The notes under the pieces were generated by a model. The model saw only the letters and a program-made list of their open reading frames with translations, was not told the origin of the DNA and did not search any database. From NCBI GenBank assembly GCA_025331445.1, contig JAIWNE010000078.1:87683-151682 (forward strand): a stretch of DNA of 64,000 nt, written 5' to 3'. Within the stretch, counting starts at the first letter, position 1; every line of letters starts with the position of its first letter. The translations under genes and the position numbers were made by a program. Source of the stretch: Blakeslea trispora. Lineage: Eukaryota > Mucoromycota > Mucoromycetes > Mucorales > Choanephoraceae. This document shows positions 1 to 64,000 of the stretch, piece by piece.

Positions 1-109
1 TAGAGGCATAACTGGTGCCCAGTCGGTTATTCATACTTCTGTTTAAAGCAGGTGGTGTTCCTAGTGCTGGGAACTCGTTTAGGTCTGCTGTTGTATTTGG
101 GCGGAACAT
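1..109 (-). CDS. Partial 5' exon, NOT2-like protein (runs off the window edge)
   Basis: On the minus strand an ATG at 109 opens a frame reading MFRPNTTADLNEFPALG and staying open to position 1, where the window ends. A short polar stretch around a 'DLNEFPALG' motif recalls the conserved N-terminal part of the CCR4-NOT subunit NOT2. The visible 36 residues are too few to be certain, and any RNA-binding or adaptor protein with an 'FPALG' motif would also fit. A competing frame from 224 to 27 is low-complexity and looks like 5' leader. The upstream sequence (110-240) is pyrimidine-rich on the minus strand, as expected for a fungal leader. Confidence 0.35.
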   Translation of the reverse strand, partial: MFRPNTTADLNEFPALGTPPALNRSMNNRLGTSYAS

Positions 110-657
110 TAAGTGAAAAATGGATTGTTACAGAGATAATAATGAGAGAAAAAGAGAGAGAGAATATATTTAATATCTGAATTGTTTTACCGACTTTACT
201 TTTTTTTTTCTCTCTCTCTCTCAAGAAAATGGGTGACGTTGGCGCTTAGTGAGGGGGATTTACGTAAATTCTTTCCCCCTTCATCCTGTCTGAGTTTGCT
301 GTCACAAACCATAGATTCTCATTTGCATAGAATACATTCAGGTTTACTTATACTTTCTTTTATTCATACAGGCTTAACATAGGGCTTCTTTTCTTTTTCC
401 TATGTTTGAATAGCTACACAAAGAGTAAAACCAAAAAAATACATTGTTCAATTGTTTGCCCACAAGCATAAACTTGACCCGTTCATTCTTTCATAAGCAT
501 CTCGTTCCTTTATATCAGCCAAATCAAGCTCTTTTTCAATAAAAAAAATTGAAACAACAGAGTCAATTGGTTTATTGCCACACACACACACACACATGCA
601 AAGAAAGAAAAAAGGAAAGAGCGTTTATATTTTTTAAAGGAAAGGAATCTAAAATGC
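110..657. other. Intergenic region
   Basis: AT-rich spacer between the partial gene at the left edge and the 3' end of the CX9C gene. It holds a short CT/GA run near 210-222 and a CA repeat at 580-594. The small plus-strand open frame at 549-761 is antisense to the second CX9C exon and has no coding character. Confidence 0.5.
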
Positions 658-1279
658 TTATTTTGCTGCTTGTTCTTTATCTAGTTTGTTACGCAATTTA
701 TATGCTGCTAACAAAATACGCTCATCTTCTTCATTTGTATTCAGAGGGCTCTTGTAATTGACGTCTTTTAAAAATCGCTACACAATTCTAGTCAAAAGAC
801 AGATCCTCTTTTTTGAAAATAAATCGACTCACCTTTTGGTTATTATAACAATGCCAAAACTTTTGCTTTTGTTCTTCACACATCTTTGCTTTGTCCCACC
901 AGCTGCCATGTTGAAAGCAGTTCAGGAGCTCTTCGTGTAGATCGACACACACTGTCAATGCAGTATCATGCACTTCTTTACGCTGTTCTTTAAAATCACC
1001 CGGTGTAAGCTGAATCGTTGGTCTGTCTTGAGCCTTTTCAGTTTCGCTCTCATTGGATGGCATAGGGTTTTGTGTTGGTAAGTGAATATTAAAAGTGGTT
1101 TCTGGTTGATTATTGGTAGAGGTAGGTATAGCTTTTTCGTCTGTGACAGCTGGTGCAGGCTGAACGGGTTTACTGGGATCGTACTGAGGTTGCTCTGATT
1201 TTAAAAAGTCATCTTGAAGAGAAGCATCCTTGACATAAGATTTGACATAATCTCGAGCAGATCCTTGATTGGTTGACAT
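658..1279 (-). CDS. Twin CX9C (CHCH-type) protein, probably mitochondrial intermembrane space
   Basis: Two exons: 1279-833 and 777-658, joined by a GTGAGT..TAG intron of 55 nt. Removing it gives about 188 residues without a frame change. A polar, proline-rich N-terminal half (PSKPVQPAPAV) precedes two Cys pairs, CVDLHEELLNC and CEEQKQKFWHC, each exactly C-X9-C. These are followed by a basic C-terminal helix ending KLRNKLDKEQAAK. Twin CX9C proteins are oxidised by the Mia40 relay in the mitochondrial intermembrane space and often serve respiratory-chain assembly; that role is inferred from the fold. The exact subfamily is not recognised. The start is the MSTNQ methionine at 1279, because the open frame further upstream has no ATG. 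Without the second exon the protein would end in intron-encoded residues. Confidence 0.75.
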
Positions 1280-1504
1280 TGGCTGAAGCTTTAATAAAAC
1301 TAGAAAAAAAAAAGAAACCCAAAATAAAAACAAAAAACAAAACGAAAGGCTACGGAGTTTGAATAGTCTGTTGACTGACAGTTGTCATGAATAGCCCTGT
1401 AAGTTCAAATGGATGACTTTAATGCAGACAAGCTTGTTCTCCTTTTTTTTCTGTGTGCAATCACTATTATTTCATATTTTTTTTTATTCGAATTCTATAC
1501 ATGT

Positions 1505-2040
1505 TTAAGACTCTTCCTTTACAAATCGGTTGTTTTTCAATTCTAATTGTCCATGTTGCAAGAAAGATGGCCAATCACCTTCGCCCTTCAATTCCATAAA
1601 GTGAGGTTGTTCCCAAAGAGCTAAAATGCTAGTTTCATTCTTGGCTGCTGATTCCAAAGATTCACGCAATGAGACAACTGACTTTTCAATCATATCCTTT
1701 TCATCCACTACTCTCAAACGCTTAGGTCGAGCAAGGTGTTCGAGACTGGTAGCGAGATCGAGTTGACGGGTTTTAGAACGTTGCAAGAGAGCGTCTGTCA
1801 CTGCTTGTGCTGTTTGAGGTGTTTGGAAGCCTGTCAAGGCAACCAAGGGACGCCATAAATCTCTTCTCAAAGCTACAGGGCGTTGTGTTGTAGCAAGTTG
1901 CTGGATTACTTTTGACTATACAAACGATCAGCCGATGTCTTGTTTTCTTCATAATCTCGTACCTTCATGTTAGGCTTTAGACTAACAAGAACTTGCTTTG
2001 TTTGAATATGACGAAAAATATAAACACCGTTGGAAGCCAT
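1505..2040 (-). CDS. MHR1: Mitochondrial large-subunit ribosomal protein mL67 / Mhr1-like
   Basis: Two exons: 2040-1963 (26 codons) and 1915-1505, separated by a 47-nt GTACGA..TAG intron in phase 0, giving 162 residues. The N-terminus reads VYIFRHIQTKQVLVSL and is followed by PVALRRDLWRPLVALTGF. This matches the Mhr1/mL67 layout of an 'IF.H.QT.QVVYSL' strand and then an 'LRKDLW.P' block. Yeast Mhr1 is both a mitoribosome component and a mitochondrial DNA recombination protein. Which role dominates here cannot be read from sequence. The C-terminal region ends with a tryptophan-containing segment (LWEQPHFMEL) and a basic tail. The family is small and fungal. The call rests on the two N-terminal blocks. 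Confidence 0.6.
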
Positions 2041-3208
2041 AGTCAACTATGAATACAATAAAAAAAAATCAAGCAAAAAAATTCAAAAGAAGGGAAAACA
2101 AGCAAAAAAAATTCAAAAGAAGGGAAAACAAGCAAAACAATATGAAATCTCAGCTAAAAAAAAATTAAGGAGCCATGGTGATTGAATTCCTTAAAGGACG
2201 AGGGCAGAAAATCCGAGTCAAAGATAGTTGCAGTGTCTATCTAAACTCCGAGCTAAGCCGCCTTTTAAATAGTTTAACAATCCAAGCAGACACAACCATT
2301 TTCTTTGATTACCTGCACTAGATAATAGAGCCCAAATGAAAACTGATTATTTTCGCTCAACTCATATATATATATCGGCTATTATTAAATCGATGAATAA
2401 TACAAGAGTTCTCTACTTCTATCAATATGAGCAACTATTATCAATTTAAAGAAGCTCTTTAATTTCATATCGAGTCTATACAGCCCATTAAGGCTTTAGT
2501 TATCAATAGTTGGCTCCAAATGACCGAAGCCAATATCCTTCTTTCCTGATTATTCTGCCAATCATTCATATGTTGCTCGCTTGCTAATCAAGAGCGTGTT
2601 TTAAGTCTATCAGCTTTAAATAAACATTGAAATAGCATCCTTCATTGTTTGAGCACAGACTTTATTTTTTCATACACAAATTACTCACTGTAAATGTCAA
2701 AACAAGCGTTACTAGCAGCCAGTAAATTTGCTTTTTCCTTTCATAATTTGTGACAAGCATCAAAACAACTATCGATTCATCTAAAAAGTTACACGCATTG
2801 ACTTACAGACACGATGTTGGCTTCAGCAGATATATATCTAATGATGAGAATGTAGAGGTACTCTGTTTCAATCTCGGAGAATGCCTTTTTGACCAATAAA
2901 GGAATGCAAGATTTCTACATGCTTCGTGTCAGAACAGGTTGATCAAAAAGTGGCTATGATACATAGAGAAAAAAAAAACCAACTAGCAATGCTATATAGC
3001 TTATAGTAAGATATCACTATTTCAAGCAATCCCTCAACAGTCATATAACTAGACCATAGATATTCAAATGCCAAGGTGATCATATCATTTGCAAAAAAAA
3101 AGAGATAATTTACTTTTTTTTTTCTTCTAGAAAATAAAAAAGTACAGTAGATAATATAAATCTTGTGAATTCGCGCATAGAATGATAGTATGAATATATA
3201 ATTCTCTT
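2041..3208. other. Intergenic region with short direct repeats
   Basis: About 1.2 kb of AT-rich DNA between mL67 (5' side) and the homeobox gene (3' side). A 30-nt A-rich unit at 2071-2100 is repeated almost exactly at 2101-2130. A short TA run lies at 2364-2374. No open frame with coding character was found. Confidence 0.5.
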
Positions 3209-3835
3209 TTATAGGTGATGATTTAGTAGTAGTTGGGAAGGGTTAATGTAAAGTGAGCCATCACTTGGTTCGATAGAGAACGATCCAGGCAAGAAATCTC
3301 CCTCTTCAGTTGTATGCATCCAAGAACGGCTTTCAACAAGTGGATCAAACATAGTATAGTGTTGTAGCTGATGCATGCATGCATGATACATAATAGATGG
3401 ATCAGTAGTATATTCAGTGTTTGTGATGCATACTTCTGGCGGATAGTAAATGTCAAATATTTTGTGTGTGTCATTTGCTAGTGGTGCATCACCTCGCATA
3501 ACAAAATCTTGAGAAAGACCTATCTCTTGATCCTTCAATGTCGTCTCCTCTCTTCTTTCCTTCTTCCCATTACGCTTGTGTTTTGCTCTTCTGTTTTGAA
3601 ACCAAGTAGTCACAATCTTTCGTGCTGTGCCTATTTCATTTGCAATCTGCTGAAGCTTTTGCTGACTTGGGCTGGCATTCAGACTGTATTCTTCCTCTAA
3701 CCTATTTGTCTCTTGTACTGAGAATCTTCGTCTTCTCTTTATTTGAGAAGGGTAAACAAAGTCATCCGACAGGTAGTCATCAGACTCCTCGGGTACCTTT
3801 TTCTTTCGAGCGGCTTTTTTCTTTTGGCTTGACAT
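3209..3835 (-). CDS. Homeodomain transcription factor
   Basis: Single-exon gene of 208 residues. A lysine-rich N-terminus (KKKAARKKKVPEE) is followed by a complete homeodomain at about residues 32-92: RRRRFSVQETNRLEEEY, a middle helix, and recognition helix TTWFQNRRAKHKRN. The invariant W, F, N and R of helix 3 are all present. The rest, about 115 residues, is low in known motifs and ends in LLLNHHL. The insert-free, roughly 60-residue homeodomain indicates a typical rather than a TALE-class domain. Nuclear DNA binding follows from the family; target genes cannot be inferred. ATG at 3835 sits directly before the basic segment and no upstream in-frame ATG exists. Confidence 0.9.
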   Translation of the reverse strand: MSSQKKKAARKKKVPEESDDYLSDDFVYPSQIKRRRRFSVQETNRLEEEYSLNASPSQQKLQQIANEIGTARKIVTTWFQNRRAKHKRNGKKERREETTLKDQEIGLSQDFVMRGDAPLANDTHKIFDIYYPPEVCITNTEYTTDPSIMYHACMHQLQHYTMFDPLVESRSWMHTTEEGDFLPGSFSIEPSDGSLYINPSQLLLNHHL

Positions 3836-4158
3836 GTCAATGTTTAATTAAGAAAATATATATATTCTGAAAGATGTATCTATACGAAAAAGAAACAATA
3901 GAAAAGTAAAGTAATATACAGACGCGCAACAAAAAGCCTCGAAAAACAATGAGGAAAAAGAAAGAAAAGATTGATATCAATGGAGAGACATGTATGTATA
4001 TATATATATATTCGAGAAATACACGCTTGAAAAAAAAAAGACAGAAAATCATGAAGAGTTGGATACACATATTAAGATTTGAAGTGAAGAAATAGATGGT
4101 TGATAGATGAGCTTACATACTTATTGATGCATATGATAAATTGCTATGATTTGTACTT
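3836..4158. other. Intergenic region
   Basis: AT-rich spacer between two minus-strand genes, containing a (TA)n run at about 3995-4010. Two overlapping minus-strand open frames here are F/I/Y-rich low-complexity sequence and are not considered genes. Confidence 0.5.
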
Positions 4159-4923
4159 CTAATCATCTGTATTTGCTTTTTTGATATTCATTGCTTTCTT
4201 CTTCACATAATGTAACAAACTAGCCCAGATCCAAGAAAAGAACAATAGATAAGAACCCATCAATAGACCCAGACAACAAAGAGCGATATACAGCACGCTT
4301 TTACCCATACGCGTCTTTCCCAGCCATTCCAGATTGAGGTGTAAGATTTGCCATACCATCAGCAAAGTTCGTTTCAGTCCAATCACTAGACTGACACCGA
4401 TCAGATAGACTAAACCTAACATGGCTTCACCTGCTATGCCAGTAGCATAATGAACCATATTCAACCAATCCACAATCTCATCTAATTCATGATCCTGCCA
4501 TTTTTCGTCTCCATCAAGTTTGGGTCCTATCTCTTTGCCTAAGGCTAACTCATCCAGGGCCTTTCCTAGATGAGCCAGTCCTACTATCAACACAATTACA
4601 GAGACAAGACTGAGCATATGACAGATAAAACAAAGGAATTGAGCTGTATGTATATGACTGACATGATAGATATAATTACAGTGTTGACAGATAAAGTCTG
4701 TCCCATATTCTTTCACACAGATAGCATGTGCCGAATAATGACATGGACAAATTGGATGAAGGCCTGGATGACGTTGATGAATCAAATAGGGCCCAATATC
4801 TCGGACTGTGGATGGTAAATATCGATTTCGACAGATTTGGCATACACGTTTACTATGATAAGGATGATAATAAATATGATGTGTTGGTACATTAGGTGAA
4901 GCAGAAGTAGAGGCTATATTCAT
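4159..4923 (-). CDS. RING-CH (MARCH-like) membrane E3 ubiquitin ligase
   Basis: An open frame of 254 residues from ATG 4923. Near the N-terminus is a RING-variant zinc finger: VCQICRNRY, a spacer of about 25 residues, CPCHYSAHAIC, then FICQHCNYIYHV. This gives the C-x2-C, C-x-C, H-x2-C, C-x2-C ligand order of the RING-CH class. Three hydrophobic segments follow (around FLCFICHMLSLVSVIVL, GLVYLIGVSLVIG and the long LYIALCCLGLLMGSYLLFF), so the protein is an integral membrane protein with a short Lys-rich cytosolic tail. Family knowledge suggests ubiquitylation of membrane proteins in endomembranes. The spacing to the LIM gene upstream is only 131 bp. Its reading frame runs on 5' without a stop, but that part is the last intron and exon of the LIM gene. 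Confidence 0.7.
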   Translation of the reverse strand: MNIASTSASPNVPTHHIYYHPYHSKRVCQICRNRYLPSTVRDIGPYLIHQRHPGLHPICPCHYSAHAICVKEYGTDFICQHCNYIYHVSHIHTAQFLCFICHMLSLVSVIVLIVGLAHLGKALDELALGKEIGPKLDGDEKWQDHELDEIVDWLNMVHYATGIAGEAMLGLVYLIGVSLVIGLKRTLLMVWQILHLNLEWLGKTRMGKSVLYIALCCLGLLMGSYLLFFSWIWASLLHYVKKKAMNIKKANTDD

Positions 4924-5054
4924 CAAGTCAATATAAAGAAGGAATAGAGTGTAAAATACAACAAAAGAAAAAAAGGATAATCCACTTCTTTTCAACCCCT
5001 TTCCAAACCCTCCCCTCTTCTCCCTGTTTTTTATTTTGTAATACATAATGCTTT

Positions 5055-6485
5055 TTAGTTTATTTTTAAAGTAGTCAGTCTTTGTGATAATGAAGTTGTC
5101 ATGCGCTTCTTTCTTGTTAACTATAGCAAAAAACAAAATAAAAGCAGAGTTAAACAATGAAGCAATCAAAAGAAGAGAGAGAGGGGAGATGACTCTTACC
5201 AAACATGTTGTACACCAGGGCTTTAATTTTCCCTCTTCTTCATCTACAGAAGCACCTGAATCCAATGACTTGAGACATCCTTGACAGACAAGACATTTCT
5301 TGTGCCATTTGCTTGCTTTGGGTCCCGGTATCTCTTCATGAACAGACACGATCCGTTCGTGGCATCCTGCACAATCACGCACTAAGCCAAATTTAGGCAA
5401 TGGGCGACCTCTTGAGCTCATCAAAGTGGAAGGTTTGACGTTCTCTGGTATTTGTGCTAAGGGTGATAGAGGCGTGATTGGGCTGGTGATATCGTGATGT
5501 TTGGTGCTTGTGCTGATGGGTGAAGGTACGATCTTGAGATGGTCCGATAATACCTGTTTGTCTTGATCCAGAGTTTCATTGGTACAGGTTTGACAATAAG
5601 GACCTTGGAAATCAGTATAAATAGAGGTAGGGTGGAGAATCTTTTGACATCCAGTACAGCGAAAGCACTATCATTTGCAATTTGTTTCATTCTTCAGAAT
5701 TCTTTTCTTTTCAATCAAATAAGCACTTACGCGAGGATGTAAAATATGCGTATTGTAATGCAAATAGGTATCTGCAATGGCTTGTGAACATCTTGAACAC
5801 GTTTGAATAGATGGTGCACACTACAAGGTGCTATCAGCTAAAATAGGATACAGATAAATGCAAGGTAATGCTTACTTGAGGATGATAGATATGTTTAGAG
5901 GGATCGATATAGAATGAAGGGTCTTCAAAGGGTAATCCACAGCCTTTGCATTGAAGGCAATGCCAATGATATTTAACTGAACCGTCTGGCAATCGTACTG
6001 TTTTGCCACTCAACTTCTTTTGACATAGACCGCACTCTGCTTTTGTGGATGAGGCTGATTGAAGGGTCATGCTTTGTGAAGACCTCACTTTTCGACTATC
6101 CAAAAGACCATAGTCTAAAGATGTTTTTGGAAGGGTTGCTTTGCTTAATTCAGAGGCCTTTTTGGAGAGACTATCCAAACCAATGACACTTCCCAAATAT
6201 CTATGATCTTTTATTATTGGCTCTTGTTGTTTTTAAGAAAAGAAAAAAAAACTAATAAAAAAAACACTTTCTAATATATGTATACTTGCCTGGACTGCCA
6301 TCGATCTACTACAATCATAGGTGTTTCCCCTGAAGTAGCCTGTGAGGTTTCTTTCGGAAATTTAAGCTCTAGTCTTTTCCTTTTCTCTTTTTTTTAGTAT
6401 AAAAGATCATCTTACCATTAAATTTAAAACCGCATTTTTTACATTGTACACCATAGCACACTTCACCACAACGACAAAATGGCAT
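5055..6485 (-). CDS. LIM-domain protein with N-terminal zinc-binding segment, three LIM domains
   Basis: Six exons reconstructed: 6485-6416, 6368-6290, 6200-5876, 5820-5731, 5667-5200 and 5120-5055, total 1,098 nt, 365 residues. The N-terminus MPFCRCGEVCYGVQCKKCG is a compact Cys4-type zinc site. After a linker come LIM units: CGLCQKKLSG..HWHCLQCKGC..., then CSRCSQAIAD..HPRCFRCTGC...YCQTC, and a C-terminal one with CAGCHERIVS..WHKKCLVCQGC...PWCTTC. Four of the introns split LIM zinc-ligand regions and use GT-AG. The second intron appears to use a GC donor (CAG|GCAAGT). LIM domains are protein-protein modules of cytoskeletal and polarity proteins; a paxillin-like role is only a guess. Phases close exactly through all six exons, which supports the model. 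Confidence 0.8.
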
Positions 6486-6557
6486 TGATAAGTCAAGAAG
6501 CTATTTGATTTCAATCAAGAAAGATATTAAAAAAAGTAAGAAAAATAATAATAAAAA

Positions 6558-6660
6558 AAGAGAGAGAGAGAAAGAAAAAGAAAAAGAAAAAGAAAAAGAA
6601 AAAGAAAAAGAAAAAGAAAAAGAAAAAGAAAAAGAAAAAGAAAAAGAAAAAGAAAAAGGA
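6558..6660. repeat. (GAAAAA)n microsatellite
   Basis: A run of GA dinucleotides followed by about 15 copies of a 6-nt GAAAAA/AAGAAA unit, ending near 6660. It lies between the start of the LIM gene and the 3' end of the TTI1 gene. The KEKEKE-type open frame it creates on the plus strand is an artefact. Confidence 0.9.
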
Positions 6661-6722
6661 TATCGTTTTCTATTAAACATATTCTGGCTTATTTTCCGAA
6701 ACGCCTTTTTTTTTCAGTCTGT

Positions 6723-9700
6723 TCAGGATTTCATCAAGGGCCATTTTATTGGCTGTAGTAAAGAGCTTGTAGGTATGGGTGGACTGGTTAACCGATAGAG
6801 CCATACAGTATCCGGCTGTTGTGTCTCTAATGCATCAAATAAAGTATGACAAGCTTGATTCAGTTGTGGATGAACAAGCTCAGAGTGATAATAGAATTGA
6901 GTTGCCTCCAATATGCTCTTGATTAATGGTTGAGGTAAAGGTACATGGTAACCCACTTGTGTCAATGTGCTCAACAAACAAATCTGAGTTCGATGATACA
7001 CTGAATAAACTGAATAACCAGTAGATTCTGATTTAGCTGCCGCTACACTTTGTTGCAACACATGCTGTAGTTGTGGCCAAACATCCTTTATGAATCGACT
7101 GGATAGAAAATCAGTAGAAACTTGGGATAATGTCTCCAACAGCTGTGCAGCTGCATAGACAACATAGTTATGTGTATCTCTGAATCGATAGACAATACTT
7201 GACCACATACTATGGATCAAAGGGTTCAATCGATTCGGGTGTTCAGCTAATATGCGGCAACCTTGAGAAAGTAGCCCAAGTACTTGTGCACGTAATTGAG
7301 GTAGAGAGGAAGTCAGGAAATGACTGGATGTAGTCATGATATTCAATGTCATTTTTTGTTCATGATTTAATGGTATCTCTTTGCTCTCTACTTGTTCACT
7401 ATCTTCTTGTGGGTTGTCTTCTGCTATGGGCAAATGACCTTGCTCCATTGTCTGGGCTAACGTAAGGTTGTCATGGAGTCCCTGCTTTTGTCGGTCCAAG
7501 AAGTATTGGCCGATGGCTTCCATGGAGGTATGTTCATCCTCTATGGTTGCTGAATGAGTCTGTTGTTCTATCCAAGCCTTGACTTCCGCAGAGACAGTAG
7601 GATCTGATGTAGATGGTTCGACAACATGCTCTTGTTTGGCCTTGAATGGGTATTCCTTTTCAAGTGTCTGTACAATGTCAAACAGGATACTGCATAGCTG
7701 CATTGATAGCCATTCATAGTCACTATAGCGTTCAAGCGCATCAAATAGCTCATCTACCGAATCTTCTAAATAATCAATACTCTTACGACCGCCTATCTGG
7801 ACCAAGGCCTTCAAGACAAACAAGACACGGACATGTTGTGTTAGCATGGTTATATGCTGAGAGATGGTGTTGATGACATAATCAATGTTGGCAATCGCCA
7901 GTTCTCTAGCTCCACCCTCTATACCACATTGAAGTGCAATGCAGTCCAAGGTAATGAGAGCATAGGTATGGATAGAGCGATGAGAGGATCCCAAATGAGA
8001 CAAGAGTGGGTAAAGCAGAGTGATCAACTGTTCCTGCAGTTGTTCTTGACTCAGTAGACTACAGCACAGGCCTACCATCTGAAGCGAAAGACAGACAAGC
8101 AAGACAGCACTTGCTTCTTGTTCTACCATTTCAAGCGTCGCCAATGTCCGTGTTGACCTGTTCTTGAATCGGATGTCGATTGCGTCCTTCAATATGTTCA
8201 TCGTATCACCCATCACGCGAAGAGCCAAATGAGTGTCTTTAGGATGAGTGTCGTCTAGCGAAGGATGTTCTGCAAAAGCACCCGCTAATAAGGCATGAAT
8301 GATAAAGGCAGCTTGAGGGTCGTTGGATTCAGGTGAGAGGTAGCGCATAAAGTGCTGTACCCACAGGCTCACATCGCCATATTGACCTATCGTATTCAGC
8401 ATACGTACAGCCTGTAACATAGCATCATCCGAGACTACATGTTTTAACCGAATACGAGGATACATGGCTTTCACCGCTTGCTGATGATCAAATGTGATGG
8501 ACGGATGTGTCTGTTGATCTTGTAAGATCTTGAGACTGTCTTGATCAATCGCCAAGGCAGTCATCCAACCATCCGAGATACGAGCCAGACTAAAGCCCAA
8601 GACACTGTGAGATTGTTCAGCCAACAGGATCAATAAGCCTGTGATCATGCTCATGGCCATCTGTTTCTCCTGTTCGGCCTTTGTCAGGATGATATGAGGT
8701 AACCGTTGCATCCAATCATACAGATCGTCTTTCAAGACAGGCACAATAGCCGTCTCAAACGAAGGATTCGACATCAACACCTGTACTCTTAGCTGGCAGG
8801 TGGTGGCTACTTGATCAAACGGATCGTCCAGATGAACTGCCAGCATTTCGGTCAATGGTTTGATCAAGTTATCCAATGTGCGAGCGCAATAAAACAGAAG
8901 CGTATAGGCAAATTCAACAAAGGCAAGACGGGATTGCCAGTGTGTATAGATGATATCTGAGCGCAAGATTTGACTGAGGATAGGCAACATGCGTTCCTTT
9001 GATAGAGCATACCAAGCTGTATCTCGGACCGATGACTTTATTTCGGCTGGCGAACTCAAAAGATCATGAAACGAACGCATCTCGACCAAAGTCAAGTTCT
9101 GATCGTCTGCCATGACATGGTGAATCAACTGACCCAACAGAGCCAAGAGTTCACACGTCACTTTATGGTTTTCCTTTTCCTGTCTCTTTCGAATAGCTGC
9201 ACACAGCTTGGAGACAATACCGGGCAAGAGTCCAGCCAGGATATCGGGTTGATAGAGATTGTCCAACAAGAGTTGAGAGAGTGTGCGGATGGCAAGCAGT
9301 CGAAGATCCACTTGGTGTTCTTGCTGAATGAACTCTAAAAGGGTCATGATCGTGTGCGATGCCAAGTGTAGCTGTTGCTGTAACATCGTAATCAGATGAG
9401 CATAGATCGATTGGTCTATGAATCGTCCTTCTTTGTATTGACCAGGCAATGTGGCTGATAGACAACCTATAGCCTTTTGTTTGATCGCTTCAGACGATGG
9501 CTGGATCAACTGAGTGAACAAGGCGATGAGTTCCATAGTAAAGGCAGGTGTAAGCCAGGCTCGAATCAACGTCTTGGATAACAAAAAGTGCATGATATCT
9601 AGCCAAGGCTCGATGATGGTTTCATAACCATGTTGTGCATTCGACTTGAACAGCTTTAAGAGAGGCAGGAGAATACTATGCACATTGACAGATGTCAGTC

Positions 9701-9860
9701 CTTGCTCGGGATCGTCTATGGATTCTAATAAGGTGCGTAATTGAACAAGTAGTTGAGAGGCTTGTTTTTGGTTGGAAGGTGTGATTTCAATCGTCTGAAT
9801 CTGATCTGTTATAGGCTTTAATTTCTTAAACCAAGCCTTTGGATCATGCGTATCTGACAT
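6723..9860 (-). CDS. TTI1: Tti1, TELO2-interacting protein (TTT complex), HEAT-repeat
   Basis: An uninterrupted 1,045-residue frame made almost entirely of helical HEAT-type repeats. The C-terminal part is diagnostic: LRAQVLGLLSQGCRIL, then HPNRLNPLIHSMWSSIVYRF, then VYAAAQLLETLSQVSTDFL and FIKDVWPQL, matching the conserved Tti1 C-terminal block. Tti1 works with Tel2 and Tti2 as an Hsp90 co-chaperone that matures PIKK kinases (TOR, ATM, ATR). An acidic insertion around residues 770-840 is unlike the rest and probably disordered. Start at MSDTHD, 9860, is 101 bp from the divergent SAC3 gene, so the two share a promoter region. It is the longest intronless gene in the window. Rad17, a checkpoint partner pathway, is also nearby. 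Confidence 0.85.
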   Translation of the reverse strand: MSDTHDPKAWFKKLKPITDQIQTIEITPSNQKQASQLLVQLRTLLESIDDPEQGLTSVNVHSILLPLLKLFKSNAQHGYETIIEPWLDIMHFLLSKTLIRAWLTPAFTMELIALFTQLIQPSSEAIKQKAIGCLSATLPGQYKEGRFIDQSIYAHLITMLQQQLHLASHTIMTLLEFIQQEHQVDLRLLAIRTLSQLLLDNLYQPDILAGLLPGIVSKLCAAIRKRQEKENHKVTCELLALLGQLIHHVMADDQNLTLVEMRSFHDLLSSPAEIKSSVRDTAWYALSKERMLPILSQILRSDIIYTHWQSRLAFVEFAYTLLFYCARTLDNLIKPLTEMLAVHLDDPFDQVATTCQLRVQVLMSNPSFETAIVPVLKDDLYDWMQRLPHIILTKAEQEKQMAMSMITGLLILLAEQSHSVLGFSLARISDGWMTALAIDQDSLKILQDQQTHPSITFDHQQAVKAMYPRIRLKHVVSDDAMLQAVRMLNTIGQYGDVSLWVQHFMRYLSPESNDPQAAFIIHALLAGAFAEHPSLDDTHPKDTHLALRVMGDTMNILKDAIDIRFKNRSTRTLATLEMVEQEASAVLLVCLSLQMVGLCCSLLSQEQLQEQLITLLYPLLSHLGSSHRSIHTYALITLDCIALQCGIEGGARELAIANIDYVINTISQHITMLTQHVRVLFVLKALVQIGGRKSIDYLEDSVDELFDALERYSDYEWLSMQLCSILFDIVQTLEKEYPFKAKQEHVVEPSTSDPTVSAEVKAWIEQQTHSATIEDEHTSMEAIGQYFLDRQKQGLHDNLTLAQTMEQGHLPIAEDNPQEDSEQVESKEIPLNHEQKMTLNIMTTSSHFLTSSLPQLRAQVLGLLSQGCRILAEHPNRLNPLIHSMWSSIVYRFRDTHNYVVYAAAQLLETLSQVSTDFLSSRFIKDVWPQLQHVLQQSVAAAKSESTGYSVYSVYHRTQICLLSTLTQVGYHVPLPQPLIKSILEATQFYYHSELVHPQLNQACHTLFDALETQQPDTVWLYRLTSPPIPTSSLLQPIKWPLMKS

Positions 9861-9961
9861 TTGATTAAATAAGTAAGAAAAAGAGCGACACGCGTAAATG
9901 TGATTTATTTAAACAATTTTTATCCCTTTTTTTCTTGGTAATAAACCTTAAATTAGACAAA

Positions 9962-10204
9962 GTGGCATCTCCAACAAGACCTACAGTGAACCCTCCTTGG
10001 TAAGCAGCAGCACAATCAATTCGAAATTAAAGAAGGAAAACTCATTTTTATCTATTAGGTCCACAAATACCAATAGCCAACCAGCTCAACAATCTCAATG
10101 GCAACAGCCTTATGGTACAAATGGTAATGTGACTACGACACAAGCTTATCCATATGCATCGTATTACCAACAACCTCAACAACACCAACCTCAACACCAA
10201 CCTC

Positions 10205-10239
<35 letters not shown>

Positions 10240-12318
10240 GATTATTCTCATCCTTATTACCAACAATACTATCAGCACTATGACAGTTCAGGTGGTGCTA
10301 ACTCATCTTCTTCTACTAACAATACAGGTTATGACTATAACTATAGTCAATACTACTATCCTTACAATCAGCCCACGCACCCCCCTCCACCACCTCCACC
10401 TCCACCTCATTCTTCCTCTAATAACTATAATGCATCTTATTATACACAACAACCAGCAACAAGGTATAAAAAAAAACCCATTTGCTAAAATAAACAAAAA
10501 CTAACTGCGTCAATAGACCCCCTCCACCTCCACCACCACCATCTTCCACCCATGCTAACCCACCACCATCCAATCCACGTAAAGTGAAACAGAACACTCA
10601 AGTATCTATTTTACTAATGACTTTTCTTAGGTCCTGGTGCCAAGATTCCTCCTTGGTCTAAAAAACCTCATCCACCATCTAATTCGAGCATTATCGCACA
10701 CCGACCACTTTCTCCATCCCCATCCCCTGCTACTGCAACAGCATCTTCTCTTTCAACATTAGCTATTCAGAATCCTCCAGCTGCTCAAGTAACAGTGCGT
10801 ACAGAAGAAGAAAAGGCCAACGAAAGGAATGCTATGGCTGTCGAAACTTGGCCACCTTCACTAAAGTAAGCTTATTTTTTTTTCTTGATAGTAAAGCATG
10901 GACTTATTTTTTTTTTTCTATTTAGACAATATGTTCAAGATGTGTTTGCTAACTGTCTTCATGAAAAGCGTGATTTGGCAGAAGAACAGCTTCGACAGCT
11001 TATTCTAGAGAGTCATAGAGCAGGCACTCTACTTACAACAGACTGGAGTGAAATGGACTTGCCAAGGTAAAATAGAGATGATTTTCTTCTATCTATACTC
11101 AATCTTTATTTTACATAGTGCGTGTGTACAAAGAGCACCAAAGAAGAAGAAAGGGTAAGAATAGATGACAACATCACCCTAAAGCCTTGTCTGATTGTTT
11201 ATGATAGTAAAAAAGGCTTACAAACAAAGAATTATTTACAACCACAGAGACCAGTGTCATCAGAAGAAGAAGCCAAAAGACTCAAGAGATTAAGGCGATT
11301 TGAAGAAGATGCTGCTCAATACAAATCACACACACCTATCGAACAAAACGAGTTTAATCAAACAAGTGGTGCAGCAGTGGTTGGCACTTGTCAGAAACTA
11401 GAGAAAAACTATCTGAGATTGACTGCTGCTCCTGATCCTTCTACTGTTAGACCTCTTGAGATATTAAGGCAAACACTGGAGCTATTAAAGCAGAAATGGT
11501 CAACAGAAGCCAATTATACTTATATCTGTGATCAATTTAAATCCATGCGACAAGATTTGACAGTACAGCACATTAAAAACGAATTTACAGTGCAAGTGTA
11601 TGAGATTCATGCCCGTATTGCTCTAGAAAAAGTAAGTGATAAGAAAAGTATGTATGCAGGTTACTTATCATGTCCTAGAGTGATTTGGGTGAATACAATC
11701 AATGTCAAACACAGTTAAAGGAATTGTATACAAAAGGTATTTCAGGTAATGTGATGGAATTTACAGCCTATCGTATTCTCTATTTTCTTCATACACAAAA
11801 CTGGGCAGGTAATAACTAGAGTCTATGGTTCAAACAGAGGACTTATTTTATTGTTAGATGTCAATGCTACAATGGCAGGCTTGACATTGGATCAAAAACA
11901 AGATCCAGCTGTTCAGCATGCATTGGGTGTTCGTTCTTCACTTGCGACTGGCAACTATCATCGATTCTTTTCACTCTATAAGCAAGCACCTAATATGGGT
12001 GGGTATCTGATGGACCAGTTTTGTGAACGAGAACGCGTCAATGCTCTCTTGATTTTATGTAAATCGTAAAGTAATGGCTCATCTAACAAACATCAGTCAT
12101 CACTCACATTATCCCGTAGATGTCGCCCCGAGATTCCAGTGAGCTTTTTAGAGACAGAATTGGGGTTTGAAGATAGAGAACAGACAGTCAAGTTCCTTGT
12201 GGGACAAAAGGCCTTGAAGGATTCAGAAGCCAACAGTCTGGTATCTAAGGTTGCTTTGGCAGAGTTGATGGAGGCTGTAAAGAAGTTTAAGAAAATTGAT
12301 ATCAAAGGACAGCTTTAA
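9962..12318 (+). CDS. THP3: Thp3/LENG8-like SAC3/GANP domain protein; no ATG found at the 5' end
   Basis: Ten exons by splice consensus and frame: 9962-9999, 10059-10463, 10517-10578, 10631-10865, 10926-11066, 11119-11154, 11208-11631, 11679-11808, 11858-12065, 12120-12318. The N-terminal half is Q/Y/P-rich (long CAA tract near 10200-10238, proline runs), like LENG8. The conserved core follows: [42 protein letters not shown], then [13 protein letters not shown], the Thp3/LENG8 branch of the SAC3 family. Thp3 with Csn12 couples transcription elongation and mRNA processing. The first exon starts AAAGTGGCATCTCC: codons in frame begin GTG GCA TCT, with no ATG in frame anywhere before exon 4. Either initiation is non-AUG or the first base was changed. 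Confidence 0.8.
10201..10238 (+). repeat. CAA trinucleotide tract encoding polyglutamine
   Basis: A run of about 12 consecutive CAA codons inside exon 2 of the SAC3 gene, giving a glutamine homopolymer in a region already rich in QP and QH pairs. Length polymorphism between isolates is expected. Confidence 0.85.
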
Positions 12319-12421
12319 TGATAGCGGTCTTTGAAAAAGAAGTGTACCATTTACATGAAAAACAAAAAAAAATAAAAAAAAAATTTTCAATCTCTCTTCT
12401 TTTTTATTTTATTAATAAGCA

Positions 12422-13887
12422 ATGTCTGCACACGATCAAGTAAGTTTGCAAACATCAACAAAACACCTTAGACTAAGAACATTCAGTTTAACGAAGAAGA
12501 TCTTGTCGAAGAAGAATACCTTCAAGAAAATGATATCCAAGAAGAAGAAGTACCTGACTTGGAACATGCTGAACCTATGGACGACGATGAAGACGATGAA
12601 GTAGCAGAAGGTCAAGAAGGTAATGCAGCACTAAAAAAAAATAGGAAGAAAGTACATGTATGGATAACACCCCTTCCCTCCTTTCTTTTTCAAACAATAG
12701 CTTTAGAAGGATTCGAAGTAAGACAAGGTGAAGATGAAAGTACACTCGAGATTGTGGATGATTCAGTGCAAGGCTTTTTCGATCACCGTGAACCTGTCTA
12801 TGCAATTGCCATGCACCCTACCAGTAATGGTATCATTGTCAGTGGTGGTGGTGATGACAAGAGTTATCTCTGGCGTTGTGATACAGGCGAGACATTGGTC
12901 TGTTTAGATGGTCATACAGATTCAGTGACTGATGTTGCCTTCAGTTGCGATGGTAAATACGTTGCTTCTGCTGCCATGGATGGTAAAGTGCGTGTTTGGA
13001 ATGCAGAGACAGGTGACTTTTGTGTGGCTGTCGATGGCCCCGATGAAGTGATCTGGATTGATTGGCACCCCAAGGGAAACATCTTGTTGGCTGGTGCCAC
13101 CGATAGCTCCATCTGGATGTGGGCCATGCCTAGTGGTAAATTCATGAATGTCTTTAGTGGTCATGCTGCTCCGGTCACTTCGGGTCGTTTTACACCGGAT
13201 GGTAAAAAGATTGTGTCTACGGCTGAAGATGCTAGTTTTATCATTTGGGATCCAAAGTCAGCTATGGCCGAGTTCCGTCTATCGGGTGATGATGCTCGTT
13301 TCCATGCCGATCCCATTACTTCTGTCAGTGTCAATAAGGAAAGCACATTGGCCATTACAGGAGATGCTACCGGTAAAGCTCGATTGATCAATATCTTGAA
13401 TGGTCATATTGTGGCCTCTTTAGAGAACCATTCTGATTCAGTAGAAACCTCTAGTTTTTGTGAAGCGTAAGAAAAAAAAAACATCATGGATGAGAATGAC
13501 CTTTATTGATGATTGTGTTCTAGTCTTCCTTTAGCTGCTACTGGTTCTGTCGATGGTACGATCTCTATCTGGGATGTTCAGACACAACGTCTTCGTGCTA
13601 CACTAAGACATGAAGATGCTGTCATCAAGGTGAAATTCGTCAAGAATTCCCCTATGTTAGTCTCATGTTCTGCTGACAAGACTGTGAAGGTGTGGGATGC
13701 TCGTACAGGTCAATGTGTCAAATCTTGGTCTGGTCACCGTGATACTGTATTGGATATTGCTGTTGCAGAGTAAGTGAGAGACAAGATATATATATTCCAA
13801 TACATCTAATTCAATATTTCTTTTAGTGATGGTAATGTTGTTGTATCTGCTTCTGATGATGGTACATGTCTTGTCTTTAGTATGTAA
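12422..13887 (+). CDS. SQT1: AAMP/Sqt1-type WD40 protein (ribosome assembly chaperone)
   Basis: Five exons: 12422-12439, 12472-12619, 12701-13466, 13524-13769, 13827-13887, with canonical introns. The first exon codes only for MSAHDQ. A strongly acidic leader (DLVEEEY..., MDDDEDDE) precedes about seven WD repeats: FFDHREPVYAIAMHP, GETLVCLDGHTDSVTDVAFS, KVRVWNAETGDF, IWMWAMPSGKFMNVFSGH, GSVDGTISIWDVQ, KTVKVWDARTGQCVKSWSGH. The order of acidic leader then an EPVYAIA blade is typical of AAMP and its yeast relative Sqt1. Sqt1 escorts ribosomal protein uL16 (Rpl10) to the 60S subunit; that function is inferred from homology. It ends 138 bp from the convergent Nep1 gene. Confidence 0.85.
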
Positions 13888-14025
13888 AAAAAGAAAAAAA
13901 TAGCAATAAAATATACAATAGAACATATATAATATATAAATACATATTTTTAATGTACAAAAAAAAAAAAGAAGAGAATAACAATAATAACAATAACAAT
14001 AATAATAATAAAGAAAAGAGAGAAA

Positions 14026-15018
14026 CTACATAATGTCCCATAAATCTTCAAATGCACAACATACTTTTCCACAAGCAACTGAAGCTGATAGAGCATAGCT
14101 TGAAATACCTAATACAGTAAAGTCAGTCAATCTCCCCTTTCTATTTAACATAGAAGTCACTTTTACCTATTTTCTCTGTCACATATTCATCAGCAAAAGT
14201 ATCGGGTCCCTTAGCCATAGCACCCACAGCAACCACAACAGGTCGACCTTGAGTTACTTCTTTGAAAAAGTGATATAAACGTACTTTGGGTGCATTCCAT
14301 GAAAGTGCTAATAACAAAAAAAAAGTCAACAATCTCCTTTTCATTCTTCTGTTATGATTATTTTTACCTATTTTTCTAGCATTTGGAGGTAAATATTGAC
14401 TCACTGGAGGTGGAATGATTTCTAATAACTTGGTATGTCCTTCAATATCACTTGAGATACTACCTCTCTCTAACAATTGAACTAATAGAAACAATCAATA
14501 GTCTGTCCATCAATCTCTTCTCTCTCTGTATTTACCCATCAATCCTGAGAAGCGCTTGATCGTTCTTGGTATACGGCATGCAGGATTAATACGGATCACA
14601 ACTCCTTTGGCTGTATGAATATAGACCTAGCATTGTCTCTTAAATCATTTTGCCCATCTGTTTGATTTAATCATATTTACCTCCAAGTGACCAGACTTGT
14701 TAAGTGGACTATCTAATAAAGTCAAAAGACACTAGAATAGAGTAAATAAACAACAGAACGCGTCTGGTTACTTTTATTTTGTTAGTTTACTTGGTGAACA
14801 ATATCTGGTCTAGCATCGGCAATATCTCTTCCTAATCGTTTAAGAACAGACTGATGTTCGTCACAGTTCAATAGTTGCATTTTGCTGTCATTTCGAAGAG
14901 GATTGACTCGGGCAGCTTCTAAAGAGGCATTCTCAAGTACAATCACTACTTTACGACTCTGTGGTTTGACTGGCTGCCCTTGAGTTGGGGCTTCATGCCA
15001 GGAGGAATCGTCTGACAT
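14026..15018 (-). CDS. EMG1: Nep1/Emg1 rRNA pseudouridine N1-methyltransferase
   Basis: Intron-rich gene of about 240 residues starting at [10 protein letters not shown]. Recognisable blocks are [16 protein letters not shown] near the N-terminus, [83 protein letters not shown] and the AdoMet-site strand [11 protein letters not shown]. It ends [24 protein letters not shown]. These match the SPOUT-family enzyme that methylates the hypermodified pseudouridine of 18S rRNA and is needed for 40S assembly. Several short introns separate the blocks (for example donors just after VHQ and after ARKIG). The intron lengths of 45-60 nt match neighbours. It is convergent with the AAMP gene. Confidence 0.9.
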
Positions 15019-15112
15019 TTTCAAGTAGAAGTAAAGAAATAAGAAAGAAAGAAAGAAAAAATATGTAAATGTATGTAGAGGCTAGGGTCTAAATCTAATT
15101 TTCGCCCTAAGC

Positions 15113-15137
15113 AAAAAAAAAAAAAAAAAAAAAAAAT
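15113..15137. repeat. Poly-A tract in the promoter interval
   Basis: About 24 consecutive A residues in the divergent interval between the Nep1 gene and the MFS transporter, followed by further A- and T-runs to 15237. Such dA:dT tracts are nucleosome-depleting in fungi; that function here is inferred. Confidence 0.8.
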
Positions 15138-15241
15138 TACACAAAAAAAAAAAAAGATGCAATAAATTGTGCAATTTCTCATCTTTCTTCTTACCCTTTT
15201 TTTTTTTTCTTTAAATTATTTATTTTAAAAAAAAAAGCATT

Positions 15242-17215
15242 ATGCCTTCAATGGCAACAGAAAATTCCCCTCTTTTAAATCAAACATCACCCTATGGATC
15301 AGTGGAAGTTCAAGATGAAGACACAGGCATGATTTCTGTGGTTACTTCTATAAACAAACCAAACGACGATGATCTATTGGCTAGAAGATTAAAGGGTGCT
15401 TCTCTTATGGTTGTCTTGGTTGGGTAAATATAATGAGTATAACAAACTCGAATAGGAGATAATAACATCTTTCCTTTACAATAAAGGTTATGGGTAGGTG
15501 TTGCTCTATCCTCATTAGATGCTTCTATTGTAGCTACTATTTACCCTCAAATTGGTACTGAATTCAAAAGGTAAGTGTTTCGTATGATGAAAGAGACAGA
15601 GACTAAACTTGATGCTATAGATCCAATGAAATTGTCTGGATTGCTACAGCTTATATGTTGAGTTATACAGCACTTCAACCGTTATGTAAGATTCAGATAG
15701 GTTGTACAAGCCTTCTTTAATTCATTCTGATTATCTATTTTTTTTTTTTTTTAAGATGGCCGAGTCTCGGATGCATTAGGTAGAAGAAGAACTATTTTGT
15801 TTGCTACCATCATTTTCTTTATTGGATCTGGTTTATGTGGTGCCTCTAATTCTTTATGGGCCTTGGTGATTTCTAGAACAATTGCAGGTGTAGGTGGAGG
15901 CGGTATGAATACCATGTCAGCTGTCATCACAAGCGATTTAGTCTCTTTACGTGAAAGAGGTAAATATCAAGGCTATGCTAATATTGCTTATGGGGTAAGA
16001 AGAAAAAGGTTGTTTGGAATATACATATCATGACTCACTTTATTTCAAGTTGGGTTCTGTTATTGGTGCACCTTTAGGTGGATTGATTACGGATCATATT
16101 GGATGGCGCTATTGTTTCTATATCAACCTACCTCTCTTGCTCATCTCTATCTATGTCGGTCTCTATCTCTTGAACGATTATAATCTAGATGAACAAGCAA
16201 CAGAAGATAGTCTGTACGATCGATTCAAGCAGATTGATTTCTTGGGTGCCTTTTTTGTGGTGGTGGCTGTTGTTTGCTTCTTGATTGCTACTTCATTAGG
16301 TGGTAATTCGGTTGCCTGGAGTGACCCTATTGTCTATGGTCTGTTGATAGCCTCTGTTGTGATGGGCTTGTGCTTTTGTTGGGTAGAGGCCAAGGTAGCT
16401 CAGAATCCATTGATGCCATGGCACATTATCTCTGCACGTACTCCCTTTGCTTCCTCCATGGCTAATTTCTTTGGTATCATGTGTTCCTTTGCCATGACCT
16501 ATACAACTCCTCTTTTCTTTCAAGGAGTCTTGGGCTATAGTTCATCTCAGGCAGGCTTGTTCTTCTTGCCCAAGGTAGTGGCCATGTCGTGTGGTTCACT
16601 CTCGTCTGGCTTTTGGATGGCCAGGACAGGCGAGTATCGTCAATTTATTACCTTTTCTGCCCTGGTTGCCTTGGTTGCCATGATTGGTATCAGTCTCTGG
16701 ACACCCACCAGTTCTCTCGTGTTTATTGTGTTCTGTTTGATTCTCGATGGATTCTCTTCCGGTGCACTTGTGACGACTGCTCTTGTCTCTATGCTCTCTT
16801 GTGTAGGCAGTACAGGTAAAAAAATAAAGAGAAAAAAGGTGGCAAACACAATGATTTGGCATAAACTTACTTTTTTTCTTTAGATATGGCTACTATTACC
16901 TCTATTTCTTATCTATTTCGTTCTACAGGAGGTGTGATAGGCATCTCTGTTACTTCTGCTATTTTCCAAGGGGTTGTGAAACACATCTTATCTGAACGTA
17001 TTACAGGCCCCGACCGAGATGCCATCATTGATATTGCTCGTAAATCCATGAACCAGGTCAGAGAACTATTGCCCCCCGATGCACTTGAGATTGTACTGGA
17101 TACCTATCAAGTAGCTGTTCGTTATGCTTTCTATTACTGTATCATCATCTCTATTTTAGGTGTCATTTCCACCTTATTTATTCAACAATATCAATTACAT
17201 TCGAAATTGAAATAA
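15242..17215 (+). CDS. MFS transporter, DHA2-like 14-TM family (drug or vacuolar basic amino acid transporter)
   Basis: Multi-exon gene with introns after residue 61 and at several later points. A polar cytosolic N-terminus with a di-leucine-like ENSPLL is followed by the first membrane segment WVGVALSSLDASIVATIYP. Motif A is seen as GRVSDALGRRR, motif B as SRTIAGVGGGG and motif C as SVIGAPLGGL, all hallmarks of drug:H+ antiporters. About 14 hydrophobic segments can be counted, ending with CIIISILGVISTLF. Fungal relatives include Vba-type vacuolar amino acid exporters and azole-resistance pumps; the substrate cannot be told from sequence. ATG 15242 is preferred, with a second methionine at 15251. 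Confidence 0.85.
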
Positions 17216-17244
17216 TTTCTTTTTCTTTTTTTTTATAATAATAA

Positions 17245-17641
17245 ATGTCTATTGTCAGTCAAAGTATTCGTGAATTAGTCAAGAGAACCATTGCTGATAA
17301 TAAAGTGATGGTAAATGATACATCCCTTGCGATGCAATATACATGATATTCATCTATAAGCATTGTGTTAGGTCTTTAGCAAGTCTTATTGTCCCTTTTG
17401 TATTGGAGCTAAAGACTTGTTGGATGACTTGAATGTGACCTATAAGGCCATTGAACTGAACGATCATCAAGATGGAGAAGCCATTCAACAGGCACTAGCT
17501 GAACTCACTCAGCAAAAGACAGTACCCAACATCTTTATTGCTCAACGTCATGTGGGTGGTTCAGATGCCCTTAAGGCTGCTCATCAATCAGGTCAACTTA
17601 CACAATGGTTAAAGGAAGCCAAGATTGACTTTCAAGTTTAA
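17245..17641 (+). CDS. Dithiol glutaredoxin
   Basis: Two exons, 17245-17310 and 17372-17641, giving 111 residues. The joined sequence has VFSKSYCPFCIGAKDLL, the CPFC active site in place of the commoner CPYC, then the glutathione-binding TVPNIFIAQRHVGGSDAL block with its cis-proline and GG. It is a class I dithiol glutaredoxin, reducing protein disulfides and glutathione mixed disulfides. No targeting peptide is apparent, so cytosolic location is likely. The first exon holds only the N-terminal helix. It sits 29 bp after the MFS stop codon on the same strand and converges on the Rad17 gene. Confidence 0.92.
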
Positions 17642-17689
17642 TAAAAAAAAAAAAACTTTTATTTTCTTTACACGATGAACTAGGCAAGC

Positions 17690-19319
17690 TCAATACTGAT
17701 CCATCAATAAAGCAAGTGCATCGTCGTCATCATCAATCGCCTCAAATTCATCATCAGTGAAATCTTCAATCGGCTCCATTTCCTCTGTCTCTTCAGTATA
17801 TCGACTGGCCACAGAAGCCATCCAGGCCTGATGATAGTCGTCTTTCCGCTTTTGTCTGGCAATCGCCTGAACATCAAACATGTCGGGTCGTTGAATTTGA
17901 TAGAAACTGTGGCTGGCCTGAGCTGGCTTTTCCATCAACCCATACATGGTCACTAAACTTCGATAGATGGCAGCATGATGATCCTGCCAATCCCACTGAG
18001 ACCGTAGCGTGTCTGCCAGACTAAGATAATCAAAACTCTTGGCTACTGCCTCAATGTCGTCATAAAAGGCTAAACTGTTTTGATGCAAGAAGGCATTAAA
18101 GTAATCAGGATCGGTTGGTAGTTTATCAAAGATGTGTTCTGGCCTGGACTCATAGGTCCCATCAGCACGTCGTTTACTGTACAGTACTTTACCAACTGCA
18201 TGAAACAGATCTAGCGGACCGATCTTTTCTTCAAACGAGATTTCTTTCTTTTTGTGCTTTTCGTGTTTCTTTCGCTTGTCGTGTCTCGGATAGAATTGGA
18301 GGTGGTTGATGGCTAGCCGGATATCACCTCCGCTGAACTCTATCAGTGTATCGAGTTGTGCCTTTGAGATGGCCAAATCTTGGCCACTGATGACTCGCTG
18401 TAACGCCTTGTTCATCAATGTTTTGTTGGCAGGATTTAGTCTATCATGCATGTTGAATTGAGCCCATTCTTTCTTTTTCTTGCTGAAATAGTCCTTACCT
18501 TACATGCTTTACACGCCTATCTTCTTCCAGTCCTTGAGGTATTATGTCCATTAGATTGTTTAGTTTGGTATCGTATGATTTCCGCTCTGATGACATCCAG
18601 GCATGGCTGATGACAATGACAACTAAGGAGGGCATGGGGTGGTTGAGGGATCTGGTTAGAATGGCTTGAAAATCACGTTTGACTTGAGGTGTAGTCATGT
18701 CAGGCAAGTCATCTACTAGAATGATTTTCTTATCGTCTGGTCTGTTTATTGTATTTCTTTCTTTGGCTCCATAAATGAACTGTTCAAAATGTCGTATTGG
18801 ACTAACTACAAAAAGAAACAAGTTGTTTAGGGTTTTGTTTCATTTTATTTTCAATAAAGAGGTCTTTACTATAAGATTCAGGATCGTAATGTCTTGCTGG
18901 ATGTTCCCATTCAACTAATTCCAGTGACATGGTCTGACAGAGCAATCGAATCAACGTACTCTTTCCGCAGCCAGTAGATCCGGAAAGAAACAAGAGCTTA
19001 GTACCGTTTTGGAAATAAAGAGAAGATTGTTGAATGACTGATTTGATCAGTTGAATCTTGTCTTGACTGATACAAATGTCTGTCTGTTCTAAATGAGTTT
19101 GTTTAGATGGGTTGTCCTTTTACGATAATCGTGATAAAATAACCTCTCGTTTTGGTTCATATTTGTCTACCCAAAGTTGACTGTCTGGCGTATGGTCTAG
19201 TTCTGCATGTGCTCTTTTTCGAGGTATAATAAAATCCTATAGTGCACTTAGTTTCTTTTTTTTTAATTCATTTTTCTGCGAGTTTTTTTTTTTCTCTTCT
19301 TTCTTACTGAATGAGACAT
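17690..19319 (-). CDS. RAD17: Rad17-like checkpoint clamp loader
   Basis: The gene starts with a tiny first exon coding MSHS (ATG 19319), then DFIIPRKRAHAEL and LWVDKYEPKRE, then TDICISQDKIQLIKS. The P-loop is LFLSGSTGCGKSTLIRLL, with Walker B as IILVDDLPDM. The C-terminal clamp-loader part starts RLNPANKTLMNKALQRV and has SGGDIRLAINHLQF (sensor-2 type); the tail is acidic. The order and spacing fit Rad17/Rad24, which loads the 9-1-1 clamp at DNA damage. Splicing after KRE needs a 60-nt intron GTTATT..AACAG; without it there is an in-frame TAA. A further donor after HV|R is GTAAGG. The first intron (about 75 nt) carries long A-runs. Confidence 0.85.
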
Positions 19320-19678
19320 CTGTACAACAATATTTGAAGAAAATACACCAAAATGATGTTGCAGAAAAAAAAAAAAAAGTTCGCGTCGCGCCTTTAAAAA
19401 AAAGTTTCTTTTTTGTACAACACCAAGTCAATAGGGCTTTATTCGTTTGAAAGGATTTAGCCGCAAAAGAACAAAATAGCTCTTTAGGATGGCACAGCAA
19501 TAAATTCATTTCAAAGAAGTTGTATTTAGATTGTTCGACGCAAATTTATTATGGATTGCTTTTGATTCACGCGATATGAGTAAATATATTCAGTGGTAGC
19601 AGCTCAATTCAATTGTCTGTGAGCAACATTGTTTATTATATGTACAAAAAGAAAAAAAAGAAAGTTATACAAGACATA
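19320..19678. other. Intergenic region
   Basis: Short interval upstream of Rad17 and downstream of the small gene at 19679. It has A-runs and a GC-rich patch (gcgtcgcgcc, near 19383) but no gene. The overlapping minus-strand frame at 19237-19509 is leader plus intron of Rad17. Confidence 0.5.
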
Positions 19679-20120
19679 TTAGTTCACTTTTGTCTCATCA
19701 CAGGTATCAGATAAATCCTTCTTTTGCTTGTTTCGCAAAATTTGCTATGGTAAAAAAATATATGAGTGAACAGTTGGTTATAGAATTACCCAAATCCCTT
19801 ACCTCTAGATGGTCTGAATCTACAAAACTGGGTACTACAGTCTCTGTTGGCGTTGCTACCTTGGCTATCGATTTTCGTCCTTCTTCAAAAGTAGCACCTA
19901 AATCTCTCAATGCAGCCATACGTTCAGCACCTGTTGGCATTGGTGTAATATCTTCATTGCTCATAGCATTTTGGTTATTGGATTGACGGCGCTCAAGTAA
20001 GGAAGGTGGCCGGACTGAGGAATTGCTACTGCTTGTGGATTTTCTCTTTTCTGATAATTGATGATCCCGTTGAATTTGCTTCAAATCTCCTGATTCTGCT
20101 TCTTGACGTTGCTTTTCCAT
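19679..20120 (-). CDS. Small conserved-looking protein of unknown function
   Basis: Two exons, from ATG 20120 to a donor just after DSDHLE, then QILRNKQKKDLSDTCDETKVN to the stop at 19679. The intron (GTAAGG..CATAG, about 60 nt) has normal consensus. The protein is about 125 residues, hydrophilic, serine-rich in the middle (SSSNSSVRPPSLLERR), with a predicted helix MAALRDLGATFEEGRKSIA. No membrane segment, signal peptide or catalytic motif is visible. I do not recognise a family. The intron and the clean end argue that the frame is real. It is transcribed away from the 2-kb gap on its right. Confidence 0.6.
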
Positions 20121-22207
20121 TTTATGAATTAAAAAAAGATGAATTAAAAAAGATGAAAAAAAAATAGTCTATTTCAACCATCACTTTATATGTTGTAAGC
20201 TAAGACAATACGTCATAAAATGGCATTGCATCAATACAATTGGCGATCATCACTAGATCCCTAAATTTCGAAAATATTAGTTTAGGCGCCGAATGTTAGG
20301 TAGCTTTGTTTTTAATGGCAGATACAATGATTTATCAACGAAAATGCTAAGCAATGTCCCTTTCACTAGCCTCAGTTCAAAAATGAAGCCATGAATTCAA
20401 TATTATTGACATCCAATATGAGGTTTCAGACTTGAATATATTGTGTTTGATTTTTAACTTGGGAAATCATTGTTATTGTAGAGAAAGAAGAGACATGTTG
20501 TTTTACGTGCTTCTGTTTTTAGCCTCAATAATAAGCTATTTCTTTGTTTTGAGAGTCAGGCGATGTTTTCCCAATATTGAAATCAGATTTTCTCTGCCAA
20601 CAATATCTTTGTAAATTTCGCATGAATCATTCAATATTATGCTGAGAGGGGTATTTAAGTACTATAAATAGAAAGTAAATTGGATTCCTAATACTCGCTC
20701 TATTGTACTTGAGAAGACAGAAGAGTAAACGTCTTCCCCCTCAGCTTGCAACTCTTTCGACTCACCTTAGAGTTAGAATGAGTTTATAGATTAGTGATGT
20801 TTATTGATTGTTGCTCACAAAAAGTAATTCGATATACAGACAACATTCACAAGCTTTTGTGATTAAAGTAAGCTAACGCGGTTAAGAAGGTAATATAACG
20901 TAGGCAAGTTAATGCAACACATCCCTCAAAAGACTATCCTAGTATGAATCATACCCCGCAATAACGGTACCATTATCTCCCGTTTACCTCATTTTGTCAA
21001 GATACTCTTTTTATCCATACCAAACGCTTCTTAGACAGGGGGGGGGGCGAATTATAGTTTTGGTGTATGGCCAATGCTTTTTCTATTTTATCAGTGATAA
21101 CATGTGACCCTAATAAACATTATGAAAGCAGAGTAGTATTGCATGCTGTATATGCCTTGGATTTCTTTTATTGATATCTTAAAACTCTTGATTTAGAGCT
21201 GCCCAGAGATGACTGATCTATACAGAAAAGTCAACTAAACAAAAAAGTAAAGGGTCAAGTACATGGTTTACAAATACTGATATTCAATCCACTTAAACCT
21301 TTGTAGATATGAAGGGGGGGGGATTATTCATTCACTAGTTTTTTTTTGGTTCTTTTTTATCCGTTTCTTTTATTTTCTTTAAGCGACAAGCAATGATTAT
21401 CCCCTCCTCTATTATCATATTGGTTTGATGATCATCCTTTTTTTCTGCCCTTAAACACTATGTTTGTTTTTTATAAAAAATGATATCTGATGTTTATCAA
21501 ATGTTGTGGTAATAAATAGGATATCAAGCATCAAATAAGCATAAAAGTAGACTTTCTTGCTTTACATTCGTCCTACTTTGGTTGACTCTTGTTGTCTTTT
21601 CATGTTAACTGATGCATTGAAAGTGACATATGTATTCCACACTAGTTGTTTTCTTATGAGATAAAGTCAGATTCCATTGTTTTATTATGATTCTGTCTTG
21701 TATTGACTATCACTTTTTCTTTTTTTTTGTATCCAATGTAGAGAGAGCGTCTAGAATGTTAGTGTTCAAACCTCTTTTTTGTTTTAGAAATTAAAACTAC
21801 CATGCAGTTTCATCCCTTTCGAACGAGCTGATGTATCAAAGAGACGTTGATCAAAAGCATGAAGATCCATTAATAGTTTGAACTGCAGCAGCAGCAAAAA
21901 AAAAAAAAAAAAGCTACAGCCATCTGGCAACAGATTATTCAATGAAGGCTTTTGACATTGGATGAAAACTAAATAGGCTCGTATCAAATGGCATGGAATC
22001 CATGTAGAACATATCTTGACAAGATCTACATCAACCCATAGTGAACTGAACTGATGTATACAATAATGCACCAGTAACTACTATTTCAAGAACAGATACA
22101 AAGAGCCTGAATAAAGATGAGCTTGGGTTTACACACATGCATAAAAGAAAGAAGAAGAATTGAATTGCACTCAAGCTCTTAAAAAAAAGAGAGGGTATAC
22201 TAGTTTT
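20121..22207. other. Gene-poor spacer
   Basis: Two kilobases of AT-rich sequence without an open frame of coding character. G-runs of 9-10 bases occur near 21,039 and 21,315, and a 17-A run at 21,897-21,913. The minus-strand frame at 21,784-22,071 has no recognisable domain or splice support. Confidence 0.5.
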
Positions 22208-22912
22208 TCAATTTATATCTAAAATAATGACTACAAACATGGCTATTAAAACTGCTAAAATACATGTAGATCCAAAAACAACAGCACCTCGGCTAGCAGG
22301 AAACTGGCCTTTTGTCATGGCAATTTGTGCATGAAAGTATCTAGCATTAGCGAAATACAAAAAGACAATACTAAAGACTACAAATGCACTTCCCAATGCT
22401 TTTCCTGTATTCATACGTCCTGATTCATCGCCGGCTGCAGGTGAAAGGTGATATAGCTGAGTGATGGCTATACACATGTTATTATTTGGCTACTTCAAAT
22501 GGATCGTCCTTCGCCAGCCTACTTACCAACACCTACTGTAATCAAAGATAAGGATGTTCGAAGCCAAGCAAGAAATGTTCGTTCATTAGCTAAATAGTAC
22601 ATGTTAATCTGACAGAAAAAATCAAATAAACAAACAAACTTCAATTTTACCCAAATGATCTCTAGCTACTGCTGCCTTGTTTTCCAACATGAAAGAGGTA
22701 GAGAACCGAGAGTAGATTCGATAAAGAGATTCATAAGGACTTCTCTGGTCATTTTTGGCTGCTTCTTGTTTTTGGAATTGTTGTCGCAAGAGATCTTTTT
22801 CTTCTCGGGTTTTAGATCTGACCAAGAATGGTGGGGTAAATGTTGATCCATGATCATTGTCTTTGGTAGCTTTGCTGCTGGTTGGGTCATTTGTCGCTGT
22901 TGACAGTGCCAT
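22208..22912 (-). CDS. DUF202-domain membrane protein
   Basis: Three exons starting at MALSTATND (22912). A hydrophilic first exon ends ...VARDHLG, followed by the family-defining segment ANERTFLAWLRTSLSLITVGV, then a third exon with IAITQLYHL and three hydrophobic stretches (ALGSAFVVFSIVFLYFA, GAVVFGSTCILAVL, MFVVIILDIN). The 'NERTFLAW.RTSL' motif is that of DUF202, the transmembrane domain shared by VTC polyphosphate polymerase subunits and small proteins such as yeast YDR089W relatives. No SPX or VTC catalytic domain is present, so this is the stand-alone form. Function is unknown; a vacuolar or plasma membrane location is plausible. Splice junctions (GTAAAA..AG; GTAAGT..TAG) keep frame. 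Confidence 0.8.
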
Positions 22913-23952
22913 TATTAAAAAAAAAAAATGAAGGAAAAAAAAAAGAAAGGAAAAAGGAGAATAATTCTGAGGATAGAAATTTAAAGGGAGAGAAAGCCGA
23001 AATACCGGTGGCAATATTTTAATTTCAGAAGGTAAGTGATGACGAACTTGAGTACATGAAATTATTATTTTTCGGGTACATATCTGTTAAAGAAGCCCTT
23101 CCAATCTTATTTGTGATAACTAGGCATTGGTTTCTAGCGGTATTTAGTCAAACTTGAAAATTTTTGCTTCCGTATTAGTCTTGACCGAAAGAATAAATGA
23201 TTGCTGTTCTAACATACTTATTCAGTGCATAATGTGGAATAAGAGCTCACTAGAAAAAGTCATATTTAAGAATCAAATCCATTCACTTTGATTTGAATTG
23301 TGATACAGAAAAAGCATTGCATGATTTCTCTTTCATGTCGTTTATATAGGTTTCTCTTGATTCCTTTGAGGAAAACACACTCATAAACTGTTCTTTTGGT
23401 TTGTTCTACAACAAGAACATGCTGATGTTTTTGGATCTAGAAAAAGGCACACATTTGTAGATATCCCTCGATACCATTTGAAGCCTAGTATAACAGATAC
23501 CTCTTTAAGAGATGACCATCGAATGTGTTTGCTTTGATTTCAATCATCATTGTTATACTAAAAGTAATCGTAATGACCCAACACATTATATAAGCAGGAC
23601 AAATGGCTTATGAGTTGGCGTCATTTTACTTTTGAGAAATTGTTGTTTGCTTTGTCAGAATGTATAGTTTATCATCCGCATTGTATTGTTCACAGGTTAA
23701 ATGGAATATTTCTGTATAAGGTTTTGGTTTATTTCTATTATTGTGCGCCTAATGACATATTCTAAAAGCTTGGATCAAGTAACAATCCATTGTTTCTAGC
23801 TCCATAAACGATTATTCGAGACATGACATCATCATAACATTCAATAGAAAGCAAAGATATTAGGAATACAATTTTTATTGCTGACTGTACAGTATGATGA
23901 TTAGTAGCGAGTCTTGTTAGATAAGGACTCTTTCTTGTTTCTTTATAATAAT
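22913..23952. other. Intergenic region
   Basis: About 1 kb between the start of the DUF202 gene and the 3' end of the Tvp18 gene. AT-rich, with no open frame or repeat of note. Confidence 0.5.
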
Positions 23953-24839
23953 TTACACAACGTTGTCAACACCAGTGCCGCCAAACATTCTAAGCATGCT
24001 ATATTAGAACAATCCTACTATGCAAAAAAATAAAATAAAAAATTATCCTTACCTTGAACTTGCAAAGGCTTGACCAGTGAAGGCAGCAATACCTATTTGT
24101 TTGTCAGAAAAAACATCCACTTTGTACAACACTACATTCTTACCATAACAGATTGCGGCAAGCAAAAGTGAAACACCACAGGCAATAAGAGGTCCAACAT
24201 TAAGCAAGTTGGATAAAAACATGACAACAGCAAAACTTTAAACAATTTACCATGTTAAATATCGTTTCTTTACTGTATTTGGTCTATATCGCTTACACTA
24301 AATACATGGCTGCACGGAAGTAACAGTTTTCGAAGCGAGAGATGAAGCCATCACTACAAGAGAAATTTTCGCGTCAGATGTCATTACTTGTGTAACTTTT
24401 GTAACTTCTTACAATTTAGGACTAGTTGGGCAGACCTAAGATGGATTGTTAACAATACAAGCTCAAGCCTAAAGATGAACACACACATACCTTTAAACAC
24501 AATGGTATTTCGACAAGAACAAGGATGAAAGCGATTACCCTATTCGAACATGAGTATGTTTTCTTTGTATTCATTCGAGCAACCTTACCATCCTACAATA
24601 CTAAAGACAACATGACTCAAGAATCCAACAATACCCAAAGCAATCAGCACTATTTCATTTGTTTTAGAATCCAACACTTGTCTGTTGTTTTCTTGAAATA
24701 CTTACAGATAATAGAAATAATACCAAGCCTAAACATAAAAAGAAGAATTAGAGAATCCTTTGAAAGAATAACCTCTAGTAGCTTACCATTGTCCATAGAG
24801 AGCAAAGTTCTTTGATTTGACTTCGTCGAAAACACCCAT
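23953..24839 (-). CDS. TVP18: Tvp18 Golgi membrane protein
   Basis: A small gene cut by many introns; the exons are too short to appear as long frames. In order from ATG 24839: MGVFDEVKSKNFALYGQW, LGIISII, LLIALGIVGFLSHVVFSIV, VIAFILVLVEIPLCLK, VCPTSPKF, DGFISRFENCYFRAAMYL, VFAVVMFLSNLLNVGPLIA, and a last exon ending MFGGTGVDNVV. The order 'FKNF..YGQW', 'VE.PLCLK.CPTS..FD.F' and 'RA..Y' is that of Tvp18 and the animal Flower family. Four membrane segments are visible. Tvp18 travels in Tlg2-containing late Golgi vesicles. The protein is about 145 residues, close to the family norm. It has about seven introns within 0.9 kb, the densest in the window. Confidence 0.8.
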
Positions 24840-26301
24840 TTTTTTTTTCTTTCTTATTCGTTAATTAGATGATATATAAGAAAAAAGAAAAAGAAAAGAG
24901 AATAAAAATATGATTATGATATAAATATTATCGGCTTATTTCTGTTACACAACAAAATCTTATGAATACAGCAGCCGCGCACTTTTAGGGTTTCTGAATA
25001 AAATTTTCTGGTCTTTTCTGCGAACAATGCCCTTTTCTGCTCTTGAAACAATCAATTATTTTAATTGGTTGTAGGTAACAAAAGTTAGATATTTACCATC
25101 TTGTTCAGATAAATTGTACTTGACACTTGGTGAATCACTCACTAATTCCACGATATTGCATACTCATCAAGCTATGGTTGCTGAATACTCTATAAATTTA
25201 AAGTAATGATCTAATATTCTTATGCTTTCATTGTTTGCCTTATTGCATCAAGTCATGAATTTCATCGTTCACTATATTCATTCAAATGACTATTATTAAC
25301 AGTTATCATGACTTGAGTTGTTACTGAGTTGACTTGCTCAGCTTCTTGTTTTCTAAAAAAGAAGCTGAGCAGTTTTTGATCACTGCGATAACAAGAGTGT
25401 TGTTTTGCCAAGATTTTGAAATAAACCTGACAATCAAAACCAACAAAGCTCAAATAGGATTGGTCAACAATGAAGGTAGTCAATTACAATAAAAACATTT
25501 CTAAGGCTATTGCTTGACCTTTGTAACGCTTAAAGTAACTTGTAGGACTTGACTGAGGGGGGAAACTACAGCAAGATACACCGAGATTCAAGGCGCTCAA
25601 GTTAGTTGAGAACTTTATGTTTTGAATAGACAGAAATGATAAGGATTGTTCAGTTGTTGGATTGAATTGGTGCTACCATGACAAAGTAAGGTTCTATACG
25701 TTGTGTTGACATCACTGCTGTTTTTTTTTGCCAACACCATCAACTGAGATTGCTTATGGATGAAAGTGTGTAATATGGGTATTTGAATATTGATCTTCAT
25801 CTATTCAATAACTTTGGTGGTTGTTTTGAAAAGTATCATTTGATTTTGCCGACTTGTTTAGTCATAACATCTAGGATATTGAAAGAAAACTGTTGTTTTT
25901 GTTTGAACGTTCTATAGTATTTACCAATCGTTTGTGCAAAAAGTCCCAAACATGGAACAGTGTTAAAAAAAAGAGAAAGATGGTACTGCATTCTCGAAAA
26001 CTCCTGTCTTTCGTGGTTTAGTCAGTATAGAGCAAGCCAAAAGATTTAATATGCTTAAAATGAAAAAGGTTATTGTTCGAATTTAAGGGAACACAAGCAT
26101 ATCCCCCTGTTGTCATTCTAGTTTAATTAGTGTGTGTTTATTCGTAACAAATCCTTTTAAATGGGCTCTAATCACAGAGACAAATTGGCAATAGAAAGAA
26201 CAAACACATCATGATATTAAATTGTATGTTTGATCCGAATTCATAAAATATACAAGAAAGAGTTTCTTTATTTCTTTTTTAAAAATAATCAAAGCGCATG
26301 T
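24840..26301. other. Gene-poor spacer with a perfect inverted repeat
   Basis: AT-rich interval of 1.4 kb without coding character. It contains a perfect 13-bp inverted repeat described separately (25335-25371). Confidence 0.5.
25335..25371. repeat. 13-bp perfect inverted repeat, 11-nt loop
   Basis: Arms TGCTCAGCTTCTT (25335-25347) and its exact complement (25359-25371) flank a loop of 11 nt. The right arm is followed by a T-run. It could form a hairpin in RNA or be a relic of a small mobile element. No gene overlaps. Confidence 0.7.
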
Positions 26302-27321
26302 TTATCGAGTTCTGTTCAATTTATCTGTAGTAGCAACAATCTTCTTACTCAGAGGATCAACCTTGTTCATGGTTCTGGAAAGCTCATCATTTTGACGATC
26401 CAGTTCTGTGTTCATGGTCAGTGCCATGTTCTTCAAGCGGGAAGTAGCATCACCCAATAGATCCAAGTTGTTATCAATCTCATCTTCAATAGCATCGTCT
26501 TCAGAATCTTCTTCAAACTGGTAACGACGACGATCTGCCTCTGAACGACCTCTACGTTCACCTCTTGTTTGATTGCTGTTGGCACGAGCTGTTTCTTGAA
26601 TACGTTGCTGTGATTCATATTCAAATTGTCGAATGGTATCACGCTCAGCCATGTGTTCTGCATGCTCTCTTTGCTTAGCTTCTAATTCTTGCTTGCCTTT
26701 TCTCTTGAATGGGTTAGAAACAACAGGGATAAAGATAGAACGGTTCAACTGCTTCAGTTCTTCTGCTTGGTTAGAAGCTCTGTCTGAATAAGCTTTGGAC
26801 ATATCCAAGTGACGGTTGACATTGGCAATCTGAGCTAAAAATAGAAAGTATAATTAAAATAAGCATCCACATAAATTCCCATATTTAGTTCATCACCACT
26901 CTATCGACTTACATGACTGTTGACCAAGCATGTTCATTGTGTTTGCTGCTGTAGCCTCTGTTTCATGGATCTTTTGAAGAGCAAGACGGGTAGACTGTAG
27001 GGAGTCTTGCTTTACGTTCTTTATCTGTTGTTTGATACCTGCGATTTGGACTTCCTCGTCTTCATCATCATCATTGTTGTTGTATGATGATTCATCTCTA
27101 GTATTGTTAAAACGGTTGTTGCTTCTTTCGCTGTAGTTGTCTCTACCACCCATCAATTGGTTTCTTTGATCAGCTTCATTTGCACCAGCAAAACGACTTT
27201 CTTGAGGTTGTGAGGCATATGAAGGAGCAGAAGAGTAGGAAGGAGCAGGTGAAGAGGGTTGACTACCTGATTCAAAAGGGTTGGTAGATTCTTCTTTCTT
27301 TTCTTTCTTTTTCCAGAACAT
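26302..27321 (-). CDS. SEC9: Sec9/SNAP-25 family t-SNARE (Qb,c)
   Basis: Two exons, from MFWKKKEKKEESTNPFE (27321) to a GTAAGT donor after GQQS, then the second exon down to 26302. The N-terminus has an NPF motif and a Ser/Pro/Tyr-rich linker, then two SNARE helices. The first contains QDSLQSTRLALQKIHETE and TMNMLGQQSSQIANVN with a central glutamine; the second is NLDLLGDATSRLKNMALTMN and DRQNDELSRTMNKV, again with the zero-layer glutamine. No transmembrane segment or palmitoylation Cys cluster is present, as in yeast Sec9. It docks and fuses exocytic vesicles at the plasma membrane with syntaxin (Sso) and synaptobrevin (Snc). Confidence 0.92.
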
Positions 27322-29355
27322 GGCTTATAACTGTGAATATATGTGTATAATGTACTTGAAAGAAAGAAAGAGAGAAAAAAAAAGAGAGAGAGAGAGAATA
27401 TAGTGTTAATTAAGAGCGCTGTTTTAAAAGCTTTATCAGTTTCTTTTTTTGGATACACTTGCAAATAAGATTGCTTCAGAAGAGAAGGCTCACTGATACA
27501 ACCTCCTCTCTCTCTCTTGTCTTCTAAAGCTCTGAAAAACTGTGATGAGATTATTAGAGTCACTTGTTACAAATCAATCATGTTTGCTCGGTTTTATCGG
27601 GAAATAACTTCAATCGTTCTGTAGCTAGGAAAGAAAAGCAAGGACTTCACATGTAGAGCTTACTGACAGTACATTTCTAAGGGAAACATATAGTTTGATT
27701 TGGACCAACAGACTGACTGGTTCAATCAAACGAGATTTCTTTTTTTTTTTTTTCTTGAAAAGCGAAATGAGGGTGCATGTGTCTGAAATAAGTTAGGTTT
27801 GTTAGGCTACTTGAACTGGGTTCTCTAATAGAGGATGTCTTTTGAGTACCTGGATAATTAACATACGTGAGTATACATGCTCTTTTGTAAGAACAAAATG
27901 CCGAAATTGAGAGAAACTGAGAATATAATCTTTGCTAGAAAAGAAGAAGCAATAGAGTGATTGACAAGTTAGAACAAATATCATCAGATCTGTTTTCGAT
28001 CATTCAAAGACTATATTACACTATGTGCACTTTATACATAACCTTCTAAATAATCTCACGCATGTTCTTACTAAATGTAATACTTTGCATTTTATGACTC
28101 TCTTATTGATATTGGCTTCTTATTATCGTGTATGTATAATTGACAATACTTTTCATGGTCTATTACAAGAAGACTTTTGATTCATCACCTTTGTTAGTTT
28201 TTTTTTTTACACACTTTCCCTGTTCTACTTGAGCATTCTAACACTACACATTCAACATCTTGCACTGAGGCCAGCATCAAGAAGCTGTTCATATTACAAT
28301 CAGACCTACTTGGTCTGATTTTCATTTTGTTTGTTTTTAAATTTAGCCAATCAAAGTACTTGGCCATTTGCTTATACGAATTTGCAATCATTCAAGGAAA
28401 ATCGGCTACAGTATGATTAGCCTTCTCGACCTTCGTTGTGGTGTCTTTCACTCCTTTCCTGCTTTCTTCTTTAATTGTATCAAGTATTCTTATTCTAACC
28501 GGGACTTTCTTTTTTTTTTGATTATTTCTGCTTTCTATCCTTTATTTTTTTTTTGTTGAGTAAGTATATCCTTGTCTGACAAAGACACGTACAACAAATA
28601 AAACTCCTTCCAAATCAAGTCAATTATTGCCGTGTTGAAGATGAAGGATGTGATGCACTCCGCCTAATGATTCAAGCAGTTCTTCTAATTAGGCCACCAC
28701 AGCTTCATACAAAATAAATTACCTTACAACTAGAAAGTTATAAAGAAATGTAGACATGGTGATCCTCTAACTTTATTGTTTTTAAATTGAGTTATGAACT
28801 GAAAGTGTACTCGCTTAGATGCTACGATCATTGACAGAAGCCTAAAGGTTTAGCTTTGCATTGAATATTTACGTTTAGTACGCTCTTTTGCGATATATAC
28901 TATCGCTTGTGTTAGTACTGAAGCGCGTATGTTAAGTAAACTTTGGCACAACATGTCTGATTAAGTCAAAACTTTGGCTCACATGGATGATGTTTCAAAG
29001 TAGCTGCATCTGGTTGTATTTGAGCTATCAAAAAGGAAATCTGTTTTTTATCTTTTAGAACAATCAAACTAGTAGCTTATATTTACACTTCAATCAACAT
29101 GCTGGATCATTGTTGAGAATGCAAATGAGACAATACATGGCTATAATAGAATCACAGTTTATTCGCACCAGGTCAAAATGTGTTCATTGTAAAGTAAATA
29201 TGATCCTCAAACAAAAAAATCCAAGATCTTTCTAGCCAATCAATTGTCTGTATTTTGTTCTCATTTAATTCTGTTATTTTTTATGCTTCTCCTTTTTTTT
29301 TTTTCTCTCTTTTTCTTTTTCTTCTTCTTTTTAGAACAAAAAAAAAACGATCAAT
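27322..29355. other. Gene-poor spacer
   Basis: Two kilobases upstream of Sec9 and of the EEP gene (a divergent interval). It has GA/CT runs near 27360-27400 and 27503-27515 and long T-runs at 27740-27752. No supported gene. The short frames at 27802-27984, 28194-28391 and 28368-28559 lack any family motif. Confidence 0.5.
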
Positions 29356-30734
29356 ATGTCATTGAGTTTTATGACTTTTAATATTCGTCATGACCATCAT
29401 GAAAATTCGGTCTTGACACCTTTTGCCGAACCTCCAGTAATAGAGAATCCTTTGGATGTAACACAATTTGAACGCGAACAACCTTGGTCAGTTCGTAAAT
29501 GGAAAGTCGTTGACACCATTCTGTTGTATATGCCAGATATTATTGGTCTTCAAGTAAGAGAACAGCATTCTTACAGAGATGTCTTTGAACTAATCACGCC
29601 TTTGTATTCTATAAAAACAAAAGGAACCCGTGCATCATCAAATACTTGACATGGAAGCTCTTTTGCATGACCAATATGAATGGATTGGTGTTGGTAGAGA
29701 TAATGGAGAAAAAGAAGGAGAAATGTCGGCCATATTCTACAAAAAGTAAGTTACCGTGTTATCTTGACTTTGTCAAATGAAGCTAATCGCTCTTTGTATC
29801 TGTAGAGATACATTAACTGTGAGCGATTGGAAGACGTTCTGGTTATCAGAGGTAAGAGATTGAGCATGTCCATCTGGTTTTGCTGCTAAGACGTCATTTA
29901 TTTGAAAAAAAAAGACACCTGAGACACCTGGTAGTCAAAGTTGGGATAGTAGACACCCACGCACGGCAACTCAAGCAACGTAAGTAAAGAGCATATTCAT
30001 TCTAAGATGGACAAAAAAGGTTAATCTATCCTTTTTCGGAACTTTTCCATAGCTTTAAGAAAAATAATGATGACAGCCTGTTTACAGTCTTTAATACACA
30101 CTTTGATCACAAAGGCACTAAAGCTAGAGAAGAATCTGCCAAACTGATCTTGGAGAAGGCAAAAGCTGCTCACGAGCATGGACCTGTCTTTTTGTTGGGT
30201 GACTTGAATTCTACAGAGGAAGATCCTGGTTACCTTGTATTGACAAACTCAAAATATCAAAACGCAAAGAACAAAAATGACACACTTGCCAATCTTCAAC
30301 AACTCAACCAATCTTGTGCATCTGCATACTCTGGAAAAACAGGTGAGCCAGTTCGTACTGCCGAAAATCACATCACATTACCTACACACCGGGTAATTCG
30401 TCCCGGCCAGCTACTTGCAAATTTAAAGCAGCAGCAAGAAGAAGAGCAGAACACTGATATTTACTTTAATGATGCAGCTTATGAATTAACAACTCTGAAT
30501 GAATCGAAAGGAAGCATGGCTATGAGTGGTCCTTATGGATTCAGAGACACTCTCACCGGTTTTGGTCATGGAGATGATAGTGATAGAGCACCTCTTCGTA
30601 TTGATTTTATTATGCCCCTTCAAAGCAACCATTATCAAATCAAAGTGCTTCAGTTTGCTGTACTTCCAAACCAATTTGATGATGGACTTATTTTCAGTGA
30701 CCACCGCCCTGTATTTGCCAGAATTTCGTGGTAA
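29356..30734 (+). CDS. Endonuclease/exonuclease/phosphatase (EEP) superfamily phosphodiesterase
   Basis: Five or so exons. The first starts MSLSFMTFNIRHD, the family's N-terminal strand with the metal-ligand Asn, followed by RKWKVVDTILLYMPDIIGLQ. After an intron come HHQILDMEALLHDQYEWIGVGRD and GEMSAIFYKK, then FNTHFDHKG, VFLLGDLNST, RIDFIMP and the final SDHRPVFARISW. All EEP catalytic elements (N, E-equivalent region, D.H, GDLN, SDH) are present. Relatives act on nucleic acids, phosphoinositides or other phosphodiesters. The closest form resembles the single-domain Mg-dependent proteins without a signal peptide, so the substrate is open. An insertion around QQQEEEQNTDIYFND is unlike the core. 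Confidence 0.85.
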
Positions 30735-30888
30735 ATAAACGAATAAGATTTTGTATCTCCAAACAGATGTCATGTCCCTGTCATTCGTTTTTGTGATTTG
30801 TCATAAATATATTGTTTATTTGATCTGCATTGTGCAAACATGATATATGATAGTATAAAGATATCTAGCCGGTATAAATTGCAATAAC

Positions 30889-33539
30889 TTACAAGCTCAT
30901 TAAAGGTGTATGTTGAGTACCTCTAGGATAGACAATCAACGTAGCAAGAAATAGCCCAAGTGTAATACCTAAAGTTAAATGACGAATTAGTGTCTGCCTT
31001 TTTTCTTTTACATTTGAATGCTGTGTTACCTATCGATGATTCAATCATGGCTAATGCAAATCCAGCACCTTGGTTGCTATTCTCCTCAGTACCACCAAAC
31101 AGGCCGATAGCACCTCGAATACCCAAACTGCTCGGGACAAGATAGAAGACGCCAAGTAACATTGCATCAAAGGTCATCTTTCCAGTAATCTTGGTCAGTA
31201 AATTGCCTAACAGACCTAAGCCTAAAGCTGGCACAACTTGTAGAAGTTGAGGAGGTGCATGAGCCCAACAGGCTAATGCATAGTTGATGGTGTAAGTACA
31301 AGCAGAAACAAAAATCATGGTGGGCCATCGTGGTGGACGAGCTCGTAAAAAGAAGCAGTAAGCCAAAGCAAACAAGGGTACTAGAAGGAAATTGAACCAT
31401 TGCGATTCACTTGATATACATGTTGCAGCATTGGAAGCATGTTTACAAATATCACTTTGTACTGTTGTAACGCTTTTGTCCATCAAAATGTAAAGCGAGG
31501 ATCCCATAGAAACACCATAACCAAGCAAAAATGCGTAAATAATTGCATATACCATACGGACTACACCTGCGACAAGTTGCCGAGAAACTAGCTCAATAAT
31601 GGAAACTGCCATTGGGTAACCAGGAAGCACAATAATGAATGAAGAAAATGCAATAGGTGTGAAGCAGAAGCCATATTTTGTTATCGCACGAGCAACAAAC
31701 CCAATAACTATACACACAGTAATTTCCCAAATAGGCTGAAAGCTTGAGATATAGTTTGAGAAAATTTCGTTGGTAGCAAACACCACTACAAGACATTTGA
31801 GTACCGGGAAAAAAAAAAGCAATAGATGAAAGCAACTAAAAAAAAAAAGAACTACTACTTACTACTGAGAGCTGCGCAAATGCCACCTTCTTTCCATCGG
31901 CCACCAAAGAACAGAATACAGCCTGCAAAAGCAGCAAGAGCATATACAAAAGGATGCAACCACATAGGATAGATTGCTGGTTGTGATGCTACTTTGTCGA
32001 TGAATTCTAAAGCTTCGTCTACCGTAACCTCCCCGTGTGTCACTAATTTTTCTAAACGATGAATATCTTGTAGTCGATGCATTTCGAAAGCTTGTGCTTG
32101 ACGAATGAAATGAGTATCGGTTGTATGTGTTGTCGAGTCAATGAAGGTAATGAGCATAATACTTGGGAAATAGACATATTCAGCATCAACTGCTAAAGTC
32201 CGAGAAACTTGACGCATTGCATATTCTAAACGATGAGCAGGACAACCATAATGCATAAGAGCTCTGCAAAGTTTTCTCAAAAATTCTTGTTTTTGCAATA
32301 TGTTTGCAATTTCAAAAGTGATACGAATGCGATCTTCTAAAGTGATTCTCTCAAACTGAGAAGCAGTTGTAAGCATACTATCCCTTGAAGGTCTTCTGGA
32401 GGTAGCTGGTGCTGATTTCTTGCGTTTTTCTAGACTAGGTACAACGTATTTGTTTCCTGCAACTTCAGACAACCAACTGGCAGGACGATTGACCATAGGA
32501 GGTCTGTGAGAACGGGAGGTCCCAGAGAGCCAGCTGGTAGGCCGATATGTCATGGAAGGTCTTTTGGGAGTTGCGTTACTTAAAGTTTCAGCTGGAGGAT
32601 CATTATTGGAACTGATAGGAAAGTCAACCAACGATTTTGCTTTCTTTGGCTTTTTGTTTCGCTTGATCTTGAGTCTCTTCTTTTCAGGAATAAAAAGAAA
32701 CAACCAGAATGAGCCAATGACTTACAAGGTCTTTTTCGTGACATACATACTTTTTTTTCTTTCTTTTCTTTCTTTTCTGGGATGTCAGGAGTTCTTGATT
32801 GATGTGCTTCGAGCTTCATCAAGCTAGCCAAGACACTGCCACTTCCAAAGCTAGGTTGCATAGGCGGCATGTTTGGTTCTTCATCATCTTGTCGGCTTTC
32901 ATAGCGCTGTGTCATAAATGAGCCGAGGGTGTCAGAGTTTGTCTGTTGAGGAGTATAGCGCTGGCTAATCATTCGTTGAACAAGATTAGCCGATTCAAAA
33001 ACATGATTTTGAAATCTAATATGTCTATCTCTAGCTTCATCTTTGTCCAATGCTGCTTCTGCAAGACTGTGCGCTTCCGGGTTTTCTCCAGCATAACTAG
33101 GTATACGAAAGTTTTCGCTGTGGATTGAACCTGTATTGTTCAGTTTTGCGGTTGAATTGTCTTTCTCCTCATCTGAAAAATCTGGTGCTTTCTTTTCAGC
33201 TGTTTCACTGATGTCAGTGTCGCTATCACTATTTTCACTCTCAGAACTTGTGGCTTCATCTTCTTCTATGACTCTATGATGATCTGCAAAATACGTATCT
33301 CGACGACCTCTGCTATGGATCGGATTGATGCCAAGAAGGTTGCTATTACTGTTTTGCTGATTGTACTCGAATATGCTCCGTTGACTGGCTAAGCTTTCAT
33401 CATTATCATCGTCATCATTTGTTGTGACAGACACAACAGGAAGTCTAGGCGATGAATATGCTTTGTGACCCAGCTTGGGTCTGACAGGTCTGGAAATATT
33501 GCTTGATGCATTACTATCCTGTTTTTCGTTATTATTCAT
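30889..33539 (-). CDS. Prm10-like ThrE-family membrane protein
   Basis: Large minus-strand gene from MNNNEKQDSN (33539). A disordered, acidic N-terminus of about 300 residues (SESENSDSDTD) and a basic linker precede a conserved soluble region (ILQKQEFLRKLCRALMHYG, RLEYAMRQVSRTLAVDAEYV) and then about ten membrane segments (WLHPFVYALAAFAGCILFF, FTPIAFSSFIIVLPGYPM, LLVPLFALAYCFFL, and others), ending GITLGLFLATLIVYPRG. This is the DUF1212/ThrE plus ThrE_2 arrangement of yeast Prm10 and of bacterial threonine exporters. The substrate in fungi is unknown. Introns interrupt near 32,720, 31,840 and 30,970. The conserved PG in LPGYP is intact. The N-terminal extension is longer than in bacterial ThrE. 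Confidence 0.8.
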
Positions 33540-35131
33540 GACCAAATAAATACACAAAAAAAAAGAGCAGAAAATTTTTCCAGAAGAGTAGAAAAAGAGA
33601 AACAGTTAAAACAAATAATGCAGCACTTTATTTGATATGCAGGGCTCAAAAAAGACTAGTGTTATCATGCTTGGTTCAAATCTGAGAAATAACTTGAAGA
33701 ACGTTGTCGGAGGTGGTAACAACGTTTGTGTGTCTAAGACTCAGTCGGGAAGGTCTATATTATATACTTTGTTAAAGATGTGCTTCAACAATGGATGAAT
33801 GAATGCATTATCAAAGCTGGCTAAAAGCTGAACTATTTCTTCAACGCATAAATTTCTTTTGAGAAAAAAAAACAAAACACTATCACTACTCCCCTTCTGT
33901 TTTGATCCAGAAATAAACAATTAAGATTACAAAAGTTTAGATAGAGTGAAGGAGTCTTAAAGAGATACACAATTTGGAAGTACAATGCGTCCACCCTCAG
34001 TTAGACACTTTTTCGATAAAATGATCGGAATTTAGAATTCAATGGCTCGCTTTTTTGAGCCCTAATTGCCTAGAAATTTGAAGTTCATTTGGTTGCTTTT
34101 CAAACTCCATTTGGAAGACTTTTTGAACTTCATTTAGTTGATTTTATTAAACAGACGCTGAACAACATGGAATTCTTTTACGCGGATGGTGTCGGGAATG
34201 TTTTTGATGAAAAGGATCAAAAGATAACTATAGTAGCAAACAAGAAGGTTGCGTACGATAGGAATCTTAATTAAGTTTTAACCTTCTTTTATTTACTTTT
34301 TTTTTACGTAAAACTTGCTATGCCTTTTAAGAAAAACTCAAAACTTCAAACTCTGAGCTAGGTAGCGCTCTGTTGGCCCTAGCGTCTTCAAGAAGCTTCA
34401 GTACAAGTTCCTTCATGATGGATTTGATGTCAAACGCACGGCTTTGAATAATACGACCCTCTCTTCCTGTTGCCCTTCACTTGGCGCAGATCCCTATCAT
34501 CTGGCTACCTATGGCCCTGACCGAGCGTAGTATTCTTGTACGCTGATGCTTGTACTGGCTTACTAGAGGAAAACAATTTTTTTTTACCGTTGTGGCTTTA
34601 AGATTCAGTTGCCAATTAGAAAACTTAATTTGCAAAGTTAGCTGAATGACGAGCTTTTGGTAATCCACAAATACCATCGATTAAGTGAGTGTGAACAAAA
34701 AGGGACATTGACTATGGCAAATAGATGGAATAAAATAAACAGTAAATAATAGGAGTAGCAAATAAAAGAGAAGAGAAAGGCGGTGTTGTAAGATTTGCAA
34801 GAAGACGGATGAGCATAGTGCTATACAGATTTAGGAAAAGTTGAAGCATCAACATTTGTACCAAGCTTTGTTTTATTTCTATTTCAAATTTGTTGTATTA
34901 TTGTCTCAACTTTTTTAAATTTGTTAATCAACTTCAGGAAACGTCTGAAAATAGTGTACTTAAAATCATTTTGCCAAATTAGGTTTATATGGACTGATGG
35001 ATAATCTAATCTTGATTTTTTTTCTTTTAGTTTGCATATATATCTATTGGATCCATTTCTGATTTTTTTTGACTCTTTTCTTTTGGTTTCTTTTTTTTTT
35101 TCACTTCTTCCCCCTCACTCTCTCATCTACC
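33540..35131. other. Intergenic region with possible degraded coding fragments
   Basis: A 1.6-kb divergent interval between the ThrE gene and homoaconitase. It contains two short stretches that look like remnants of a coding sequence (34089-34274 and about 34350-34525); see the separate entry. The rest is AT-rich, with a T-rich leader directly before the homoaconitase start. Confidence 0.5.
34089..34525 (+). pseudogene. Possible coding relic
   Basis: A frame at 34089-34274 reads FGRLFELHLVDFIKQTLNN and FYADGVGNVFDEKDQKIT. Another between about 34356 and 34525 reads VFKKLQYKFLHDGFDVKR and LGADPYHLATYGPDRA before a stop. Both have GC content and codon choice closer to the genes than to the surrounding spacer, but neither has a start, splice context or known domain. 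They may be parts of a decayed element or gene. I cannot name a family. Confidence 0.25.
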
Positions 35132-37240
35132 ATGCTTTTATCGCTTTCCCGACTCAATGTTCGTAAGGCAACTACATGCACTAACATATTGCCTTCTCTG
35201 GTTTATCGCCGTACATATGCTTCTGATGCTACTGACACACAGAACCTAATTGAAAAGATTGTGCAAAAGTATGCATTAGATCTACCTGAAGGATATAAAG
35301 TGAAGAGCGGTGACTATGTCATGATTCGTCCTCATCATGTCTTGACTCATGATAACACTGGCGCTGTCATTCCCAAATTCAAATCCATTGGTGCTACCAA
35401 GATCCATGATCCTAAGCAACCTGTCTATGCTTTGGATCATGATGTTCAAAACAAAACTGAAAAGAATCTTCAGAAATATGCCAATATTGAGGCATGGGCA
35501 CAACAACAAGGCGTTGACTTCTACCCTGCTGGTCGTGGTATTGGTCATCAAGTCATGATTGAAGAAGGTTATGCGTTTCCCAATACTTTGACAGTAGCCT
35601 CTGATTCTCACTCAAACATGTATGGTGGTATTGGCTCCTTGGGTACTCCCATTGTCCGTACAGATGCTGCTGCTATTTGGGCTACAGGTCGCACTTGGTG
35701 GCAAATTCCTCCTGTTGTCAAGGTACAGTTAGAGGGTAAATTGCCTGCTGGTGTTACAGGCAAGGATGTAATTATCACATTGTGTGGTTTGTTCAACAAG
35801 GATCAAGTGTTAAATACAGCTATTGAATTTCATGGTGAAGAAGCACTGAAAGGATTGTCAGTTGAAGATCGTTTGGCTATTGCTAACATGACAACAGAAT
35901 GGGGTGCTTTGGCAGGTGTATTTCCTGTAGACAATGCTACCATTGATTATCTTCGTAAGCGCCAAAGACGTATCGATCTTACTCACTTTGAAAACAAGAA
36001 CTTGCCTCCTGTCAAACAAGGCGAAAACTTTGTTCATCCTCGTATCAACGATGAAACCATCCAAGGCTTGATTGATCATCCTATTAAGCCTGCACCTCAT
36101 GCTACGTATTCCAAGACATTGACTTTGGATCTCTCTACTTTGTCTCCTCATGTTTCTGGTCCTAACTCTGTCAAAGTAGCTACACCTCTGAATGAACTTG
36201 AATCTCAAGACATCAAAATCAATAAGGCTTATCTTGTGTCTTGTGTCAATTCAAGAGCCAGCGACTTGAAGCAAGCTGCTGATGTACTCAAAGGTAAAAA
36301 GATCAAAGAAGGCGTTGAATTCTATGTTGCTGCTGCTAGTTCAGAAGTTCAAAAGGAAGCTGAGGAGTCAGGCGATTGGAAGACACTTGTTGATGCTGGT
36401 GCGAAAGTATTGCCTGCTGGATGTGGTCCCTGTGTAGGCTTGGGTACTGGTCTTCTGAAGGATGGTGAAGTAGGCATCTCTGCTACCAACCGTAACTTTA
36501 AGGGAAGAATGGGCTCTCCTAGTGCATTGGCTTACTTGGCTTCACCTGCTGTTGTAGCTGCCTCTGCTCTGTCTGGTCGTATTTCTGGTCCTGCTTCCTT
36601 CTCTTCCGCTAAAGTACCTTCTTTTAGCATCAAGACCGAGCCTGTTCAAGCTTCCGAAAAGCCTTCATCCGCACCCGCCGAAGTATTACCTCGTTTTCCT
36701 TCTCGCATTCAAGGCGAGCTCTTGTTCTGTCATGCTGATAACCTAAACACAGATGGTATCTACCCAGGCAAATATACATACAATGATGACATGACAAGGG
36801 ACGATATGAAAAAAGTAGTGATGGAGAACTATGACCCCAACTTTGTCAATATCGTACAAAAAGGAGATGTGCTTGTAGGAGGCTTCAATTTTGGTACTGG
36901 CTCTTCTCGTGAACAAGCAGCTACAGCTATCAAATCTCGTGATATTCAAATTATGGTGGCTGGTTCCTATTCTGATATCTTCAAACGTAACTCTGTAAAT
37001 AACGCTCTCTTACTCATTGAATCCCCTGAGCTGGTCGATGACCTCAAACATGAATTGGGCACTGCTGACTTAACAAAACGCACTGGCTGGAAGGTTGATA
37101 TTCATGTAGCTGAAGGCAAGCTGGTTGTTCGTAAGGACAATGGTCAAGAAAAACTATACAAAGTAGGTGCTCTTGGTAAGAGCGTACAAGAAATTTGGTT
37201 AGCAAACGGTCTTGAAGGCTGGGTGAAGGAAAGATTGTAG
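35132..37240 (+). CDS. LYS4: Homoaconitase, mitochondrial (lysine biosynthesis)
   Basis: Single-exon gene of 702 residues. The N-terminus [22 protein letters not shown] is a basic, Ser-rich mitochondrial presequence. Aconitase-family features follow: [15 protein letters not shown], the substrate loop [12 protein letters not shown], the iron-sulfur ligands SCVNSR and AGCGPCVG (one plus two Cys), and the C-terminal swivel domain with [15 protein letters not shown]. Domain order and length fit Lys4 homoaconitase of the fungal alpha-aminoadipate pathway, converting homocitrate to homoisocitrate, better than aconitase (about 780 residues). The open frame begins upstream at 35069 but only with non-ATG codons; the first ATG is at 35132. 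No intron is present, unlike most neighbours. Confidence 0.9.
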
Positions 37241-37538
37241 ATTGTAGATAAAAATCGATAGAGTAATAATACCATATATTTATTTCAGAAAAAAAACAAT
37301 AAAGTAATGCATCATCATAACCAATATACTACTTTGTTATTAACAACAACAAGAAAAGGAGAGGCGACATGTATTTCTTGAGTATTACCGCTTCCAAGCT
37401 ATATTAAATAAATACTTCTTGTTTAAAGCATGTTGCTGTATGCGTTTAAGAAAATGACCACTCAGCTATCTGCTTTTTAAAATAATGCACTTCTTTTTTT
37501 TTTTGGGTAGAATTTGACCTGTTTTTATTTATTTCATT

Positions 37539-38953
37539 ATGGCAAAAAAGGGCAGCTTATTTGGCAACCTTCGCCAGTTTGATGGGTATGCAAAGACTTT
37601 AGATGATTTCCGTGTCAAAACAACTACAGGTGCTTCAGGTACGAATCTGCGCTATACCTTATATGTTTTAGAAAGGAAGGGGACCTAAATATTATCACAA
37701 GTCACCATCATTAGTGCAATCATCATCGTCTCATTGATTCTCTCTGAACTCAACGCATACTATACACCTATTTGGAGACCTAGTCTTATTGTAGATAGAG
37801 GAAGAAAGGAGAAGATGCCTATCAACTTCAACATCACCTTTCCTCATATGCCTTGTCATAGTATGTCAAGACTAGAACCTTACTTTTCTTCTTCTTGTAT
37901 TTAACCACTTTAGTTTGTAGTGCTAAGCGTTGACGTGATGGACGACACAGGCGAGCACTCTATAGGTTATTCCCAAGATGTGACTAAAGTGAGACTTAGC
38001 AAAGAAGGCGTACCTGTAGATACTGGAAATTATGTTGGTAAAATAGAGCTACATGATTTGCTTTCTTTGTATTTACTTTGACATGATTAGCTCTGGGTGA
38101 CCCCACCTTAAGCGCTTCAAAGGCACTTTCAGAACCTGCTCCTACTTGCGGAAGTTGTTATGGTGCTCGTCCTTTACGTAGAGATGGCTGTTGTAACAGC
38201 TGTAAAGATGTGCGTGAAGCTTATGTCAAAATGGGCTGGGGACTTGTGAATGGCGATACAATTGACCAATGTATTCGCGAAGGGTGGCTCAATCGCATCG
38301 AGTCAGAGGCCAACGAAGGCTGCAACATTCATGGTCATTTGTCGGTCAACAAGGTGAGCGGAAACTTCCATTTCGCTCCCGGAGATGGATTTCAGACACA
38401 TTCAATGCATGTTCATGACTTGAAAGAATTCAAAGCTGGTACTCCAGATGGTCATAAATTTGATTTAACACATACCATCCATAAACTAAAGTTTGGCCCT
38501 GATTCAAAGGATGAGACAGAGGAAATTCTGGCTGTTACAAATGCTTTGGCCAATACAGTCAAAGTAGCCAATCCAGGTAACATTTTCTCAAAACCGAAAT
38601 AGGACATCACTGACAAATATGATTTAGGCAATAATATGTATCAGTACTTCTTGAAGATTGTTTCAACTCAGTTAATGCCATTGAACGATATTCCTACTGC
38701 TACAAACCAGTATTCTGTTACACAACATGATAAGGAAAACATTGCAAATGGGCTACCAGGTGTTTTCTTTATGATCGATATCTCGCCCATGCAAATCATC
38801 TATAAAGAAACACGCAAATCCGTAAGCAGTTTGCTGACAGGCATTCTGGCCATCATTGGTGGTGTTTATACCGTTGCTGGTCTTTTTGATCGAGTTGTTT
38901 ACCGTGCAGAAAAAGCTTACAAGAAGAAGGTGCAAATGGGCAAAACACTGTGA
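37539..38953 (+). CDS. ERV46: Erv46/ERGIC3-like COPII cargo receptor
   Basis: Multi-exon gene. The first exon is MAKKGSLFGNLRQFDGYAKTL and leads into a membrane segment (VTIISAIIIVSLILSEL). The lumenal part has NFNITFPHMPCH, VDVMDDTGEHS, then the Cys-rich patch CGSCYGARPLRRDGCCNSC followed by CNIHGHLSVNKVSGNFHFAPG. The second membrane segment is SSLLTGILAIIGGVYTVAGL, ending in a basic cytosolic tail KAYKKKVQMGKTL. This is the Erv41/Erv46 family layout; the CC patch and 'C.I.G...VN+V.GNFH' mark the Erv46 branch. It recycles between ER and Golgi and retrieves cargo. At least five introns interrupt it. The last splice (AATCCAG|GTAAC) precedes NNMYQYFLKIV. Confidence 0.92.
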
Positions 38954-39265
38954 ATAAAATAAAAAAAAAAGCTTGGTTTTGTTGTTTATAGAATTATTGC
39001 TTTGTTCTTGTCTGTTGGGACTATCATTTCTATGTCGCACTGACAAAAAACTGTAAGGCTTGATGATGAGCTATAAAGCGAGGCAAAGTCTCACAGTTAT
39101 TGAGAAGCTAAAACACTTGCAAAAGAAAGATATAAGCTATTGAAATCAATTAGCTGCTTTGTAAAGAACTTTTTTCTCTTCGGCAAGGCTGTCATGTCTG
39201 GGGGGGTGAGAAGGTTTAGCAATTTAAAGCAATTAGAGTTTGTGTAACACTTACAACCTTGCTTA
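38954..39265. other. Intergenic region between Erv46 and the Fanzor-like gene
   Basis: About 310 bp joining the last housekeeping gene to the mobile-element island. It holds a G7 run at 39199-39205. The minus-strand frame at 39097-39441 overlaps the Fanzor 3' end in another frame and has no recognised domain. If the element carries a guide RNA, this is where a 3'-overlapping transcript would be sought. Confidence 0.4.
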
Positions 39266-42200
39266 TCACGCTTCGCGTGCAGCCAATACACCGCTTCTTG
39301 TACAAAAGGATGCTGTTTTGTGATTAAATTCAGTGTCGGAGGGACTGATGGTTTGACAGAAAGCAGGGAGGGTTTGCTGAAAGAGCAAAGTTGTAATCCC
39401 GGAAATGGCAATAGCAAGAGCAGACAGTTTGTCACGGCCACTTACCCCACGACCATTCTTGACAGATGGGCATTCAGGGTTCAAACAATGGAACGCGCCT
39501 TTCATGTTTCTATATACTGTTTTGCTTTTCACTTGTATGAGCTGCTTTGGATGTTGAAGTTTGTGAAAGCAATAGACACATGTCTGGGAAGTATAGTTTT
39601 CATTGGTAATGCTGACTGTTGTATAGCGGGCATGGTTATCCTGTTTCCAAGTTCCACCATAGCGCAAGTGCCGCTTGATTCTGGAGCCAACACCCATACC
39701 TCTATCACCAATCATCATAACCAACTGCTTCTGAGATGACTGAGGCTCTACTTTCTTCTTGCCTTTTCGATCTTTGACTGCTTCTACTTTAGGGTTCAAC
39801 CAAAGACGTTCTCGAGCACAAACACGGTCTTTTGACTTCTTCATAAACGTTTCTCTTTTCATATCACCCTTCTTCATCTTGGCATTCTGGTAGAAGCTTC
39901 TCACTACATTCTTATTATCTTGTAAACATCTGTACGCATTCCAAACATCTTCTTCATTCTTGATAGTACTGAAATTTTGACGTGACAATGCTGCTTCTGC
40001 TTCAGCGACTTGCGGACTGTTTTTCTTCATCAACGCCAACTCATGTCTGTAATGAAAGTTTCTACTTGCAAAATCAACATCTTCAGCCGAGACTGTCTTT
40101 GCTTCAGGCAATGGTTGGAATTCAGGTTCAGTTTGCTCAGTCAAAGCAGCGAAACGGTTGTGGAGCTTCAAATGGTAGACATATCGTTCAAGTGAAACAG
40201 GTACTGATTCTGACATTTTTACAATGCCATTGTCCGTGCCAGAGAAAACGAAATCTTGAGAAAGTTGTTGAGGATCTGGATCAAGTTTTGCATCTTCAGA
40301 CTTGAATATAGCACCTCGTTCATTGACATCAGCCTTTTGGATATGTCTCAAGGTCTTTTCAGCCTTCTGCTTTCCCTTGTCTTTTTTAGGCATGGCAACA
40401 GCTCTACGTCGAACATACAGGCTAAATCTTCGATCAGACAACTCGCGCTTGCATTCTTCAACAGCCAAATAACCCTCGTATCTTTTTTCTTTTAACAAAT
40501 TGATGAGCTGAGATATCTCCTTTCGAATGTCATCTAAAGCTTTCTTTTGTAGCTCGGTAGGTATAGCCACTGGCAGTTCCTGCTGACCAGATTGAGTACC
40601 TTTGAGTTTGTTGATTGCGTTGCGAATGATATTAAAGATGTCTGGCAAGCAGCCACAAAGACCGGCTTCAGCTTCTTCGGAAGGAGTGGATGGCCTAGAT
40701 GGTTCAGTTGGTAGAGCTTGAGTTGCAGAAGGCTCGGAGAAGGGGTTTTTCCAATATCGCTTAGCTACTTTGATTTGAATACCAAAGTTACCATCATTGT
40801 ATGCTTTATAAGCTTGCTTCAGGTTCTTGGACAAATCATTCACTTCTTTCTGCAAAGTAGCAATTTCATTCTTGAGGATATTCTTGTCTTTTTCGGACTG
40901 CAACAGGATTTGCTGCCATGTTGATTCTGGAAGATTGCTGGTGGAAGGCTGCTTTTTTAAAGAAGCTGTTGTTTCCTTGGGCTTGTTCATCTTTGTACCT
41001 AACAACCTTACATGCTGTAAGCCGGGCAGAATAGTGATGTTGTGTGCGAATATCAACTTGTTTTGTTTACATGCTGCTTGAATGCTTGCCATATTGAAAA
41101 AGGAATTAAATACAGCATCCTTATGATTATGACATCAATTGTACGTTGAAGTGGTGTACCATCATATTTGAAGAATCTCAGTTTTTGTTGACTATGATTA
41201 CAATACAAAGAGTAGAGGGATTCTGCATTCATTCGGAAAGCTTTTAGGCTGGCAGACGGCATAGGGCACATGTTGCGATTAAATATAGCATAACCGGCAC
41301 AGCGGAGAAGATTGTTTGAAAGGATAATAAATGGAAGTTGGTGGCCAATAGATTCATAGTTTGTTTTTGATGGGATATATGGTTTGAACCTTGTGACAAT
41401 AAGTAAGCATATATTAATCTCATGTTCTGCAAGATCAGCGCGTTTGTTCACCAAAGATTCACGAGTGAGATCATCATCTTCAAATAGTAAGCTTTTCATC
41501 AGACCCTTCAATTCAAATATACGCCTTCTACTAGCATCTTGGCTACTATTCCTCAAAGCATCTTCTTCTTCAATTATATCTACTTCTTCAACACTAGAAT
41601 AGTCATCGGGGGATGGAGGTAAAGCAGCTTCTTCAGATACTTTTTTGGCCATAGCTGATTCTTCTAATGGGGATCTCATTGGTTCTTTGCCTTTGCTAGA
41701 CTTGATATTTAGAGGCTTTGCAGATTGACTTCCAACAGATACAGCCAATTTTTTGCTGCCTTCAGCTCGTTCTTCATCACCTACGTCTTCAAGGGGTCTT
41801 TTTCGACTTGGACCAGGAGCACTTTCAGCAGCAACGTCTTTGGATGTAATTTGTTTTTGTGTCTCTCGCTTCTTCTAAATAAAGTGAAGATAAAGGTTTA
41901 TGAGTGCTACTGTTATAAGTCGAGATAAGAAAAAACTGTTACCTTCTGTATGATAAAATCTTCGTAAGTCTTGATACGCTTTTCGCTCTTGGCATTGTGT
42001 TGAATCCAAATGTTACCATGTTTTGCTTTTCGGTTGTACTTTCTTCATCGGTACTTCTCATTCCTGATGATCTTGCGATACACACTTGATGGTAATACAG
42101 AAATATCATGGTTTTGAACTTGTGGGGGCAACTGGCTCTCCTTGTTTTTCTTCTTTTGACGTTCTTTTGCACGGTCTGCGTAGGTACTGAGGTATTCTTG

Positions 42201-43413
42201 ATGCTTTTTTTCTCTCAAAGGAGACAGATGGATTCTTAAGAGTGCTAACAATAGTTTGTCCAACAGGATCTTGAACATTTTCTTCTCGGCCCACATGTTG
42301 GATAGATTGGTTTGATAGGTAGTCAGGGCAGACACGTAGCATTCTCTAGTCAGAGAGTTTCTTTCAAAGGTAGTCTAAGAGCTGTATTGTGGTTTTATGA
42401 TGTTGATTAGACTCAAGATCAGAGTGTATTTAGATTTGCTAGCATCAGTCATGCCTCTTGCTCCATAGAATTCAGATAGTAACAAACTCAGATGATTGCT
42501 GGTAAACAAACCGCGGATTTGTGCATCAAGAGCATCATGGTTTTGAATTAGTGGGCTAGCGGAATGCTGAACATGTTCTTGCATTTTGAAATTGTCAGGA
42601 AATATGTCATGTGTTCTAAAGCCTTCTGCTGCTTGGAAGTTGATTTGGTTTGTGTCCAGCACAAAAGTATGATTGCGAAATGAAAGCATGGTTAGAAATA
42701 CAAGGAGTTGGAAATCAGCTAAAAAAATCAGATGCAGAAGGGACAAGCATGTTCATCTTGGTATTAAATATGGTCTTGATTGGTTCATTCAAGTTTTTAC
42801 GCAAAATTGAGTTAAATGACACAGTACAGACAGCATAGTTTTCATCTTCAGTTTCCAGTTCTTCAGGCACATCTTCAGATAGCATAGGTATATCTTCAGA
42901 TGGAGAAGCAGCCATGCTCATGGGACTAGCTGCTGAAGGCGAAGCAGCACTCATTGGGCTTTGCATTGTCAAAGCAGAAAGGAAATCACTAGGAGTGCCT
43001 GCTCTAGCAGACTCTTGAAATTCTTGATAGATTTGATCAAAATTGTTTGATAGGTACTGATTCCAAGCGATATGACCCCTGGGCATATTATTATCATCTC
43101 TGAATCTTGCTGATGCTTCACCTTTTTCTAGATTGGCCATCTCCTCTACTTTGGCATAGAACCCTTTTGGAGCCGTCCTTTTAGCTTTTAGTACTTCTTT
43201 ACCATTAGCAGGGTTAGGCGATTTTTGTATCCATTCAATAATATAAGTTTTTGCAGCCATTTCAAATGCGCCGATGAATTCTTGTGCAGGTTGATCTCTC
43301 CATCTTCTTCGAGTAGCTTGGGTAACAACAGAAGCAGAAGCAGATGCTAGGATTGGTCCTCTGACATCTTCATCTGTATAAACAGAGTATTGTCTGGCCT
43401 TTTCACGTACCAT
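39266..43413 (-). CDS. Fanzor-like RuvC nuclease (eukaryotic TnpB homologue) with long N-terminal extension
   Basis: Model from ATG 43413: exon 1 43413-42801, exon 2 42718-41943, exon 3 41874-41145, exon 4 41076-39266; phases close. The C-terminal third has the OrfB/TnpB-type core: RuvC-I Asp in FSGTDNGIVKM (codon at 40232-40234), RuvC-II Glu in TNENYTSQTCVYC (39599-39601), a zinc ribbon (CVYC ... CLNPEC), and RuvC-III Asp in GRDKLSALAIA (39431-39433). All three catalytic acids are kept. Between I and II are helical and basic segments (KRETFMKKSKDRVCAR) and a glycine block MIGDRGMGVGSRI as in Fanzor. The roughly 700 residues before RuvC-I are helical and serine-rich, much longer than typical Fanzors. 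Two in-frame stops, TAG at 42375-42377 and TGA at 42043-42045, lie in exon 2. Each could sit in a small in-frame intron (69 nt and 60 or 45 nt) with weaker consensus. Confidence 0.72.
42043..42377 (-). other. Two in-frame stop codons in exon 2 of the Fanzor-like gene
   Basis: Reading exon 2 in frame, TAG (complement of 42375-42377) falls between NIIKPQYSS and TTFERNSLTREC, and TGA (complement of 42043-42045) falls between KIIRNEKYR and RKYNRKAKHGNIW. On both sides the protein looks equally coding-like. Candidate GT-AG pairs that would remove them keep the frame (69 nt; 60 or 45 nt) but their donors (GTCTAA, GTATTA, GTGTAT) are weak. So the copy is either spliced and intact or recently inactivated. 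Confidence 0.6.
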
Positions 43414-45030
43414 TAAAATGATGATACTGGCGCCTGATTTACAACTTGTGTAAGTTCATTACGTTTACCTTTACAATCTTCTATAGGCTAACTCACTTCA
43501 AATTGATTACCTGTATTATTTGCAGCACAACAATGAAATTAACAGAAAAAAAAAGGAATTAAAGAAGAGTGATATAAGAATGGTCCAATCCTTTTTCTAA
43601 TTTATCTCTCTATTTATATATTTCTAAAGCCAAGGCGATTTTCATTGTCTTCTATTATCAAGTAATATTCCTGTTTTTGGGGTTATGTTACACTTGAAGT
43701 GGGAAGCACAGAAAATAACTGCTTAAACTTTATCCGTTTGACACATCTTCTCAAAACAAAGAAAGTAGTACTCAATAAAGAAACAGAGTTTAATGATAAC
43801 TAAAATAGATAACCATATACAAAAAAAGATAAAATACACATCTATTTGATCAGACTCATCATGCTGACCTTCAAAGACATCTTTAATCGCTCGAAACGGC
43901 TGACAATAGGAAAGAACAATGAGCCGTTATTTGAGATAGAGGCTGATTGAACAATACAGTTAACTACAGTAATATAATTTTAGTGCGCAATACGATAAGA
44001 GAAACATAGGCAGGAAAAAAGCAGCAGGAGAAGAACTGCTCTTTGCTATGTCTGTGTTACAGCAATCAATGCAGTTTATTGATTCCTTCTAAAGATAGCC
44101 AATACATATGAAAAGACCTATTTGATAAGGGTATAATATGTTTTTACTTTAAAAATATTAGACTACCTGCTTGATATCGAGTTGTACATTTTAGATCGTT
44201 TTGTATGTGGAGTGAACGCTATTCACCAAAAAGATCATCAAATTTATTACTAAGAAAACAATAGCATGAAATCTTTTAAGGTAGACAGTTTTCTTTCTTT
44301 AGAGAAGGTAAGCTTTTGAAAGAACAAATAGGATCAAATGTTTGATTTATATAGACAAACGACAACAACCAAGTTTGATCTTGGTAGTTGTGGTCGCCCT
44401 TCTCAAACAGAAACAAACTCCCTTTAGTTTATAGCAGGAGGTAAATTATTTCATATGCCTCAAAATGTACAGTGCTGATGATTTTTACCCAAAAAATCAC
44501 ATTACAAGCTTGATTCCATAAATGGGACCCTTTTTTATTCGAGCATATCTTTCATTGACTCCTCTAATAGTGTTCCTTAAACGAAATCCAGCTCTTGTAA
44601 GGATTGCAGGGCGTTACTGGCTTCCTTTCTGAGACAAAGCTTACTTCGTTAGCTTGATTGTCTTACTCACTTTCGTTTCTTATTTGTAGTCGAACAAGCT
44701 TTCAATCACTGTAATTTTCTTGATGAATCTCTTTGGTAGAACAGAGAGAAAATTCTGTAGTTTTTAGTAATATTCTGTTTGAGCCCACTCATCAAAAAAC
44801 ATTGTATGCAAAAGCTTAAATGAGCGACGGTAATAACAACTTTTATTGACTAACAGTGTCCAATCGTATTGCTTATTACCGGCGGAGTAGTCCCCAGACA
44901 CAGCAGCCCCGCCTAATTTTTCAATGGGCGGCTTTTCAATTCCCAAAGTGCGGCCTTTTTTTTTTACCAAAGGGCGGCTTTCATTTTCTCAAATTTCGCT
45001 TTGCTTTAATCAAAGCTCGTATTATCACAG
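43414..45030. other. Gene-poor spacer within the mobile-element island
   Basis: AT-rich 1.6 kb upstream of the Fanzor-like gene. A near-palindrome lies at about 44367-44393. From about 44,920 to 44,990 a GC-rich module GGCGGC or GCGGCC recurs three times, about 24 nt apart, each followed by a T/C run. No terminal repeat pairing with the 39-kb side was found. Confidence 0.45.
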
Positions 45031-45268
45031 TGGCCTAGTTGGCGAAACGAAGACGGAAGATGTGGTTATAGGCTCTCTGGCCGCGCTTTTATTCTCAGAT
45101 TATTATATAATAAAAAAATTTCTAATCTATTACTCTTTATATCTTTCTAAGCTGAAAACGTCTATTTTTCGATCATCATTCTGTCAGGGTTGGGTGAACC
45201 AATGCCAAGGCATTTTCCAAGGGCGGGTAGCCACCACATCTTCCGTCTTCGTTTCGCCAACTAGGCCA
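45031..45268. mobile_element. MITE-like element with perfect 36-bp terminal inverted repeats
   Basis: Arm 45031-45066 (TGGCCTAGTTGGC...) is the exact reverse complement of 45233-45268. The 238-bp span has no open frame of interest. The perfect arms imply a young or actively maintained element. Immediate flanks (CACAG left, TTGTC right) do not give a clear target duplication. No transposase in the window has matching terminal repeats, so the mobilising family is unknown. Confidence 0.8.
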
Positions 45269-45373
45269 TTGTCCCTAAATGTCTAGAAATTTTGTCCTTT
45301 TGAAATAAAGAAACGTCACAAGGATCCGAGCCATAATAGAGACAGGGAATTTAGGTGTATGACAATCTTAACG

Positions 45374-45409
45374 GTGTCGGTGTCGGTGTCGATGTCGTCG
45401 GTGGTGTAC
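45374..45409. repeat. GGTGTC/GATGTC short tandem repeat
   Basis: A 6-nt unit (GGTGTC) occurs three times in tandem and continues as degenerate GATGTC and GTCGGTGGTG copies. It lies between the MITE-like element and the nuclease-like ORF. Confidence 0.7.
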
Positions 45410-45535
45410 AAAAAAGGTAAATAAATATTCACCATACTCTGGGTACTGAGCTGGACCCGCTAGGAAAATTCGTAACTACAAAAGCAAAAAAAGTACGCAG
45501 AAACTCACTGTCCTTGATAGAAAATAGACGAGAGT

Positions 45536-46220
45536 ATGGATACTCCTGATCTACAATTTAAATGGAAGTCAAACACTGATCTTATAGCTCAGCTTCTCCT
45601 GAACGAACAAGAAATAATAAACTTGATCGTTCAAGTTTTGGTCGGTATGATACATCATAGCCCTCTTATAAACTTCACTGCTCTCATATAACACATGACT
45701 TTACTTATAGGTACACACGTTCCAAAAAAACAACTATATGTTGCATCAGAATGGATGGCCAGAGGCTGGAGGTTTTTTCAAAGTATACAAATCTCAGAAT
45801 GGAAGCGACGAACGTTTCAAACCAATAGTTGTAACTATTCAAAGTGAAATTAATGAAGTATTGATTCTGAAAATTATGCAATACTGTATACTTGTTTATG
45901 AAAGATTTAACTATTTACCAATTGTATTAATTATTGCTCACGAAGACTGTCTTGGCTCAAATGTTGATGAAACAAATTCCCATTTGGTAAAGATCAAATC
46001 TGATTTTTGGGCAGAAAAATGTCTGATGTTCCCTTCCGATTTGGATTTCACACCTATAAACGATCAACCTATGAATGCTTTCTTTGCGTTATGTCAGTTT
46101 TTATCTCATGAAGACAGGATGTTTTCCTTTTCTTCCAACGTAGAAAATCAAACTATTAGTTTGCTGAGCGAGGCAATTGTTAAAAAGGGGAATGAAAATA
46201 CTTTATTTGAAGACAAATAA
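45536..46220 (+). CDS. Possible Rpn-like PD-(D/E)XK nuclease ORF of mobile origin
   Basis: ATG 45536 starts MDTPDLQFKWKSNTDL and runs to a donor after VQVL. A GT..TAG intron (about 70 nt) leads to the frame ending at 46220. The central piece IVVTIQSEINEVLILK followed by MQYCILVYERFNYLPIVLII resembles the core strand and helix of Rpn/YhgA-type PD-(D/E)XK nucleases ('EIQs..d......Y...ly......lP.v...'), though the usual catalytic E before Q is T here. An alternative splice gives a different frame (GTHVPKKQLYVASEWMARGW), so a frameshift may exist. It sits among transposons. The family assignment is tentative. Confidence 0.35.
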
Positions 46221-46272
46221 AAAGTTATTTTTGTTTTTTGGCACGTTTAATGGCATGGTGGTAAGAACTTTT

Positions 46273-46790
46273 CTACGAGTCTGCTAAGGTATAAGAGTTG
46301 AATAAACCTTTGATTTTTCCTGCATCATAAATCTTTTTCCAGTTTCTCGGCTTGTTTGGTACTGACATGCTTTCGATAAACTGAAAATCGTCTGCTGTAT
46401 AATTTTTCTTTTGTGCCTCTAAGGCATGTAGATCTAGTTCATATTCTTCACTTAACTTTCTTTTCTGGCCCTCAATGATTCCTAGAAACTCTTTGGCAAA
46501 GTTTTTGGCTTTTTCCAGCATCAAAATAGGATCTTCATCTTGTATTTCGATTATTTCTTGTACTTTGTTTGTAGCTTGATCAAGTACCTGATATATTTCA
46601 TTCTGGTTTTTCTTCGTCATGTTTTTTTGACAGATAGACCACAGAAAGCGTACCGTCAAGTCAGCAGCAAACGTTAGCGATTTCAAGTCTTGTGCTTGCG
46701 ATGAGGTGAAATAGGCAAGTGCCACAAATGGGTCCATGGAGTCTTGAATATAATTTTCAAACACAGACATGGTCTGTTCTTTCATAGCAT
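46273..46790 (-). pseudogene. Unknown ORF cut at its 5' end by a Tc1/mariner insertion
   Basis: The frame ends LFNSYTLADS at 46273 and is open through MKEQTMSVFENYIQDSMD. Upstream of that it runs into the mariner terminal repeat at 46791-46828, so the original N-terminus is lost. It is about 170 residues of charged helical protein (EYELDLHALEAQKKNY, NKPRNWKKIYDAG). I do not recognise it. The other side of the mariner is LINE sequence, so the missing part is not in this window. Confidence 0.5.
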
Positions 46791-47844
46791 CAGTCAGAGG
46801 ACAAAAAAATGTCCATTTTGAATCTCCGACAAGGTCATCCTTTGGCAGCAATCACTTTTTTCATGCGTGATGACATGCTTGAAACAGTTTTGTCGAGGTA
46901 TTCGACAGTGATACTGTTCCAAGCATCTACCAGCATCTCCTCATTGCTTTTTTGGCCTTTGAACCTGGACCAGTCTTGAGAAAAGCGTCGCTTCATTTCA
47001 CTCCACACGTTCTGTAGCTTTGGCTGTGTTATCTTCCATCAACACGGATCCAGGTTTGCTCTAGAGAAAGCCCAGAAAAACAGGCTTGTAGACAAGATCT
47101 ACGAATTCCTTGCTTGTTCTTCTGTCCTTTGGCAGGAACACCAACTCGGACTTGTTGTGACCACAAATAGCCCCCCAAACCATAATACTGGTTTGGCCAC
47201 TTTTGAAGAAAGGCTTCAGGCAGACCTTCCTATACTTCTCCTCAGGCAATCTCCAAACTTTCTTTTGCAAGATGTCCTTGCCAATTTCCACGCTGGACTC
47301 ATCTGTTCAAGTTACTTGCTTCCATTGCTCTACTATCCAGTTTTGGTGAGCTTTGGCAAATAGAAGCCTTTATTCTATACGTTCTTCCTTTAAAAGGCTT
47401 CTTTGCTGCAATTCTCTTATCATAGCCCAACCCACGTAACTCCCTTGCAATGGTTCTGGTGTGCACCTTTGCTGGCAGCTCTTACTGCAAAGAAGCAAAC
47501 ATAATAGATCTGTCCTTGTAGATGGCTTTCTTGAGGACTCTTTTGCTTCGTTCATCAAGAGACTTGGGTCTTCCAGAGCCCTCAGCTCTTTCAAAGGCAC
47601 CTCTACTTTTGAATGTCTTGATTACCTTGTTAACTGTAGTTGGGTCGAGTTCAAGTTCTTGAGCGATTCGACCTGTGGTAGGTTTCTTTGCCACCGATTA
47701 ACAATAATGGCTTTGAGACATGTTGCGAGTTTTAGTTAATTTTATTGAGAAAGAAAGGTAGAATGATGGGAATGAGACGTGTCATGTATTATCCTTTTTT
47801 TACGGAGATCCAAAAAATGAACATTTTTTTGTCCTCTGACTGTA
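46791..47844 (-). mobile_element. Defective Tc1/mariner element
   Basis: Terminal inverted repeats CAGTCAGAGGACAAAA... at 46791-46828 and (reversed) 47803-47842 agree over about 38 bp with a few differences. TA follows the right end (47843-47844); the left end is preceded by AT, so the TA duplication is not clean. Inside, minus strand, are transposase pieces: an N-terminal HTH frame from 47694 (GRIAQELELDPTTVNKVIKT, then GSGRPKSL), a middle part (RKVCLKPFFKSGQTSIMVWG) and a C-terminal part (NVWSEMKRRFSQDW). Between the middle part and the C-terminal part the stretch around the second and third catalytic acids is missing. Stops and frameshifts also occur. It cannot code for an active enzyme. 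Confidence 0.85.
46860..47694 (-). pseudogene. Broken Tc1/mariner transposase
   Basis: Starts MAKKPTTGRIAQELE (47694), with the bipartite helix-turn-helix and a GRPKSLDERSKR hook-like segment. The first catalytic Asp region is seen as DES-like (about 47,300) and the second as MEDN (about 47,042), after which the sequence jumps directly to QPKLQNVWSEMKRR, skipping the SPDLNPIE-type block. The tail ends KKVIAAKG. Several frame changes occur. It is therefore an internal-deletion derivative of a normal 330-350-residue transposase. Confidence 0.8.
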
Positions 47845-47849
47845 CATAT

Positions 47850-49355
47850 ATGATGGAAATCATGGCTTCTTCCGCTATTCATCATAAGGGGACCTTTCAA
47901 ACCCCGATACCATACCAAACGAACCAAAAGTCTTGGGTTGCTATTGTCAATGATGGCATCAAACGCACGTCGTCTAAGACACACGACCCATCAACTACTA
48001 GGCCTTCTGTTGAGCCTGGGCACCTCACAGAGAGCGCTGTACGAGATGTCTATCGTCATGTCGCGAGACCATTCTTAAAGGGCACGGTCTCCAATTCACT
48101 TCTCATCGACATCACGACCATCAGGGACGTTAAGGTTTTTGTTCAGGAACTCCATGAGGTTTGCAATGGCAGTGAGCACCTCTGGTCTGTTTCTGGCACT
48201 CTTCGTCGTGACTTTTCTCGTGTATATGCCGAGATCGTTGTATCTCCTTCCAAGTATATTCAGTTTGCACAGGAGGGTTTCGAGCTGAAAACTCTGGGCA
48301 AGTTTTTGGCGTTCACTCCTCTATCTCCATCGGCCGAAATTTTAAAGATCTCTTTATCAGGACTTCCATCACAATATGGTCGCCGTGAAGGTGGCTTAGA
48401 TCAGCTTCGTACTGATATGAATCATAATTTGAGGCAGTATGGTAAAATTATTGACAGTGGTTTAGTAACCAACTCTTCAGGCGTATACACTGGAAGTGGT
48501 TACGTCGTTCTTGAGCTTTCTGCTCCTGAGACTTCTGATTCTTCTTCATGTTCATTAAGCCATTTAATTGATTGGTCCTTCCAGCCAATTGATTATTCTG
48601 ATGTTTCTACTATCCGCTTGTGTCAATCCTTAGATAAAATTCAGGTTCGAGCCACTTGGGCTACCATGCCTCCTTTCTGTCGTTATTGTCACAGTTCGGA
48701 ACACGCCTTGAAAGATTGCTCCCTCAGACGTAAAGCTACTACTTGCTTCAATTGCCACGAAGTAGGTCACATCTCTAGATCTTGCCCTAGAAAAAATACA
48801 GGCACTGGCAAGAAGCGTAAAACGGTTATCGTTGAGAAACCTTCATCCGCCGCTCCACCCAAGTCTACTACACCTGATGAACCTCTAGTTCTAGCCTCCT
48901 CCACGTTTGAGACATTGGACACCCCTCAAGCTTCATCGTCTTTACCTGTTGCCCAAGAACCTTCAATCTCACTTACGTCTTCATCTTCCCTGGCCGTATC
49001 TCAGGATAACCTTCCTTCGACCTCTTCGGTCACTCGGCAATCCCAGCGTCTCAGGGAGCGCTCGGCAACACCTGAGCCCTCTTTAATTTTGGAGCAGCTC
49101 AAACCATCCCAGCCTGTAGCCCAATGTGTACATTGTGGGTTACAGGGCCATTCCCGCACTACCAGCCGTCATTGTTTGAAGAATCCCAAACGTTTGGCTG
49201 ATTCTGACTTTGATTCCCTACCTTCGTTTGGAAAGGTAGACTCTGATACTGAGATGGGAGACGATCTCCCCGATACTCAACTTTCCTATACTACTGATGC
49301 CGTTGAGACAGGCAATGATCTTCCAACTATAGTCTCACCCAACCAATCATTATAA
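47850..49355 (+). CDS. LINE ORF1 (zinc-knuckle nucleic-acid-binding protein)
   Basis: About 500 residues if started at the first methionine (47850) after the mariner end, or at MASSAIHH (47862). The frame happens to stay open upstream through the mariner repeat, so the longer start at 47745 is rejected. Three CCHC-like knuckles are seen: CRYCHSSEHALKDC, CFNCHEVGHISRSC and CVHCGLQGHSRTTSRHC. A Ser/Thr/Pro-rich linker separates the second and third. An N-terminal part contains DITTIRDVKVFVQELHEV, possibly an RRM-like fold. ORF1 proteins of LINEs bind element RNA. The frame is intact. Confidence 0.85.
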   Translation: MMEIMASSAIHHKGTFQTPIPYQTNQKSWVAIVNDGIKRTSSKTHDPSTTRPSVEPGHLTESAVRDVYRHVARPFLKGTVSNSLLIDITTIRDVKVFVQELHEVCNGSEHLWSVSGTLRRDFSRVYAEIVVSPSKYIQFAQEGFELKTLGKFLAFTPLSPSAEILKISLSGLPSQYGRREGGLDQLRTDMNHNLRQYGKIIDSGLVTNSSGVYTGSGYVVLELSAPETSDSSSCSLSHLIDWSFQPIDYSDVSTIRLCQSLDKIQVRATWATMPPFCRYCHSSEHALKDCSLRRKATTCFNCHEVGHISRSCPRKNTGTGKKRKTVIVEKPSSAAPPKSTTPDEPLVLASSTFETLDTPQASSSLPVAQEPSISLTSSSSLAVSQDNLPSTSSVTRQSQRLRERSATPEPSLILEQLKPSQPVAQCVHCGLQGHSRTTSRHCLKNPKRLADSDFDSLPSFGKVDSDTEMGDDLPDTQLSYTTDAVETGNDLPTIVSPNQSL

Positions 49356-49357
49356 TT

Positions 49358-52300
49358 ATGAATTTAAGTCCTTTATCCAGTCCATTCATTCCATCTACCC
49401 CTAATACTTCTCACTCATCTTCGCCCTCTTTTTCTCTCCAAATGGGAACGCTTAACTGTCGTAGCCTAGCTAAAACAGCTAACCCCCAAATCCGATCCTC
49501 GTTCATTCGCCATCTTCGCTCCCTTTCTTTTGACCTCTTAGCTCTCCAAGAGACGCATGCAGGTGACCCTCATCTTCAAGATATTCTTCATACTCAATTT
49601 CAGGCATCGTCTAGCATTTGGTCATCTCATTGTGGCCTCGTCAGTACCTCATCTGATATTGAGCTATCGAACTCTTTCATCAGTCGCTGTGGTCGCTTGA
49701 TAAACGCCACAGTTACTCACTGCAATCATTTATTTATTCCTTTCACCATCACTGTTGTCTACTTCCCTGCCACTAGATCGGACAGAGTTACCTTTCTAGA
49801 ATCAGCCACCTCTCCTCCTTTCTTCCCCTCGAACCCGTCTCGACATGTTGTTCTAGGGGATTTTAATTACACCTATGCTTCGCATACCCAAAGCACTCCG
49901 CGACAAGCTCCAACGGAATGGCTTGGATACATCGATCGTTTCTTTGTAGACGCCATCAACCGTCCTGGTTTCCCCGTTTCTCCTACTTTCCAAAACCATG
50001 TTGGTACTTCCTGTATTGACTATTGTTTTATTACAAAAGACATGTTTTCCACTGTTCAGATTGCCGAAGTTCCAGTCAGGTTTCTTCCCATCGAGTGGAC
50101 TGATCATCGACTTTTGTCTATACCTCTTCGTCTACCACCCGCTTCTTCTAATACCTCTACTGCCACTGCTGTTGGTAAAGGCTATTGGAAAGCTCACCCA
50201 CGGCTAGCAAGAGATCTGGAATTCAAGACTAAACTCCACTTGCGAGTGTCTCAAGCCGTTGAAGGATTCTCCTCTTCTCTCCCTGCTTGGCAAAAATGGG
50301 AACAACTGAAATCCGTAGCAGTCAAGACAGCGAGGGCACACTCTCGTCGTCAGAAGTACTCCCTGGCTCGCGCAGAAACTTTGCTCCAACGCAAACGTGC
50401 GAAGCTTGAGTCTAAGGTGACGGTTAATCCCTCCCTTCTTCCAGAGGTTTCACCACAGTTAAAGGTCGTACAAGATCAGCTTACTGTGCTCCAAAGCTAC
50501 CATGTCGAAACGCTTGCCTTGAAGGCCGGTATTCGCTGGCGAGAACAAGGTGAATTGTCCGCAGGTTATTTTAAGCGTACCGCCTCCATCCGAGCTGCTA
50601 AAGGTATCATTCCTCCTTTGCGCCACCCCTCTCTCAATCGCTTATGCGTTTCTAAAGAAGAAATGTTGGATGCTGCTTTTGTCTTCTATGACAAATTATA
50701 TGCACCGGATCCTATCGATCTCGAGGCTGTGCAATCCTTGCTGGATTCCATTCCTCCGTCAGCTACCCTCTCTCCTTCTGACGCCTCGCTTTTAGTGGAT
50801 CGTATCTCTTTTGATGAAATAGTCGAAGCTTTTGGCAGATGTCCTAAGATTAGCAGCCCTGGCATGGACGGCCTACCGTATCCTATTGTCCAGCTTATCG
50901 TGCTACATCCCGCTTGCCGAGAAATAGTGACACAAGTATACAATGACGCTCTGCTTCATGGCATCTTCCCTCCCTCGTGGTTAGCTACATCTGTTTGCTT
51001 GCTTCCAAAGACGGGAGATTTATCAGATTTACGCAACTGGCGCCCAATCTCCTTGATTAATGTGGATGCTAAGGTTTTCACTCGAATTCTTAATGCTCGG
51101 TTTTTATCTGTCACTGACGATATGATCAACCCATACCAATCTGGCTTTGTTCGCGGCCGGTTCATCGCGGATAATGGCCTTCTTATGAAGCTATTGATGG
51201 AACACGCCAACCTCACTCAGTCGCCTGCGATTGCTCTTCTTCTGGACCAAGAGAAAGCGTATGATAGGGTTCATCCATTGTATCTTCAGCTTGTGCTGGA
51301 GCGCTTTGGCTTTCCCCCTACCATCATTTCTAGCATTACCTCTCTGTTCTTTTCCACACAATTGTCTTTGAACATTAACGGATTCCATTCTGCGCCTGTA
51401 TTGCAGCGTCGTGGCCTACGCCAAGGTGACCCTCTATCACCAGTGCTCTTCAACCTCGCCTTCGAGCCTCTTCTTCGCTCCATCCTGGCCAGTACTTCCA
51501 TCCCTGGTTTCTCGCTACCTTCTCCTCTGACTCCTGCCCCCTCTTTAGAGTCTGGCCCCGTCAGGCTACTAGCCTATGCGGATGATATTGCATGCTTTCT
51601 CAATGCTCCTAACGAGCTGCAGAGTCTTCTTTCCCTTCTATCCGTATATTCGAAAGCCTCCAACGCACTCGTTAATTATCATAAGACCCAAGCGGTGTCT
51701 CTATCCGGCCAGCGAAGCCTTTTTCTCTCGATTGGTCTTCAGCCCTGGCTGACAGTCAAATATCCCAATGGCACGACGCCCGCTCTCCTACTCCCGTTAG
51801 ATATTTGGGCTATCCTTTGTTCACCAGTCTACACCAAAGGAATTTCTTCCTTAGTGACCTGCTCGAAAAGATTCGCCAGGCCTGTAGCATACACAGTTGT
51901 CGAGGCCTTTCCATCCGTGGTCGAGTTACTATCCTCAACTCCCTGATCTTGTCCAAACTCTGGCATGTACTGCGAGTGATATCTACCCCTCTTTCGTTCT
52001 TCGACAAGATTGGATCCGTCATCTCTGCATTCGTTTCTTATCGCATTTATCCTCGTCTGAGCTACTCCACCATGTGTCTGCCTCGATCTAAAGGCGGTTT
52101 AGGCCTACTTCACCCACTAAGGCAGCAGGGCAGCTTACAGTTACGCTGGCTAGTTCCCCTAATGGGAGACTTTCGAGTTGAAATAGCCTCAGCTTCCTTC
52201 TCGATGGATTCCGACTCCTGCGCTACCTCCTCCATAGCCTTGCCCAGACTGTTCAATTTTCTTTGCTCACACTGGTCCCACGATCCTGACTACCGGCTGC

Positions 52301-53376
52301 CCTTTTTGTTCCCTAGCCTGAGACCTCCAGCTCTCAACAGCTTGAACAGCAGCCTCTCTCTGTTCTTTCGCGCTCTGAGCCTACTACCTGACTCTTTGGA
52401 CTCCGTTGTTGCATCGCCTGCTACTGGACTCCACCTACCGGTCTCATCAGTTGTTACTCCTGACACTTTACAACACGTGAACCGTTCTCTGCTGTCCCTC
52501 CCTATGTCCCATCTTTACAAGCATGATGACTCTTCTGGCTTTCGCCTCCGACCAATAACATCTCGCAGTCATCTGATTAGCTTTCCCAACCTCAGTCGTG
52601 AATTTCATCGTCACATCTCTCATGACACTGTGAAATTTCGACTATTCTTCATCCGATTGTTTATTCCACCACAATATGCGGCTCAAGGTCCTCATGCCTT
52701 TCTTCCTGTGCCTAATTATCAGCGGTTTGATTTGCAACCTTTCCTTGTTCCCTGGCAACTCCATCTTCCGTCTCATCTTTCTTCTCTTTCCCGATCTCAG
52801 TATCGCAGGCTCTGTCTCCCTCCTAATGCCACTCCCTCTTCACCGCTTAAGGGCAGACAATGGGCTTCCTTTTGGAATTTTCCTCTGACCCATACAGGCC
52901 GCAATGTTTGGTTCCGTCTACTTCATGGAAAAATCCCTACGAGGGCTGTTCTCCACTCTCAGATGCCTGAATCCTTCCCTTCCTCCGCTTGTCCTCTCTG
53001 CCATCTTTCTCTCGAAGATCTCGACCACTTTGCTTTCTCTTGTCCTGGTAAGCTTGTAGTATGGCAATCAGTATAGAACACCTTCTTCGAGGGTACTGTC
53101 GATTTGTCTCACAACACTCTTCCGGTGAAGCAGGCCATCTTCTCACTCGAATTCCCTTCTCTCAACTCTTCTACGCCTACAGAGAAGAGTTCTGTAATTA
53201 TAGGCTCCACTATTCAATGCTTATGGCGTGCGTATTGGAGCTTCGTTTTCGATTCTCGACCTTTTTCTGAAGCCACGATTCTCAGTCAAACTCGCTTGCT
53301 CATTAATTCCTCTATCAAGGAGGACTTAGTTTTACGTGGCGTCCCTCATCGTCCACTTCCCTTTTTCTCTCTTTAG
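49358..53376 (+). pseudogene. LINE ORF2 (endonuclease plus reverse transcriptase), one frameshift and one stop
   Basis: Starts MNLSPLSSPF two bases after the ORF1 stop. Endonuclease motifs: MGTLNCRSL, LLALQETHAG, VVLGDFNYT and WTDHRLLSI. RT motifs: LRNWRPISLINVDAKVF, ALLLDQEKAYDRV, LRQGDPLSPVLFNLAF and LLAYADDIACF with the catalytic DD. Near 51,795 the frame shifts: LLLPL continues in another frame as RYLGYPLFTSLHQRN. This second frame carries the thumb and connection regions and a zinc finger CPLCHLSLEDLDHFAFSC. A single TAG at 53074-53076 interrupts it; the frame continues to EDLVLRGVPHRPLPFFSL. No RNase H domain is evident. Family is L1/Tad-like by layout; the clade is not decided. Confidence 0.85.
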
Positions 53377-53490
53377 CGACATCAACAGAGTTATTCTCTA
53401 CTCGACTTCTACACTCAACTTTATGTATATAGCACCCAAAAAAAAGAAAACACTCAAAAACATTTTAAAATTACAAAAACCAAAAACATA

Positions 53491-55842
53491 GTTGTGACTT
53501 GCTATGCAATCACTTAATAAACCAGAGCCTTAGTGCCCCTATAAAAAAAAATATATAATTTTGAGACAGCTTGACTCTTTACTATCAACTTTTTTATAGG
53601 TTCTACCTTGGTGTTTCTTTAAGATCCCCTTTACAAAAGCGTTCCTTTAATTGATCGCTATTAAGATCTGTTTATGCAAATCCAAGACATTTTCCTTTTC
53701 AGTACAATTTTAGCTTGAATCTGTCAACGAAATCATACTTTCTTCCCATCACTGCCATATTTCTCATATATACTGGCCATTTTTTCCAATCCCCCATTTT
53801 CTTTCTTTCCTCTTTTTTTTTTCATTAAATGCGCAGCAAACGGTAAGCACTTTTATCTCTTTTTTTTCTTTTTTTTTTTTTACAAATATCATATAATTCA
53901 TCAACATCACTGGCTCTTTTATTTCACAATAGCTACATGTATATCACCTTATCATGGCAACATCTCAACAACTCGACTACGCTTCTCTTCTTGTTTTTTT
54001 GCATCTTCCAACTCACCATCTGTATATATCTGTTTATCATCCACTTTATATGTACTTGTGTAGATACTCATCATTGACTTTGATAAACAATCCTTTATCC
54101 ATGTCACACTCTTCTGTATCACTTTCTGCCAACTCGTCCATGACTCTTTTATCAAAACTGCCCGCTCTATACCATGCTGCTCAAACTTATACCTCTTTGA
54201 CTGTTATCTGAATACCTTCTTTATAAAAGCTGCCTATCTGGATTGATGCATCTTTTTCAAGTTACTCTTGCCTAAGGTCCTTCGATTTCTCCATTTATAT
54301 GTTCAAATGCTACTGTATACATTGCATCGACTAACTTGCTCTATTTGTAGTCATTGCCTTGAAACCCTTTGACAATCGTATATCCAATCGCCTACCATGC
54401 TTCCATCCTATGTCAGATTTATTCATGTCTATTGTCTTTCTTACGTGCACATGTGATCATTCTCTCTACTATTGCCACTGGTCATTGTCCTAAATTCAAG
54501 AGATACTTTTTCTCTCTAATATACTGTCGTTCAGGATACTTGGTCTCTTCTCATGTCGCCATCTCTCTACCTCATCTTCAAGAAATGCTCTTTATCCGCC
54601 TATTCTCCTTCCACTACTGAGGTCTGTGCTTTTGAAGGTTGCCGAATCTCTTTCTGGTTGAACTTGGGGTTCCTCCCAACTTTACTGCTTATTTTTTTCT
54701 TCTTTTTGTGTCTTCAGGTCGTTGCTCATGCTTGCATGTGCGCTCCATCCGAGATGAGGTTGTTTCATCACCTTGAATCTCTTTCGTGACCAATGAAATA
54801 CCGCTTCCAGATTATTTTGACTTGACTGTCTTACCGAATGAACTTCTCTTTATTAACTGTTTACTTCTGACTGTTGCTCTCACTGTTGGCTGGACTCATA
54901 AGTTTACCTAATCACAACTAAAGGACACAACATGCTCATGACAAAGTACATGTGTAAAGGATCGCGTCTCATCTTTATTTTTTTTGTTTTATAGACTTGC
55001 TATGCTATTTACTTTCTTCATCTATTGTTTCTGACTCTTTTGTATACTGGTAACTAGTGATCTCTCAGTTGGTGTTGCTCATGACCTTGCATGTTGCTTC
55101 AAGATGGCTGTCAAGAAGAAAAAAAATTTCGAAAAAATTACTCTCGGTTAAGGCTGTACATCTTTTAAAGCGCAGCTACTGCAAAGCGATTAAATGCTAA
55201 TTGAAGGCTCTAATCATGAAAATTAATTCATTTCTGCTTCCTATACTGCTTCTTATGATCCCAAAAGGTACCTTTATCAAAGCCAAGCATGCCAATCTAT
55301 CTGGATATACCCAATGCAGCATCCCTATCACAAAAAAGGACATCTGAGCTACAAATCAGCCTAAAGAAGAACCCATATATAGCATTTATTTGATCCAAAT
55401 TAATAAAAGTAAAGAAGCTTGATTTGCCCATAATAGCTAAATAATCCAATCATATGCCAAGCTCATCCGAAAATTAAAGCGATACGATTAGCCTATTTAT
55501 TGCTTATACTTCTAAAACTTGTTAAATCATCATTACTATATACTCTAGAGGCCATTTGTCACTATAACTCCCCTTTGAGACCTAAGCTAGATATGATTCG
55601 ACTATAAAGCACTCCTATTCAAAGTAAGCTCGTAGAATACTTTACCCATGGCCCAATTCTTGTGTTTCTGCATCGGTTCTCATTGTGTTTCTGCCTATTT
55701 TTCGTTGAAACCGCATATGAAAAAACAAATATTTCGCAGGGTTATTTCCCAATTATTTGAGTCACTATATACACTCTCTACGCCGTGGTGTACTTTGTCG
55801 TGTTTGAAGTCAAACCACGTAACAGGTACAATCATTCGCTAA
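53491..55842 (+). other. Pyrimidine-skewed non-coding stretch
   Basis: Between the LINE and the MULE. From about 53,700 to 54,900 the plus strand is about 70% C plus T in the two 60-base blocks counted, evenly spread rather than in one homopolymer, with no convincing frame on either strand. Short minus-strand frames (for example 53952-54155, LEDAKKQEEKRSRVVEMLP) are Lys/Glu-rich as expected from purine-rich sequence. From about 55,090 to 55,842 ordinary AT-rich spacer returns. Confidence 0.5.
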
Positions 55843-55850
55843 TTTATTTT
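55843..55850. repeat. Target-site duplication, left copy (TTTATTTT)
   Basis: Eight bases directly outside the left terminal repeat, identical to 59646-59653. The surroundings are AT-rich, so chance identity is possible, but the position exactly at both repeat edges supports a real duplication. Confidence 0.7.
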
Positions 55851-55950
55851 GATTATAGTTCCGCGCACCTAGGTTTTGCAACAAGGTTTTGTCAAATGCC
55901 TATGTAGGCACTTGAACAGCCAATAATATGCGAGCAGTTTGGTGCCTGAA
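55851..55950 (+). repeat. MULE terminal inverted repeat, left
   Basis: Pairs with 59546-59645. Contains a small internal near-palindrome GCCTATGTAGGC (GCCTACTTAGGC in the right copy). Both copies keep CGCGCACCTAGGTTTTGCA. Confidence 0.85.
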
Positions 55951-56007
55951 GATTTTTTTTTTGCTTTTTCGAATTAAACCTTTTTTTCTTTCTGTTATTT
56001 TTCCATT

Positions 56008-58915
56008 ATGAACTCTCAAGTATCTTTAGACAACTCTCAACTTACCGTTACCGATTCTCAAATGAGACGAATGACGACTAGAGCCACTGTCACTTGCGAC
56101 TGGAATAATTTCGGTGATGCTGAATCGCTTGTTTTTGACGAAACTAGAGAGGAAAGCGAACACGAAGTTGTATCAACCGTCGTTGCTGAATCCTCCAACG
56201 ATATGAAGGAAGAACTTGGAAAATCTTCTTTGTAGGTGCCAAGTTTAGAAGCTCAAGCTTTGGGAAAAGAGTTCAATTGTCCAATGACCACTGCTAGAAG
56301 TAGCAAGAACAGCTACATTGTCTTGCAATGTAGACATGGCGGTGCTTATAGAAAGGCCAAGAAAGTTGAAGCCAACGCTGAGCGAGAAGAAAGCTACGAG
56401 GGTATGTGCTGCATAGAGAATTATAAACAAAATGGATTAGCTGAATCAAGCGATTGACTGGACTCCTTTTCAAAGATGCGAACAAGAGTGAACGACGCTA
56501 TCAATCTGGCAGAAAGCGATGCCCTTTGCGCATCTATGCTTCTGTAGGACGCGATACTGAGAGGCCCTGGAAGGTTCGCCAAGTCACTCTTGAGCATAAT
56601 CATGCTCTTAGCAGTGACTTGTCAACCTATTCGGTCTTTAGGAAGCTTCTCCGCGAAGATTTTGAAGCGGCTTGTAGCATGATGAAGAAGGGAGAAACAC
56701 CTAGAAGTGTTTTGAAGGTAAGATGAGCTTCTTTATGCTATATAATTTTTATACAGCTATGTTCATTTCGACGGTGTTGCATTCGAGAGATGAATATTTA
56801 GTTGATGGAATGTCTTTTAACACAAAATAAAGAGAGAAAATAAAGAATGAGTGAATTGATTTCATATCCTTTTCTCGTCTTGTATCATTTTTGCTACTTT
56901 AGACCAAATCCTTTTACTTTTGAATTCGACAGAATTCCATTTTATTCTTTCATTTGACAATACTAATATACATACATCTTACTAGTTCATGGTAGAAAAG
57001 CAAGTTGATAATAGCATCACATTAAGCGATTTGCATAACATTCAGCAACGCTTCTGCAATGACCAGTTTTCTGGTATGCCTGAGTTTATCTCAGATTTGG
57101 AGCAAACTGGGCATCAAGTACGTACCAGAGTAGACAGTGATGATAAGGTGAATGCTGTTTTCTTCATGCATGAGCATGGAAGGGATGAGCTCAGACGACT
57201 CCCGGGAATTGTCATCATTGATGCAACATACAAGACCAACAGCCACCGCATGGTGTTGCTCAACATTGTTGTTGCAGGCACAGTAGCTTCGGAGTATCGC
57301 CGAAGCCAACTTGCAACCATCCATGTTGCTGGATGTTGGATGAGAAAGGAGACTACCGAGTCTTATGAGTGGGCCATGAAGAAACTGAGAAGCATTGCTT
57401 GGCCCAGTGGAACTGATCCCAGTCTTCTTCCTGACAATTTTGTCACTGATAAGGATCAAGCCTTGATGAATGCTATTAAGGTTGTGCTTCCTGAGTCAAG
57501 ACAGATTTTGTGTTATATACACATTGTGCACAACTTTATGAAAAGACTCATAAAAAGCATGAGCAAGAAAGTCCAGCTTGGTAGTTTGATATTGAACTCT
57601 CTTATGAGTAAAGACTACTTATTTTTGCATTGCTCTTCTTTGTAGACAAAGAAAGCCGCCCTTTGCTGGAAAAGCGATTTATAGCTATTGCTCACAAGAT
57701 AGCTATTCAATCCAACACCAAGGAAGCATTGATAGGCTTCAAGAATGAGTACGATGCGTTTGTCTCTCAAGATAATCTTTGCGTTGATAAAGGCAAAGAA
57801 ATGAAAACGTATCTTGACAGGTAATGTGAATGAAAATAAGTTATAGAGCATTTAGCATGAATTTTTCTAACGTTCAAACTTGTATAGCATGATGGCCTTT
57901 CGCCGCCATTGGGTTGGCTATTATGTCAACACCTATGTGCACATGGGCAATCGCACGTCTAACAGAGTGGAAATTACTCACAGTGGCATTAAGCGCCACA
58001 ACAAGTCATCTTCTGGTTCGCTTGGCTTGGTGACCAAGGAAATTCGCGAATGGGTTGAAGGAAGAGTGAGTTAAATGTTACAATTGTGCCTGGATCAAGT
58101 TTGGTTAATTCGCTTTATTTTCGGATACAGGAAAGCTACAGAAACAGACAAACAGTACGTGAGTCTTTATTTGAAACGATATTGAAGGATAAGACTGGCC
58201 ATGAAATTGATGACAAGATGAGCCAACTGACAGGCAGGATCACCAGCTTTGCCTTTGATCGTATCCGTTTCGAATACATCAACTTGATGGACAGCAAAGC
58301 TAATCCTGATCATGTCTCTCATGTGGATCCTACTACAGGTAAATGCCTTTGCGAATTGCGTAGAGCATACCGTCTTCCTTGCAGACATCGAATTGCAAGA
58401 TATAATGGTCCTATTTCATTAGCTGCCGTCCACAGAAGATGGCACATTATGTATCAGAATGGCAGAGGTTAGTAGATTAGAGTATAGAGTATCAAACAAA
58501 TGTCTAATATCCGTGTTTTAAAGTTGCTACTATTGCTGAAATGACAAATGCCAGCAAGGAGCATAATCTTGAAGAGCATGAAGTCAGAAAGTCTGTAGAG
58601 GTTCAGTTGCAGAAGCTGCAATATATCAATGCAGACTTAAAAACTCAAGGAGAAAGAATCAGCTTAGAGGATGAGCTTAGAGCAATCATAAGCAAGTATT
58701 CTGATGACAAGCAAGTTGAGCGCATCCTTCCTCCTCCAATAGTATATGACATCAAAGGTCGTCCTAAAAACACTACCCAAGAAAAATTGCTTTGGAGAGA
58801 GAGATGGACAAAATCGCTCAACTTGCCAAACAAGAAAAAGCAAGTCAAAAAGAAGTTGCCCAAGGTATTGATACCAAAAACTGAAATTAGCATAGACACT
58901 AAATGGTTGAAGTAG
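56008..58915 (+). CDS. MULE transposase, FAR1-like DNA-binding domain, DDE core and SWIM zinc finger
   Basis: The gene reads through about eight exons. The N-terminal FAR1/WRKY-GCM1-type part is YIVLQCRHGGAYRKA..., CPLRIYASVGRD and TLEHNHAL. After VLK|FMVEKQVDN the DDE core has VIIDATYKTN (first Asp), FVTDKDQALMNAI (second Asp), CYIHIVHNF, and NRVEITHSGIKRHNK (Glu). The SWIM finger is CLCELRRAYRLPCRH. Introns have canonical sites (after ESYE, SVLK, KVQL, TYLD, VEGR, QNGR). One in-frame TAG at 56233-56235 is also the AG end of a plausible 66-nt in-frame intron, so it need not be a defect. Ends KTEISIDTKWLK. All catalytic residues are kept, so an active enzyme is possible. Confidence 0.82.
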
Positions 58916-59478
58916 TCCGCCTAGCCATTCTAATCCCTAAAGGATTGAGTGCCAAGCAAGTGACAGGCCACTTCAATTCTTCGCCTAATGGTAATTGTGG
59001 TTATAGAGCAATTGCTCATGCCATTTTCGATGATGAAGCCAATTTTGGCAAGGTCAAGCATGAGATGCTTTTGTGTTTGAGAAAGAATGAGCAATTCTAC
59101 CGCCAAGTTTTTGGTAGCTCTCCCTCCGCCTCTGAAGTTCTCTCTGGTACATTTGAAAGTATTCAAAGCAAGCTTAGCAACGACGCTTCAGCAGGTATCA
59201 CTGATAATTGGTTCCAATTTCCCGAAATGGTCCAATTAGCAGCAGATACCTTTAGCAGAGCTATTGCTTGCTATACGCCCGACAATCAAAGTACCACATT
59301 CGCTCCTTACTTTTACCCTCCCTTCCCTGTTCGCCCTATTCCATTGCAACTCTACAATAGTCATTTTTACATTGTAGAGCTCAAGCCCAATTCAAAGCCA
59401 AGATGGCCAAGAACTTACCCAGGACACTCCTTCAACTGCAAAAGACACTCTTTAGAAGACTTTTCGCTCATTTATTAA
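58903..59478 (+). CDS. OTU-family cysteine protease carried by the MULE
   Basis: 191 residues from ATG 58903, which lies inside the last codons of the transposase in another frame (13-nt overlap). The catalytic block is SPNGNCGYRAIAHAIF with Cys at about residue 32, followed by a helix VKHEMLLCLRKNEQFY. The His box near the end is LYNSHFYIVELK. These match OTU deubiquitinases. The protein has a short basic tail (RWPRTYPGHSFNCKRH). Position inside the terminal repeats shows it belongs to the element. Plant Kaonashi MULEs carry a ULP1-type peptidase; here an OTU fold takes that place. It could alternatively be translated as a fusion through a frameshift with the transposase. Confidence 0.82.
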   Translation: MVEVVRLAILIPKGLSAKQVTGHFNSSPNGNCGYRAIAHAIFDDEANFGKVKHEMLLCLRKNEQFYRQVFGSSPSASEVLSGTFESIQSKLSNDASAGITDNWFQFPEMVQLAADTFSRAIACYTPDNQSTTFAPYFYPPFPVRPIPLQLYNSHFYIVELKPNSKPRWPRTYPGHSFNCKRHSLEDFSLIY

Positions 59479-59545
59479 CCAAAAAAAAATACGATATGAA
59501 TAACTTATGTCACCTTTACTTTCTTTTTTTGAAATTTATTATGAG

Positions 59546-59645
59546 TTCATGCACCAAAATTCTCGCATATCATTGGCTGTTCAAATGCCTAAGTAGGCAT
59601 TTGACAAAACCTTGTTGCAAAACCTAGGTGCGCGAAACTTTAATC
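59546..59645 (-). repeat. MULE terminal inverted repeat, right
   Basis: Reverse complement matches 55851-55950 over about 100 bp with about ten differences. The TTTATTTT duplication follows at 59646-59653. Confidence 0.85.
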
Positions 59646-59730
59646 TTTATTTTTGTCCTTCAAAACTCTAAATACTTTTAATCTATAGTTGAAGAAAGTT
59701 CTGGTACTTTGGTCATATTATGTCGTGTTT

Positions 59731-62330
59731 GGAATCTACTTAAATGTTCCCGCCGGGATTTGAATAATAGGCATAAATCCTCAGTGGCTTTGGTGGCTTA
59801 CTGATTTCTTTACTTGTAATTTTACTTTGGTTCCTGAAGAAGTTTTTTGTTTTATTTTCTAAAAGTTTCTTAAACATCAAACATGTCAACCTCTCCTACC
59901 AGAATCGTATACAACTTAACCAACATTGAGACCGCTCTTGTCAGTACTGAAGTACCAGGAGTTTTAAGTCTCCCTTTGAACGAGACTGTATGTGTAGTAG
60001 CAAACGAGTGGAAAGAATGCTTCAACCGCATCAGCGAGTTGAGTGCAACCAAGTGGATCAAGAAGCGTAGCAGAAGTGCCGAAAACTTGATCATGGGTGA
60101 ATCCCGTGAATGTCACCGTAGAGGTCACCATACGCCGGCCAGAACTGTGCGTATCAGTCAAAAAGATTCGAAGAAAATTGGATGCACAGGAACTTTGAGC
60201 ATCCTTCAGTATGTTCAAAACCCTAGTGTTGTTGAACTCAAGATGTCGTTGGGCCATGCCAACCATGTCCCTGGCAGCAACAGCGACATCAGAACTCTTC
60301 CTCTGACCAGTGAGACCATAACGGTCATCGAAAGAAACTTGAGAAATGGCTCAAACTGCAGAGACATTAGAACTGCAGTTCTTCTCCAAATTGAGCAGTG
60401 GGAATGTGGCAGAAGAAAGCCCACTTATGAAGATGTTTACAATCGCATCGAGAAGGTGCGAAATAATGAGTTACTTTTTGAACATTTGAGTTGAGCAATA
60501 ATTCTTCTTGAGTAGATTAAAGAGACTCTTTATCGCCTTGATAAGAACGATTTAATTTCTTTGACGCCTGGCTTGATCGTCAATTGCCAATGAAGAACTA
60601 TGTTGTCTTTAACGGGCAACTTGCAATTGTACAGTCAGAATGACAAGCTCTTTGCCCGTGGGTTTCAATCCCCTGTCCAAGTACGACAGATGTCTCTCAA
60701 TAAATCTTTCTGTCTTGATGCAACACATGGCATCTCTCCTAGAAGTACTGAGGTGCTTTACAGTCTTGTTGCTCGGGACTCTCAAACCCACAAGGGATAT
60801 CCTGTTGCCTATATGGTAACCAACGATCAAACCGTTGGCCCATTGAATCAATGGCTTACCTTCTTGAAGCAACAAGGTAGCTTCAATCCTGAGGCAATTA
60901 CTATTGATTGTTGTGTGACCGAGCTTAATGCCATCCGCAGTGCATTGAATGGCACCTATGTCCATTACTGCGGGTTCCATGTGTTGAAGGCTTGGGAGAA
61001 AGGCCATGGACCAAAGTCACTCTTACTGTGCTCACACCAAGAACATGGCCAGTACAAAAGCAATTGGAGCAATTGCTGGGTCATGCTTCTCACAAGCGAA
61101 GGCTGAATTCAACGAGCTTCTTGCTCAATTCGAGTCGAATTGGAACAAGGAACCAGCTGCTTTCTGGTTACTTCGTAGACGCTGGACTCAAACGAGGAGC
61201 TGAAGGGTCGAGGATCAATCGTACATGCCGGAGAACAGAAGCATGCCACTAACAATTATATCGAGTCGTGGCATAACCAGCTTAAGACCGTATATCTTAG
61301 TCGACGCAGAATCAACCGACTAGATCATTTGACTTTCGTCTTGGTTAATGATGTCGAATTTCACTTCGCAGAGGAACGAGAACGTATCATGTTCAACAAT
61401 GGCAGAATGGGCCGGAGCAAAACGAACAAGCTAAACGTTCATTCTTTGCGAGAGAGGTTCCTGCAAACCAATTGCCTTCTTATTGAAAACCCATTGGGCA
61501 CCAATAGCAGTGATGTTGCTGTTGTCAATGGGAATTGGTTTGTAGGCTCCTTAACTTCCCCGTCTGTTAAGTACTCTGTTAGTGTTGAAGATGGCTTCAT
61601 TAGCAAATGTACGTGTCCTGTTTCAGGAAGAGAAGTTTGCCTTGTAAGCACATGTATCTCTTAAAGAGATACACCTCAGTTCCTTTTGTTCTACGATCGT
61701 GTCAGAAATGACCAACTGGTTGCTTTCAGAACTCAGGAAGCAACTCAAATTGACGAAGAAGGTATTACTTTCAAGGATAGAATAGGATTGCTCATGAGAA
61801 AAGACTAACGTTGATCTTTTTTAAGATGAAGAGATAGATGTAGTTGGTGATGATGAAGAGATAGATGTTGTGATAAGATGAAGCTGAAGCCAGCACTGTC
61901 AACTATCATATGAGAACCTCTTTGCGTTTGATGAAGTTGATGTTGACTTTGTTTGGAACGATGAAGAAGTTGAAGAAGGAGGCGAAGAAAGGAGTGCAGC
62001 TTGGGAACGTGTCTAAGTCTTTGATGTCGACACTGAACCATCAGAAAAGAAAAGTGCACAAGGCATCAAGAGCTGCATCCTTTGAAACAGAAGCTGCAGA
62101 AGATATTGCAAAACACCTAGAGCATATCTTAGAAAAACTAGACGGGGTTGTGGCAAGAAACCCCAATCTCTATAGAAATCCTAAAAACAGTTGCATTAAA
62201 AAACTTAGAAATAAAACAAAAAACTTCTTCAGGAACAAAATTAAAATTACAAGTAAAAGAAATCAGTAAGCCACCAAAGCCACTGAATTTATGCTATTAT
62301 TCAAATCCCGCGGAACATTAAGTAGATTCC
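59731..62330 (+). mobile_element. Second MULE-like element, decayed, about 130-bp terminal repeats
   Basis: The left end from 59731 (GGAATCTACTTAA) matches the reverse complement of the right end to 62330 over about 130 bp, including a stretch GTGGCTTTGGTGGCTTACTG found in both. The right copy has several single-base deletions. No clear target duplication was found at the edges. It contains a broken transposase and lies 85 bp from the end of the first MULE. The terminal repeats are unrelated to those of the first element. Confidence 0.82.
59883..61820 (+). pseudogene. Decayed MULE-like transposase with SWIM remnant
   Basis: An N-terminal frame (59883-60494, STSPTRIVYNLTNIE) is followed after a GTGCGA..GTAG intron by KETLYRLDKND and the core SFCLDATHGISP (first Asp), ITIDCCVTELNAIRSAL (second Asp) and HYCGFHVLKAWEKG. 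Beyond about 61,000 the coding sequence hops between frames (TKNMASTKAIGAIAGS, then GYFVDAGLKRG, then GEQKHATNNYIESWHNQLK with the Glu), showing several indels. A partial SWIM finger reads CTCPVSGREVC. The C-terminal part (61,820-62,270) has acidic and basic fragments in different frames. The element is inactive but the protein family is clear. Confidence 0.75.
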
Positions 62331-64000
62331 TTGGCTTGTCTGAACATGAATTCCTTAAGAATTGAAGTCTATATTTGTATATAAAGATCTACATCATAAT
62401 TGAATTAAGTAATCCTACCAACATTATGTCAGTCTAGAATAATTTCATAAGCAACTGCTATGAATCTGGACTAAAGAAGATAATAAGCAATAAGTCTTGC
62501 TAAAGAAAGTAAAATGTCAATTGATTAAAGGTGACACAAACTAGTCTATGACATTGTTCTCTTAAATTCCAGATTTAGTAAAGAGTAAAGACTAAAGGAA
62601 GTTAAAGACGTAATACAATAGTAGATACAATTGGTATAAATACTCTCTTTTATTTGTTCATAATAAAGGCATACGTAAAACAGTCTCAAACTATTTACTA
62701 TACTTGTCCCCTACATTTCTTTATATTTTAAATTACCTAATATCACATATTATATCGTTTTCAAGCACCAGTTGAGAACAAGAACTCGTTTTTGATCCTG
62801 TTGTCAGTAAGTCGAAACACGTCTATGAATGGCCATGGTAGCATAACCGTCAATTTCCAAGAAGACAATTCTACAAATGATGTGAAGATTTGTGGATGTG
62901 CAAGATATCATCACATTAGTAGGATTAAATAGATACAACGACGAAGAAAACTGTGATATTTTGCAGTCTCAAATAGATTCAATGAGAGGGAACTCGATTT
63001 TCTTATTAAAAAGAAAGAGAGGGAACTAATTCTACTGCAAGTCCATGTTGTGTTATATATTATTTTATCTCGGTTTCAATCAATCACTCCGTTATAATTT
63101 TATCTGTATGAGCAGTTTTCCTACTAGGATGACTGGTCACCTTAATTGAAAGATGGCTGTAGCCAGATTTCATCCCCCGCCTTGAATAAGGTGGAGATAT
63201 ATTGTTTACTTGATTTATATCTTGGAGAGATAATAATTATGCTCGACAAGATATGTTTAATCTTGATTAGTGTTTCAATATATCTGGCATAATGTTTCAT
63301 ACTTGTTCACTTGTTTCGTTGGATGTTAAGATCATTTTAGATTAGGTGATAACGATAGACAAGCCTTTGTAATTATGTTTCAGAACTATCTTCATCCAAG
63401 TAATGACTTAGTCTTTTCTTATAATGAAATATCTAGAATCATTGCTTGATTTGTTAGATGCTGCTACCTTGGTATTATAAGGCCTATGCAACCATCCTGC
63501 TATCACATGTGTCATGTCATATAGCTATTTCAAGTATTGATGAGAAGAGAGTCAATGAATATAAATCTGATCATGCTTTCAATGTGTTAGCTAGGCACAT
63601 TGAACGCTTTATATATCATATCATCGCTTTATACCAACGCTTGTTAGATGTTTGATACAGGATTACCTCTGGTAATATCTGAAATGATTTTCCTTTTCCA
63701 ACTTTAAGAACATTATTGATTTATTGTTATTTTGACATTATCTGTCAAATTAACTATTGATGATGATGATTAATGAATTTCCGATTATAAGTCGTTTGGC
63801 TTCTATATATGCCAAATACGACAAAAATCAATTTGCTCTTCCTGGCCAGAAGCAAAATACTATTAAAACTGTCACTTAGACTGAGAGCTGAAGACCTATT
63901 GTAATTATACCCTTTAAATTAGATTGTAACATACTAGCATTTTATCGAACATTGTACTTTTTATCATTTTAATGCTACCTACTTGCTATGATCGCTTATT
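62331..64000. other. AT-rich region without identified genes
   Basis: Nothing with coding character on either strand. The frame at 63458-63655 has no domain or splice support. No repeat pairing with the transposons on the left was seen. Confidence 0.5.

Follow-up and report, generated by a model that had tools for sequence, protein, structure and literature searches.

Our analysis argues that a 64,000-nucleotide stretch of the genome of the fungus Blakeslea trispora (hereafter the window, meaning the whole stretch that was analysed) carries a copy of a transposon whose product is a strongly diverged relative of Fanzor1, a putative RuvC nuclease with a zinc ribbon. The reading that we favour, and to which as a whole we give a probability of roughly 0.6, is that this Fanzor1-related protein is a passenger nuclease, likely RNA-guided from the right end of the element, and that the transposase is supplied in trans. 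What stands out most is that the protein is so large, that sequence profiles fail to see it and that the element has a target motif on one side of its insertion only.

The gene and its predicted product

The sequence-only reading had placed a Fanzor-like gene at 39266-43413. Comparison with an intact copy (L009) agrees that 43413 and 39266 are the start and the stop of the coding sequence, but that reading mentioned neither the larger element around the gene (Table 1) nor the disruption of this copy. In intact copies of family A, to which the window copy belongs, the two frames measure 516 and 869 codons stop to stop and flank a 68-bp GT-AG stretch, and splicing L009 in silico at this GT-AG gives the predicted two-exon protein of an intact copy, of 1,362 residues with a single final stop and to our knowledge the largest of Fanzor type. 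Both frames are full length in six of the 15 copies examined (L009, L010, L011, L018, L020 and L022). The window copy differs from L009 by two frameshifting indels, its exon 1 is further split by stops (comparison of L016 with L009), and it is evidently dead. Among three intact family A copies, the synonymous and non-synonymous differences (14/14, 11/15 and 5/3) are too few to judge selection. When frames of at least 90 codons were listed in five copies, every other one overlapped the Fanzor-like gene, which is the only gene found in the element.

Table 1. Features of the transposon copy and its target in the window
Feature	Position in window	Strand	Basis
Full extent of the family A copy, 5,732 bp	39182..44913	-	blastn edges at 20 loci, both edges with the end pattern
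5' terminal inverted repeat, 22 bp	44892..44913	-	comparison of copy ends
3' terminal inverted repeat, 22 bp	39182..39203	-	comparison of copy ends
Exon 1, disrupted in the window copy	41943..43413	-	start codon and intron by comparison with intact L009
Predicted intron, 68 bp, GT-AG	41875..41942	-	inferred from sequence
Exon 2 with RuvC and zinc-ribbon core, one frameshift in the window copy	39266..41874	-	frame and comparison with L009
Stretch with D-E-D residues and zinc ribbon	39431..40234	-	motif positions, alignment, structure model
Right end, last codons and untranslated tail, near-identical in A and B, candidate omega-RNA scaffold	39182..39315	-	A versus B comparison
Left end, ~350 bp, A and B 92-100% identical per 50 columns	44564..44913	-	A versus B comparison
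Target motif 5' of the element (-27 to -16; 11.8 bits in the window copy)	44929..44940	-	flank profile

The four motifs that had suggested a Fanzor-like protein, GTDNGIV, TNENYTS, CVYC/CLNPEC and GRDKLSALAI, were all found, in the order given, in the C-terminal part of the protein and within one minus-strand frame of 622 aa (window 39266-41134). Numbered along this frame, the Asp of GTDNGIV is residue 301 (window 40232-40234), the Glu of TNENYTSQTC residue 512 (39599-39601) and the Asp of GRDKLSALAI residue 568 (39431-39433), and the cysteines of CVYC and CLNPEC are residues 519/522 and 550/555, respectively. In an alignment of 28 rows, with only the rows that have a letter in the column counted, Asp301 is conserved in 25/25, Glu512 in 16/18 and Asp568 in 21/24, and Cys 519, 522, 550 and 555 in 17/17, 15/16, 21/23 and 24/24. 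At least 81 matches to the frame occur in the 37.2-Mb, 285-contig assembly of its genome: at least eight, the window copy included, form family A (98-100% identity over at least 594 residues), at least 13 form family B (49-51% identity across residues 3-622 of the window frame), and among the matches listed most of the others are fragments or bear stops. Since the frame is matched so often in the genome and the residues are conserved in the alignment, the motifs are not due to chance.

In sequence searches, of which the sequence-only reading had put forward a profile search as a check, the protein gave no relevant match above cut-off in Pfam, NCBIfam or PDB sequences, and two profile searches of the PDB retrieved no RuvC enzyme. 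The structure comparison that this reading had also put forward came out in its favour: with a model of the C-terminal core built from 28 sequences (mean pLDDT 78.5, against 49.4 for an earlier model from 12 patchy sequences), Fanzor1 chains took Foldseek ranks 1-6. In VIA, five of the top eight rows were Fanzor1 chains and the best 50 rows were all Fanzor, Cas12-type or TnpB chains, and 24 viral predicted structures matched the core model with E up to 0.001, several of them named transposase or Cas12f1-like TNB. The core is thus predicted by these models to have the RuvC (RNase H-like) fold of the TnpB/Cas12 type.

How close is this protein to the Fanzors? In PMC10711439, Fanzors are told from TnpB by DPG at RuvC-I, near exclusive to Fanzors, and by a Glu six residues before the zinc ribbon, and the ribbon is searched with the pattern CxxC x(12-18) CxxC x(4-8) D. 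Our protein has the alternative (Ealt) glutamate, six residues ahead of the first CxxC (ENYTSQTC and equivalents). The canonical Glu of prokaryotic TnpB lies ~50 residues before the ribbon, where a second acidic residue may serve in our protein as well; the Asp477 of GDRG, 42 residues before the first Cys, is present in 22/25 rows. RuvC-I reads DNG in the window copy and, by eye, DPG in no row of the alignment, and the ribbon runs CxxC, 27 residues, CxxxxC, 12 residues, D. Because the Ealt glutamate is there and DPG and the ribbon spacing are not, we call the protein Fanzor1-related and do not claim strict membership. The identity proposed from the sequence is partly supported: the predicted RuvC fold, the D-E-D residues and the Ealt glutamate speak for it, DPG, ribbon spacing and sequence profiles against it, and the zinc ribbon keeps its four conserved cysteines but has a spacing outside the published Fanzor pattern. 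The gene is encoded within a eukaryotic transposable element with inverted repeats, duplications and many copies, and its protein probably works like a Fanzor. Zinc-ribbon matches of the ordinary Fanzor/TnpB type, above the Pfam cut-off, were also seen at C1:618090, C20:33602, C233:102916, C13:12014, C223:49018 and C234:213168, and the two ordinary copies examined (L026 and L077) look broken.

The element, its ends and its insertion site

At 20 loci compared by blastn the copies have abrupt common edges, which delimit elements of ~5.74 kb in family A and ~4.96 kb in family B, some copies being longer owing to inserts. Inverted repeats of 22 bp, GGCGGGGCTGCTGTGTCTGGGG and GGCAAGGCTGTCATGTCTGGGG, form the ends; they are imperfect, their consensus sequences agreeing at 17/22 positions, and the end pattern, with one mismatch allowed, occurs at 143 genome sites versus 0 for the reversed control. 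An 8-bp target duplication is perfect in 22 of the 28 copies with both ends, matches at 7/8 positions in two and is mismatched in four, of which the window copy is one. In three short copies, 753-755 bp long, nothing is left but the two ends, each time with a perfect duplication. Among the open-access papers listed by literature searches, no title or abstract opening describes the element.

Some irregularities were seen among the copies and around them. Two pairs (L012/L015 and L022/L024) have one flank in common and the other different, which suggests recombination between copies or an assembly error; P0005 looks like a chimaera of A- and B-type ends; and three left ends on one strand, 7.29 kb apart (C231:313008, 320299 and 327592), are possibly a tandem array or an assembly artefact. 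In the window, 45027-45066 and 45233-45272 form a 40-nt inverted repeat (98% complementary, 166 nt apart), apparently a second, short inverted-repeat element adjoining the transposon, and further frames lie at 47736-53076 and 56986-61664, some LINE-type (reverse transcriptase, endonuclease and zinc knuckle) and others coding for MULE transposase, of which the one at 60594 scores below its cut-off.

Outside the element, the composition of 37 distinct 5' flanks (38 were taken and one duplicate was dropped) is near flat apart from the word ATTNAAAYTCCG at -27 to -16, with C in 28/37, C in 29/37 and G in 30/37 at -18 to -16. When each flank was scored with a leave-one-out profile at 98 places (both strands of 60 bp), the best place was exactly -27 in 28/37 flanks and -26 in two more, the other seven being scattered, and 6 bits or more were reached by 29/37 motif sites versus 13/3,589 other places. 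Of the eight sites below 6 bits, L054 and L059 are by their letters the shifted motif sites, L042 (4.4 bits) still has TCCG in place, and L041, L044, L045, L049 and L058 are without TCCG. On the 3' side, 0/18 flanks reach 8 bits and 3/18 reach 6, and the best scores inside the element, 8.3 bits in A and 9.9 bits in B, lie away from the ends. Since the motif has a fixed place on the 5' side and not on the 3' side, the usual order is motif, 7 bp, 8-bp duplicated target, element: in most copies insertion is at a fixed distance from ATTNAAAYTCCG and in one orientation. L041 and L045 are without the motif yet have perfect duplications, so the motif is strongly preferred, not essential. By eye, L049 is inserted inside the apparent 5' end of a family C element (see below).

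As a Fanzor TAM, in the simple form of that idea, the motif was rejected, because 15 bp separate it from the element and it lies beyond the duplication, so that a guide from the right end would not adjoin it; no strong motif was found in the 37 5' flanks directly at the junction, where a TAM is expected. We take ATTNAAAYTCCG to bear a loose resemblance to a tRNA B box. A bacterial-code search for tRNAs without introns found none in the window or at 20 insertion loci, and tRNA targeting was rejected on this weak search and on the spacing of the motif, which is unlike that of a B box.

Over the first 20 windows of exon 2, families A and B agree at 48/121 four-fold sites, against 16/17 in the last 40 codons, and after the stop their tails differ only in a C-rich run; synonymous sites thus appear saturated between the two families, yet the ends are near-identical. 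According to PMC10432273, the conserved stretch from stop to repeat is the omega-RNA scaffold in SpuFz1 elements and the omega RNA of GtFz1 overlaps the last codons, and the right end of our element occupies the same position. By this analogy the protein would be RNA-guided. RNA-fold prediction gave z values of -0.62 and -1.42 for the right end, neither of them significant, and the right end has no Rfam match. Since the left end is conserved as well as the right, an exchange of ends between A and B could also explain the conserved right end.

Mobilisation of the element and the role of the protein

The DNA transposon superfamilies with 8-bp target duplications include hAT, Merlin and KDZ. These carry their own DDE transposase between the repeats, whereas the element described here has a single gene, without such a domain in the frames scanned. 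We looked for a partner by distance to 100 of the 143 end sites. Within 12 kb of a listed end there were 0/23 Merlin matches, 0 of the 20 KDZ places compared (38 rows were found) and 3/36 hAT matches, none of them closer than 6.7 kb, and no compared match of these three types lay inside a listed end pair. For MULE, with 149 matches and 22 places compared (one a placeholder without a match), two had an end within 12 kb (4.0 kb away on C231 and 8.6 kb away on C57); the MULE at C216:206908, between the two ends of the short copy C216:205654-210220, is probably a later insertion. One ordinary Fanzor match lies 3.5 kb from an end (C234). Merlin as the mobiliser was set aside, as four regions (of the 23 matches) are without these repeats or the motif, judged at both edges of one pair and at one edge of the other; in the same regions (L073-L076, on C271, C213, C278 and C90) the Merlin-domain matches lie in repeats without long inverted repeats, and two show, by eye, a tRNA-like stretch near the left edge. 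Among the places compared no mobilising transposase was identified, and an enzyme of the hAT, Merlin or KDZ type may still mobilise the element in trans.

A third family, C (L078-L083, L088 and L090-L094, on contigs C46, C247, C284, C279, C232, C264, C13, C79 and C236), is matched by the Rhizopus delemar relative P0030 at 31-68%, versus 25-31% for A and B. Its 3' ends stop at CAGTAT (eight of nine) or CAATAT (one), and of eight 5' places tried three begin with CAGTAT, one has only an inner end and four show nothing. Three copies with both ends have no inverted repeat or further duplication, and the 3'-end pattern with up to 3 mismatches matched at 14 sites without revealing a partner at any 5' edge examined, a search that an imperfect A/B-like repeat (5/22 differing) could escape. 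The family C element is possibly of the recombinase type, and, from few copies, one protein family seems to be carried by two kinds of element. Mainly because the ends of family C differ from those of A and B, the protein is probably a passenger nuclease rather than a transposase.

We propose that a giant RuvC/zinc-ribbon nuclease rides a cut-and-paste transposon inside which no transposase was recognised. An RNA from the right end, comprising the end of the gene, the inverted repeat and the duplication, would guide the protein of intact copies to a matching flank, for instance the empty site left by excision, and a cut at this target would favour restoration of the element or its spread through repair. 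A transposase acting in trans would recognise the 22-bp repeats, join them 8 bp apart and be positioned by ATTNAAAYTCCG. We infer, in this scheme, the nuclease activity, the RNA guide, the role in maintenance and the supply of transposase in trans.

Might the protein itself be the transposase? The RuvC core and the long N-terminal part would then bind the repeats, read ATTNAAAYTCCG and make the 8-nt staggered joint, a reading that we consider unlikely. It would account for an element with one gene, for an insertion rigidly placed and oriented and for listed end pairs devoid of any compared hAT, Merlin or KDZ match, and cuts at 7 and 15 nt from the motif, as the junctions suggest, would leave a 5' overhang, the polarity produced by Cas12-type enzymes and by DDE transposases alike. 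Against it, the family C protein is carried by an element that ends differently, with CAGTAT on either side, and we know of no RuvC or Fanzor transposase. Known Fanzor1 elements, as described in PMC3627910, belong to several transposon superfamilies, and Fanzor is not their transposase. A role as integrase of its own element, in which the protein would recognise ATTNAAAYTCCG, alone or with a short RNA, generate an 8-nt 5' overhang by cutting 7 and 15 nt downstream, and join the ends in one orientation, seems to us distinctly improbable.

A further reading keeps the Fanzor ancestry of the core and supposes that the guide RNA was lost, the protein now being a DNA-binding regulator or a protein-only nuclease whose N-terminal part chooses the target. 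The size of the protein, DNG, the altered ribbon spacing, the weak right-end fold and a junction without a TAM-like motif would fit such a loss, but the catalytic residues are conserved and the right end is still placed and conserved as expected for an omega RNA, and we hold this reading, too, to be unlikely. A chance resemblance to Fanzor, with a core of some other fold, is very improbable: no significant sequence profile and a poor first core model would agree with it, but the 28-sequence model folds, and the VIA rows and viral structures matching it point to RuvC enzymes, so that the predicted structures already largely refute the idea.

Comparison with known Fanzor elements

Read as a Fanzor1-related passenger, the protein adds a Mucorales Fanzor lineage unseen by the sequence profiles tried, in a transposon whose insertion point a DNA word beyond the duplication fixes with almost single-base precision. 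The same system could be used to study the role of a Fanzor in the life of its transposon and the choice of one site and one orientation by a eukaryotic cut-and-paste element. If RNA guidance had been lost or turned to integration, the protein would be a natural bridge from nuclease to integrase.

SpuFz1 of Spizellomyces punctatus has 633 aa, and its element, Spu-1, is 2.1 kb long and has TA duplications, in contrast to the 1,362 aa, 5.0-5.7 kb, 8-bp duplications, asymmetric target motif and DNG of our element; the 'ghost' elements of SpuFz1, as they appear in PMC10432273, are like the ends-only copies found here. PpFz1 of Parasitella parasitica was not retrieved by sequence or profile search of PDB sequences. 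As PMC3627910 describes them, the MuDR-like elements ROr-4, PBl-3 and MCi-4 (Rhizopus, Phycomyces and Mucor) likewise carry Fanzor1 in Mucorales inverted-repeat transposons without a transposase gene. These have 9-bp duplications and MuDR-type repeats, whereas the element described here has 8-bp duplications and other repeats.
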